Source of the DNA: a virus
Reading direction: 5' to 3' (one strand)
DNA: 38,837 nt
IMG/VR virus record: IMGVR_UViG_3300048015_000157
Location: 1-38,837 of that record
In this document: positions 1 to 38,837 of the stretch, piece by piece
Layout of the letters: every line of letters begins with the position of its first letter
Numbering within the stretch: position 1 is the first letter of the stretch
Notes under the pieces: generated by a model
What the model was told of the DNA's origin: nothing
What the model saw: only the letters and a program-made list of their open reading frames with translations
Database searches by the model: none
Position numbers and translations under genes: made by a program

Positions 1-246
1 GATCCCGCCGTGCGCGCGAAGATCGGCGAGGCGACGAAGTCTCGCATGGCCGATCCCGCCGTGCGCGCGAAGATGAGCGAGGCGATCAGGGCTCGCATGG
101 CCGATCCCGCCATGCGCGCGAAGATCGGCGAGGCGACGAAGGCTGGCATGGCCGATCCCGCCGTGCGCGCGAAGATCGGCGAGGCGACGAAGTCTCGCAT
201 GGCCGATCCCGCCGTGCGCGCGAAGATGAGCGAGGCCGCGGAGCGC
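1..246 (+). repeat. 51-bp tandem repeat, about 4.9 copies
   Basis: Unit boundaries fall at 46, 97, 148 and 199, with a partial first copy (1-45) and a last copy truncated at 246. Copies are near-identical at nucleotide level, with most differences in the second half of the unit (an ATC GGC versus ATG AGC alternation). The period is 17 codons, so copy number can change without breaking the frame. It is coding, with no spacers, so it is not a CRISPR array. Confidence 0.9.
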
Positions 247-417
247 CGGCGCAACCGTCACTGCATGCACTGCACGTCGCGCAACACGTACGGGCTCGTG
301 CCCGTCGACGGGCTCGACGGCGAGTTCGAGTGTCGTGACGAGCGCGCGTGCGAGCGCCGGATACTGAAGAAGTACCCGGAGCTGCGCGCGGCGCTGAAGC
401 GCTCGGTGGCCGCATGA
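1..417 (+). CDS. Repeat protein with NUMOD3-like helical repeats, 5' partial
   Basis: The reading frame is open at the window edge, so the N-terminus is missing. The first ~82 residues are nearly five copies of a 17-residue unit of the form M-A-D-P-A-V-R-A-K-(I/M)-(G/S)-E-A-x-(K/R)-x-R. They are followed by a tail with spaced cysteines (C-x2-C, then C-x6-C) that could bind zinc. Units of this shape resemble the NUMOD3 DNA-binding repeats found in homing-endonuclease-like and other phage proteins; that assignment is inferred from pattern only. No nuclease catalytic motif is visible in this part. The stop overlaps the next start (ATGA). It could be a DNA-binding accessory protein or the C-terminus of an endonuclease. 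Confidence 0.7.
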   Translation, partial: DPAVRAKIGEATKSRMADPAVRAKMSEAIRARMADPAMRAKIGEATKAGMADPAVRAKIGEATKSRMADPAVRAKMSEAAERRRNRHCMHCTSRNTYGLVPVDGLDGEFECRDERACERRILKKYPELRAALKRSVAA

Positions 418-575
418 TCGGCCCGCCCTTGGAGCGCGACGCCGTCAATCCGCGCGAGTTTTCGCATGCGCCGCAATCGAGCGCTGATCTGCTCTCGATG
501 ATCGTCGCGCGTATCGCGTTCGCGCTTACCTTGTTCACCGTGATCGTTCAGGTCGTGCGGTGGCTCCTATCGTGA
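414..575 (+). CDS. Small single-pass membrane protein
   Basis: Encodes 53 residues from an ATG that overlaps the upstream stop by four bases. The N-terminal ~28 residues are polar. The C-terminal ~22 (from about residue 30) form one hydrophobic helix rich in I, V, A, L and F, ending in W-L-L-S. No family is recognised. The tight coupling suggests it is translated with its neighbour. A membrane location is inferred from composition alone. Confidence 0.5.
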   Translation: MIGPPLERDAVNPREFSHAPQSSADLLSMIVARIAFALTLFTVIVQVVRWLLS

Positions 576-585
576 GGACGCTTTC

Positions 586-1506
586 TTGGCCCAGCCGTAC
601 CTGCCGTTCTACGCGAGCGATTGGCGCGGCGACGTTGCTTTGCGTTCCTGTTCCCTCGCGGCGCGGGGGCTCTGGATCGAGATGATGGCGATTATGCACG
701 AGGCGAAGCCGTACGGCCACCTCATCATCGGCCGCAAGCCTGTCACGCTCGACGACGTCGCGCCGCTCGCGCTGCAGGTCGCCGCGCCGATCGCGGACGT
801 GAGGCGCGCGATCATCGAGCTACGCGACGCGGACGTGTTCACCGTCAACGAGGACGGGGTGATCATCTCGCGCCGGATGATCCGCGACGAGAAGCGTCGG
901 GAAGCGGACCGCAACCGCAAGGCCGAGGAAGCCGCAAAGAAGGCCGCCGAGGCGGCGGAAAAGGCCCGGAATTCCGCTGGAATTCCAGACGGAAAGCCGC
1001 CGGAAAGCGGCGGGAAATCCAGTACCGATTCCGAGATTCTTCCTCGTGCGGGCGGACGCGACCAAGCCAAGCCAAGTCTAGATCAAGCCGAAGCGCTCGC
1101 TCCGCTCGCTACCGGGCGCGCGCGACGGTCCGAGGCGGCGATGTTCGGGACGTGGCTCTTCGGCCTCGGACTCGAATCGGGCGTCATCCCACAGCACCAG
1201 GTCATCGACCCCGGTCCGATGGGCTTCGCGCAAATTCACCTCGCCGCGAGCGAGACGCTGATCGCCACGTACGGCCCCGACGAGTGCCGCCGGCGAGCGC
1301 AGAACATGCTCGCTCGCAAGGCGCGGACCGACGGCGACAAGCTGCTGCTCCCGGCGACGCCGGCGACGCTACGCGACAAGTGGGACTGGTTCGACACGCC
1401 GGAACGCGTGCGTCCCGGCGATCACGATGCCGCTCCCGAGACCGAGATTCAGCGCCGCGGTCGCACCGGCTTCGACGCACGCGTTCGCGAGCTGGAGGGT
1501 CGCTGA
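586..1506 (+). CDS. Phage replication initiator-like protein (YdaU/DUF1376-type N-terminus)
   Basis: Encodes 306 residues from a TTG start. The N-terminus (residues 2-60) has the pattern P-Y-L-P-F-Y-x-S-D-W ... L-S-x-x-A-R-G-L-W-x-x-M-M, typical of DUF1376/YdaU-like proteins that sit just upstream of DnaC-type loaders in phages. It is followed by a predicted helix-turn-helix-like segment, a charged E/K/A-rich coiled linker (~95-130), a low-complexity stretch and a conserved-looking C-terminal region ending in a helix. Its likely role is to recognise the phage origin and recruit the loader encoded next, whose ATG overlaps its stop by one base. No origin iterons were identified by eye. Confidence 0.75.
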   Translation: MAQPYLPFYASDWRGDVALRSCSLAARGLWIEMMAIMHEAKPYGHLIIGRKPVTLDDVAPLALQVAAPIADVRRAIIELRDADVFTVNEDGVIISRRMIRDEKRREADRNRKAEEAAKKAAEAAEKARNSAGIPDGKPPESGGKSSTDSEILPRAGGRDQAKPSLDQAEALAPLATGRARRSEAAMFGTWLFGLGLESGVIPQHQVIDPGPMGFAQIHLAASETLIATYGPDECRRRAQNMLARKARTDGDKLLLPATPATLRDKWDWFDTPERVRPGDHDAAPETEIQRRGRTGFDARVRELEGR

Positions 1507-2261
1507 TGCTGACTCATATCGGCATGACGCCCGACCAGGTTCAGCGCATCCGCGAACGCTGCGCGCAGCTCGCCGGCGGAGCCGCCGACGTCGACGTGAC
1601 CGCGGTCGAAGACGCCGATCGCCGGTACCGCCGCGAGCGCGCGGAATACGTCCGCCGACGTTCTCTGGAACTCTCGACGCTGCCCGTCCACTTCGCCGGC
1701 GCGACCTTCGCGGACTACCGCGAGAGCCTGCACAACGGCCGCGCGCTGGTCGCCGCGAAGCGGTGCATCGACTCGGATTTCCGAGCCGGGATGGGGCTCT
1801 ACGGCGAGCCCGGCGTGGGTAAGTCGCACCTCGCGGCGATCGTGTTCGCGGCGGCGATCGCGGCCGGCCACATGGCGATCTACACGAGCGCGCAACGCAT
1901 GCTCTCGAGCATCCGGGACGCCTACAACGGCGACGACTCGCAGGAGCGCGGCGCCACCGAAGTCCGCATGATCGAGCGCTACGCCAAGGTGCCGGTGCTC
2001 GTGCTCAACGACCTCGGCAAGGAGCAGCTGACGCCGTGGTCGCTGCAGATGCTCTTTCACATTTTCGACCTACGGTGGGACCTGGGCCGGCCGCTGATCG
2101 TGACCGCGAACTTGAGCGTCGTGCAGCTCGCGGAGCACTACCGCGCGCGGTTACGCGACGTCGACGAGTGGACCGGCGGCGCGCTCATGGACCGTGTTGC
2201 CGGCATGACGGGCATCCCGTGGGTGGAGATCACCGGGCAGTCGTTGCGGTGGGGCGAGTGA
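1506..2261 (+). CDS. dnaC: DnaC-like helicase-loader ATPase
   Basis: Encodes 251 residues. It has a Walker A motif G-E-P-G-V-G-K-S at residues 100-107, a Walker B-type strand ending N-D-L-G-K-E at 168-173, and a sensor I-like segment (I-V-T-A-N-L-S) downstream. This is the DnaC/IstB-type AAA+ layout; the acidic N-D-L-G variant is usual for this family. It would load the host replicative helicase at the phage origin in the cytoplasm. The start was chosen at the ATG overlapping the upstream TGA. The frame stays open further upstream through the previous gene, but that stretch is arginine-rich and is a shadow. Confidence 0.88.
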   Translation: MLTHIGMTPDQVQRIRERCAQLAGGAADVDVTAVEDADRRYRRERAEYVRRRSLELSTLPVHFAGATFADYRESLHNGRALVAAKRCIDSDFRAGMGLYGEPGVGKSHLAAIVFAAAIAAGHMAIYTSAQRMLSSIRDAYNGDDSQERGATEVRMIERYAKVPVLVLNDLGKEQLTPWSLQMLFHIFDLRWDLGRPLIVTANLSVVQLAEHYRARLRDVDEWTGGALMDRVAGMTGIPWVEITGQSLRWGE

Positions 2262-2470
2262 TGCGCTGGAAAGTTCATGCCGTGCTCGTCACTGACGACG
2301 GGCGGAGCGATCGTTACCGCACCCGCGACCTCGTCTGCGAGATCGAGGCGGTGTCGTACAAGGCGGCGTGTCAGTACGCGCGCGAGCAGTTCGCGACGCC
2401 GTTCACGAGCGTCTGGATCGACCATAATCCGGCTCGCATGCGCAAGCGTCGTCGCGAGGTGGCCGCATGA
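2261..2470 (+). CDS. Small conserved-looking hypothetical protein
   Basis: Encodes 69 residues, with a start that overlaps the DnaC-like stop (TGATG). It begins with a beta-rich segment (W-K-V-H-A-V-L-V) and continues with an amphipathic helix (S-Y-K-A-A-C-Q-Y-A-R-E-Q-F), giving a beta-alpha-beta look. It ends in a basic tail. No family was recognised. Position suggests an accessory role in early replication or regulation. Confidence 0.55.
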   Translation: MRWKVHAVLVTDDGRSDRYRTRDLVCEIEAVSYKAACQYAREQFATPFTSVWIDHNPARMRKRRREVAA

Positions 2471-2808
2471 GCGTGCAAGGCCGAGGGCCACTACCGGGTG
2501 GTGTCGCGATGACGCAACAGCTCTGCCTTCTCGACCTTGCAGAGCCGCCGAAGAAGACGCCTCGGCGCGTCGGTCCGCAGATCGTCACGACCGTTGACGA
2601 GCAGCGGCTCTCCGGGCAGTGCGCGCGCATCCTCGCGCTCTTGCGTATCGCCCCGCAACTGAACTCCACGATCGCCACCGTGTCGCTCAAATACACGAGC
2701 CGCATCTCCGATCTCCGCGCGGCCGGCTACACGATCAAGTGCGAGCGCGTCGCGGACGGGTTGACCCGCTACCACCTCGTCGGTGAGCCCGAGCGAGGTG
2801 CGGCATGA
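2467..2808 (+). CDS. Winged-helix/HTH DNA-binding protein
   Basis: Encodes 113 residues from the ATG overlapping the upstream stop; an internal ATG at 2509 (M-T-Q-Q) is an alternative start. The C-terminal half, S-G-Q-C-A-R-I-L-A-L-L followed by S-R-I-S-D-L-R-A-A-G-Y-T-I, matches the pattern of small phage winged-helix proteins (recognition helix then a short wing). It would bind DNA as an early regulator or replication accessory. The stop overlaps the next ATG. Confidence 0.65.
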   Translation: MSVQGRGPLPGGVAMTQQLCLLDLAEPPKKTPRRVGPQIVTTVDEQRLSGQCARILALLRIAPQLNSTIATVSLKYTSRISDLRAAGYTIKCERVADGLTRYHLVGEPERGAA

Positions 2809-2991
2809 TCGAGCGCAAGCGCGATCGCGTGCGTAACCTCTTGGGCGATGGGAAGATGCGCCGTGCATCCGACATCGCACGCGAGATCGGGCTTCCACCG
2901 AACGCTGATTCGGTCGCCAAAGTGCTGCGTGCGCGGTGTTCACGTCATCCGAGACGGGAAGTGCGTCTTCTGCGGGGCGAGCGCGCCATGA
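2805..2991 (+). pseudogene. Frameshifted small HTH plus zinc-knuckle gene
   Basis: From the ATG at 2805 the frame encodes a plausible HTH protein (A-S-D-I-A-R-E-I-G-L-P) up to about 2930, then turns arginine-rich. One reading-frame step later, from 2929, the sequence reads V-R-G-V-H-V-I-R-D-G-K-C-V-F-C-G-A-S-A-P and stops at 2991. That contains a C-x2-C knuckle and ends in an ATGA overlap with the next ATG (2988), just like its neighbours. The simplest reading is a one-base deletion in the GCGC run near 2930, either real or a sequencing error. Confidence 0.5.
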
Positions 2992-3227
2992 GCGACACCT
3001 CGCAGGCACCGCGGTGGACGCGCGACGAGATCGAGACGCACGATCGCGGGCGTCCACACGGCGATCCGCCGCTACGTCGGCGTGAGCGACACGCCACCGG
3101 CGGAGATCGACGGCCGCGCTGCGCGCGCACGGCATCGCTGCTGCGCGAGCACGGCATCGCGCTCGTCGACGTGTTCGTTGCGTTGCTTCATCGCACCGCG
3201 CACCGCGAACTACCGAGGGTCCGCACC
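2988..3227 (+). pseudogene. Disrupted small gene, remnant
   Basis: The ATG at 2988 starts M-S-D-T-S-Q-A-P-R-W-T-R-D-E-I-E-T, after which this frame becomes basic and low in complexity. The frame shifted by one base (from about 3038) instead reads T-I-A-G-V-H-T-A-I-R-R-Y-V-G-V and then P-P-A-E-I-D-G, which looks coding. At 3134 the original frame enters a 38-bp stretch identical to one in the gene at 5006. Mixed coding signals point to indels or a recombination joint, so function cannot be assigned. Confidence 0.35.
3134..3171 (+). repeat. 38-bp dispersed direct repeat, copy 1
   Basis: Identical to 5454-5491 over 38 bases and in the same reading phase, encoding L-L-R-E-H-G-I-A-L-V-D-V. Flanks diverge immediately on both sides. 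It lies in the disrupted interval and is directly preceded by an imperfect local copy of its own GCGC-CACGGCATCGC core (3123-3136). Confidence 0.85.
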
Positions 3228-3458
3228 GTGAATTGCGAGATGACGTCGCGCGTCTCGAAGTCGGCGCGGTATGCAAAGATCGCGAGTGTTCCCAATGGGA
3301 CGCTGAGCCCGTGCGCGTTCGTCGCATCGCGATCGTGCCCGGCGTGCGGGAAGCAGTTGTGCAACGGCCACAGCCGGCACCTCACTTCGATGGGCGGCAA
3401 CCTGGAGCGTGCGCGGTATCGCCGCTGTTCCGCGTGCGGCCACGAGTGGATTCCGTGA
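3228..3458 (+). CDS. Zinc-ribbon protein
   Basis: The C-terminal 35 residues carry two CxxC knuckles (C-P-A-C-G and C-S-A-C-G-H-E-W) separated by about 28 residues, a classic zinc ribbon. The start is uncertain. GTG at 3228 has an AGGG 11-14 bases upstream, and ATG at 3240 is an alternative. The frame is open much further back, but that part looks disrupted. The stop overlaps the next GTG start. Likely a small nucleic-acid or protein-binding adaptor. Confidence 0.55.
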   Translation: MNCEMTSRVSKSARYAKIASVPNGTLSPCAFVASRSCPACGKQLCNGHSRHLTSMGGNLERARYRRCSACGHEWIP

Positions 3459-3763
3459 GTAGGCCGCTGATCGACAACAAGAAGCGCGAGGCGGAAGCCG
3501 CCAAGTGGCACCGCGACGTCTTCAAGGCGCACGGTCGCTCCTGTTTCTTCTGCGGCAAGGACGCGACCGACGCGATGCACGTCATCCCGCGCGCGCAACT
3601 CGGGCCGCTCCGCTACGAGATTCCCGTCCAGAATGGGCGACCGGGCTGCCGGTCATGTCATCAGCTCCAGGAGCGCGGCGAGCTGCAGTTCCCGGTGCGC
3701 GAGCTGCGCGTCGCGATCGCCGCTCACAACAAGATTTGCAAAGTAAAACTCACGCCCCCATAA
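3455..3763 (+). CDS. HNH-type endonuclease domain protein
   Basis: Encodes 102 residues from a GTG overlapping the preceding stop. A basic helix is followed by C30-x2-C33, H42, N60 and a C65-x2-C68-H69 cluster, matching zinc-stabilised HNH proteins (H in D-A-M-H, N in Q-N-G-R, distal C-x2-C-H). HNH proteins cut or nick DNA with a metal ion. Here it sits at the end of the early gene run and not beside the terminase. It may act in recombination, replication or host DNA cleavage. Confidence 0.7.
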   Translation: MSRPLIDNKKREAEAAKWHRDVFKAHGRSCFFCGKDATDAMHVIPRAQLGPLRYEIPVQNGRPGCRSCHQLQERGELQFPVRELRVAIAAHNKICKVKLTPP

Positions 3764-3817
3764 CGTCAGGAGAGCATTTGCAAAGTAAAACTCACGCCCC
3801 CATAACGTCAGGAGAGC
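3734..3817 (+). repeat. Perfect 42-bp tandem duplication carrying a ribosome-binding site
   Basis: Two exact 42-bp copies (3734-3775 and 3776-3817) span the end of the HNH gene and the leader of the next gene. Each copy contains a TAA stop and a TCAGGAGAGC Shine-Dalgarno. The first copy supplies the stop of the HNH gene, and the second supplies the site five bases before the ATG at 3820. The unit is 14 codons, so the duplication left the HNH frame untouched. Confidence 0.92.
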
Positions 3818-3819
3818 AT

Positions 3820-4446
3820 ATGAGCAAGTCTACCGCGATCGTCGAATCGGCACCGCAGCCGCCGGCGGTCGAGAAGATCATCACCACGTCCGTGGCGATC
3901 GACATCGTCCGCAAGGCTGCCGCTGACGAATTGCGCGCGGCGAAGAAAGCACGCGCCGCAAAGGTCGCTGAGATCGAGCGTGCCGTCGGCGGAACCACGA
4001 AGCGGCTCGACGACACGGTGCTCGAGCAACTACGCATGCTGATGACGCGGCTCGCGCTCATCGCGAAACAGAAGAACGAGGGCTACGGCAATAACGCCGC
4101 GGCGCTCGACGCGATCGTCAAGAAGCTGGGCGGCGTGTATGGCGAGTTGCAGGCGTACATATTGACCGATAATACGGTCGGCTTGTTCGAGCAGATCCTC
4201 GATCACGAGTACGTTGCGCGGCCGTACGGCAACGACAAGAACCCGCTGCTCTATGCTGGCCGGAAGGCGCGTAGCGCCGCGGAGGCCGCGCTCGATGGGT
4301 ACACGATCGTCGACGATCCGAAGCCGGGCAAGAAGGGCGAGAAGAACGTCACGCCCGACGCGTCGACGGGGAAGACGGTGGCTCAGCTCGCCGCCGACCC
4401 GGAAGTCGAGGACGACGATGACGACGTCGAGGACGACGACGAGTGA
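3820..4446 (+). CDS. Hypothetical early protein with acidic C-terminal tail
   Basis: Encodes 208 residues, with AGGAG five bases before the ATG. The middle is helical and charged, and includes Q-L-R-M-L-M-T-R-L-A and N-E-G-Y-G-N-N-A. The end is an extreme D/E run (D-D-D-D-D-V-E-D-D-D-E). Acidic tails of this kind are typical of single-stranded DNA-binding or DNA-mimic proteins, but no OB-fold signature was seen, so function is open. Its stop overlaps the GTG of the next gene. Confidence 0.6.
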   Translation: MSKSTAIVESAPQPPAVEKIITTSVAIDIVRKAAADELRAAKKARAAKVAEIERAVGGTTKRLDDTVLEQLRMLMTRLALIAKQKNEGYGNNAAALDAIVKKLGGVYGELQAYILTDNTVGLFEQILDHEYVARPYGNDKNPLLYAGRKARSAAEAALDGYTIVDDPKPGKKGEKNVTPDASTGKTVAQLAADPEVEDDDDDVEDDDE

Positions 4447-4706
4447 GCGGTCGTCGCGACCCTGCCCGGTACGAAGAGAGGGTCGACGCGATCGTCGCGA
4501 GCGCGGAGCTGCAAGCGGCGAAGGCGGCGGTGCTGCACGCGTTGCCGGATGGCGTGTGCGTGAGCTACGACGAGGCGGAAGAGATCGCTCGAAGGCGACG
4601 TGGATGGCATGGTGCAGCCGGGAATCTTTCGGTGCCCCGGCATCGTACCCGAGTCGCCGGGTGCAACGACCGGAGCGACGATGCTTTCGTTGGGCTGCGG
4701 CCCTGA
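4443..4706 (+). CDS. Hypothetical protein, possibly frameshifted near 4585
   Basis: Starts with a GTG overlapping the upstream stop. The first ~48 residues (R-Y-E-E-R-V-D-A-I-V-A-S-A-E-L-Q-A-A-K and S-Y-D-E-A-E-E-I-A) look like ordinary helical protein. After about 4585 this frame becomes R-R-R-R-G-W-H, while the +1 frame becomes more protein-like and stops at 4722. The true C-terminus may therefore lie in the other frame. Confidence 0.4.
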   Translation: MSGRRDPARYEERVDAIVASAELQAAKAAVLHALPDGVCVSYDEAEEIARRRRGWHGAAGNLSVPRHRTRVAGCNDRSDDAFVGLRP

Positions 4707-4722
4707 TAGCGCTGAAAGATAA
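4600..4722 (+). CDS. Alternative-frame segment overlapping the gene at 4443
   Basis: Read from GTG 4600 (or ATG 4609), this frame gives a peptide of about 40 residues with P-G-I-F-R-C-P-G-I-V-P-E-S-P and ends L-G-C-G-P-D-S-A-E-R. A weak GAAGG lies just ahead of the GTG. It may be the real C-terminus of the upstream gene after a frameshift or a separate micro-gene. The two readings are mutually exclusive over most of their length. Confidence 0.3.
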   Translation: MDGMVQPGIFRCPGIVPESPGATTGATMLSLGCGPDSAER

Positions 4723-4746
4723 GCGCACTTTCGCTCCTGTGAAAAA

Positions 4747-4775
4747 TTGCACGAAGCATCCTGACGTGAAATAAT
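4747..4775 (+). promoter_or_regulatory. Candidate sigma-70-type promoter
   Basis: TTGCAC, a 17-base spacer, then AATAAT lie in an AT-richer intergenic stretch (4723-4862) that otherwise holds no gene. It would drive the accessory genes from 4863 onward. The match to consensus is moderate. Confidence 0.4.
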
Positions 4776-4862
4776 ACCGGCAATACGGGAGCAAAATTGC
4801 CCCCTAACCCCCAGCGATTTCGTGTAGACGGAACGCGGTGTTCTGCGTTCAGGAGGCCGACC

Positions 4863-4931
4863 GTGAAGTGTAGCGATTGCGGCGAAGAGTTTCCGCATCC
4901 GCGTGCGATCCAGAGGGCAGCCGCCGCGTGA
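4863..4931 (+). CDS. 22-residue CxxC micro-protein
   Basis: GTG start eight bases after a perfect AGGAGG. The peptide begins V-K-C-S-D-C-G-E-E-F and contains a single C-x2-C knuckle. Its stop overlaps the next GTG (GTGA), as in the neighbouring genes. The strong ribosome site and the overlap support translation despite the short length. Function unknown. Confidence 0.4.
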   Translation: MKCSDCGEEFPHPRAIQRAAAA

Positions 4932-4996
4932 TCGACTACCTGCAACGGCGATTCGTCCAGGAGCCCCTCGAGCAGAGCGTCACGGCCGAAGCGTAG
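4928..4996 (+). CDS. 22-residue micro-protein, coupled
   Basis: GTG overlapping the previous stop; begins V-I-D-Y-L-Q-R-R-F-V and ends in acidic/alanine residues. Support is only the overlap architecture and position nine bases before the next GTG. Function unknown. Confidence 0.3.
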   Translation: MIDYLQRRFVQEPLEQSVTAEA

Positions 4997-5005
4997 GGGC
5001 GATCC

Positions 5006-5578
5006 GTGTCGGTGTCGGATCGTTACGAAGACCGGTTCAGCGACGCGGCGACGTCGGAAGTGCGCAGCGCGCCCAACGCGCCGGCGTGGGAGACCGACTT
5101 CACCCTCGACGGGCGAACCGGTCGCTACCTCGTCAAGCTGCCCGCTGACGTCGACGACGGCTTCCGCTACGCCGAAGACGACAGCCTCGCCGCGCTCGAG
5201 GACGTGATCGCGCAGCGCGAGGATGATCCGAACGCGGTCACCGAGGCGACGCTGCAGCCCGACTACACGATCGATCGCACGGGCGGCTCGTCATCGGGTG
5301 GCGCCAAGAAGCCGCCGCCGGCGAGCGTTGTCGATCGCCGCGAGCGTCAGCGTGCTCGCATGGCTGGCCACGATGAGATGCGGACTGGCCGCCCTTGGAA
5401 GGGCACCGAGCGCCGCGAGAATTTCTGCACGACGATCGACCCGAGCACGCAAGCGCTGCTGCGCGAGCACGGCATCGCGCTCGTCGACGTGCTGGATGAG
5501 ATTGCAGATCTGCCCGAGGTCCGTGCGATGGCCGGCCTGGGCGAAGGAGAAGAGGCGTGTCCGAATCCGTATCCGTGA
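5006..5578 (+). CDS. Hypothetical protein with ribbon-helix-helix-like C-terminus
   Basis: Encodes 190 residues from a GTG start. The N-terminal ~60 residues are beta-rich and contain T-D-F-T-L-D-G-R-T-G-R-Y-L-V-K-L-P. A low-complexity G/S/P linker (~95-110) follows. The C-terminal F-C-T-T-I-D-P-S-T-Q-A-L-L-R-E-H-G-I-A then V-D-V-L-D-E-I resembles a ribbon-helix-helix fold (strand, helix, turn, helix). It probably binds DNA or a protein partner. Part of the first helix is encoded by a 38-bp stretch also present at 3134. Its end overlaps the next gene by 22 bp. Confidence 0.55.
   Translation: MSVSDRYEDRFSDAATSEVRSAPNAPAWETDFTLDGRTGRYLVKLPADVDDGFRYAEDDSLAALEDVIAQREDDPNAVTEATLQPDYTIDRTGGSSSGGAKKPPPASVVDRRERQRARMAGHDEMRTGRPWKGTERRENFCTTIDPSTQALLREHGIALVDVLDEIADLPEVRAMAGLGEGEEACPNPYP
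5454..5491 (+). repeat. 38-bp dispersed direct repeat, copy 2
   Basis: Partner of 3134-3171, located in the ribbon-helix-helix-like C-terminus of the gene starting at 5006. Here the surrounding frame is intact, so this is probably the donor or ancestral context. Confidence 0.85.
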
Positions 5579-5829
5579 AGGCCAACGTCTTCGAGCGGTT
5601 CTTCGGCCGCGAGGTGCAACTCGAGGTGGAAGCGCGCGGCCGACGCGCGGAGCACATCACCGGGCGGCTCGACGCGATCAGCACGGTCGCCGGCGCATCG
5701 TGGCTTGCGCTCGACGGCGGCGATCGGCTCGTGCGCGCGAACGCGGTCGTCGAGGTGCGGCTCGCGGAGCACGTGCGTGCCGAGCGCTCTGAGATCGTGG
5801 CGCTGCAGTCGGAGGCGTTCGGAACGTGA
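5557..5829 (+). CDS. Small beta-rich hypothetical protein
   Basis: Encodes 90 residues from a GTG start that overlaps the previous gene by 22 bp in another frame. It alternates short strands (R-E-V-Q-L-E-V-E-A, S-W-L-A-L-D-G-G-D, A-V-V-E-V-R-L-A), suggesting a small barrel, with an acidic helical end. No family was recognised. The stop overlaps the following GTG. Confidence 0.5.
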   Translation: MSESVSVKANVFERFFGREVQLEVEARGRRAEHITGRLDAISTVAGASWLALDGGDRLVRANAVVEVRLAEHVRAERSEIVALQSEAFGT

Positions 5830-6389
5830 GCGCGTGCGTGTACGTGAGCGCAAACGATCCGGACTACACGGCGCTCGCGATCGGCGGCGTGCTGGACGAC
5901 GGCCGCCGGATCCCCGGCGACCCGGCCGGCTACTGCCGCACCCATTCGTCGCAGCTCTGCGCGCGATGGGCGGCGAGATTGCAAGTGCTCGAGGTGCAGT
6001 CCGCCGAGAAGGCGTCGTCGCCGGCGTCCTGGGACGACGTCACGGACATCACGCCGCCGCCCGAGATGTTCGTCGCGAGCGACGAGGGCTTCGCCGCGTT
6101 TCAGGCGTGGTTGGAGCCGGAGGTCGATGGCCTACGCGCGCGTGGTGCGAACCCGAACGCGGAGGGCTACTACTCGATCAAGATCGGCGACGCGAAGGGC
6201 TACGTCTGCGCGTGGTGTTACCGCGGCGCGCGGCTTTGCGGTCCGGACCCGTGCAAGGACCGGGCGCGCTGGGGGGAGATGCGGGCGGTGATCCAGCGCA
6301 CCCGCGCCGCGATCGCGCGCGGCGTCGCCGATGCGAGGAAGTCCGCTGCGGAGATCCTCGAGCCGCTGAATCCGGTGGGTCGCGGCTGA
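5826..6389 (+). CDS. Hypothetical protein with cysteine pairs
   Basis: Encodes 187 residues from GTG, coupled to the upstream gene by a GTGA overlap. The cysteines are spaced as possible metal ligands: Y-C-R-T-H and L-C-A-R-W near residues 35-45, and V-C-A-W-C-Y ... L-C-G-P-D-P-C-K around 127-143. A helical A/R-rich C-terminus follows. Likely a small zinc-binding accessory protein; function unknown. Confidence 0.55.
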   Translation: MSACVYVSANDPDYTALAIGGVLDDGRRIPGDPAGYCRTHSSQLCARWAARLQVLEVQSAEKASSPASWDDVTDITPPPEMFVASDEGFAAFQAWLEPEVDGLRARGANPNAEGYYSIKIGDAKGYVCAWCYRGARLCGPDPCKDRARWGEMRAVIQRTRAAIARGVADARKSAAEILEPLNPVGRG

Positions 6390-6637
6390 TGGCGTGCGTG
6401 CAGGAGCAGAAGAACTGGCGGAACGTGCAGTGCGGGTGCGGTCACACCGCCGGCGCCCATGGCAGCGAGATCACGCAGACCGGGTGCATGGGGATCGCGA
6501 ACGACGGCCAGCGCGCCATAGCGTGCCAGTGCCGGAACTCGGCGGTCGACGTTGTGTACGCAGCGCTGCAGTTCAGCTTCAACGAGATCTGCGAGCACCG
6601 GGAGCGCGTGAGAACGCGGAGGGTCGACGTCCGATGA
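6389..6637 (+). CDS. Cysteine-rich small hypothetical protein
   Basis: Encodes 82 residues, with ATG overlapping the upstream TGA. It has C-G-C-G-H near residue 15, then C33, C46 and C48, plus a terminal C-E-H-R-E, a pattern suggestive of zinc binding. A second helical part (V-V-Y-A-A-L-Q-F-S-F-N-E-I) follows. No family was recognised. The stop overlaps the next ATG. Confidence 0.5.
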   Translation: MACVQEQKNWRNVQCGCGHTAGAHGSEITQTGCMGIANDGQRAIACQCRNSAVDVVYAALQFSFNEICEHRERVRTRRVDVR

Positions 6638-6822
6638 TGGAGCGTGGAAGGCCGAAGCTGGCCGGCAAGGAGCGCCGGGTGACGGTGAAGACGCGGTGCG
6701 AGCCGAGGAAAGTGCATCGCATCGCGCTTTACGCGCGCACGGAAGGCAAGTCGATCGGGAGGCTGATCGACGAGTATATCGCGCGGCAGATCGGGACCGC
6801 GCACGTCGACGGTGCGCGATGA
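6634..6822 (+). CDS. Ribbon-helix-helix (CopG/Arc-like) DNA-binding protein
   Basis: Encodes 62 residues, with ATG overlapping the preceding stop. The core is K-E-R-R-V-T-V-K-T-R (strand), then P-R-K-V-H-R-I-A-L-Y-A-R (helix), the turn E-G-K-S-I-G, and the second helix L-I-D-E-Y-I-A-R-Q-I. That is the standard ribbon-helix-helix order and size. Such proteins dimerise and bind operators. It lies directly upstream of the late-region promoter at 6998 and could control it; this is inference. Confidence 0.65.
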   Translation: MMERGRPKLAGKERRVTVKTRCEPRKVHRIALYARTEGKSIGRLIDEYIARQIGTAHVDGAR

Positions 6823-7001
6823 CGAACATGCGGGAGATCGAGGTTGCGATGGAGCGCATCGAGAGCGCCGAGAAGGCGCTCGCGAAGATCGCGTACGACA
6901 CGATCGATCCGATCGCGGAGAAGAAAATCGGCAGCGTCATCGAGCGCGATCTTCGACGTGCGCGTGAATCGCTCGCGACGGCGCGATCGCGTGGGGCTTG
7001 A
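6819..7001 (+). CDS. Small helical hypothetical protein
   Basis: Encodes 60 residues, with ATG overlapping the upstream stop. Nearly all helix-forming, with E/K/A heptad-like spacing (I-E-V-A-M-E-R-I-E-S-A-E-K-A-L-A-K-I-A), probably a short coiled coil. It is the last gene before the promoter at 6998, whose -35 box overlaps its stop. Function unknown. Confidence 0.5.
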   Translation: MTNMREIEVAMERIESAEKALAKIAYDTIDPIAEKKIGSVIERDLRRARESLATARSRGA

Positions 7002-7026
7002 CGCAGACCACAGCCTGCGATACAAC
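6998..7026 (+). promoter_or_regulatory. Strong candidate promoter for the late region
   Basis: TTGACG, exactly 17 bases, then TACAAC: close to the sigma-70 consensus in both boxes with ideal spacing. It stands out against the high-GC surroundings. It is placed just before the packaging genes. A terminator-like hairpin follows at 7093, so transcription may be attenuated. Confidence 0.6.
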
Positions 7027-7092
7027 AAAGGGGCAAACCCGAAGAATGACATATGCGCTTGTGCGCCGGTGAAAATAAAACGAAGATGATGG

Positions 7093-7127
7093 CCGCGCGA
7101 TCGTGACGATCGACGCGGTTTTGCTTT
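7093..7127 (+). terminator. Intrinsic terminator/attenuator in late leader
   Basis: A GC-rich inverted repeat (CCGCGCGATCGT against ACGATCGACGCGG, one bulged base) with a tiny loop is followed by TTTTGCTTT. It lies between the promoter at 6998 and the first late gene at 7155. A transcript ending here would be about 90 nt long. Confidence 0.6.
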
Positions 7128-7154
7128 CCGCCCTGGCGGCGGAGGGATGCACTC

Positions 7155-7772
7155 ATGGCGGAGGATGACGGATCGAAGCCTCGCGGCCTAGACGAATCCG
7201 CGAAGGCATTATGCCGCCGTGACTACGAGGTCGGAGGCGCGAAGATCGCCCCGCTCGCGCGCAAATACGGCATCGCGCGCAACACGCTTAAAGCGTGGAT
7301 CGAGAAAGAAGCCTGGTCACGAACTGACCAGGCCATCGACCAAATGGTCAGTGACCAGACTCCGGACAGTGACGTCCTCCGCGCGGCTGCGAAGTCCAAC
7401 GTGCTCGACTTCGTGAAGCGGCGCGCGCGCGAACTCGCAAGCGAGAACGGCGCAATCGAGACCATCGCGTCGACCGAGATCTCCAACGTGCAGCGCATGG
7501 CGGCGATCGAGTCCGTGTTGCTCGAAGTCGCCGAGCAAACCGCGAAGCGCCTGCGCGGCGATGAAGGGACGACGCCGCTCCGTCAGAGCGCGATGGCGTC
7601 CGAGGCGGCCGACATTAAAGCCGCGGTTGAGGCGATCGGTAAGACGATCGATCTGTACGCGAAGCTGCACGGCGCGAGCACCGGTCAGTCGATCCTCGAT
7701 GACGAGCAAGTCGACAACGATTTCACGTTCACGCACACGGTGTATGAGGCGTCGCGCGCCGACGCCGTTTGA
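7155..7772 (+). CDS. Terminase small subunit-like protein
   Basis: Encodes 205 residues. GGAGGG precedes the ATG. The N-terminal HTH (residues ~15-55: C-R-R-D-Y-E-V-G-G-A-K-I, A-R-K-Y-G-I-A-R-N-T-L-K-A-W-I) is the DNA-recognition type used by phage TerS and by homeodomain-like transposase or terminase proteins. A long helical middle (60-180) suits oligomer formation. As the first gene of the late block, with the large terminase 2.4 kb downstream, it most likely recognises the packaging site. A regulator is the main alternative. Confidence 0.72.
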   Translation: MAEDDGSKPRGLDESAKALCRRDYEVGGAKIAPLARKYGIARNTLKAWIEKEAWSRTDQAIDQMVSDQTPDSDVLRAAAKSNVLDFVKRRARELASENGAIETIASTEISNVQRMAAIESVLLEVAEQTAKRLRGDEGTTPLRQSAMASEAADIKAAVEAIGKTIDLYAKLHGASTGQSILDDEQVDNDFTFTHTVYEASRADAV

Positions 7773-7819
7773 TCTCGCGTCGCCCTGGCGGTGATGTCTC
7801 CCCGTTGAGGTTCACCCCA

Positions 7820-8014
7820 ATGGACAAGGTTCGCTCGGCGCTGACGCTGTGGTTCCCGCTCGTGTCGCGATACGTCGGGATGGGCGGGTTGGCGTACGAG
7901 CTTTCGATCCGTCACTACGATCCGTTCGTGATCGGCACGCTGGCTGCGATGATGGGGCTCGGGCACATTCTGCCCGCCACGACGAGCGCGAGCGAGCCCG
8001 AGGAGAAGTCCTGA
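7820..8014 (+). CDS. Small membrane protein A
   Basis: Encodes 64 residues from an ATG with GAGG about ten bases upstream. It has hydrophobic segments at ~8-25 and ~36-52 (F-V-I-G-T-L-A-A-M-M-G-L-G-H-I-L) and an acidic tail. Size and topology fit a holin-like or membrane-anchoring protein. No diagnostic motif is present. It is coupled to the next membrane gene by a TGATG overlap. Confidence 0.5.
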   Translation: MDKVRSALTLWFPLVSRYVGMGGLAYELSIRHYDPFVIGTLAAMMGLGHILPATTSASEPEEKS

Positions 8015-8226
8015 TGCTGTGGTTCGTTCGCTACGGGCGCGCGCTCAATCGTCGCGCGCTCGTCATGGCGTCGTTTGGTGCTGCGATGCTGGTCGTGCTC
8101 GCCGTTCATGTCGTGAGTGGCCTCTTCGCGCATCCGTTCGGCGTGCAGTCGCTCGCGTACAGCGAGATCGCGCTCGGTGCGACCGCGCGTGTGGCCGATC
8201 AAATTTTTCGAGCGATCGACGCGTAG
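8014..8226 (+). CDS. Small membrane protein B
   Basis: Encodes 70 residues; ATG overlaps the preceding stop. It has a basic N-terminus (R-Y-G-R-A-L-N-R-R), one clear transmembrane helix at residues ~15-38 (M-A-S-F-G-A-A-M-L-V-V-L-A-V-H-V-V) and a soluble C-terminus. It forms a pair with the gene at 7820. A holin/antiholin pair or surface-exclusion role is possible, but nothing in the sequence decides this. Confidence 0.5.
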   Translation: MLWFVRYGRALNRRALVMASFGAAMLVVLAVHVVSGLFAHPFGVQSLAYSEIALGATARVADQIFRAIDA

Positions 8227-8265
8227 CGCCGCCGCCTGCACCTCTTCCCGCTGAAAGGTCCCATT

Positions 8266-9519
8266 GTGAAGATCTTCCGCTCGATCGCGGTCGCGGCGTT
8301 GGCCGCTCTTGCGATCGCAACGCCGGCGCTCGCGCAGAACGCGACGACGACGGCCGGCCTGGGCGACGTGACCACGACGCTCGGCCCGAACCCGTACTTC
8401 CCGTCCGGCTACAAGACGTCGCCGGACGCCGCATGGTACAAGCAAGTCACCGACTCGACCGCGAACGCGCCGGCGTCGGTCGGACAGCTGCTCGCGCTCA
8501 GCCCGGCATCGCAGACCTGGGCGCTCTCGAATCTGCCATTCTCGCCGATCCCGATCGCGGAGTACGGCGTCGTTACGTCGGCGGCCGGCGCGGTCAAGGG
8601 ATCGGCGACGATCCAGGTGCGCGGCATCGTCTCGGCGCTCTGCACGACGAACGCAACGCAGGCGATCGCGGCGGGCTCGTTTTTGACCGCTGACGGCGCG
8701 GGCAACCTCACCACGCTTCCGTCACCGTCGACGCCGGCGACGCCAACGGTGACGCCGGTCGGTACGACCGGTGCCGTCACCGTGACGTACGGCGTGGTCG
8801 CGATCTCGTACGACGGTGTCCCGAGCGCGATCTCGACGGCCGGCTCGACGTCGACCTCGAACGCGAACGGCTCGAACGCGAACTACAACCAGGTGTCGTG
8901 GACGCCCAACGGCGACGCCGCGCAGTACGTAATCGTGCGCGTGACCGCGACCGGCTACACGCCGTCGACGATCGGCGCGATCGGCATCGTGCCCGGCAGC
9001 GCGACGACGTTCAACGACACCGGCCTCGCCATCATCCCGAACACGTCGGCGACGCAGTTCTTCCAACGTCCCGCCGCCGGCGGCACGCCGACCGTCGCGC
9101 TCATCACGGGCGGCACGGCCGGCACGACGACCTACTCGTACAGGGTCACCGCGATCTTCCCGAACGGCGTGTGGGGCGCGGAGGGCACCGCGGCTTCAAA
9201 CAGCACCTCGAACGCCGTGCTCTCCGCCACGAACGGCAACAAGCTGACGTGGACCGCGACGACCGGCGCCGTGCTCTACGCAATCGACCGCACCGCCGCC
9301 GGCGGCACGCCGTCGACGACCGGCTTCATCGGCTACGCGACGCCGGCGCAAGCGACGTCGGGCTTCTTCGACATCGGTCAAGCCGCGACGACCTTCACCG
9401 CGCAGACCACGCCCAACCCCGTCCCGCGCCCCGGCGCCGTCTACGCGGTGTCGCTCGGCGCGCTCACCTCCGGCACCACGACGCCCACCGCCGTCAACGT
9501 CTGGCTCGGCGGACTCTAG
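8266..9519 (+). CDS. Signal-peptide-bearing protein with decoration-like and two Ig/FN3-like domains
   Basis: Encodes 417 residues from a GTG start. It opens with a textbook Sec signal: basic M-K-I-F-R, a hydrophobic A/L core, then T-P-A-L-A before Q24. Residues ~75-140 (A-V-K-G-S-A-T-I-Q-V-R-G-I-V then A-G-S-F-L-T-A-D-G-A-G-N-L-T) resemble small phage decoration proteins of the DUF2190 kind. Two homologous beta-sandwich modules follow (~152-255 and ~267-385), each with a T-Y-x-V-x-A-I/V-x-x-x-G-V strand and a closing F-x-D-x-G motif. Most virion proteins lack signal peptides, so this may be a virion protein with an odd N-terminus or an exported surface protein. Confidence 0.7.
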   Translation: MKIFRSIAVAALAALAIATPALAQNATTTAGLGDVTTTLGPNPYFPSGYKTSPDAAWYKQVTDSTANAPASVGQLLALSPASQTWALSNLPFSPIPIAEYGVVTSAAGAVKGSATIQVRGIVSALCTTNATQAIAAGSFLTADGAGNLTTLPSPSTPATPTVTPVGTTGAVTVTYGVVAISYDGVPSAISTAGSTSTSNANGSNANYNQVSWTPNGDAAQYVIVRVTATGYTPSTIGAIGIVPGSATTFNDTGLAIIPNTSATQFFQRPAAGGTPTVALITGGTAGTTTYSYRVTAIFPNGVWGAEGTAASNSTSNAVLSATNGNKLTWTATTGAVLYAIDRTAAGGTPSTTGFIGYATPAQATSGFFDIGQAATTFTAQTTPNPVPRPGAVYAVSLGALTSGTTTPTAVNVWLGGL

Positions 9520-9529
9520 GAGATTCCCC

Positions 9530-9853
9530 ATGCTCAACAAGTGGCTCCAGTTCGTCCTCGACTTCTTCAAGCCGGCGATCGACGGCGGCATCGCGGAACT
9601 CAAGGCCAACCGCGACGTCAACATCGCCTCGATCGAAAAGACGATCGGCGCGACCGAAACCACCGCGACCGAAGCGGTCGTCAGCTTCATCCAGGCCCAC
9701 ATCGTGGGCAAGGGCCTCGCGTTCATCACCTCGTTCGTGGTTCCCGAGCTGACCAGTCTGCTCGGGGGACTCGTCGCGAACGGTAACGCGAAGGTGCCGG
9801 AGCTGTACGACGCAGCGGTCGCGTTCTTGGAGAAGGAAGACGCGTACCTGTGA
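9530..9853 (+). CDS. Hypothetical helical protein with hydrophobic segment
   Basis: Encodes 107 residues from ATG; AGGAG precedes the start. Amphipathic N-terminus (L-N-K-W-L-Q-F-V-L-D-F-F), a central hydrophobic stretch at ~60-85 (G-L-A-F-I-T-S-F-V-V-P-E-L), otherwise helical. No family recognised. It sits between the signal-peptide protein and the large terminase and overlaps the next GTG. Confidence 0.5.
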   Translation: MLNKWLQFVLDFFKPAIDGGIAELKANRDVNIASIEKTIGATETTATEAVVSFIQAHIVGKGLAFITSFVVPELTSLLGGLVANGNAKVPELYDAAVAFLEKEDAYL

Positions 9854-10146
9854 GCGACCTGGCGCGCGAACTCGACATCGACGCGCTCAAGGCACTCCTC
9901 GCCGCGGCGACCGCGTACGAATCGGAGATCCTCGCGATCGCCGAGCGCGAGCTCGACGCCGGCGAGACCGATCTCGGGAACGCGCTCGAAGCCGGCTTCC
10001 GCGCCAAGGTGCCGCTCGCGGGCGGCGCCATCTCGGCGGCCGTCGCGAGCGCGCTCACCCAGGTCGAGGCCGACCAAGCCGTCACGCTCAAGGCCAAGTA
10101 CGACGCGTTCGTCGCCTGGCTGAAGGGTCGGATCCCGACGACGTAA
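9850..10146 (+). CDS. Hypothetical small helical protein
   Basis: Encodes 98 residues from a GTG overlapping the previous stop. Alanine- and glutamate-rich helices (L-L-A-A-A-T-A-Y-E-S-E-I-L-A-I-A-E-R-E-L), with no membrane segment. Its partner-like arrangement with the gene at 9530 suggests they act together; function unknown. Confidence 0.5.
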   Translation: MSDLARELDIDALKALLAAATAYESEILAIAERELDAGETDLGNALEAGFRAKVPLAGGAISAAVASALTQVEADQAVTLKAKYDAFVAWLKGRIPTT

Positions 10147-10159
10147 CCGGAGGCCGCTC

Positions 10160-11689
10160 TTGCCCGCCAAGAATGCGCCGATCGCTCCGTGGCAAGGGCG
10201 GTTTCTCAAGGAACGATCACGCGAAGCGATCGTCATCGGCGGCATCGCGTCGGGCAAGTCGTTCATCGCTGCCGACTGGCTGATCACCGAGTGCATCTGT
10301 CGCTTCCCGCAATCGCAGAGCGGCATCGTGCTCGGCACGCACAAGCAGGCCAAGGAAGGCGCGCTCAAGACCTTCACGCAGCGCTGCACGTTCTGGTTCG
10401 GCCCCGAGGGCGTTGGCTGGAAGCAGAACAAGACCGACTTGTCAGTCACGTTCCTGCGCGGGCCGGCGCGCGGTCATCGCGTGTCGATCTGGTCAGCCGA
10501 AGCGTACGAGACCATGAAGTCGGTCGAACTCGACTTCATCTGGTGCGACGAACTGCAGACCTGGCAGCACGGTAGTGCCGCGCTCGACTTCGTGCGCGGC
10601 CGCAACCGGTACTCGCCGATCGCGCTCGCGACGTACGGCGATTACGACGACGACGGCGTCCTCGTGAGCATGCCGTTCGAAGTCAAGCTGCGCATGTCTG
10701 CCAACCCGCCGTGGACGACGGCGCATTGGCTGTATCAGCAGTTCGTCGAGCGGAACGACGTCGATCTCGACGGCAACGACGTGCCGCTCTACCACGTGCG
10801 CACGGCGGACAACACGCTGCTGCCCGATCGCGAAGGGTACATCGCGAACCTTCGCTCCCGCATGGCGCCGGACGTGTTCCGGATCGAGGTGCTCGGCGAG
10901 TGGGGCGACATCGGTCGCGGCCGCATCTACACGTCCTTCTACCGCGGCCGCGCGACGTCGCCGTCGCCGCTGCTGCCCTTCGTCGAACGTGTCGCCGGCA
11001 CCGATCGCATCAAGCGCGACCCGCCGAAGCCGCTCTACTGGACGCAGGACTTCGGTGTCAATCCGCGCGTCTCGCTCGTCATCCAGATCCACCAGCAGCG
11101 CATCCCGATCGTCGGCTACCAGCGCGTGCTCCTGTACGTGCTCGACGAGATCGAGATCCCGAGCGGCTCGACGGACCTGATGATCAAGGAGTTCGTGCGG
11201 CGCTACCCCGCGTCGTTCGACTGCGTCGACGCGAATGGGCAAAAGCAGCGCATCGATCGTCAGCGCGTCTACGTGTACGGCGACCATCGCGGCGGCGATA
11301 CGCGCAACTCCACGACGGCCGAGACCGACTGGGGCATGATGCGCAACGCCAAAGAGCTGCGGCCGTACGACATCAGCTACCACTACCGCGCGTCGAACCC
11401 GCCGATCGTCGACCGGTACGCGGTGACGAACGCGAAGCTGTGCAACGCGGACGACGAGATCGGCATCCTGATCCACCCGCGCTGCAAGAAGCTACTCGCC
11501 GATCTGCAGCAGACCGCGTACAAAGCGGGCACGCGCATCGCCGACAAAGGGACGCCGTCGCGCGGCATCTTCCGCACCCACTTGTCCGACGCGCTCGGCT
11601 ACCTGATCGAGCACGAGAGCGAGAAGCTCGGCGTCAACTTCCTGCGCCGCGGTGCGCGCACCATCAACGTCGGCATCGGCCGGCGATAG
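10160..11689 (+). CDS. terL: Terminase large subunit
   Basis: Encodes 509 residues from a TTG start after GGAGG. The N-terminal ATPase has Walker A G-G-I-A-S-G-K-S at 27-34 and Walker B L-D-F-I-W-C-D-E ending with catalytic E131. The C-terminal half has RNase H-like nuclease acidic positions: Q-D-F-G-V-N-P, V-Y-G-D-H-R-G-G-D and H-L-S-D-A-L-G-Y. Length and domain order match phage TerL. It cuts concatemers and pumps DNA through the portal encoded next. Confidence 0.93.
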   Translation: MPAKNAPIAPWQGRFLKERSREAIVIGGIASGKSFIAADWLITECICRFPQSQSGIVLGTHKQAKEGALKTFTQRCTFWFGPEGVGWKQNKTDLSVTFLRGPARGHRVSIWSAEAYETMKSVELDFIWCDELQTWQHGSAALDFVRGRNRYSPIALATYGDYDDDGVLVSMPFEVKLRMSANPPWTTAHWLYQQFVERNDVDLDGNDVPLYHVRTADNTLLPDREGYIANLRSRMAPDVFRIEVLGEWGDIGRGRIYTSFYRGRATSPSPLLPFVERVAGTDRIKRDPPKPLYWTQDFGVNPRVSLVIQIHQQRIPIVGYQRVLLYVLDEIEIPSGSTDLMIKEFVRRYPASFDCVDANGQKQRIDRQRVYVYGDHRGGDTRNSTTAETDWGMMRNAKELRPYDISYHYRASNPPIVDRYAVTNAKLCNADDEIGILIHPRCKKLLADLQQTAYKAGTRIADKGTPSRGIFRTHLSDALGYLIEHESEKLGVNFLRRGARTINVGIGRR

Positions 11690-11698
11690 GAGACGGCT

Positions 11699-13366
11699 GT
11701 GGACCTGCAACAGCTGCTCGAGGAGCTCGCGAAGAAGCAGAGCGTGCGCCTCGACGCGCGCAAGAAGCGGCTGCAGGGTCTCGATCTGATCCTCAACCGC
11801 AAGTACTACCATCTCCTCGGGCTGCCCGAGTTCGACAAGCGGTACACCGCCGGCGAGACGACGACCCGCAACAAGTACCTCCCGATCGACAAGCGCCGGT
11901 CGGCCGCGTCGTACGACCTGCCGGGCATCATCGTGCGCGACCTCAACGCGCAACTGTGCGGCAAAGGGAAGTTCCCAGTCGTCACGCTCGACGACGACGA
12001 CGCGACGCGGGCGTTCGCGGAGTACATCCGGCTCGCGGATCTCGAATCGGTGATGGATCACGCGGCGGATGCCGCGGCGATCGGCGGCGTGGTCATCGTT
12101 CCCGAGGCGTTCACGCCGGACGACGACGCCTCCAACCCCACGCTGGCCTTCAGCTACTGGAAGGCGTACGAAGTCGATCTCGTGTTCGAGCGCAACGCGC
12201 CGAACACGCTCTCGTCGGCGACGCGCACGTGGGAAGTCTCGCGTTCGGCACTTCACTCGGACGGTTACGATGTCGACGCGCTCGAGCGCGTCTGGGCCGC
12301 GAAGGTGCTCTCGCTGCGCGCGTCGCGCCGGCGCCTGCCTTCCGACAAGAAGCCGGCGCAGCACCCGAAGTGGGTGATGCGCCGCGTGCTCGACAAGCAG
12401 GCGTCGACGTGGTACCTACCGGTGCCGGTGAAGGTCTACGAGTCGCGCGACTGGGACGACCTCACGAAGAACGGCGTCGAGCCGTGGGAGGTCGACGCGG
12501 ATCGCACGATCGCGCACGACCTCGGCTTCTGCCCGGCGGTGTGGCACATCCCCGCCAAGGGCGACGCCGCGTACGCCCCCGACGGGCGCTGCGTCTTCGA
12601 AGGCGCGGTCGACAACAAGCTCGCGATCGACAAGATCATGTCGATCGGCGTGCAGGCCGTCGTCATGGCGGGCACGCCGCAACTCGCGATCGCGAACGGC
12701 GGCGGCGGCTCCGGCGCAGACGAGATCGAAGGGCCGAACCCCTCCGACGAAGGCTTCGATCCCGAAGACGTGATCGAGGTCGAGGAGAAGGGCGGCGCCT
12801 GGCTCGTGCAGCTCGACGGCGGCGCGCTCACGCCGCTCGACATCGTGCTGCGCCGGCTGCGCGACATGGGCCTCGAGAACGAAGGCGGCTCGCGCATCAC
12901 CGAAGAGTCGCTCGCGGGCGCCAAGAGCGGCTACGCGATGGAGCTCCTCAATCAGGCGCTCACGTACGTCGCCGGCAAGATGCGGCCGTACTTCGCGAAG
13001 ACGCTCGTGCGGCTCGTGCGCCTGCTCGCGCGCATGCGTGAGGCGTTCAACGGCCTCGAGTGCGAAGAAGGGCCGCTGCCCGACTTCAACCTCAAAGCGA
13101 AGGTGAAGCAGATCTCGTTCGGCCCGTACTACGAGCTGACGGGTCAGGACAAGCAGGCCGAGACGGCCGCGGTGATCGCGCTCGTCCAAGGCGGCTTGAT
13201 GACCGCGGAGACGGCGATCACCTACATCGCGCAGTTCTTCGACGTCACCGACGTCGAGGCCGAGATCTCCAACGTAAAATCGCAGACCGCCGCGGCCTCG
13301 GATCTCGATCACCAGCGCGCGGTTGAGCTCAAGCAGACCGCGCCGCCGAAGGAGAATGCCGCGTGA
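11699..13366 (+). CDS. Portal protein
   Basis: Encodes 555 residues from GTG, ten bases after the terminase stop. Position, length and composition match phage portals: a helical N-terminus, a central mixed alpha/beta domain and a long helix region near 420-460 (A-L-T-Y-V-A-G-K-M-R-P-Y-F-A-K-T-L-V-R-L-V-R-L-L split by a kink). Loop-rich insertions G-G-G-G-S-G-A are present around residue 338. It forms the dodecameric DNA gate at one capsid vertex. Identification rests mainly on synteny and size. The stop overlaps the next GTG. Confidence 0.82.
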   Translation: MDLQQLLEELAKKQSVRLDARKKRLQGLDLILNRKYYHLLGLPEFDKRYTAGETTTRNKYLPIDKRRSAASYDLPGIIVRDLNAQLCGKGKFPVVTLDDDDATRAFAEYIRLADLESVMDHAADAAAIGGVVIVPEAFTPDDDASNPTLAFSYWKAYEVDLVFERNAPNTLSSATRTWEVSRSALHSDGYDVDALERVWAAKVLSLRASRRRLPSDKKPAQHPKWVMRRVLDKQASTWYLPVPVKVYESRDWDDLTKNGVEPWEVDADRTIAHDLGFCPAVWHIPAKGDAAYAPDGRCVFEGAVDNKLAIDKIMSIGVQAVVMAGTPQLAIANGGGGSGADEIEGPNPSDEGFDPEDVIEVEEKGGAWLVQLDGGALTPLDIVLRRLRDMGLENEGGSRITEESLAGAKSGYAMELLNQALTYVAGKMRPYFAKTLVRLVRLLARMREAFNGLECEEGPLPDFNLKAKVKQISFGPYYELTGQDKQAETAAVIALVQGGLMTAETAITYIAQFFDVTDVEAEISNVKSQTAAASDLDHQRAVELKQTAPPKENAA

Positions 13367-13830
13367 GCCAAGGCGTCCAGAGCGTCAAGCTGACGCAGCC
13401 GTACTACTCGCACACGAACTCGACGGCGGCGACCGGTAAGGGCGCGTTCACGCCGCTCGGCGTCGCGCTGCCGACCACGTTGCCGCCGATGGCGCCGGCG
13501 TCCGCGATCCAGACCATGTTCGCCGCGCTGATCGAGGTCTCGAACAGCGGCACGCAGCCGGTGTACTTCCTGCCCATCACCGGTAAGACGAACGTCCCGG
13601 AGATCTCGCTCTACGGCACGCCGCGGTATCCGGGCGAAGTCCAGGGCTCGACCTCGGAGTGGAGCTGGGTCGACCCCAATCAGTTCCCTTCAGCGACCGC
13701 GTCCAACGGGATCTGGATCCCGGCCGGCGCGATCGCGATGCAGCTGCAGGTCGAGTCGATCGGATTCGCCTGGGCCAACAACAACGGAACGCTGCTCGTG
13801 GCCGCGTTCGGTTACACGCGCCGTATCTAA
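13363..13830 (+). CDS. Putative capsid decoration/head structural protein
   Basis: Encodes 155 residues; the GTG overlaps the portal stop. Strongly beta-rich with many G/T/S/N and few charges; T-P-R-Y-P-G-E-V and W-S-W-V-D-P-N-Q mark loop regions. It looks like a small beta-sandwich on the head surface. The gene between portal and scaffold in many phages encodes a head protein. No specific family recognised. Confidence 0.55.
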   Translation: MSQGVQSVKLTQPYYSHTNSTAATGKGAFTPLGVALPTTLPPMAPASAIQTMFAALIEVSNSGTQPVYFLPITGKTNVPEISLYGTPRYPGEVQGSTSEWSWVDPNQFPSATASNGIWIPAGAIAMQLQVESIGFAWANNNGTLLVAAFGYTRRI

Positions 13831-13849
13831 CGACGAAAGGAAGCCTCGC

Positions 13850-14563
13850 ATGGTCGAGGGGTCACGCGCCGCGCTCGCAGGTCGAGTCGCGTCGCCGGTC
13901 ATGTTCGATCTTCAGCAGTTCGCCGGTCCTGACGACGACGATCTGCCCGATCTTCCCGCGCTTGAGCTGACCGACGACGTCAACCAGCTCAAGACGCTCG
14001 CGCGCACGCTCCACCGGGATCTCGGCAAGGTGCGCTACGAGGCCGGGCGCCGACGCATCGCGCTGCGCGAGGCCACGGAAGAGCGCGACGCCGCGCGCAC
14101 AGAGTTGCAGACCGTGAAGTCGACGCTCGAAGCCGAGATCACGAAGACCAAGGGCGAGCTCGAGACGGCGAACCGCTCGAACGGACAGCTACGCACGAAG
14201 TTCAAGGACCAGTTCGTGACGCGCGCGCTCAAGGAAGAGCTGCGCAAGGCCGGCGCACCCGACGACGTCGTGCCGGTGATCATGAAGTCGCTTGATCTCG
14301 CGAAGGTCGAGTTCGACGAAGAGACGCTCAGCACGAAAGGCGCGGACGCGCTCGTCGCTGAGTTCAAGACCGCGTCGCCGTCGCTCTTCTCCGCGAAGGG
14401 CACGCCGCGCGGGACGAATCCCGGCAAGAACAACGCGACGGGCAACCCGTCGGCCGACGGCGCAGATCCGAAGTCGTTCGACTTCACCGCGGAAGACAAC
14501 AAGAACAAGTCGTTCATCGAGCTGGCACGGGAGTCGGCTCGCCTCACGCTCGCCGGCGGATAA
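13850..14563 (+). CDS. Capsid scaffolding protein
   Basis: Encodes 237 residues. A long charged coiled-coil occupies residues ~45-115 (E-E-R-D-A-A-R-T-E-L-Q-T-V-K then K-G-E-L-E-T-A-N). It is followed by a small helical domain, a G/N/P-rich linker and a C-terminal helix ending A-R-L-T-L-A-G-G. This is the usual layout of phage scaffolds (GP20/Gp6-like), and the major capsid gene is next. ATG 13850 has an AAAGGAAG site; an internal ATG at residue 18 is an alternative start. Confidence 0.75.
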   Translation: MVEGSRAALAGRVASPVMFDLQQFAGPDDDDLPDLPALELTDDVNQLKTLARTLHRDLGKVRYEAGRRRIALREATEERDAARTELQTVKSTLEAEITKTKGELETANRSNGQLRTKFKDQFVTRALKEELRKAGAPDDVVPVIMKSLDLAKVEFDEETLSTKGADALVAEFKTASPSLFSAKGTPRGTNPGKNNATGNPSADGADPKSFDFTAEDNKNKSFIELARESARLTLAGG

Positions 14564-14629
14564 CCGCAGCCGGCTAAGCGCCTACGGATTGACGCCGGGC
14601 GCGCTGCACCTCACCAGAAGGAGATCATC

Positions 14630-16048
14630 GTGCCCGGTGTCGTTTCCCAATTCCCGACTCCGATCGCGAACATGCTGCAGCAGAACGCCTTGAACAAAGG
14701 GTTCGAGGAGTACATCGAGCCGATCACCGGCTACGGTGCTGCTGCGGACGTTCGCCCGGTGCCCAACCACGTCGGCGACACGCTGACGCTCACGCGCCCC
14801 GGCCTGCTCGCGGCCAACCCGGATCCGGTCGATCCGTCGCAGGCCACCGGCCTCGACAACGGCATGACGCCCGACCAGTTCGGCGACGAGCAATACACCA
14901 TCACGCTCGAGCTGTTCAATGGCGCGTCGGACATCGACATCAAGACCAACCCGATGGCGATCGTCGACCGCTTCGCGCAGACCGTCAAAGCGAAGATGGT
15001 GCAGGCGGCCAACGTCGTCGACAAGTACCAGCGCAACTGCCTCTTCGGCGGCCTCGTGCCGTCGGGGCGCAACGCGACCGCCGTCAAGTTCGGGTATCTC
15101 TCGGGCACCACGATTGTGCTCACCGCGTACACGGCGGCGACGACGATCACGGTCGAAGACGTGTCGGGCTTCCAGAACACCGTCGTCAACGGCGTGCTCA
15201 CGCCTGTTTCGGCGGCGAACCCGATCCCGCTCTTCCGCAACGGCACGCAGATCGCGAACGTGATCGGCTACACGCAGGCGACGCTCGCGGCAAATCAGTC
15301 GCAGCGCGTGTTCGTGGGTTTGGGCAACGGCGGCCGCGGGATCTCCGGTACGCTTCTGCTCGATACGGCCGTGTCCGGTGCCGTCGGCGACGTCGTGCAG
15401 GCCGCGTTCGCGCCGCTGATCGTTCGCCCGAACGGTAAGCTGCACTGGTCGCAGCTCACCGCCTCGGACCATCTGGTCGACGCGAACATCCTCGACGCCG
15501 TCGCGTACCTGCGCGACAACGCGATCGAGCCGGTGTACGAGGACAAGTACCTCTGCATCTGCGATCGCACGTCGGTCCGCCAGCTCTTCTCGGACGCCGA
15601 CTTCAAGCAGGTCTTACAGACCCGCATCGACTCGCCCGAGTTCCGGATGGGCCACCTTGCCGAGGGCCTCGGCGTCGTGTTCAAGTTCACGACCAACGCG
15701 CCGATCCAGCCGATCAGCTCGCAGAACGCCGTCGCGATCCGCCGGCCGATCATCGTCGGCCGCGGCGCGCTCGTCGACGGTCCGTCGCAAGCGAACGAGA
15801 CGTTCGCGTCGATCAACCGCAACGGCGGCATCGACGAAGAGAAAGGCATCCACTACACCGAGGAGCACAACGGCATCGTTTTTGCGCTCCGCCCGCCGAT
15901 CGACCGCAACGGCCGCGTCATGTCGGTGTCGTTCGAATCGATCCGCGGCTGCACCGTGCCGACCGACCTGACCGCCGGTCAGAACATCATCGGCACCGGT
16001 TCGAACGCGCTCATCAAGCGCGGCGTCGTGATCGAGGTCGCGGCCTAG
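14630..16048 (+). CDS. Major capsid protein
   Basis: Encodes 472 residues from a GTG preceded by AGAAGGAGATCATC, the strongest ribosome site in the head block, as expected for the most abundant product. Placed directly after the scaffold. The N-terminal arm and F-N-G-A-S-D-I-D-I-K-T-N-P region, a beta-rich insertion at ~155-250 and the closing beta-rich segment fit a P22/HK97-fold coat protein with an inserted domain. Family placement is from synteny and composition. Confidence 0.8.
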   Translation: MPGVVSQFPTPIANMLQQNALNKGFEEYIEPITGYGAAADVRPVPNHVGDTLTLTRPGLLAANPDPVDPSQATGLDNGMTPDQFGDEQYTITLELFNGASDIDIKTNPMAIVDRFAQTVKAKMVQAANVVDKYQRNCLFGGLVPSGRNATAVKFGYLSGTTIVLTAYTAATTITVEDVSGFQNTVVNGVLTPVSAANPIPLFRNGTQIANVIGYTQATLAANQSQRVFVGLGNGGRGISGTLLLDTAVSGAVGDVVQAAFAPLIVRPNGKLHWSQLTASDHLVDANILDAVAYLRDNAIEPVYEDKYLCICDRTSVRQLFSDADFKQVLQTRIDSPEFRMGHLAEGLGVVFKFTTNAPIQPISSQNAVAIRRPIIVGRGALVDGPSQANETFASINRNGGIDEEKGIHYTEEHNGIVFALRPPIDRNGRVMSVSFESIRGCTVPTDLTAGQNIIGTGSNALIKRGVVIEVAA

Positions 16049-16082
16049 CAACCAACGCGCCCTGGTGGCGCCGGAGGATCGA

Positions 16083-16628
16083 ATGCCCAACCTCACCGTT
16101 GAGGAGCAGCGCCGTCAGGACGAGATCCAGGCGGCGCTCGCGCGCTCCCAGTCGTTCTCGGACGGACGTCGGCGTGTCGTCCCGATTCGCGATCAATCGA
16201 TCACGATCGGGCACGGCATGCTGACGTTCTTCGCGAACCAGATCATCGAAGATCCATACGTCATCATGACGATGGAATCGTACGGAATCGAGTTCGTCGA
16301 GCTCAACGTCAACGACAAGCGCAGGCGTCCCGTGGCGGACGAAGCGCGCGGCCAGTTCGTCGTCAACGGCGATCAGGTGACGTCGCTCGCGCGCGGCCTT
16401 GGCGTCGCGCGTGACGTGCTCCTCGACGCGCTCACCGGCCAGCAGCCGCAGATCGATCGCGCCGTCGCGATGATCACGGACGAGCTGGCCGCTCGACACC
16501 TGCAAGGGCAGCAGAGCGGTGCCGCGGCGCCGCCTGCGGAGCCGCTTGCAGCCGAGACTCCGCCGGCCGATGGCGAGCAATCGCCGCCGGACGACGGAGA
16601 GTTCGTCCCGGGTACCCCACCCGTCTGA
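16083..16628 (+). CDS. Head-region hypothetical protein with proline-rich tail
   Basis: Encodes 181 residues. The start at ATG 16083 was chosen because GGAGG lies five bases upstream; a GTG at 16065 is in frame but poorly placed. Helical N-terminus (T-V-E-E-Q-R-R-Q-D-E-I-Q-A-A-L), mixed core, helix near 125, then a disordered P/A/E tail ending P-G-T-P-P-V. Position after the capsid gene suggests a head-completion or connector role. Confidence 0.55.
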   Translation: MPNLTVEEQRRQDEIQAALARSQSFSDGRRRVVPIRDQSITIGHGMLTFFANQIIEDPYVIMTMESYGIEFVELNVNDKRRRPVADEARGQFVVNGDQVTSLARGLGVARDVLLDALTGQQPQIDRAVAMITDELAARHLQGQQSGAAAPPAEPLAAETPPADGEQSPPDDGEFVPGTPPV

Positions 16629-16638
16629 GGAGATCGAC

Positions 16639-17508
16639 GTGGCGCTTTCGGAATCCGACAAGAGCGAGATCCGGCGCCACCTCGGGTATCCCGACCCGGG
16701 CTCGCCGGCGAACATCCCCGGCGGTCCGCCGTACTTCACCTCGTTCGGGCAGGCCAACGGCATGCTCGGCGAGCGCATGAGCCCGGCGTACTACCAGATG
16801 GAGTACCGCATGATCAACGTCGGTGCGACCCTGGAGGTCGCGCTGATCGGGACCGAATCGCAGTACTTCAGCCAGTTCATCGCCGCGGCATCGGCGCAGG
16901 TCACCGCGACCGCCATCGGCACGCCGCAGCCCGGCGACATCCTCACGCTGCAGATCGACGGCGAGTACGTCACGTACCAGCTGACGTCATCGGACACGCC
17001 GACGACCGCGTTGACCGGCCTCGCGAGCATGGTGCTGCAGAGCGCCGACCTTTCCGCGATCGTGCAGCCGAGCTTGGCCTCCGGGTCGGTGCTCACGATC
17101 GAGGCGCGCGAACTCGGTGCCCGCTGGAACTCGCTGCACATCCGAGCCTGGGGAGCGAACTCGATGACGCTCGCGGTGCTATCGCCGAGCACCGGCATGC
17201 CGACGTTGACGCTCACGGGCGGCATGTCGCCGCCGGGGCCGTCGTACGTCGATCCCGACCAGACGCCGTCCCTGCCGATCTACGGCGCGCTGCCGCTCGT
17301 GCGCTTCTGGGAGAGCTCGATCGCGAAGGCCGAGCAGAACTTCGACATGCGCAAGGCGGGCGAGTACGTCGTCGAGCCGCGCGAGTTCGCGAAGCGCCGC
17401 GGCGCGTACATCGCGGCGTGCCGCGACATGGCGCAGCAGCTCGGCGTGGTCTACTTCGGTGGCAAGGACTATCGCGGAAACTCTCGGCTCAAGCGCCGCG
17501 GCGCGTAG
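16639..17508 (+). CDS. Head-tail connector-region protein with inserted Ig-like domain
   Basis: Encodes 289 residues from GTG after GAGGAGATC. The N-terminal part (E-I-R-R-H-L-G-Y-P-D-P-G) looks like phage head-completion proteins. Residues ~95-200 form a separate beta domain of the type G-D-I-L-T-L-Q-I-D-G-E-Y-V-T-Y-Q-L-T ... L-T-L-T-G-G. The same kind of domain recurs in the genes at 19867 and 21166. The C-terminal ~80 residues are helical and basic. Confidence 0.6.
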   Translation: MALSESDKSEIRRHLGYPDPGSPANIPGGPPYFTSFGQANGMLGERMSPAYYQMEYRMINVGATLEVALIGTESQYFSQFIAAASAQVTATAIGTPQPGDILTLQIDGEYVTYQLTSSDTPTTALTGLASMVLQSADLSAIVQPSLASGSVLTIEARELGARWNSLHIRAWGANSMTLAVLSPSTGMPTLTLTGGMSPPGPSYVDPDQTPSLPIYGALPLVRFWESSIAKAEQNFDMRKAGEYVVEPREFAKRRGAYIAACRDMAQQLGVVYFGGKDYRGNSRLKRRGA

Positions 17509-17519
17509 TGAGGTAGATC

Positions 17520-18239
17520 GTGCCGCCAATCCCGATTTCGATCGTTCAGAACCCGTCGAGTACGGGTGCCTCAAGCGCTAACATCTCGATGACGATGACG
17601 ACGGCGCCAGTGCAAGGCAATCTGCTCGTCGCCGTGGTGATGACCAACAACGCGGGTTCATCGTCTTTCAATTCGATCGGCTCCGGTTGGACGCAGATCG
17701 ATAATGTGACGGACGGCTACAACAGTTCCGCTGTGTGCTCCATCATCACCGCGTACAAAATCGCCGGGGCTTCCGAATCGACCACTCAAACGCCCGCGAC
17801 GACAACAGTGACTGTCTCGTACGCGGTGCAAATCTGGGAGATCGCCGGAGCCTCTGGTGCAGCGCCTATCGCTGCGCACGCTGCAACGACCGGGGTGTCG
17901 CAGTCGGCGGCGCCTGGGAGCGTTACCTCACCGGGTCAAGGCGCACTCGGCCTGTGCGCGTTCGTCGTCTCCACGCAAAGCGGTGCAACGCCGATTCAAA
18001 GCGCCGGTGGTGGCGCAGGCCCGACATCGTGGACTGCGGAGGTGTCCGAATACATCTCGGCTGGCAACTATCTGTTCAACGCCTTCCAATACCCGAATAT
18101 CCCGAGCGGCGCGCAGAACCCGACGCAGACCTACGGCAGCCTCTACGCGTTCTATTGGGCCGCCGCGCAGGTCATCATACAGCCGAGCCCGCTCGCCTTC
18201 CAACGATGGCCGCAACTCATGCCCATCATGGCCATGTAG
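17520..18239 (+). CDS. Beta-sandwich virion surface/adhesin-like protein
   Basis: Encodes 239 residues from GTG. The pattern G-N-L-L-V-A-V-V-M-T-N-N ... S-G-W-T-Q-I-D ... A-Y-K-I-A-G-A-S-E ... V-Q-I-W-E-I-A-G-A-S-G is the repeating core of a domain often seen in phage tail-fibre and decoration proteins. It is Ser/Thr/Gly-rich with few charges, and base composition is visibly less GC-rich than its neighbours, suggesting a recently acquired module. Likely exposed on the virion. Confidence 0.55.
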   Translation: MPPIPISIVQNPSSTGASSANISMTMTTAPVQGNLLVAVVMTNNAGSSSFNSIGSGWTQIDNVTDGYNSSAVCSIITAYKIAGASESTTQTPATTTVTVSYAVQIWEIAGASGAAPIAAHAATTGVSQSAAPGSVTSPGQGALGLCAFVVSTQSGATPIQSAGGGAGPTSWTAEVSEYISAGNYLFNAFQYPNIPSGAQNPTQTYGSLYAFYWAAAQVIIQPSPLAFQRWPQLMPIMAM

Positions 18240-18240
18240 C

Positions 18241-18447
18241 GTGACCCCGGAAGAGTTCAACGCGCGCGTTCGCGCGATCGACGCCGAGTGCGATCTCGCC
18301 GTGCGCCGCATCGCGAGCCGGTACGCCATCTTCGAGCGCCACCCGCAGATGGTGATGATCGTGTATCCCGGCGCGATCAAGGCGATCTACGACAAGCGCG
18401 ATCGCGCGATTGACGCTCTTGAGGCCGAGTTTTACGGAGTAAGCTGA
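18241..18447 (+). CDS. Small helical hypothetical protein
   Basis: Encodes 68 residues from GTG, one base after the preceding stop. All-helical and charged, with E-E-F-N-A-R-V-R-A-I-D-A-E-C and Y-D-K-R-D-R-A-I-D-A-L-E-A-E-F. No family recognised. The TGATG junction couples it to the next gene. Confidence 0.5.
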   Translation: MTPEEFNARVRAIDAECDLAVRRIASRYAIFERHPQMVMIVYPGAIKAIYDKRDRAIDALEAEFYGVS

Positions 18448-19232
18448 TGCCGGCGACGTCTGTCCAACGGATCGACTCGAAGATCCAGTACGGCCGCGGC
18501 CGCGAGGCCGGCAAGCTGGGTCAGACCTACACCGTGCAGCGCATGACGCCGACGACGAACGTCAGCGTCACCTCGACGCCGCCCGTCATCCAGAACTTTC
18601 CGGCCCGCATCCAGCGCGCGCGGAAGATGGCGATCGAGAACCAATCGTTCGACCTGCTCGTCGTCGAAGCGACGTGCGATAACCGCAAGCTGCAGCTCAT
18701 GGACGTGCTGAACGAGACGGGCTACAAGTCCGACGGCGGCGTGTACACGGTCGCCCAGTTCCGGCCCACGCGCGAGACGCTCTGGGTGCGCACCGAGTCC
18801 AACATCGCGATCACGCGGCCGCTTCCAGGCGCGGGCCAGGCCGTGCAGATGCCAACGACGCCGGGCGTGACGATCGCGCCGGACGGCACGTGGGGCGGCG
18901 TCACGAAGGCCGGCGAGCAGGTCCTCACGCTGGTCGACGGCGTCTACTCGTTTTCGAACGCGAACGCGGCGCCGGCGGGCGTGCAGGCCGGCCTCCAGCC
19001 GCTCAACCGCGTGCGCGAGGTCCCGAGCTCGACGGCGATGGGCAAGACGCCGATGCCGCAGTACCGCGAGGAGTACCTCGTCTGGCTCCCGATGCTCGAC
19101 GGCGTCTACCTCGACGAGCACGATCGGCTGAACTTCCTGACGCGCGACCGCTACGAGATTGCGCAGGTCTTCACCACCGACCTCACCGGCCTCTCCGGCT
19201 ACATCGTCACCGTGAAGAAGCTCGGCGTGTGA
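18447..19232 (+). CDS. Head-tail junction-region structural protein
   Basis: Encodes 261 residues; ATG overlaps the upstream stop. N-terminus K-I-Q-Y-G-R-G-R-E-A-G-K-L-G then mainly beta structure, with R-P-T-R-E-T-L-W-V-R-T near the middle and a well-conserved-looking end (Y-R-E-E-Y-L-V-W-L-P-M-L-D-G). No family recognised. Position among connector genes supports a virion role. Confidence 0.55.
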   Translation: MPATSVQRIDSKIQYGRGREAGKLGQTYTVQRMTPTTNVSVTSTPPVIQNFPARIQRARKMAIENQSFDLLVVEATCDNRKLQLMDVLNETGYKSDGGVYTVAQFRPTRETLWVRTESNIAITRPLPGAGQAVQMPTTPGVTIAPDGTWGGVTKAGEQVLTLVDGVYSFSNANAAPAGVQAGLQPLNRVREVPSSTAMGKTPMPQYREEYLVWLPMLDGVYLDEHDRLNFLTRDRYEIAQVFTTDLTGLSGYIVTVKKLGV

Positions 19233-19486
19233 TGCTCGACTGCGAAGACGACGGACCGCTCCGCCGGCCGCGCACCTCGACGCATCACCGGAACTGGCGC
19301 TCCTACCGCGACTTCATGACCTGCGGACGCTACACGCACTCGCCATCGCATCGCGTCGCGCGGCCGCAGCGCGGCTTCGACGCGATGCTCTTCCTCACGC
19401 ACAGCTGCGATCGCCGCAACGCGATCGCGATGGCGACCATTTCGCGCGTTGCGCTCGTCAACGCGCGCTACCTGAAAGAAGGCTGA
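19232..19486 (+). CDS. Basic small hypothetical protein
   Basis: Encodes 84 residues; ATG overlaps the previous TGA. Rich in R, H and aromatic residues with four cysteines (C4, C31, C59 and others may bind metal). No recognised domain. It directly precedes the receiver-domain gene by one base, so the two are probably co-translated. Confidence 0.45.
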   Translation: MLDCEDDGPLRRPRTSTHHRNWRSYRDFMTCGRYTHSPSHRVARPQRGFDAMLFLTHSCDRRNAIAMATISRVALVNARYLKEG

Positions 19487-19487
19487 C

Positions 19488-19874
19488 GTGCGCGTCGTGA
19501 TCGGTGATGACTCCCGCATCGCCCGCATGTTCCTGAAATCGGCGCTGCGCGGATCCCAATACCAGATCGTGGCCGAAGCGTCCACGGGCGTCGAGATCGT
19601 GACCCAGTGCCGGCGCTTCCGGCCCGACCTCGCGTTGGTCGACAACTCGATGCCGGGTGCGCTGACCGGCTCGCAAGCCGCGCACCAGGTCCGCGAGCTC
19701 GACCTCGCGCGCTACGCGATCGTGCTCTCGTCGCTCGACATGGACGCGATCACCGGCGGCCACAAGTCGAACGAGTGGCGCGCCAAGAAGATCGCGTTCA
19801 TCGGGAAGACCAACGATTCGACGCAGCTGCAGGGCATGATCGCGCAGCGAATCGCGGAGCTCGACAGTGTCTAA
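19488..19874 (+). CDS. Stand-alone CheY-like receiver (REC) domain protein
   Basis: Encodes 128 residues, the exact size of a single receiver domain, from GTG. All key positions are present: acidic pair D7-D8 in V-V-I-G-D-D-S-R, phospho-acceptor D52 in L-A-L-V-D-N-S-M-P-G, hydroxyl S81/S82 in I-V-L-S-S-L-D, and lysine K107 in F-I-G-K-T. No output domain follows. In bacteria such proteins receive phosphate from a histidine kinase and change binding partners. Here the gene is embedded between head-tail genes and overlaps the next gene by 8 bp. The proline that normally follows the lysine is replaced by threonine. Role in a phage unknown. Confidence 0.85.
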   Translation: MRVVIGDDSRIARMFLKSALRGSQYQIVAEASTGVEIVTQCRRFRPDLALVDNSMPGALTGSQAAHQVRELDLARYAIVLSSLDMDAITGGHKSNEWRAKKIAFIGKTNDSTQLQGMIAQRIAELDSV

Positions 19875-20799
19875 GCCGGCGCTGCTCGACGCGCTCGAAA
19901 CGATCAAGAACGCCGTCGGCGTCGCCGTCGCAGTCGCGGCCATCCCGAACAAGGTGCAGGTCTTCGCCGGTCAGCCGATCGGCCCGGAGCTCACCAAGAT
20001 CCTCGCGCAGAACGACGCCGAGGCGGTCGTCACGGTGATGCCGATGCCAGGCGCGCAGAACACGGCGCGCTACGAGCGCAAGTTCTTCCAGACGTCCGCG
20101 CCCAACACTGCGCTGAGCGCGCAGATCTCGCCGCTGAACGTCATCACGTTCGCCGGCACGGTCGCGCAGAATCTGGCCGAAGACGTCGCGATCGGCGGCG
20201 AAGACGCGACCGGCGGTGAAGACGTCGCGATCGGCGGCTTCTACAACGTCCACACGTTGCTCGCCGGCTACCCGGCGTACGACGCGTACGTCCAGGCCAC
20301 GCCGTCGATGTCGATGGCCGGCCTCGCGACCGCGGTGGCCGCGGCGATCACGGCGCTCGGCCTCTCTGGTGTGACGGCGAGCGCGAGCGGTCAACAGGTC
20401 ACGGTCATCGGCGCGAACGTGAAGTACTGCAACGTCGGAAGTGCCGGAACGATCGCGCGCGAGATCTCGCGGGTGATGCGGCGCATCCAGGTGTCGGTCT
20501 ACTCGTCCGATCCGTTCACGCGCTTCGCGGTCGGCGACGCGATCTACCAGAGCATCGGTGACGCGATCTCGCTCTTCCTGACGCTCAACAACGGCTCGCA
20601 GCTCTACTGCCGGTACGCGAGCGACGCGCTCGACGAGACGTCGCAGAACGAGTACACGCTCTACGTTCACCACTTCATCTTCGACTGCGAGTACGGCATC
20701 ATCCAGACCGCGACGGCGACGCAGATCGGCGCCGTGACGCTCGGCGATACGATCGCGAACTTTCAACCGCAGACGGCTATCTTCGGAGGAACGACCTGA
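19867..20799 (+). CDS. Tail/head-tail structural protein with GGED repeats and inserted Ig-like domain
   Basis: Encodes 310 residues from a GTG overlapping the receiver gene by 8 bp. Residues ~95-125 contain A-E-D-V-A-I-G-G-E-D then T-G-G-E-D-V-A-I-G-G. A beta-alpha-beta domain follows (Y-D-A-Y-V-Q-A-T ... L-A-T-A-V-A-A-A-I-T ... G-Q-Q-V-T-V-I-G-A-N). The rest resembles tail-terminator-type proteins of contractile phages (V-F-A-G-Q-P-I-G near the start, F-T-R-F-A-V-G-D-A-I-Y later). Likely a tail-completion component; family not certain. Confidence 0.6.
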   Translation: MSKPALLDALETIKNAVGVAVAVAAIPNKVQVFAGQPIGPELTKILAQNDAEAVVTVMPMPGAQNTARYERKFFQTSAPNTALSAQISPLNVITFAGTVAQNLAEDVAIGGEDATGGEDVAIGGFYNVHTLLAGYPAYDAYVQATPSMSMAGLATAVAAAITALGLSGVTASASGQQVTVIGANVKYCNVGSAGTIAREISRVMRRIQVSVYSSDPFTRFAVGDAIYQSIGDAISLFLTLNNGSQLYCRYASDALDETSQNEYTLYVHHFIFDCEYGIIQTATATQIGAVTLGDTIANFQPQTAIFGGTT

Positions 20800-21068
20800 T
20801 GGACACCACCGTCGCCATCGTGCATCAACCGATCATCGTGGACGGCGTCCACTACCAGCCCGGCGACAAGCTCTTCGGCGACCTCGCGGAGCGCGAGCTC
20901 GCGAACGAAGTGCATCGCAACTTCCTCACGCGCGCGCCGCTCGGCGTCCATGAGATCCCCGACGAGGTCCGCGCGGCCGATCCGGCGCCGGCGCCGGCGC
21001 CGGTCGAGCGGCCGACGCCGAGCGCGTTCGCGCCGTCGAGCACGACCTCGAGCACCAGCGGCGACTAG
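20799..21068 (+). CDS. Small structural-region hypothetical protein
   Basis: Encodes 89 residues; ATG overlaps the previous stop. The first ~55 residues form a compact beta/helix unit (I-V-D-G-V-H-Y-Q-P-G-D-K-L-F-G-D-L-A-E). The tail is P/A/S/T-rich and disordered. Comparable short proteins with a G-x-x-Y-x-x-G-D motif occur just before sheath genes in some phages. Function unknown. Confidence 0.5.
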   Translation: MDTTVAIVHQPIIVDGVHYQPGDKLFGDLAERELANEVHRNFLTRAPLGVHEIPDEVRAADPAPAPAPVERPTPSAFAPSSTTSSTSGD

Positions 21069-21081
21069 AAAACCCGACGAT

Positions 21082-21102
21082 GCTTAGGGCTGGCTCCTAA
21101 GC
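21082..21102 (+). other. RNA hairpin upstream of sheath terminator
   Basis: Perfect 7-bp inverted repeat GCTTAGG / CCTAAGC with a 7-base loop. No T-run follows, so it is not itself a terminator. It lies 13 bases before a terminator hairpin and could stabilise the 3' end of the head transcript. Confidence 0.45.
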
Positions 21103-21114
21103 GACCACACACGC

Positions 21115-21144
21115 AAGAGCGCTCTCACGGGCGCTCTTTTGTTT
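21115..21144 (+). terminator. Intrinsic terminator before the sheath gene
   Basis: AAGAGCGC pairs with GCGCTCTT across an 8-base loop, followed by TTTGTTT. It closes the head/connector block. The next gene starts only 22 bases later. Confidence 0.7.
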
Positions 21145-21165
21145 CTTGAGGAGCTGGCCTTTTCG

Positions 21166-23163
21166 ATGATCATCACAAACGCCAACCCTGGGAATTTTCT
21201 CACGGACGGCCCGTACATCAACCTCGTGCAGGCGCCGCCGGGAACACCGGCCGGGCCGCAGACGGGCCTCATCTGCATCAACGGCACCGCCAACTTCGGG
21301 CCGGTAAACTCGCCGCAGCCCTTCGTCGACGTTGCCTCCGCCTTCACGGCATTCGGCAACGGCACAACGCTGCCGAACTCACTCGTCGATGAAGCGATCT
21401 CGGCGATGCCGGAGTGCCAGAGCTTCCTCGGCAACCGCGTCACCGATGGCACGGACACCGCCGCGACGATCGTCATCGGCGACACGACCGGCTTCGCGAC
21501 GGCGACGTACACCGGCGGCGGCACGCCGGCGGCCGGCAACACCATCCAGGCGGTCCTCGCGAACGGCTCGTTCACGGTCTCGACGACCGTCTACACGCTG
21601 ATCACAGGTGACACCGTCGCGACGGCGCTCACGCAGCTCGCGACGCTGATCAACAACTCCGCCGCGGTCGTCGGCCCGAACGCATTCCTTCAGCCCGTCA
21701 CGGCAGGCGCGACGACCATCCCCGTCACCGCGCTCAACAGCGGCACCGGCGGCAACTCGATCACGATCCAGGCCGTCGTCACCGGCGGCGGCATGACGCT
21801 CACGCCGACGACGGCGACCGCGATGACCGGCGGCGCCGCGTCGGGTACGGTCGGCACGCTCACCGCGAAGTCGACCGGGACGTACCCGAACTACAGCACC
21901 TCGACGCAGACCGGCGGCTCGCTGCTGCTCACGCTGCAGTCCGGTACGATGGCCGTCTCGCCGGTGCTTCGCGCGGTGCTGACCTTCCCGAACGCGGCGT
22001 CCGAAGTGTTCTCGAACATCGTCGCGTACGCGTCGGTCGGCGGCGCCTACAACGCCGCCACCGCCAAGGCCAACCTGCTCGCGGCGATCAACGGCAACGG
22101 GACCACGCTGCCCGGTTCGCAACGCTGGACCTTCTCGAGCGGCGCGTCGACCACGGCGCCGTTCGTCGGCTACGTCAACGGCGCGTCGGGCGGGACGAAC
22201 GGCACGACGAACATCACGACCGCGACGCTCATGGGCGTCGACGGCAACACGGGGCGCACCGGGATCTACGCCTTCCGCGGCCTCGCCTCGGGTGCGCAGC
22301 TCGTCGTCGCGGCGCTCACCGACCTCACGGTCGCCCAGACGCTCGTCGCGTTCGCCGCGGCGGAGAACTGCATCGCGCACATCGCGACGCCGTCCGGCAC
22401 GTCGACCACGACGACGATCGCCAACAAGTCGACGTACAACGCATCATCGCCGCAGCTGATCTTCGACGCGGACTGGGACTACCGCTACGACACCGTCTCG
22501 GGCGCGCAGCGACTCGTCTCGCCGATCGGCAAGATAGCCGGCGCGATCGCGATGCAGCCCGCGTGGATGACCCCGGGCGGGAAGCCGGTCAACGGCGGCG
22601 TGCTCAACATCATCGCGACGGAGCGCGCGACGGCGCAAGCGGGACTGCCGCAGACCCAAACGCTCAACACGTCGCCGCTCTCGGTCGGCGAAGCGGGCTT
22701 GCGCGAGTCGAACGGCATCGCCTACCTCACCAACAGCCCGCAGCTGTTCTTCCAGGGTGGGTACGGCCTGCCGCACGGCATGATGTCCGACGGCGTGACG
22801 CTGATCTCGGACGTGCGTATGCTCAAGAGCATCGCGTACTCGCTCCAGCAGATCTACGGCCGCTTCGTCGGCTCGATGCTCGCGATCGTCAAGGGCAACC
22901 TGGTCGTGATCGCGCCGACGGGCGTCGAGTCGAGCCCGCAGGACGCGGTCGATCAGTACTTCCAGAGCCTGCTTTTCCCGCAGCCGCAGATCGCCGCGTA
23001 CTCGAACATCATGGATGCTTCGAACAACACGCAGACGACCGTCGGTCAGGGTCAGCTCATCGGGAACGTGCGCGTCACCACGCTCTCGGCCGCACGGTTC
23101 ATCATCACGTCGGTCCAGGTCGGCGTGAACGTCCAGATTCAAGCGCAGAAGCTGTCGTCGTAA
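21166..23163 (+). CDS. Tail sheath protein
   Basis: Encodes 665 residues. The ATG at 21166 (GAGGAG 13-18 bases upstream) is preferred over TTG 21139, which lies in the terminator tail. The C-terminal ~230 residues show the sheath core: G-K-P-V-N-G-G-V-L-N-I, E-S-N-G-I-A-Y-L, V-R-M-L-K-S-I-A-Y-S-L-Q and a closing strand. An N-terminal beta insertion (~95-240) carries Ig-like modules. Position directly before the tube, chaperone and tape measure genes confirms the call. It forms the contractile outer tube. Confidence 0.85.
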   Translation: MIITNANPGNFLTDGPYINLVQAPPGTPAGPQTGLICINGTANFGPVNSPQPFVDVASAFTAFGNGTTLPNSLVDEAISAMPECQSFLGNRVTDGTDTAATIVIGDTTGFATATYTGGGTPAAGNTIQAVLANGSFTVSTTVYTLITGDTVATALTQLATLINNSAAVVGPNAFLQPVTAGATTIPVTALNSGTGGNSITIQAVVTGGGMTLTPTTATAMTGGAASGTVGTLTAKSTGTYPNYSTSTQTGGSLLLTLQSGTMAVSPVLRAVLTFPNAASEVFSNIVAYASVGGAYNAATAKANLLAAINGNGTTLPGSQRWTFSSGASTTAPFVGYVNGASGGTNGTTNITTATLMGVDGNTGRTGIYAFRGLASGAQLVVAALTDLTVAQTLVAFAAAENCIAHIATPSGTSTTTTIANKSTYNASSPQLIFDADWDYRYDTVSGAQRLVSPIGKIAGAIAMQPAWMTPGGKPVNGGVLNIIATERATAQAGLPQTQTLNTSPLSVGEAGLRESNGIAYLTNSPQLFFQGGYGLPHGMMSDGVTLISDVRMLKSIAYSLQQIYGRFVGSMLAIVKGNLVVIAPTGVESSPQDAVDQYFQSLLFPQPQIAAYSNIMDASNNTQTTVGQGQLIGNVRVTTLSAARFIITSVQVGVNVQIQAQKLSS

Positions 23164-23184
23164 CGATCAGCTGATCTTCCTCAC

Positions 23185-23219
23185 GACCGGCGCCTGTGAT
23201 GGGCGCCGGTCTTCTTTTT
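23185..23219 (+). terminator. Strong intrinsic terminator after the sheath gene
   Basis: A perfect 10-bp stem GACCGGCGCC / GGCGCCGGTC, a 7-base loop and a TTCTTTTT tail. It lies 21 bases past the sheath stop and 12 bases before the tube gene leader. Confidence 0.85.
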
Positions 23220-23231
23220 GGAGAGAGACCG

Positions 23232-23687
23232 ATGGCGTTCGTCAACAACTTCCTGGTCGGTACCGACCTCAGCTTGACGATCTTCAACAACCAGAACCCG
23301 AGCGGCGCCGTGCTGCTCGACGGCAAGCGCACGCGCTTCCGCACCAAGGACAAGAGCAAGCTGATCAAGTCCGACCCGATCGACAACGGGGGCATCCCGG
23401 ATCATCGCGTGCTCCCGGACGGCTGGAACGGCACGATCGAAGTCGACAAGCAGAGCGACGACTTCGCGACGCTCTACGCGTTCCTCGAGGCGAACTACTA
23501 CGCGGGGAACCTGCAGCAGTTCTTCACGATCACCGAGACGGCGCCGAACCTGCGCACGTCCGGCACCTCGCGCTACCAATACAGCAACTGCGTCTTCCAC
23601 GACTACGATCCGGGCGAGTGGACGAAGGAATCGCAAGTCAAAGCCAGCGTCGAGTTCGACGCGGCGCAACGAATCAAGGTGCAATAG
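23232..23687 (+). CDS. Tail tube protein
   Basis: Encodes 151 residues; GGAGAGAG precedes the ATG. Beta-rich with few helices (D-L-S-L-T-I-F-N-N, D-G-W-N-G-T-I-E-V, Q-V-K-A-S-V-E-F-D), the size expected of contractile-tail inner tubes, and located between the sheath and chaperone genes. Hexamers stack to form the DNA channel. The call rests on synteny, size and composition. Confidence 0.8.
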   Translation: MAFVNNFLVGTDLSLTIFNNQNPSGAVLLDGKRTRFRTKDKSKLIKSDPIDNGGIPDHRVLPDGWNGTIEVDKQSDDFATLYAFLEANYYAGNLQQFFTITETAPNLRTSGTSRYQYSNCVFHDYDPGEWTKESQVKASVEFDAAQRIKVQ

Positions 23688-24025
23688 TGGCCGACCAAGC
23701 CGACCAAGTCGAAGTGAAGCTCTCGGATCGCACGACGGCGGTCCTGGCTCCGCTGTCCGCCATCGAATCGCTCAACGCCGACGAGCTCGTCGGCGCGTCG
23801 CGCAGTCCGGCCGCGGCGAACAAGGTCTACGCGATCTGCTCGATCCGCCAGCTCAACGGTGAGCCGGTCAATCCGCAGAAGAACAAGGCTGAATTCATCT
23901 CCGTCGCGAGCCGTCTCGACTTCGGCGAGATGCTCAAGCTCGGCATCGAGTACGGCAAGATCACCGAAGCGACGTTCTCGGACGAGCTAAAAAACGAGTT
24001 AGCCGCCCTTTCGTCCGACTCGTAG
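23687..24025 (+). CDS. Tail assembly chaperone G (short form)
   Basis: Encodes 112 residues from a GTG overlapping the tube stop. It is acidic and mostly helical after an N-terminal strand pair (V-E-V-K-L-S-D-R-T-T-A-V-L), the G-type chaperone layout that coats the tape measure protein during tail assembly. Near its end it carries the slippery heptamer at 23989. Most ribosomes should stop at 24025; a fraction shift to make the GT form. Confidence 0.82.
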   Translation: MADQADQVEVKLSDRTTAVLAPLSAIESLNADELVGASRSPAAANKVYAICSIRQLNGEPVNPQKNKAEFISVASRLDFGEMLKLGIEYGKITEATFSDELKNELAALSSDS

Positions 24026-24180
24026 CGAGCATCGTCAACTGGTCGAACGGCGGCGTCACGCACGCGCAGGCGTTGTCGTGGCAGCCGGACGAGCTCTTGA
24101 TGTGGTACATCGCCTACGGTGAGGCCCAGGGCGGCACGTGGGACTACGATCGCGGCTGGTGGGACGAGGAGGACGACTGA
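23687..24180 (+). CDS. Tail assembly chaperone GT (-1 frameshift fusion)
   Basis: A -1 slip at 23989-23995 continues the protein from 23995 with R-V-S-R-P-F-V-R-L-V and reads through W-Q-P-D-E-L-L-M-W-Y-I-A-Y to a stop at 24178-24180. The extension is about 61 residues, acidic and W/Y-rich at its end, typical of T domains. The stop overlaps the ATG of the next gene at 24180, which independently supports the frame. In lambda-like and P2-like phages, G:GT ratio controls tape measure packaging. Confidence 0.85.
23989..23995 (+). promoter_or_regulatory. -1 programmed frameshift site A AAA AAC
   Basis: A perfect X-XXY-YYZ heptamer in the correct phase (codons CTA AAA AAC), thirty bases before the zero-frame stop and immediately before an open -1 extension with its own protein-like content. 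The six-A run is very rare in this high-GC DNA, which strengthens the case. Confidence 0.88.
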
Positions 24181-24650
24181 TGCGCGAGCTGCGTCACCTC
24201 CGCGAGCTCGTTCACGTGTTCGAACAGGCGGCGGTCCAGCACGAGGTCGCGCTCGGCGCGCTCACCGCAGCGTCGGCGCGCGTGCTGCACGAGAAGGTGC
24301 GGCACGTCTTCGGTGACGAGACGAAGCTCGCCGAGCTCGCCGACGCGACGCAAGAAGAGCGCGTGCGGCTCGGCTACTCGCCGAACGATCCGCTTCTCCG
24401 CGACGGTCGCATGCTGCGTGACAGCATCGAAGAGGCGCACTCGCACGACACCGCCGGCGTCGGATCGGCCGAACCGGTGATGGTCGCGCACGAGTACGGC
24501 TACTACAACGTGCGCGCGCAGCGCAACGTGCCGGCGCGGCCGGTCTTTCATATCGCGATGGACGAGAGCGCTCCCGAGATCGAGGAGATGATCAACGAGG
24601 CGCTCTCGTTCACATTCAGCGCCCCGGCCAGCGTGGAGCTGAAGCCGTAG
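24180..24650 (+). CDS. Mu gpG-like virion morphogenesis/tail completion protein
   Basis: Encodes 156 residues; ATG overlaps the GT stop. Features of the phage virion morphogenesis family: a helical N-terminus, D-G-R-M-L-R-D-S-I near residue 80, V-G-S-A-E-P-V-M-V-A-H-E-Y-G around 100, and the I/V-P-A-R-P-V-F motif at ~120. These proteins act at head-tail joining or tail completion. Finding it between the chaperone and tape measure genes is less common than near the capsid genes. Confidence 0.65.
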   Translation: MRELRHLRELVHVFEQAAVQHEVALGALTAASARVLHEKVRHVFGDETKLAELADATQEERVRLGYSPNDPLLRDGRMLRDSIEEAHSHDTAGVGSAEPVMVAHEYGYYNVRAQRNVPARPVFHIAMDESAPEIEEMINEALSFTFSAPASVELKP

Positions 24651-24662
24651 AAGGAGACGTCG

Positions 24663-27014
24663 ATGATCGGTCCAGGCGGATGGGTCGTCGGCGTCTTCCT
24701 GCGATTCCAGTCGAACGGCCCGGCGACGATGACGCGGCTCGCGTCGACGACGGCGGCTGCGAACGCGCAGCTCGCACGCCAGACCGGGATGATCGATAAG
24801 AACGCCCTGGCGATGGCGAACTACAAGCGCAAGCTCGAAGACGTGCGCTTCGCGCAGATGCGGTTCGGGACGATGGGCGCCGGGGCCATCGCCGGCATCG
24901 GTATCACGGCGATGGGAACCGCGTTGTCGCACGCCGCGAAACTCCAGCAGATTCTCCTCTCGATCAAGAACGAGACCGGCGCCAGCACCGCGCAACTCGG
25001 TCAGTTCTACGACGCCGCGTTCCAGATCGCTGACAAGAACGGCATGACGGTCGAAGCGTCCGGCGAGATCCTCCGAACGATCTCTCGCCTCACCGCCGGC
25101 CAGTTCGACGTCAACAAGATGATCAAGGTCGCGCCGGTCGTTGCCGACTACGCTTCGATGGTTCACTTCAACCGGCCGGAGATCTCGGTCGAGCGCGCGG
25201 CGCAAACTGGCCTCCAGACGGCGCATCTCTTCCGAGCGTACGATCCCGCCGCGCTGACGAAGCTGCTCGATTCCGTGTACCGGCTCTCGGGCATGATGAG
25301 CGAAGGCCCGGAAGAGGCACTCCGGCAGATGAGCTACTACGTGCCGATGTTCAAGGCGCTCGGCATCGGCGATCAGACGTCGATCGCGACGATGGCGCTG
25401 CTCGATCGCGCCGGCTTCCGCAACAAGGTCGGAACGAACGTCCGCGCCGAGGTGCTCGAGGCGCTCGGGCCGCTCCAGCTCACGAAGCACGCGCAGACCG
25501 GGAAGCTCAACATCCTTCAGGAAATGGGGCTCTTCAAGAACGGAAAGTTCGCGTTCAACCGGCCCGACGGCTCCCTCGACTTCTTCGGCGAGCTCGAGGC
25601 GATCGGCAACTTCGCGCAGCGCGAGCGAAGCCGGGGCATCCCCGCCGCGGAGATCGCGCAGAAGATGTTCGGCGCGCTCGGCAAGCAAGGCGGCACGATT
25701 GCAGCGCTCTTCCTCGATCCGCAGATGGCGCCGATTCTGAAGGGCCTGCGCAACTATCAGAACGATCCGAACGTCGGCCTCACGAGCGGAGGACGTCAGC
25801 GCGACCAGGGTCTCGCGTTCCAAGCCGGCCGCGCCATGAACAACGGCATGGCTGTGGTCACCGAACTCGCGTATCCGTGGCTCAACCAGATGACGGACTT
25901 CTTCCGGAAGATGGGCGACACGTTTCACGGCGCGCAGGTCTGGCTCCATCAGCACCGCGAGATCGAGAAAACGATCGGCGCTGTCTTCGCCGGTATCACC
26001 GCGCTCAGCGCAGTGCGCTTCTCGATCGGCGTCGCGAACATGCTCACGCGCGGGGCGCGCGCGCTCGGCATGATCGCGGAAGAGGCGCCAGCCGCGACGA
26101 CGCTCGGCCGCGTCAGCGGTGCGCTGCGCGCGGTCGATCGGATCTTCACCGGCGGCAGCATCCAGTGGGCCGCGAAGGCGTCGGCGTCGTTCTACCGCGG
26201 CGCGCTCTCACTGACCACGAAGGTGATGGACGCGCTCACGTTCGCGATCGAGAAGTCGATCACGCCGACCGGATTCGGGAAGGCGTTCGGCGAGGCGTTC
26301 GCGAGCGACCTGATCGCCGGCGTGCGCGGCGCGTTCGCCGCCCTGATCGCGCCGTTCCGCGCGCTGCTCATGACGCCGTTCCTGTGGATACAGAACGCGT
26401 TTGGTCGCTTCGGTCCGCAGATCGCGAAGTGGGCGCCGGGGATCGCGCGCGATCTGGACAAGGTCGGCGGCGTCATCGCAAAGGTCGCGCCGTGGTTCGG
26501 GACGCTGCTCGAGCGGCTCACGCCGCTCCTGAACGTCGCCGGCATCGTGCTTACGCCCTCACCGACGGCGCCGGGCGACCTGACGCCGGCAGAGGCCGCC
26601 GCCGAGGCGCATCGGCACCCAGGATCCGCGGCCGCGCGGGGCGGCGGGTGGGGCTCGTTCGACGATAAACCGCGCGCGAGGCCGGCGCACCGCATGGAGC
26701 ACGTAAACCGCGTCTTCCACCCGACGTCGCGCAGCGCGCGCGCGCTCGATCGCGCGCAGCACCATCCGGCGCCCGTCTCGCGTGAGCGCACGCGAGCCGT
26801 GTCCGGTCGCGCCGAGCGCCATCACCACGAGGGCGCGCGGACGCAGGTCACGATCGGGAAGGTCGAGATTTCGCTCCCAAACGTGAAGTCGGGGAAGGAC
26901 GCGAACCAGATCGCCGACGTGTTGCGTAATCCGCGTTCGATGATGGCCTCGGCCGCATCGAACGCGCGGACGCATCACAACGTCCCGATGGTCCTGTCAG
27001 TCCCCCGCACGTAG
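24663..27014 (+). CDS. Tail tape measure protein
   Basis: Encodes 783 residues. It has a glycine/alanine-rich hydrophobic segment at ~68-90 (M-G-A-G-A-I-A-G-I-G-I-T-A-M-G), a large helical core with R-A-A-Q-T-G-L-Q-T-A-H and M-F-G-A-L-G-K-Q-G-G, further hydrophobic stretches (~440-460, 540-570) and a basic, histidine-rich, disordered C-terminus. This is the longest tail gene and sits in the canonical place after the chaperones. It sets tail length and is ejected ahead of DNA. Its end overlaps a minus-strand gene by 18 bp. Confidence 0.85.
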   Translation: MIGPGGWVVGVFLRFQSNGPATMTRLASTTAAANAQLARQTGMIDKNALAMANYKRKLEDVRFAQMRFGTMGAGAIAGIGITAMGTALSHAAKLQQILLSIKNETGASTAQLGQFYDAAFQIADKNGMTVEASGEILRTISRLTAGQFDVNKMIKVAPVVADYASMVHFNRPEISVERAAQTGLQTAHLFRAYDPAALTKLLDSVYRLSGMMSEGPEEALRQMSYYVPMFKALGIGDQTSIATMALLDRAGFRNKVGTNVRAEVLEALGPLQLTKHAQTGKLNILQEMGLFKNGKFAFNRPDGSLDFFGELEAIGNFAQRERSRGIPAAEIAQKMFGALGKQGGTIAALFLDPQMAPILKGLRNYQNDPNVGLTSGGRQRDQGLAFQAGRAMNNGMAVVTELAYPWLNQMTDFFRKMGDTFHGAQVWLHQHREIEKTIGAVFAGITALSAVRFSIGVANMLTRGARALGMIAEEAPAATTLGRVSGALRAVDRIFTGGSIQWAAKASASFYRGALSLTTKVMDALTFAIEKSITPTGFGKAFGEAFASDLIAGVRGAFAALIAPFRALLMTPFLWIQNAFGRFGPQIAKWAPGIARDLDKVGGVIAKVAPWFGTLLERLTPLLNVAGIVLTPSPTAPGDLTPAEAAAEAHRHPGSAAARGGGWGSFDDKPRARPAHRMEHVNRVFHPTSRSARALDRAQHHPAPVSRERTRAVSGRAERHHHEGARTQVTIGKVEISLPNVKSGKDANQIADVLRNPRSMMASAASNARTHHNVPMVLSVPRT

Positions 27015-27350
27015 GAAGTCGACGGGGTTGTGCGCGGCCTCGCGCCGCGCGATCGCGCGCATCTCCCAGCACCAGAGCGCGCGCGACGCCGTGAGGACGG
27101 CGCCGAGGAGGGCCAGCGGATGCACCCAGGGCACCGCCGGCGTGAACCACCAGAGGACGAGCGCGGCCGCTGATCCGCGGCCGTAGCCGGTCGCCGTTCG
27201 GCCCAGCAGCGCCGCGCGCGCGAGCGCTGCGCGCTGCATGTCCCGCATCTGATCGAGCACGCCGGTCCGCTCGCGCTCACGGAAGCCGGGCGCCGGCGGC
27301 TCCACCTCGCCCTCGATGACAGCGGCCCGGATGCCGCGGAAGTCGCGCAT
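26997..27350 (-). CDS. Minus-strand membrane protein (moron)
   Basis: Encodes 117 residues on the minus strand. The ATG at 27350 (M-R-D-F-R-G-I-R) was chosen because the longer frame upstream is arginine/glycine-rich and overlaps the next plus-strand gene. It has two adjacent hydrophobic segments (A-A-A-L-V-L-W-W-F-T-P-A-V and H-P-L-A-L-L-G-A-V-L) between charged ends. No plus-strand reading frame covers 27015-27386, so this gap is best explained by the minus gene. It is convergent with the tape measure gene. Lone reversed genes in late operons are often morons expressed from the prophage; that role is inferred. Confidence 0.6.
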   Translation of the reverse strand: MRDFRGIRAAVIEGEVEPPAPGFRERERTGVLDQMRDMQRAALARAALLGRTATGYGRGSAAALVLWWFTPAVPWVHPLALLGAVLTASRALWCWEMRAIARREAAHNPVDFLRAGD

Positions 27351-27386
27351 GCCGCAGTCTACCACAGCCCGTCCAGAGGAGGCGCC

Positions 27387-28310
27387 GTGAGCTTCTCGTC
27401 GCCGACCGCGACCCAAGGGTACACTCAACCGTCGGACAGTCCCGGGACGACCCCACTGTCGATAGGCGGCGTCTCGTTCAACACCTCCGAGGCGCCTGAG
27501 CGGTTCCCGGTCGGTGCTGTCGAGCAGATGCTGGTCGTCACGACGTTGCCCGGCGGCTCGCGCGTCGTCGCCGCGTTCGGCAACCGTCCGAAGTCGGTCT
27601 CATGGTCGGGTAAGCTCTACGGGAGCAACATCTCGCCGCGGATCCGTCAGATGCGCCTCTACGCGGTGAGCGGCCAGCAAGTGCAGCTGGTGTGGTCGAA
27701 CGAAGTGTACGCCGTCGTCGTGAAGGAGTTCACGCCGACCTACTGCGGCGGGTACGCCGAGTACGAAATCACCGTCGAGGTCGTGAAGGACAGCAACGGC
27801 GCCTTCACCGTCTCAAGCGCGACGACGATCGACCAGCAGATCTCCGGCCTTCAGGCGCAGGCTGACGCCGCGAACGCGGCGATCATGAGCGCCGATCCGA
27901 CCGGCTCGCAGGTCTTCCAGGGCGCATATCAGACCGCGAAGTCGGCGGTGCAATCGTCCGCGCCGATCGCGCAGAACATCGTGCAGGCGGCGGCCGAGAT
28001 CGTCCCCGCCGTGCTCGGTGCGGTGACCGCCGTGAAGGGCTACGCGTCCGGGCAGGCGCCGAGCTCACTGCTCTTCGCGAACGCGACGACGTTGGTCAAC
28101 GCGCTGAACAACATCAACGGCAACGTGCAGCGTGGGCAGAGCGCGAGCGGCGTCGTCGTGCAAGGCGGCAACCTGTTTGGACTCTCCGCCCAGCAGTACG
28201 GTGACGTCACGCAAGCGTTCGCGCTCGCGCAGGCCAACGGGCTCTCGTCGCCGTTCCTCTCGGCGCTGAAGTCGACGTTCGTTGCGCTGCCGCCGCTGCT
28301 CGGAAAGTAG
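27387..28310 (+). CDS. Baseplate/tail hub-associated protein
   Basis: Encodes 307 residues from GTG, four bases after GAGGAGG. N-terminal half beta-rich (V-E-Q-M-L-V-V-T-T-L-P-G-G-S-R-V-V-A-A-F-G and V-Y-A-V-V-V-K-E-F-T-P-T); C-terminal half is a long A/Q/S/N helix, probably trimeric. It lies between tape measure and hub genes, where DNA-circularisation/LysM-type baseplate proteins are found, but no LysM motif was seen. Confidence 0.6.
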   Translation: MSFSSPTATQGYTQPSDSPGTTPLSIGGVSFNTSEAPERFPVGAVEQMLVVTTLPGGSRVVAAFGNRPKSVSWSGKLYGSNISPRIRQMRLYAVSGQQVQLVWSNEVYAVVVKEFTPTYCGGYAEYEITVEVVKDSNGAFTVSSATTIDQQISGLQAQADAANAAIMSADPTGSQVFQGAYQTAKSAVQSSAPIAQNIVQAAAEIVPAVLGAVTAVKGYASGQAPSSLLFANATTLVNALNNINGNVQRGQSASGVVVQGGNLFGLSAQQYGDVTQAFALAQANGLSSPFLSALKSTFVALPPLLGK

Positions 28311-28313
28311 ATC

Positions 28314-29606
28314 GTGGGAGCCTTACCGCCAAGCGTTCAGCCGAACATCCCGCTGGCGCCGGTCCTGTCGAACCCGTTTTTCGAAGATCAGAACCCGACC
28401 ACGTACGTGCTGATCGATGGACTGCGCTTCACCCCGGTAGCGTGGTCGATCGAGTCGAACGCGCACGGCGCGACGGACACGGCAACGCTCACGCTCCCAA
28501 TCTCGAACGGTCCGGACTGGACGCAGACCATCTACCGCGGCGACGACGCGGGGAACGCCGACCAGCCGGTCTACGTGAAGATCTACGCGGGGCTGACGAC
28601 GCCGCGTCTGCGCTTCTGGGGGATCGTCGACCTGTACACCGCGCGCCTCACCGGCGACGAGGACGGCGATCGCATCACGTTCCAGTGCCGCTCCCTCGGC
28701 GCACCGTTGCTCACGACGAAGATCACGACGCCGTTCGCCGGCCAGCAGTCGACGACGGCCCAGTTCGTCGCGCAGCAGGCCGCGCGCTTCGGCCTGAACA
28801 CGCAGATCCTGGTGTCGAGTCCCCTGACGATCCAGCAGGTGCTCGGCCACGAGTTCGCGACCGGCGTCCACAGCATCACGATCTGGGAGCTGATGCTGCA
28901 GTGCGCCGTGCAAGACGGCGTCGACATCTGGGTCGACCAGAACACCCTCTGGTACGCCTCCCCCGACCTGATCGCGCGCACGACGATCGATCTCGCCTGG
29001 TTGCGCGACATCAAGTCGATCGACTGCTCGCACGCCACCCAGTTCGCGAAGAACGTGCGCGTCGAGGTGCGGTCCTACCGCAAACGGGTCCGCACGTCGA
29101 CGTACGCGCGCTACCAGACCGGGCCGGACGGATCGTCGGTGCTCGAGCAGAGCGGGAGCCGCGTCGTCACCTCGTCGCCGGTCTTCGGCACCAATCAGTC
29201 CGTGTCGACGACGGTCAGCTCGTCCGGCTCGACGACGACCACGGTCTCGACGCTGACCGGCGGGAGTGCGAGCGGTTCGGCCGGCGTTCCCGCTGGCGAG
29301 AGCGGAAAGGAGCTCTACACGTTCTACTTCCCGAACAAGTCGCAGAGCGATTGCGCCACGCTCGCGAAAATTCTCTGGCAGCGGATCTCGCAGCACGAGT
29401 TCGCGATCTCGATCGAGCTGCCCGTCACCGCCGCGAAGCTCGCGCTCATGGGCAAGACCGCGCTGCTCAACTTGCACGGCCTCCCGTACGCGTATTTCAA
29501 CGCGCAGTACTGGCCGCGCCGGATCACCGAGACGTTCGACACGTCGTCGGGCTGGAATTGGGCGATCGACGCGATCAACCATCAAGGACCGAATGGAGAA
29601 GCGTAG
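28314..29606 (+). CDS. Baseplate hub protein (gpD/gp27-like)
   Basis: Encodes 430 residues from GTG. N-terminal part (F-T-P-V-A-W-S-I-E-S-N-A-H-G-A-T-D-T) and F-W-G-I-V-D-L-Y near 95 match the hub domain pattern seen in P2 gpD and related proteins. A Ser/Thr/Gly loop at ~290-325 interrupts the protein. The C-terminus has Y-W-P-R-R-I-T-E-T-F. It caps the tube end and holds the spike encoded next. Position and pattern agree; no database comparison was possible. Confidence 0.7.
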   Translation: MGALPPSVQPNIPLAPVLSNPFFEDQNPTTYVLIDGLRFTPVAWSIESNAHGATDTATLTLPISNGPDWTQTIYRGDDAGNADQPVYVKIYAGLTTPRLRFWGIVDLYTARLTGDEDGDRITFQCRSLGAPLLTTKITTPFAGQQSTTAQFVAQQAARFGLNTQILVSSPLTIQQVLGHEFATGVHSITIWELMLQCAVQDGVDIWVDQNTLWYASPDLIARTTIDLAWLRDIKSIDCSHATQFAKNVRVEVRSYRKRVRTSTYARYQTGPDGSSVLEQSGSRVVTSSPVFGTNQSVSTTVSSSGSTTTTVSTLTGGSASGSAGVPAGESGKELYTFYFPNKSQSDCATLAKILWQRISQHEFAISIELPVTAAKLALMGKTALLNLHGLPYAYFNAQYWPRRITETFDTSSGWNWAIDAINHQGPNGEA

Positions 29607-30484
29607 TGCATCACAGCGATCTCATCGCGATCGCGTCGTCGCTGCAAGCAGACCGCGACTCGGAGCGTGACCTTGAGGGCGTCGTCGTGGCGGGCTCGTG
29701 GGATCCCAAGGCCGCGACCATCCAGGTCGTCGTCGGCGACTCGTACGCGATCGCGAGCGACGGTAACGGCGACCAGTTCATGCTCATCACCGCCACGGTC
29801 GGCACGACGTACAACGACCAGTACGGCGCGGTGGGCGGCGAGCGCGTGCATCTGCAGCGCGTCGGCGCCGGCTGGGTCGCGCACTTCGAGCACGGCGACG
29901 ACGACAGCATGGCGGCGCCCGCGGGCGAACGCTGGATCGCGCACCGCAACCCGACGACTGGCGCGATCAACGCCTACACGAAGCTGACGAACGACGGTCC
30001 GACGACGGGCGACGGCCTCGCCGGCCACGTCACGCTCGCCGGTGCGCTGCATAAGGCGTCGACGACGAACGGCCACAGCAGCGTGATGGACGACACCGCG
30101 AAGGCGATCACGCACACGTCCTCCGGCGGGCTCGTCCATCAGCTCAACGACGTCAACCAGCAGATCACGCACGTCGCCGGTCAGGTGATGACCATCGTCG
30201 ACGGCTACGGCAACGCGATCTCGCACGTCGTTCCGACCGGCGGCCTCGTCGCGCTCGGCGCGCTCGCGAGCACGCTCGATGCGACGCATGGAGTCATCAA
30301 CAACTCGCACCTATCGACGTTCGAGTCGAACCTGCTTGCGAAGCGCTTGGACGACCTGACGAAGTTCGCGACCGCGATGGTCGGCGCGGGCGTGCCCAAC
30401 GCCGGCGCGGTGATCGGTCTGCTCGCGTCGCTGGTTCACGTTCCGGTCCCGGCCGGGTCGGCCAAAGTCCTCGCCACCTCGTAA
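29606..30484 (+). CDS. Baseplate spike protein (gpV/gp45-like)
   Basis: Encodes 292 residues from GTG overlapping the hub stop. N-terminal OB-like beta barrel (R-D-L-E-G-V-V-V-A-G-S-W, V-V-V-G-D-S-Y-A-I, G-G-E-R-V-H-L-Q-R), then a repetitive beta region (L-V-H-Q-L-N-D-V-N-Q-Q-I-T-H) that would form the triangular needle. It pierces the outer surface of the host when the tail contracts. The C-terminal ~90 residues are helical and hydrophobic, unlike a bare needle tip. Confidence 0.7.
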   Translation: MHHSDLIAIASSLQADRDSERDLEGVVVAGSWDPKAATIQVVVGDSYAIASDGNGDQFMLITATVGTTYNDQYGAVGGERVHLQRVGAGWVAHFEHGDDDSMAAPAGERWIAHRNPTTGAINAYTKLTNDGPTTGDGLAGHVTLAGALHKASTTNGHSSVMDDTAKAITHTSSGGLVHQLNDVNQQITHVAGQVMTIVDGYGNAISHVVPTGGLVALGALASTLDATHGVINNSHLSTFESNLLAKRLDDLTKFATAMVGAGVPNAGAVIGLLASLVHVPVPAGSAKVLATS

Positions 30485-30499
30485 CGGAAGGAGTCGCTC

Positions 30500-30952
30500 A
30501 TGGCCGCTGGCAGCGTCGAGATCGCGATCTCGAACGGCGGCTGGAACGGCGACTTCGCGCTCACCGCGAACGGAGATTTGCAGCTCGCGATCGACACGCC
30601 GGCGACGCCCGCGGCGACCGTGCAGCGGCTCGTGCGCGCGATCCAGACGACGCCACGGCTGACCGACGCCGCCGGGAACCCGATCGCGCGGCCCGACGAC
30701 TGCTTCAACTGCACGTACGGCTCGGGCGTGCGCGCGCTCGTGAACCAGCCGATCACCCCGGCGCTCATCGCCGGCCTGCAGGCGCGCATCATCGCCGCGC
30801 TGCTCGCGGATCCGTCAATCGCCCCGAATCCGCCGCCGGTCGTCAACGTCGGGCAGACCGGCACGTTCACGGTCTCGATCTCGGTGACGTGCTTCGCCGT
30901 CAGCGGCGAGATCGTCACGATCCCATCCCTCACCCTGCCGTACGGGAGCTAA
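30500..30952 (+). CDS. Baseplate wedge protein (gpW/gp25-like)
   Basis: Encodes 150 residues. It has G-D-F-A-L-T-A-N-G-D-L-Q-L near the start and A-A-T-V-Q-R-L-V-R-A-I-Q-T-T. The arrangement of an initial strand pair, helix and final strands is that of gp25/gpW-like wedge proteins, though the family E-P-R motif is not seen. It is directly before gpJ, as in P2 and Mu. Confidence 0.65.
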   Translation: MAAGSVEIAISNGGWNGDFALTANGDLQLAIDTPATPAATVQRLVRAIQTTPRLTDAAGNPIARPDDCFNCTYGSGVRALVNQPITPALIAGLQARIIAALLADPSIAPNPPPVVNVGQTGTFTVSISVTCFAVSGEIVTIPSLTLPYGS

Positions 30953-30954
30953 GC

Positions 30955-32130
30955 ATGCCGCTCCAGACGCTGACGCTTGCACAGCTCCAGCAGATGTTCG
31001 CGACGAACTACAGCAGCGTCGCAGCGCTGCCGGCGAACACCAACCCCGGCTCCGCGCTCGGCGCCATCGCGAACGCGAACGCGCTGCTCGCGCTCAACAT
31101 CCAAGGCGAGCTCGTCTACGTCAGCGGCATCTCGCGGCTTGCGACGTCGAACGGCGCCGACGTCGACTCGTTCGTCAACCCGTTCGGTGTGACGCGCATC
31201 GCCGCGTCGCCCTCAAGCGGTACGGTGACGATGTCGACGGCGTCGCCCGTGTCGACGCAGGTCATCATCCCGATCGGCACGCAGGTCGCGACGTCGACCG
31301 GCCTGATCTTCACGCTCATCGCCGACCCGACGAACTCGACCGGCTACTACAACGCGACGCTGCTCGCGTACGTCATCGCGGCCGGTACGACGACCGCGAA
31401 CGTGCTCGTGCAGTGTACCGTCGCGGGCTCGATCGGTAACGTCCAGGCGGGCACCATCACGCAGCCGTACGGGACGTCGGCGACGTCGCCGCTCGCCGGC
31501 ATCTCGACGATCTCGAACGGCTCGGCCTTCACGAACGGTCAAGACCAGGAGACCGACGCCGCGCTGCGCACGCGCTTCGCGCTGCTTCTGTCGACCGGAT
31601 CGGGCGGGACCGTGAACGCGCTCGCGGCCGCATTGCTCGCGGTGCAACCGAACCTGACGTACACAATCGGCGACGCGATCTCACAAGCCGGCGCATCGAC
31701 GCCGGGCTACATCTCCGTGTTCGTCAACGTGCTCGGCTCGAGCTCGGCGCCGTCGGCGGCGCTGATTAGCGCAGTCCAAGCCGCGGTTTCCGCGCCGGGC
31801 GTCAAGCCGGCGGGATCCACGGTAAACACCTACGCACCGTCGATCGCGACCGTCGGCGTGACCGCGAACGTAAAGGTCGCGGGCGGCTACCAAGCGTCGA
31901 GCGTGGTCGCGGCCGCGAGCGCGGCGCTCGCGACGTACTTGAACTCGATCGGCCTCTCGCCGACCGGCGCGACGCAGCTCGCGCAGCTCGCGGAGTGCTA
32001 CGTCGTCCTGCGCACGACGCCCGGCGTTGCGAACGTCACTTCGCTCCTGCTCAACGGCAACCAGTCAGACGTCTCGGCCGCCTACGGCGCGCAGCTCGTC
32101 GCCGGCACGATCACCCTCACCCCATACTAG
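30955..32130 (+). CDS. Baseplate wedge protein J (gp47/gp6-like)
   Basis: Encodes 391 residues; the start is two bases after the W stop region. Contains the family core G-T-Q-V-A-T-S-T-G-L-I-F-T, A-G-S-I-G-N-V-Q-A-G-T-I and the diagnostic G-Q-D-Q-E-T-D-A-A-L-R-T-R-F region near 205. C-terminal repeats of V-x-A-N-V-K-V-type strands follow. It forms the hexagonal baseplate iris. Assignment is strong from motif and order. Confidence 0.85.
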   Translation: MPLQTLTLAQLQQMFATNYSSVAALPANTNPGSALGAIANANALLALNIQGELVYVSGISRLATSNGADVDSFVNPFGVTRIAASPSSGTVTMSTASPVSTQVIIPIGTQVATSTGLIFTLIADPTNSTGYYNATLLAYVIAAGTTTANVLVQCTVAGSIGNVQAGTITQPYGTSATSPLAGISTISNGSAFTNGQDQETDAALRTRFALLLSTGSGGTVNALAAALLAVQPNLTYTIGDAISQAGASTPGYISVFVNVLGSSSAPSAALISAVQAAVSAPGVKPAGSTVNTYAPSIATVGVTANVKVAGGYQASSVVAAASAALATYLNSIGLSPTGATQLAQLAECYVVLRTTPGVANVTSLLLNGNQSDVSAAYGAQLVAGTITLTPY

Positions 32131-32141
32131 CGAGGAGCGGC

Positions 32142-32660
32142 ATGGCAGCACCGACGTTCGTGCTCAGCGAGACCAACGGCGCGGGCACCGTTACGGACGG
32201 CATCGGGACGATCACGTTCGCATCTGTCGATCAGAACTCCAACGTCGCGAACCTCGCGACCACGTATCCGGTCACCGTCCCGTCAACCGGCACGGCGTAC
32301 AGCTTCGAGAAGTACAACCGGCTGAAGGTCACCGGCGCCGCATCAAATTCGCTCTCAGCGTTCGGCGTGTACTTCTCGGCGACCGCGCCCACTGATTCTT
32401 CGGGCGTAACGACGTTCATTACGCCGAACTTCGGCGCGACGCCGACGTACGCGGCACCGGTCAACACGGTCTCGACCGTCGCGACGTCAGCGTGCTCCGC
32501 GACGACCGCCGCCCCTGGAACAGCGCTGGTTGCACCGACTAACGCGATCGGCTCCTACTCAAGCTTCTTCGTGCAGCAACTCGCGATCGGTAGCGGCGCG
32601 ATCGGCGGCAACACCATCTGGCCCGCCACCTGGTGGACCATCCAGTATAGCTACTCATGA
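32142..32660 (+). CDS. Small beta-structural protein
   Basis: Encodes 172 residues; GAGGAG precedes the ATG. Thr/Ala/Ser/Gly-rich and nearly uncharged, with alternating strands, like phage surface beta-sandwiches. It is inserted between gpJ and gpI, where conserved phages normally have nothing. Likely a virion decoration or fibre accessory. The stop overlaps the next ATG. Confidence 0.5.
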   Translation: MAAPTFVLSETNGAGTVTDGIGTITFASVDQNSNVANLATTYPVTVPSTGTAYSFEKYNRLKVTGAASNSLSAFGVYFSATAPTDSSGVTTFITPNFGATPTYAAPVNTVSTVATSACSATTAAPGTALVAPTNAIGSYSSFFVQQLAIGSGAIGGNTIWPATWWTIQYSYS

Positions 32661-33106
32661 TCGATCACGCTGAAATTGCCGCGCGGCGCCGGTTCGCCGT
32701 CGATCGCACCCGAGCCGCATACTTCTGGCAAGTCAGACGCTGGGTCGACGATATCACCCGAGTCGCGCAGAGCGACGTGTTGCTCGCGGAATACGACGTC
32801 TTCGGTGGTCTCCATCGACTCGCCGAAGTGCCGCCGGCGCCGTTCATCTGGTGCGCCGAATCGTATCGCACCGGCGAGGGAGTTCCAAGCCGATCCGTAC
32901 CGGTACCCGCCGGCTTTGAGCCGATCTGGCTGCACCGTGTACGCGAAGGGCGGTCGTTCACGAGTGAGTTCGTTGCGATCGAGGATTGCTTGATCTTCGG
33001 GCGTCGCGAGATCTTCACGGGCCGGGAAGACGTGCTTCTGCTCTATCCGGATGGCGACGTCGTGGAATGCAGCTCGGTTAGCGCCGCGCTCTTGCACGTG
33101 AGATAG
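32657..33106 (+). CDS. Hypothetical soluble protein
   Basis: Encodes 149 residues, with ATG overlapping the previous stop. Charged and compact, with W-Q-V-R-R-W-V-D-D-I, A-P-F-I-W-C-A-E-S-Y-R-T-G-E-G and D-V-L-L-L-Y-P-D-G-D-V-V-E. The composition contrasts with its beta-structural neighbours. It may be a chaperone or accessory for the flanking fibre proteins; no family recognised. Confidence 0.5.
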   Translation: MIDHAEIAARRRFAVDRTRAAYFWQVRRWVDDITRVAQSDVLLAEYDVFGGLHRLAEVPPAPFIWCAESYRTGEGVPSRSVPVPAGFEPIWLHRVREGRSFTSEFVAIEDCLIFGRREIFTGREDVLLLYPDGDVVECSSVSAALLHVR

Positions 33107-33155
33107 CCGTGGTTGCAACACGCGCCGGTGCTGGCGCAGTAAAGGAGTCCCTTCG

Positions 33156-33653
33156 GTGAGAGGCATCTATACCGCGAGCGGCGCGAACCTCACGATCGCG
33201 AACCGCGCGACCGTCACGTTGCTCGGCATCGTGCCGGTGTCCGCCGGCACGCAGATCAAGTTGAAGCGCGCTTGGATCTCGCAGGCCGGGAGCAACACGT
33301 CCACCCAGTACAACGCGCAGATCTCGTATCAGGCCGCGGCACTGCCGACGATGAGCGCGGCGGCGCAGATCACACCACACAACCTTGGTGACCCCGCGTC
33401 GAAGTACTCCGGTGCGACGACCGCGGCCGCGGGCACGATCGGCTTGAACGCGTCGGCCGAGAACGCTGGCACGAAGACGATCATCATCCCCGACGCGCTC
33501 AACGACCTGAACGGCTACATCTGGGTGCCCAAACCGGAAGAAGAGATTGTGATCCCGAGCGGGTTCGCCAGCATGGTCGCGATCGTGTTGACGACCGCGG
33601 TCGGCACCGCGACGTCGGGCTGGAACGTCGGGCTGACGTACGAAGAAATTTAA
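33156..33653 (+). CDS. Virion structural protein, beta-rich
   Basis: Encodes 165 residues from GTG with AAGGAG upstream. Strands N-L-T-I-A-N-R-A-T-V-T-L-L-G-I and F-A-S-M-V-A-I-V-L-T-T-A-V-G flank a central loop region. Resembles small phage decoration or tail-accessory proteins. Between J and I genes. Confidence 0.5.
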   Translation: MRGIYTASGANLTIANRATVTLLGIVPVSAGTQIKLKRAWISQAGSNTSTQYNAQISYQAAALPTMSAAAQITPHNLGDPASKYSGATTAAAGTIGLNASAENAGTKTIIIPDALNDLNGYIWVPKPEEEIVIPSGFASMVAIVLTTAVGTATSGWNVGLTYEEI

Positions 33654-33678
33654 GCGCGCGCGATAGGGAGGGAGCGGA

Positions 33679-34896
33679 ATGCCGATCTTCTTTCCGCCGC
33701 CGCCGCCGCAGTGGCGGCGGCCATCGGTTGCGCCCGTTTTCTCGACGCAGGCAGGCTTCGCTTCCGGACCCGCCGCTGCTACGCTCCTCGCGACGACGAG
33801 CTCTACGGGCTCCGCCGCTACGACGCTGTTGGCCTCGACAACCGTCAGTGGCGGGGCGGCGCTCACACTCGTCGGCGGTCAAAACAAGCTCTCATTCGTC
33901 GATGAGACAGGGACGAATCCGCTCCCCGCGGGCGTGCAGGTCTTCGTGTACGGCAACGGCGTGCTCATCTCGAGTGCGTACACCGTCGCGGGCGGGAGCG
34001 CACCGTTTGTGCTGCCAGCGAACTCAACGTTCGTCGCGACGTTCGTCGGAAGACAAGCGCCGACGTTACCGGTGACGTTCACGACCGACGCGCTTAGCCG
34101 CGCCACGATCACGGTAAACGGATACCGCTCGCCGTCGCTCTCCGCAAGAGGGTACAACGCCGAGCTGCTCAACCTCGTGCCGGTGCTCTGGCTCAACGAT
34201 ACGGCGCGCGCGCAGGGCGGCAACGCCTATGCGGTCGGGATGGGCTACAGCGGCGTGCTGAATTGGCTCGACCAGGAAGCGCAAGTGCTGCTCGCGATGC
34301 AGCGGCTGCAATCGTCGACGGGGTCGGATCTCGACTCGTGGGCGATGGACTTCTTCGGCGGTCAGTTCGGCCGGCTGACGGGCCAGCCCGACGCATCGTG
34401 GAGCGCGATGATTCGCGCGATTCTTACAACACCGAAGGGCACCGTCGCGGGGATCCAAGCGATCATCAACGTGTTCTGGCCGTACATCCTCTTGCAGCTC
34501 GGTCTCCCGAACTTCGCCGAGGACACCGGCTACGGTGGTGAAGACACCGCGACCGGCGGCGAAGACGTCACCCAGACCTACACGGCGCCCTCTCCGAATC
34601 AAGCGATCGGCGAGGACAACTTCGGTGGTGAAGACACGACCGTCGGCTTCGAAGACGCGCCGTCCCCTGGCTTCTTGCCGCCCAACCCGATCGTATTCGA
34701 TGCGCAGACAAATCCAACGCTCGCGAGCTTGATTTCGCCGGCGATCGTCACGACGCAGTTCGGCGTGTACCTGCAGTACCCGAGCTACAGCGACTCGCTG
34801 ATCCGGCCGGTGCTGCCGCAGTCGACGCTGCTCGCCAACCTGGTGAACGCCTGGAAAGCCGCCGGCTACACGCCCATCTACGCGCAAAACCGATAA
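33679..34896 (+). CDS. Baseplate protein I-like with GGED repeats
   Basis: Encodes 405 residues. N-terminus is a proline run (F-F-P-P-P-P-P-P-Q-W) and a Ser/Thr-rich segment. Residues ~150-275 show the tail-I-like core (Y-N-A-E-L-L-N-L-V-P-V-L-W-L-N, D-S-W-A-M-D-F-F-G-G, T-P-K-G-T-V-A-G-I-Q-A-I-I). Residues ~279-325 carry A-E-D-x3-G-G-E-D-type repeats, the same style as in the gene at 19867. It lies just before the fibre, as gpI does in P2. The repeats are an unusual addition. Confidence 0.65.
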   Translation: MPIFFPPPPPQWRRPSVAPVFSTQAGFASGPAAATLLATTSSTGSAATTLLASTTVSGGAALTLVGGQNKLSFVDETGTNPLPAGVQVFVYGNGVLISSAYTVAGGSAPFVLPANSTFVATFVGRQAPTLPVTFTTDALSRATITVNGYRSPSLSARGYNAELLNLVPVLWLNDTARAQGGNAYAVGMGYSGVLNWLDQEAQVLLAMQRLQSSTGSDLDSWAMDFFGGQFGRLTGQPDASWSAMIRAILTTPKGTVAGIQAIINVFWPYILLQLGLPNFAEDTGYGGEDTATGGEDVTQTYTAPSPNQAIGEDNFGGEDTTVGFEDAPSPGFLPPNPIVFDAQTNPTLASLISPAIVTTQFGVYLQYPSYSDSLIRPVLPQSTLLANLVNAWKAAGYTPIYAQNR

Positions 34897-34912
34897 CTGG
34901 AGGGTCCCTTTC

Positions 34913-36133
34913 GTGAACCGCATCATGGCCGCAATCGCGGCCTTTTTTGTTGCGCTCTCGCCGCTCATCGCGTCGGCGAGCTCGGTTAGCGTCAACGCCG
35001 CGCTGCCGAAGGGGGCGTCGCCAGCGAAGGACGCGCCGGTTGACCTCAGTCCAACGTCGATCGCGCGTATGATGAACAGTGTCGGCGCGCCGCAAGTGAT
35101 CGCGCTCGATCGCGTCCAGCATCTGACCGGTCTCAATCCGCCCAGCACGTGGATGAACCAGGAGCAGCGCGACGTGCGTCTCGGCTTCGGGGCGTTCATG
35201 TGGAACCTGCTTTGCGGCCAAAACGCGAGCACGTGTCCGGGTCAGTACGCGAACCTCTCGGTCGTTCCGGTCACCGGCCTCTACGTCGCCGTCGCCCCGA
35301 CGGTGACGAACACGGTTGGCACGCTTTACCAGTTCAAGCAAGAAGAGACGAGCGGGTTCGGCGGCTATCCCAGCGGCGTCGGCACGTATCTCGCGGCTGA
35401 TCCGACGCAGGTCATGCTCCAGGGCACGATCACGACGAATACGACGAACATCGGGCCGCTCACGGCGGGCACGAGTTCGGGCCAAAGCGTCGACAACTTG
35501 ATCGAGTGCCAGGTCAACACGATCGACACGACGCCGCAGACGGTGAATATCGTGTCGCCTGGCGGCTCGGTGACCGCGACGTCGGCGAATCGCGATCGCA
35601 AAGACACGCTGAGCTGCCAGAACAAGCCCGGCACGTCGGCGACGACGGGGGCGCAGACGGTTCCGACGACCGACTCCGGCTACATCGCGATCGGCTACGT
35701 CGCGGTCGCCTACGGCACCGTGACGGTGACGTCGGGCATGATCACGCCGATTCTTACGTCGCAGTTCGCGCCGGGCTCGACGGTGCTGAACACGTCGGGC
35801 CAGACGCTTGGCGTCACGTCGCACACCGTGTTCATCACGGTCACGACTTCGGCGAGCCCGACGACGTGCGGACCGATGGTGGGCTACTACTGCGCGACGG
35901 CGACCCTCACCGGCGGCGCAGTTTTCACGAGCGCGACATCGTTCACGTGTGGCCCTGGCTTCACCGTGAATCCCATCAATGGATTCACGGGGTACACGGG
36001 CGTTTATAACTATATCCTCGCTGCGTCGACGAATGAACTCGCCGCGTGGAACAGCGGGTCCACGATTTACATCGGCGGCACCGCTGGCGTGTTTGCGTCA
36101 AACACTTTCACCCTGGCCTGCACGGGGTACTGA
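34913..36133 (+). CDS. Tail fibre-like protein with N-terminal signal-like sequence
   Basis: Encodes 406 residues from GTG. The N-terminus (M-N-R-I-M-A-A-I-A-A-F-F-V-A-L-S-P-L-I-A-S-A) is a clear signal peptide by composition. The rest is Thr/Gly/Ser/Val-rich beta structure with low charge, like receptor-binding fibres; cysteines recur through the second half (C-G-P-M, Y-C-A, T-C-G-P-G). Location after gpI supports a host-recognition role. An exported surface protein is the alternative. Confidence 0.6.
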   Translation: MNRIMAAIAAFFVALSPLIASASSVSVNAALPKGASPAKDAPVDLSPTSIARMMNSVGAPQVIALDRVQHLTGLNPPSTWMNQEQRDVRLGFGAFMWNLLCGQNASTCPGQYANLSVVPVTGLYVAVAPTVTNTVGTLYQFKQEETSGFGGYPSGVGTYLAADPTQVMLQGTITTNTTNIGPLTAGTSSGQSVDNLIECQVNTIDTTPQTVNIVSPGGSVTATSANRDRKDTLSCQNKPGTSATTGAQTVPTTDSGYIAIGYVAVAYGTVTVTSGMITPILTSQFAPGSTVLNTSGQTLGVTSHTVFITVTTSASPTTCGPMVGYYCATATLTGGAVFTSATSFTCGPGFTVNPINGFTGYTGVYNYILAASTNELAAWNSGSTIYIGGTAGVFASNTFTLACTGY

Positions 36134-36135
36134 CG

Positions 36136-36990
36136 ATGCGCCACGTCATCATCGCGCTCGCGCTTGCGGCGCTCGCCGCGTGCGGGCACGCATCGCTTCC
36201 GCTGTCCCCGACGCCGTCGCCGATCGCGAACCGCGGCACGGTCTTCAGCGTCGAAGTTCACCCTGGCGACGCATCGTCGACGACTCCGACCGCGCTTGCC
36301 GCGATCGCCGCGGCCGGCTTCAGCGCGATCCGCACCGACTACTCGCCGCCGCCGCTGACGGGCTACGACTACTCGTGGCTCGCCGCCGCGGAGGCGGCGG
36401 GGTTGCATCTCGTGCTCATCACCCCTTACCCACAAGCGAGCGATGTCGCTGACCCGAGCGCGTACGCGGCGCTCGTCGCCGATGCGGTGACGAAGTACCC
36501 GGCCGCGACGATCGAGCTCGACAACGAGCCGAACGACGCCGCGCCGCTCGCGCAGCTGCAGCTAACGCCCGCGCAGTACGTCGCGGTCATGCGCCCGACG
36601 ATCGCGGCGGCGCGCGCCGCGCACGCGGCGACGAATATTTTGCTCGGCGGCGTCACCACGAGCGCGACCGCGGCGTACGGCTACAAGGCGTGGCTGCAGC
36701 AGACCGAGGTGCTCCCGGTCGACGGCACGGCGGTTCACCTCTACGGCGTCCCCGCGAGTGCGGTGCAGAACGTCGTGGTGCCGCTGGTCGTGCAGTATGG
36801 CCGCCCGGTGTCGATCACCGAGACGGGCGAAGCGCCGCCGGTCGGCGCCGACCTCGTCGCCCTTGCGAACGCCGCGAAGGGTCTCGTCGCGATCGACAAC
36901 TTCTACGAGTGGCGCACCCAGGCCGGAGAACCGCCGTACGGGCTCGTCGGCACGGACGCGCTCGCTGCGCTCTCGGCGGTGATCCGATGA
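36136..36990 (+). CDS. Lipoprotein glycoside hydrolase, clan GH-A-like
   Basis: Encodes 284 residues. A lipobox L13-A-A-C16 follows a hydrophobic signal, predicting a lipid anchor on the cell membrane. The mature part has the order of a TIM-barrel glycosidase: strand F-S-V-E-V, A-G-F-S-A-I-R-T-D, I-E-L-D-N-E-P with acid/base E131, V-H-L-Y near 200, I-T-E-T-G-E with nucleophile E229, and F-Y-E-W-R at the eighth strand. It would cleave a polysaccharide at the host surface. The exact family and substrate are unknown. The stop overlaps the next gene (ATGA), pairing it with the peptidase. Confidence 0.75.
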   Translation: MRHVIIALALAALAACGHASLPLSPTPSPIANRGTVFSVEVHPGDASSTTPTALAAIAAAGFSAIRTDYSPPPLTGYDYSWLAAAEAAGLHLVLITPYPQASDVADPSAYAALVADAVTKYPAATIELDNEPNDAAPLAQLQLTPAQYVAVMRPTIAAARAAHAATNILLGGVTTSATAAYGYKAWLQQTEVLPVDGTAVHLYGVPASAVQNVVVPLVVQYGRPVSITETGEAPPVGADLVALANAAKGLVAIDNFYEWRTQAGEPPYGLVGTDALAALSAVIR

Positions 36991-37472
36991 GCGCGCAGGT
37001 TCGCGAGGCGCTCGTTGCCTCACCGCGCACGGTCTTCCAGACCGAGCTCGCGATGCACCGGGATCTGCTCGACCCGACCGACGGCGGCACGCGCACCGAG
37101 CTGATCGCGCTCCTCGCGCACCTCGTCTTCGACAAACAGTGGGCGATCGAGTTCACCGCGATCCGCACCGGTCACCACGACGATACGGGCCTCAATCCGA
37201 CGCCGCCGCACGCTGGCACCCACGCCGCGGGCTGGGCGGTGGACTGCTGGCCACTCGCGTCGACGACGCCGGGCGACTACCTCGACGCCGGCGACGAGCG
37301 CTTCCGCGCGTTCTTGCGCGACGTCGCGCAGGCGCCGTACCACATGCAGACCGGGCTCGTCGGCGACGGCGCGGACTCTGCCGAGAACTTTGCGGCGGCT
37401 GGCCCGACCGCGTTCCAGGACGACGGCTCGCCGCACGTTCACATCGGCGCGCAACCGTCGGTCGCGACATGA
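36987..37472 (+). CDS. M15-type peptidase, probable endolysin
   Basis: Encodes 161 residues; ATG overlaps the previous stop. H79 and D86 in T-H-A-A-G-W-A-V-D and H152 in P-H-V-H-I match the metal-binding pattern of M15/VanY-like D-Ala-D-Ala carboxypeptidases and related phage endolysins; D145/D146 are candidates for the catalytic acid. It would cut peptidoglycan peptide stems. No signal peptide, so it would depend on a holin. Placed at the end of the late region like other lysis genes. Confidence 0.75.
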   Translation: MSAQVREALVASPRTVFQTELAMHRDLLDPTDGGTRTELIALLAHLVFDKQWAIEFTAIRTGHHDDTGLNPTPPHAGTHAAGWAVDCWPLASTTPGDYLDAGDERFRAFLRDVAQAPYHMQTGLVGDGADSAENFAAAGPTAFQDDGSPHVHIGAQPSVAT

Positions 37473-37501
37473 AGCTGCACGATCTCGAGCCGCAGTGCTG
37501 A
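37469..37501 (+). CDS. Very short open frame (10 codons)
   Basis: An ATG overlapping the peptidase stop opens a 10-residue peptide (M-K-L-H-D-L-E-P-Q-C). It overlaps the next gene by seven bases, so ribosomes could be handed on. Probably a coupling device and not a functional protein. Confidence 0.25.
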   Translation: MKLHDLEPQC

Positions 37502-37623
37502 CGCGGATCCGGCGCGCGATCGCGCGCGTCTTGATCGCGATCGTGTGCGCGCCGATCGCGATCGTCCTCTCCGCCGCGCTCGACGACGACTTCGATCCCG
37601 CACCCTCCGACATGGAGCGGTGA
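37495..37623 (+). CDS. Small membrane protein, lysis-region
   Basis: Encodes 42 residues from GTG. Basic start (T-R-I-R-R-A-I-A-R), a single hydrophobic helix (V-L-I-A-I-V-C-A-P-I-A-I-V-L-S-A) and an acidic tail (D-D-D-F-D-P-A-P-S-D). Topology fits an inner-membrane lysis accessory such as a small holin, but a pinpoint assignment is not possible. Confidence 0.45.
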   Translation: MLTRIRRAIARVLIAIVCAPIAIVLSAALDDDFDPAPSDMER

Positions 37624-37646
37624 AGACCGAAAGGAGAATCCCGCCC

Positions 37647-38087
37647 GTGCTCTACCTTCAACTCGCCGCGGCGCACGCCAAGCTCACCCACGCCGTCGAC
37701 GCGGCGAGCTCGGCAGGGATCGCGGTCCCCGCGCGCATCACCCAGTCCCTCACGGCGCTCTACGCGATGCTCGGCGTCGCGCAGGGCTTCGTCTGGCCGA
37801 CCAACATCACGCTCGACTCCTTCATCGCGTCGGCCGAGCAGATCGGGAACGACCTCACTCCGTACGCGAACGACGCGACCTTCGGCGCCGGCGTGACCGA
37901 CGCGCTCGTCATGCTCCACCCGATCGCGTCGATGGAGCCGGAGCTGCGCGCCGGCGGACTCGCCACGGCCGCGTCGTTCCCGGCGCAGTTCGTCTCCGGC
38001 GGCGACGTCATCGTCGTCGGCGCGTGGCGCGCGTCCGGTCCGTTCGGCCAGTACGTCCAGTCGTACCAGCCTCCGCCGACGTCGTAG
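37647..38087 (+). CDS. Hypothetical protein at end of late region
   Basis: Encodes 146 residues. GTG 37647 is preferred over GTG 37620 because AAGGAG lies ten bases upstream. Helical N-terminus (Y-L-Q-L-A-A-A-H-A-K-L-T-H-A), then hydrophobic A/G/V-rich segments (F-V-W-P-T-N-I-T-L-D, V-I-V-V-G-A-W-R). No transmembrane certainty. No family recognised. It is the last plus-strand gene before the attachment site. Confidence 0.5.
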   Translation: MLYLQLAAAHAKLTHAVDAASSAGIAVPARITQSLTALYAMLGVAQGFVWPTNITLDSFIASAEQIGNDLTPYANDATFGAGVTDALVMLHPIASMEPELRAGGLATAASFPAQFVSGGDVIVVGAWRASGPFGQYVQSYQPPPTS

Positions 38088-38117
38088 CCGCTGAAGGCCA
38101 TCCCCGACCGCCTTTCG

Positions 38118-38164
38118 GCGTGAAAACTGTGCCCTGTGAGCATGTAGAGCAAGGCGTTTCACGC
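38118..38164. other. Inverted repeat near the attachment site
   Basis: GCGTGAAA at 38118-38125 and TTTCACGC at 38157-38164 are perfect inverted copies 31 bases apart, within 75 bases of the tRNA fragment. They could be arm-type integrase or excisionase binding sites or simply a hairpin. The interval 38088-38190 contains no gene. Confidence 0.35.
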
Positions 38165-38192
38165 TGAACGGTCCGTCGACGAGGGGGTGAGG

Positions 38193-38242
38193 GCTGATTC
38201 GTAATCAGCAGGTCGCCGGTTCGAGTCCGGCCGTCGGCTCCA
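38193..38242 (+). tRNA. 3' half of tRNA-Thr(CGT): attachment-site (attP) core
   Basis: The sequence contains a full anticodon arm (GCTGA, loop TTCGTAA with anticodon CGT, TCAGC), variable loop AGGTC, full T arm (GCCGG, TTCGAGT, CCGGC), the acceptor 3' strand CGTCGGC, discriminator T and encoded CCA. The 5' half is missing: upstream GTCGACG could pair with the acceptor, but only 11 bases separate it from the anticodon stem, so no D arm fits. Phages that integrate into tRNA genes carry exactly such a 3' fragment in attP. The integrase gene is adjacent. Confidence 0.82.
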
Positions 38243-38243
38243 G

Positions 38244-38271
38244 AAAAAACCCCGCTACGGCGGGGTTTTTT
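38244..38271. terminator. Bidirectional intrinsic terminator
   Basis: AAAAAACCCCGC / GCGGGGTTTTTT with a TACG loop, 12 pairs. The A and T runs give termination in both directions. It starts two bases after the CCA and contains the integrase stop codon, so it ends both the tRNA-side transcript and the leftward integrase transcript. Confidence 0.9.
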
Positions 38272-38837
38272 GCTTCTTGATGGGCACGACGGGTGCCCCG
38301 TTCGTACCCTCGTGAAGGCCAATTCGACCGCCATCGAACACCGCGCCGATCGCGCTCGCTGCATCGCGCCCCAGCGTCGGAAGCAGATGACCGTAGCGGT
38401 CCATCGTGAAGGCGACCGACGCGTGCCCCATGCGCTCGGAAATCACTTTGACGTGTACGCCCGCCGCGATCATCAACGTCGCGGCGGTATGCCGTAGATC
38501 GTAGAGGCGAAAGTCGCGCACGGGGACCGTCACGATACGGTCCGGATTCTTCTCCGTCGGCCGCTTCTCTCGACGACCGCCCCAGGTTCGGATGAGCAAC
38601 GGCTTCCAGGACCGGCGTGCAAAGTTGCTCTCGCGCAGCGATCCGCCCGTCGTGTCCGGGAAGACAAGCTGATCGATGTCTCGCTCGGCTTTCATGCGTG
38701 CTCGGTGCGCGGTCAGCTCCGCGACGAGCTGTGGCGGCATGTCGATCGTGCGCTTCCCGCGAGCGGACTTCGTCTCGCCTTCCTCGCGCGACGTTGCATC
38801 GAGCGTCGACGTGATCGTCATCGTCGCCGCGGCGAGG
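38255..38837 (-). CDS. int: Tyrosine integrase, C-terminal catalytic part (5' partial)
   Basis: The frame is open to the right window edge, so the N-terminal DNA-binding domains lie outside. The visible part has K in T-K-S-A-R-G-K-R, the box L-Y-D-L-R-H-T-A-A-T (Arg and following His of the active site; the first His position is Tyr, a known variant), M-G-H-A-S-V-A-F-T (second His) and the catalytic Tyr in M-D-R-Y-G-H. The first catalytic Arg lies beyond the window. It would recombine attP with a host tRNA-Thr gene. A basic lysine-rich tail ends at a terminator. Confidence 0.9.
   Translation of the reverse strand, partial: LAAATMTITSTLDATSREEGETKSARGKRTIDMPPQLVAELTAHRARMKAERDIDQLVFPDTTGGSLRESNFARRSWKPLLIRTWGGRREKRPTEKNPDRIVTVPVRDFRLYDLRHTAATLMIAAGVHVKVISERMGHASVAFTMDRYGHLLPTLGRDAASAIGAVFDGGRIGLHEGTNGAPVVPIKKQKTPP

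Follow-up and report, generated by a model that had tools for sequence, protein, structure and literature searches.

Receiver domains are a basic unit of bacterial signalling, and a gene for what appears to be one, lying by itself inside the head-tail operon of a virus, raises the question of what such a protein is and what it does there. The gene (REC) starts with GTG at position 19488 of a 38,837-bp virus record, the whole of which is referred to here as the window. A preliminary description of this DNA had proposed a complete CheY-like receiver with an acidic pair at D7 and D8, a phospho-acceptor at D52, S81/S82 and K107, lacking an output domain, and had named a fold outside the receiver family as evidence that would speak against it. 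All of these residues were found at those positions, S81 being the canonical Ser/Thr position. The protein fell within the receiver family by its match to Pfam Response_reg (PF00072; 44.3 bits, E 2.3e-11, residues 3-85, against a curated cut-off of 30.2 bits) and by comparison with PDB sequences, where CheY and other receivers were the top matches (E about 1e-8). The Pfam alignment covers the first 81 of 111 profile positions, the last third of the window protein being divergent and carrying an insertion, and the homologues align to almost the whole profile. The CheY matches and the near full-length coverage of the homologues predict a (beta-alpha)5 fold. No output domain was found in REC, and the nine homologues are each 118-134 aa long. 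The GC3 of the open reading frame (0.91) is similar to that of adjacent genes and marks it as coding. By sequence comparison, the product was confirmed as a genuine stand-alone receiver with a canonical predicted phospho-acceptor site.

Table 1 Features of the window around the receiver gene and the evidence for each
Feature	Position	Strand	Evidence
Terminase large subunit	10160..11689	+	phrog_2, E 2e-23
Portal protein	11699..13366	+	phrog_64, E 4e-12
Major head protein	14630..16048	+	phrog_1357, E 3.6e-13
Probable head-closure (stopper-like) protein, 261 aa, all-beta	18447..19232	+	Alignment A10, weak fold matches
84-aa ORF between head-closure gene and REC	19232..19486	+	Read from sequence
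Stand-alone receiver (REC, CheY-like), 128 aa, phage-specific C41	19488..19874	+	Pfam, PDB matches, nine-lineage alignment, column comparison with host receivers
Tail terminator, 310 aa, gp15/gpU-type fold, inserted domain ~84-191	19867..20799	+	AlphaFold2 model, Foldseek, phrog_13532
89-aa ORF 3' of terminator	20799..21068	+	Sequence
Tail sheath (contractile tail)	21139..23163	+	phrog_23, E 9e-21
Baseplate wedge	30889..32130	+	phrog_6, E 2e-48

PHROGs searches identified terminase, portal, scaffold, major head protein, sheath and baseplate wedge genes around REC, which make this a contractile-tailed phage (Table 1). The preliminary description had also placed the receiver between connector genes and coupled to both neighbours, and both points held. 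The AlphaFold2 model of the protein encoded immediately downstream (pLDDT 71) had among its top Foldseek matches the phage 812 neck, the T4 neck and gp15, and P1 and E217 neck/terminator chains, and phrog_13532 was matched by seven of eight homologues. This tail terminator has the same fold as T4 gp15 and lambda gpU; to our knowledge, neither T4 nor lambda has a counterpart of the terminator-coupled REC gene. On the upstream side, the product of w18447 was graded only a probable, tentative head-closure protein because its fold matches were weak: the top matches of its model (pLDDT 62) were mostly neck proteins, with a Pam3 neck chain at probability 0.98 and E 0.05. Its homologue lies directly upstream of the REC region in eight of nine lineages. 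The small ORF that precedes REC stops 1 nt 5' of the REC start, and the GTG start of the terminator gene overlaps the REC stop by 8 nt. Iterative profile searches with this small ORF and with the one that follows the terminator gene found no homologues beyond the window, and a search of 18400-21200 gave no sigma70-like promoter.

Relatives of the window were identified first by a scan with the sheath, and more came from alignments built on the sheath, w28314 and w18447. The REC, terminator or portal protein alone, used to scan viral contigs, returned none. The structural proteins of these relatives are ~35-48% identical to those of the window. When whole records were searched with PF00072, a single receiver was found in each of eight virus records, all above the cut-off, with scores of 50-70 bits in the seven records other than the window. 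In each, REC lies directly before a terminator homologue and, where one is present, after a w18447 homologue; two more short contigs and one contig of the Eremiobacterota metagenome-assembled genome (MAG) G056 have the same arrangement. A search for receivers in the same place in related phages had been suggested in the preliminary description, and REC was found directly 5' of the terminator gene in 11 of 11 public contigs that were found to span the site, which represent nine distinct lineages, as two pairs have identical REC genes. The terminator start codon overlaps or sits at the REC stop in at least six of them (window, L003, L005, L009, L021 and L035). In L009 a different large protein is encoded upstream of REC, yet REC still abuts the terminator gene. 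One further contig (L099) was left out as it begins too far downstream for the REC site, and distant Eremiobacterota tail clusters (G116, G136, G108 and G120) have only one to three tail genes in the fetched stretches and therefore carry no information on REC loss.

The phage receivers have a mean pairwise identity of 36% (range 26-65%). All nine lineages nevertheless keep D7, D8, D52 and K107, with either Ser or Thr at position 81, so that the degeneration of D52 in related phages, raised beforehand as a possible counter-indication, was not seen. Only 13 of the 128 window positions are invariant, and the four site residues would all fall among them by chance with a probability of ~7e-5 (arithmetic). 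In the column comparison, C41 was present in every one of the nine phage receivers and absent from all 21 host receivers. Conservation is among the lowest in the alpha4 and alpha5 segments, which usually form the output face. In a tree that also included Eremiobacterota CheY proteins and further G056 receivers, those of the phages formed one clade (UFBoot 80) beside, not within, the host CheY clade. Distances between phage receivers track those of w18447 (r 0.69, p 0.002) and w28314 (r 0.64, p 0.004); no significant correlation was found with the terminator (r 0.15, p 0.20) or with w30500. Between L002 and L003, the receiver genes have a dN of 0.25 and a dS of 1.42, giving a dN/dS of about 0.18 that is approximate given the high dS, and the structural neighbours gave about 0.12 and 0.16. 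REC is under purifying selection similar to that on its structural neighbours. Its synteny, single clade, shared C41, invariant site and purifying selection indicate that the ancestor of the phage clade captured the gene once, from a source resembling CheY, and that it has since been passed on as a core late gene.

The hosts of these uncultured soil phages are probably Eremiobacterota. Of 149 Eremiobacterota genomes, six have w28314 homologues, which in two cases lie on long contigs (0.85 and 1.9 Mb). A palsa MAG of the phylum carries decayed pieces of w28314: a frameshifted copy, the main piece, at 458-1574 of L020 (PLLA01000007.1), a contig with integrase- and transposase-like ORFs (labels read from translations), and more fragments on other contigs of that genome. 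The two Eremiobacterota genomes with close phage genes are G056, which has REC itself on contigs that are short and may be subject to binning error, and G008, which has decayed copies. The finding ties these phages to Eremiobacterota, a phylum with few known viruses. The nearest Eremiobacterota relatives of REC are CheY proteins; the one operon examined also has cheC and cheA, and CheW domains follow shortly after it. No histidine kinase (HATPase_c) was found in the eight phage records, one of which is 129 kb long, and any phosphoryl donor is therefore probably the host's.

The preliminary description had suggested that REC might sense or hijack host phosphorelays, serve as a kinase sink or be a domesticated assembly factor. 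Domesticated enzymes in phage structural operons, for example ClpP-type prohead proteases and HNH nucleases beside the terminase, act in assembly, and by likeness to these REC may do so as well. A role in morphogenesis is favoured by its fixed coupling to the terminator gene, its conservation in all lineages and the lack of conservation of the small flanking ORFs, and domestication as a core late gene therefore tips the balance somewhat towards virion assembly. Our favoured reading, held tentatively and ranked ahead of a host-kinase decoy, is that REC is a phosphorylation-switched factor that acts with the terminator or neck in head-tail joining. REC would be co-produced with the terminator and head-closure proteins and bind one of them, and would act, depending on its phosphorylation, as a switch or chaperone while the tail is completed or joined to the head. 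Its phosphoryl group would come from host kinases or from small-molecule donors, e.g. acetyl phosphate, and its phospho-state would make this assembly step depend on the condition of the host cell. A bolder version seems rather unlikely: here host kinases or acetyl phosphate would set the phospho-state of the domesticated receiver, and that state would permit tail termination or head-tail joining, with assembly gated by host signalling. If REC does act in assembly, it would introduce a phospho-regulated step in virion morphogenesis. Against assembly, receiver distances do not correlate significantly with those of the terminator, a variable alpha4/alpha5 face is unexpected for a single fixed structural partner, and the product of a late gene may also target the host. 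We know of no solved phage neck that contains a receiver.

The variable output face, together with the lack of a kinase in the phage records, makes a decoy of host kinases a serious rival. In that case REC, expressed late or delivered with the virion, would act as a decoy or mimic at host histidine kinases or phosphorelays, where it would take phosphate or compete and so alter stress, envelope or lysis timing, its place in the operon setting timing and dose. Invariant phosphorylation residues combined with a variable output face are what a phosphate acceptor with no one fixed output partner would show, and a donor that is probably the host's suits such an acceptor. Genes for host takeover tend to be accessory and to differ in position, whereas REC is fixed beside the terminator gene in nine of nine lineages, and divergent hosts would be expected to favour divergent residues at the contact with histidine kinases. 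We regard the decoy as possible but doubtful; if REC does act on the host, it would give the whole phage lineage a tool against phosphorelays. One phage protein, PIT4 of Pseudomonas phage LSL4, is known to engage host two-component systems: it is an early protein and binds histidine kinases (PMC10714779), but that source does not call it a receiver domain.

That the receiver fold was domesticated purely as a neck or collar component, with phosphorylation irrelevant, would agree with its place next to the terminator gene. It is improbable, since D7, D8, D52 and K107 would then be expected to drift, and they are invariant in nine lineages at 36% mean identity.

That REC imitates CheY so as to jam the flagellar motor or chemotaxis in infected cells is very improbable, even though the closest Eremiobacterota homologues are CheY proteins, the operon examined has cheC and cheA with CheW domains close by, and the phage clade adjoins CheY in the tree. 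REC shares with CheY and other single-domain response regulators the PF00072 domain, the phosphorylation residues and the lack of an output domain, but it differs from CheY in its head-tail operon, its separate clade, the invariant C41 and the variable alpha4-beta5-alpha5 face, and an output face that is not conserved argues against a motor target. Nor is it accompanied by CheA/CheW: no HATPase_c domain was found in the eight phage records and no CheW domain in G056 and G008. The phage receivers did not group within CheY. As CheW is absent from G056 and G008, MAGs that may be incomplete, and as at 1e-18 the sole CheY-class match in either is the phage receiver of G056, a chemotaxis target is disfavoured in these genomes, subject to their completeness. 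Least likely of all is a moron, a recently acquired host gene for lysogenic fitness and unrelated to phage growth: although morons do occur between structural genes in temperate phages and remnants of the phage group lie in host genomes, this reading is largely refuted because REC is conserved in all nine lineages rather than sporadic, at the same place, in one clade that codiverges with two structural genes, lacks a promoter of its own and matches its neighbours in GC3.

The preliminary description knew of no established role for a receiver at this position, and we likewise found no precedent in the annotated phage records or the open literature searched. Similar systems include the cREC domains, a divergent kind of receiver from jumbo phages and conflict systems, which are linked to NAD+/ADP-ribose enzymes and cyclic nucleotides (PMC7824862). 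They too are receiver-derived, phage-carried and equipped with catalytic aspartates, but the phage-neck receiver is canonical and lies in a neck gene block; no NAD+/ADP-ribose or cyclic-nucleotide enzyme was matched among the window neighbours scanned, and those that could be recognised belong to the head, neck and tail. Phage-carried Spo0A homologues, likewise response-regulator genes, keep the DNA-binding effector without the receiver (PMC10294663), the opposite of the receiver without effector found here. Within the sensitivity of tblastn, annotated GenBank phage records contained no comparable gene. Among the matches, H4 and H7 were NarL-type two-domain regulators on apparent host genome fragments, H1 lay at a contig end without annotation, and the Acinetobacter matches were annotated as PhoB; none was comparable. 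Phrase searches for phage-encoded response regulators or CheY gave no match in the open literature, which excludes subscription journals and preprints, and broader searches of that literature returned no receiver in a phage structural operon. The domain is ordinary and its setting is unusual: a canonical receiver conserved among the core genes of a phage neck module appears to be undescribed in the literature searched, with prior description elsewhere possible.

Several other features were observed in the window and in related contigs. In the window, a 10-bp inverted repeat with a T-rich tail lies at 21115-21138, just 5' of the sheath gene; it is a possible transcription terminator that ends the block, and the number of such repeats is at chance level. 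Two large Eremiobacterota contigs, L041 (G116:C5) and L043 (G136:C4), have tape-measure and w28314 homologues, and sheath, terminator, head and REC genes were not detected in the fetched stretch; these clusters are possibly remnants or tailocin-like. The large protein upstream of REC in L009 (1-2087), which replaces the head-closure homologue, resembles a beta-helix tailspike by eye. In L002 a small Cys-rich zinc-ribbon-like ORF (1107-1247, about 46 aa) lies between the head-closure gene and REC, and ~5-6 kb of extra genes separate terminator and sheath in L002 (2530-7982) and L003 (3903-10000), compared with 0.3 kb in the window.
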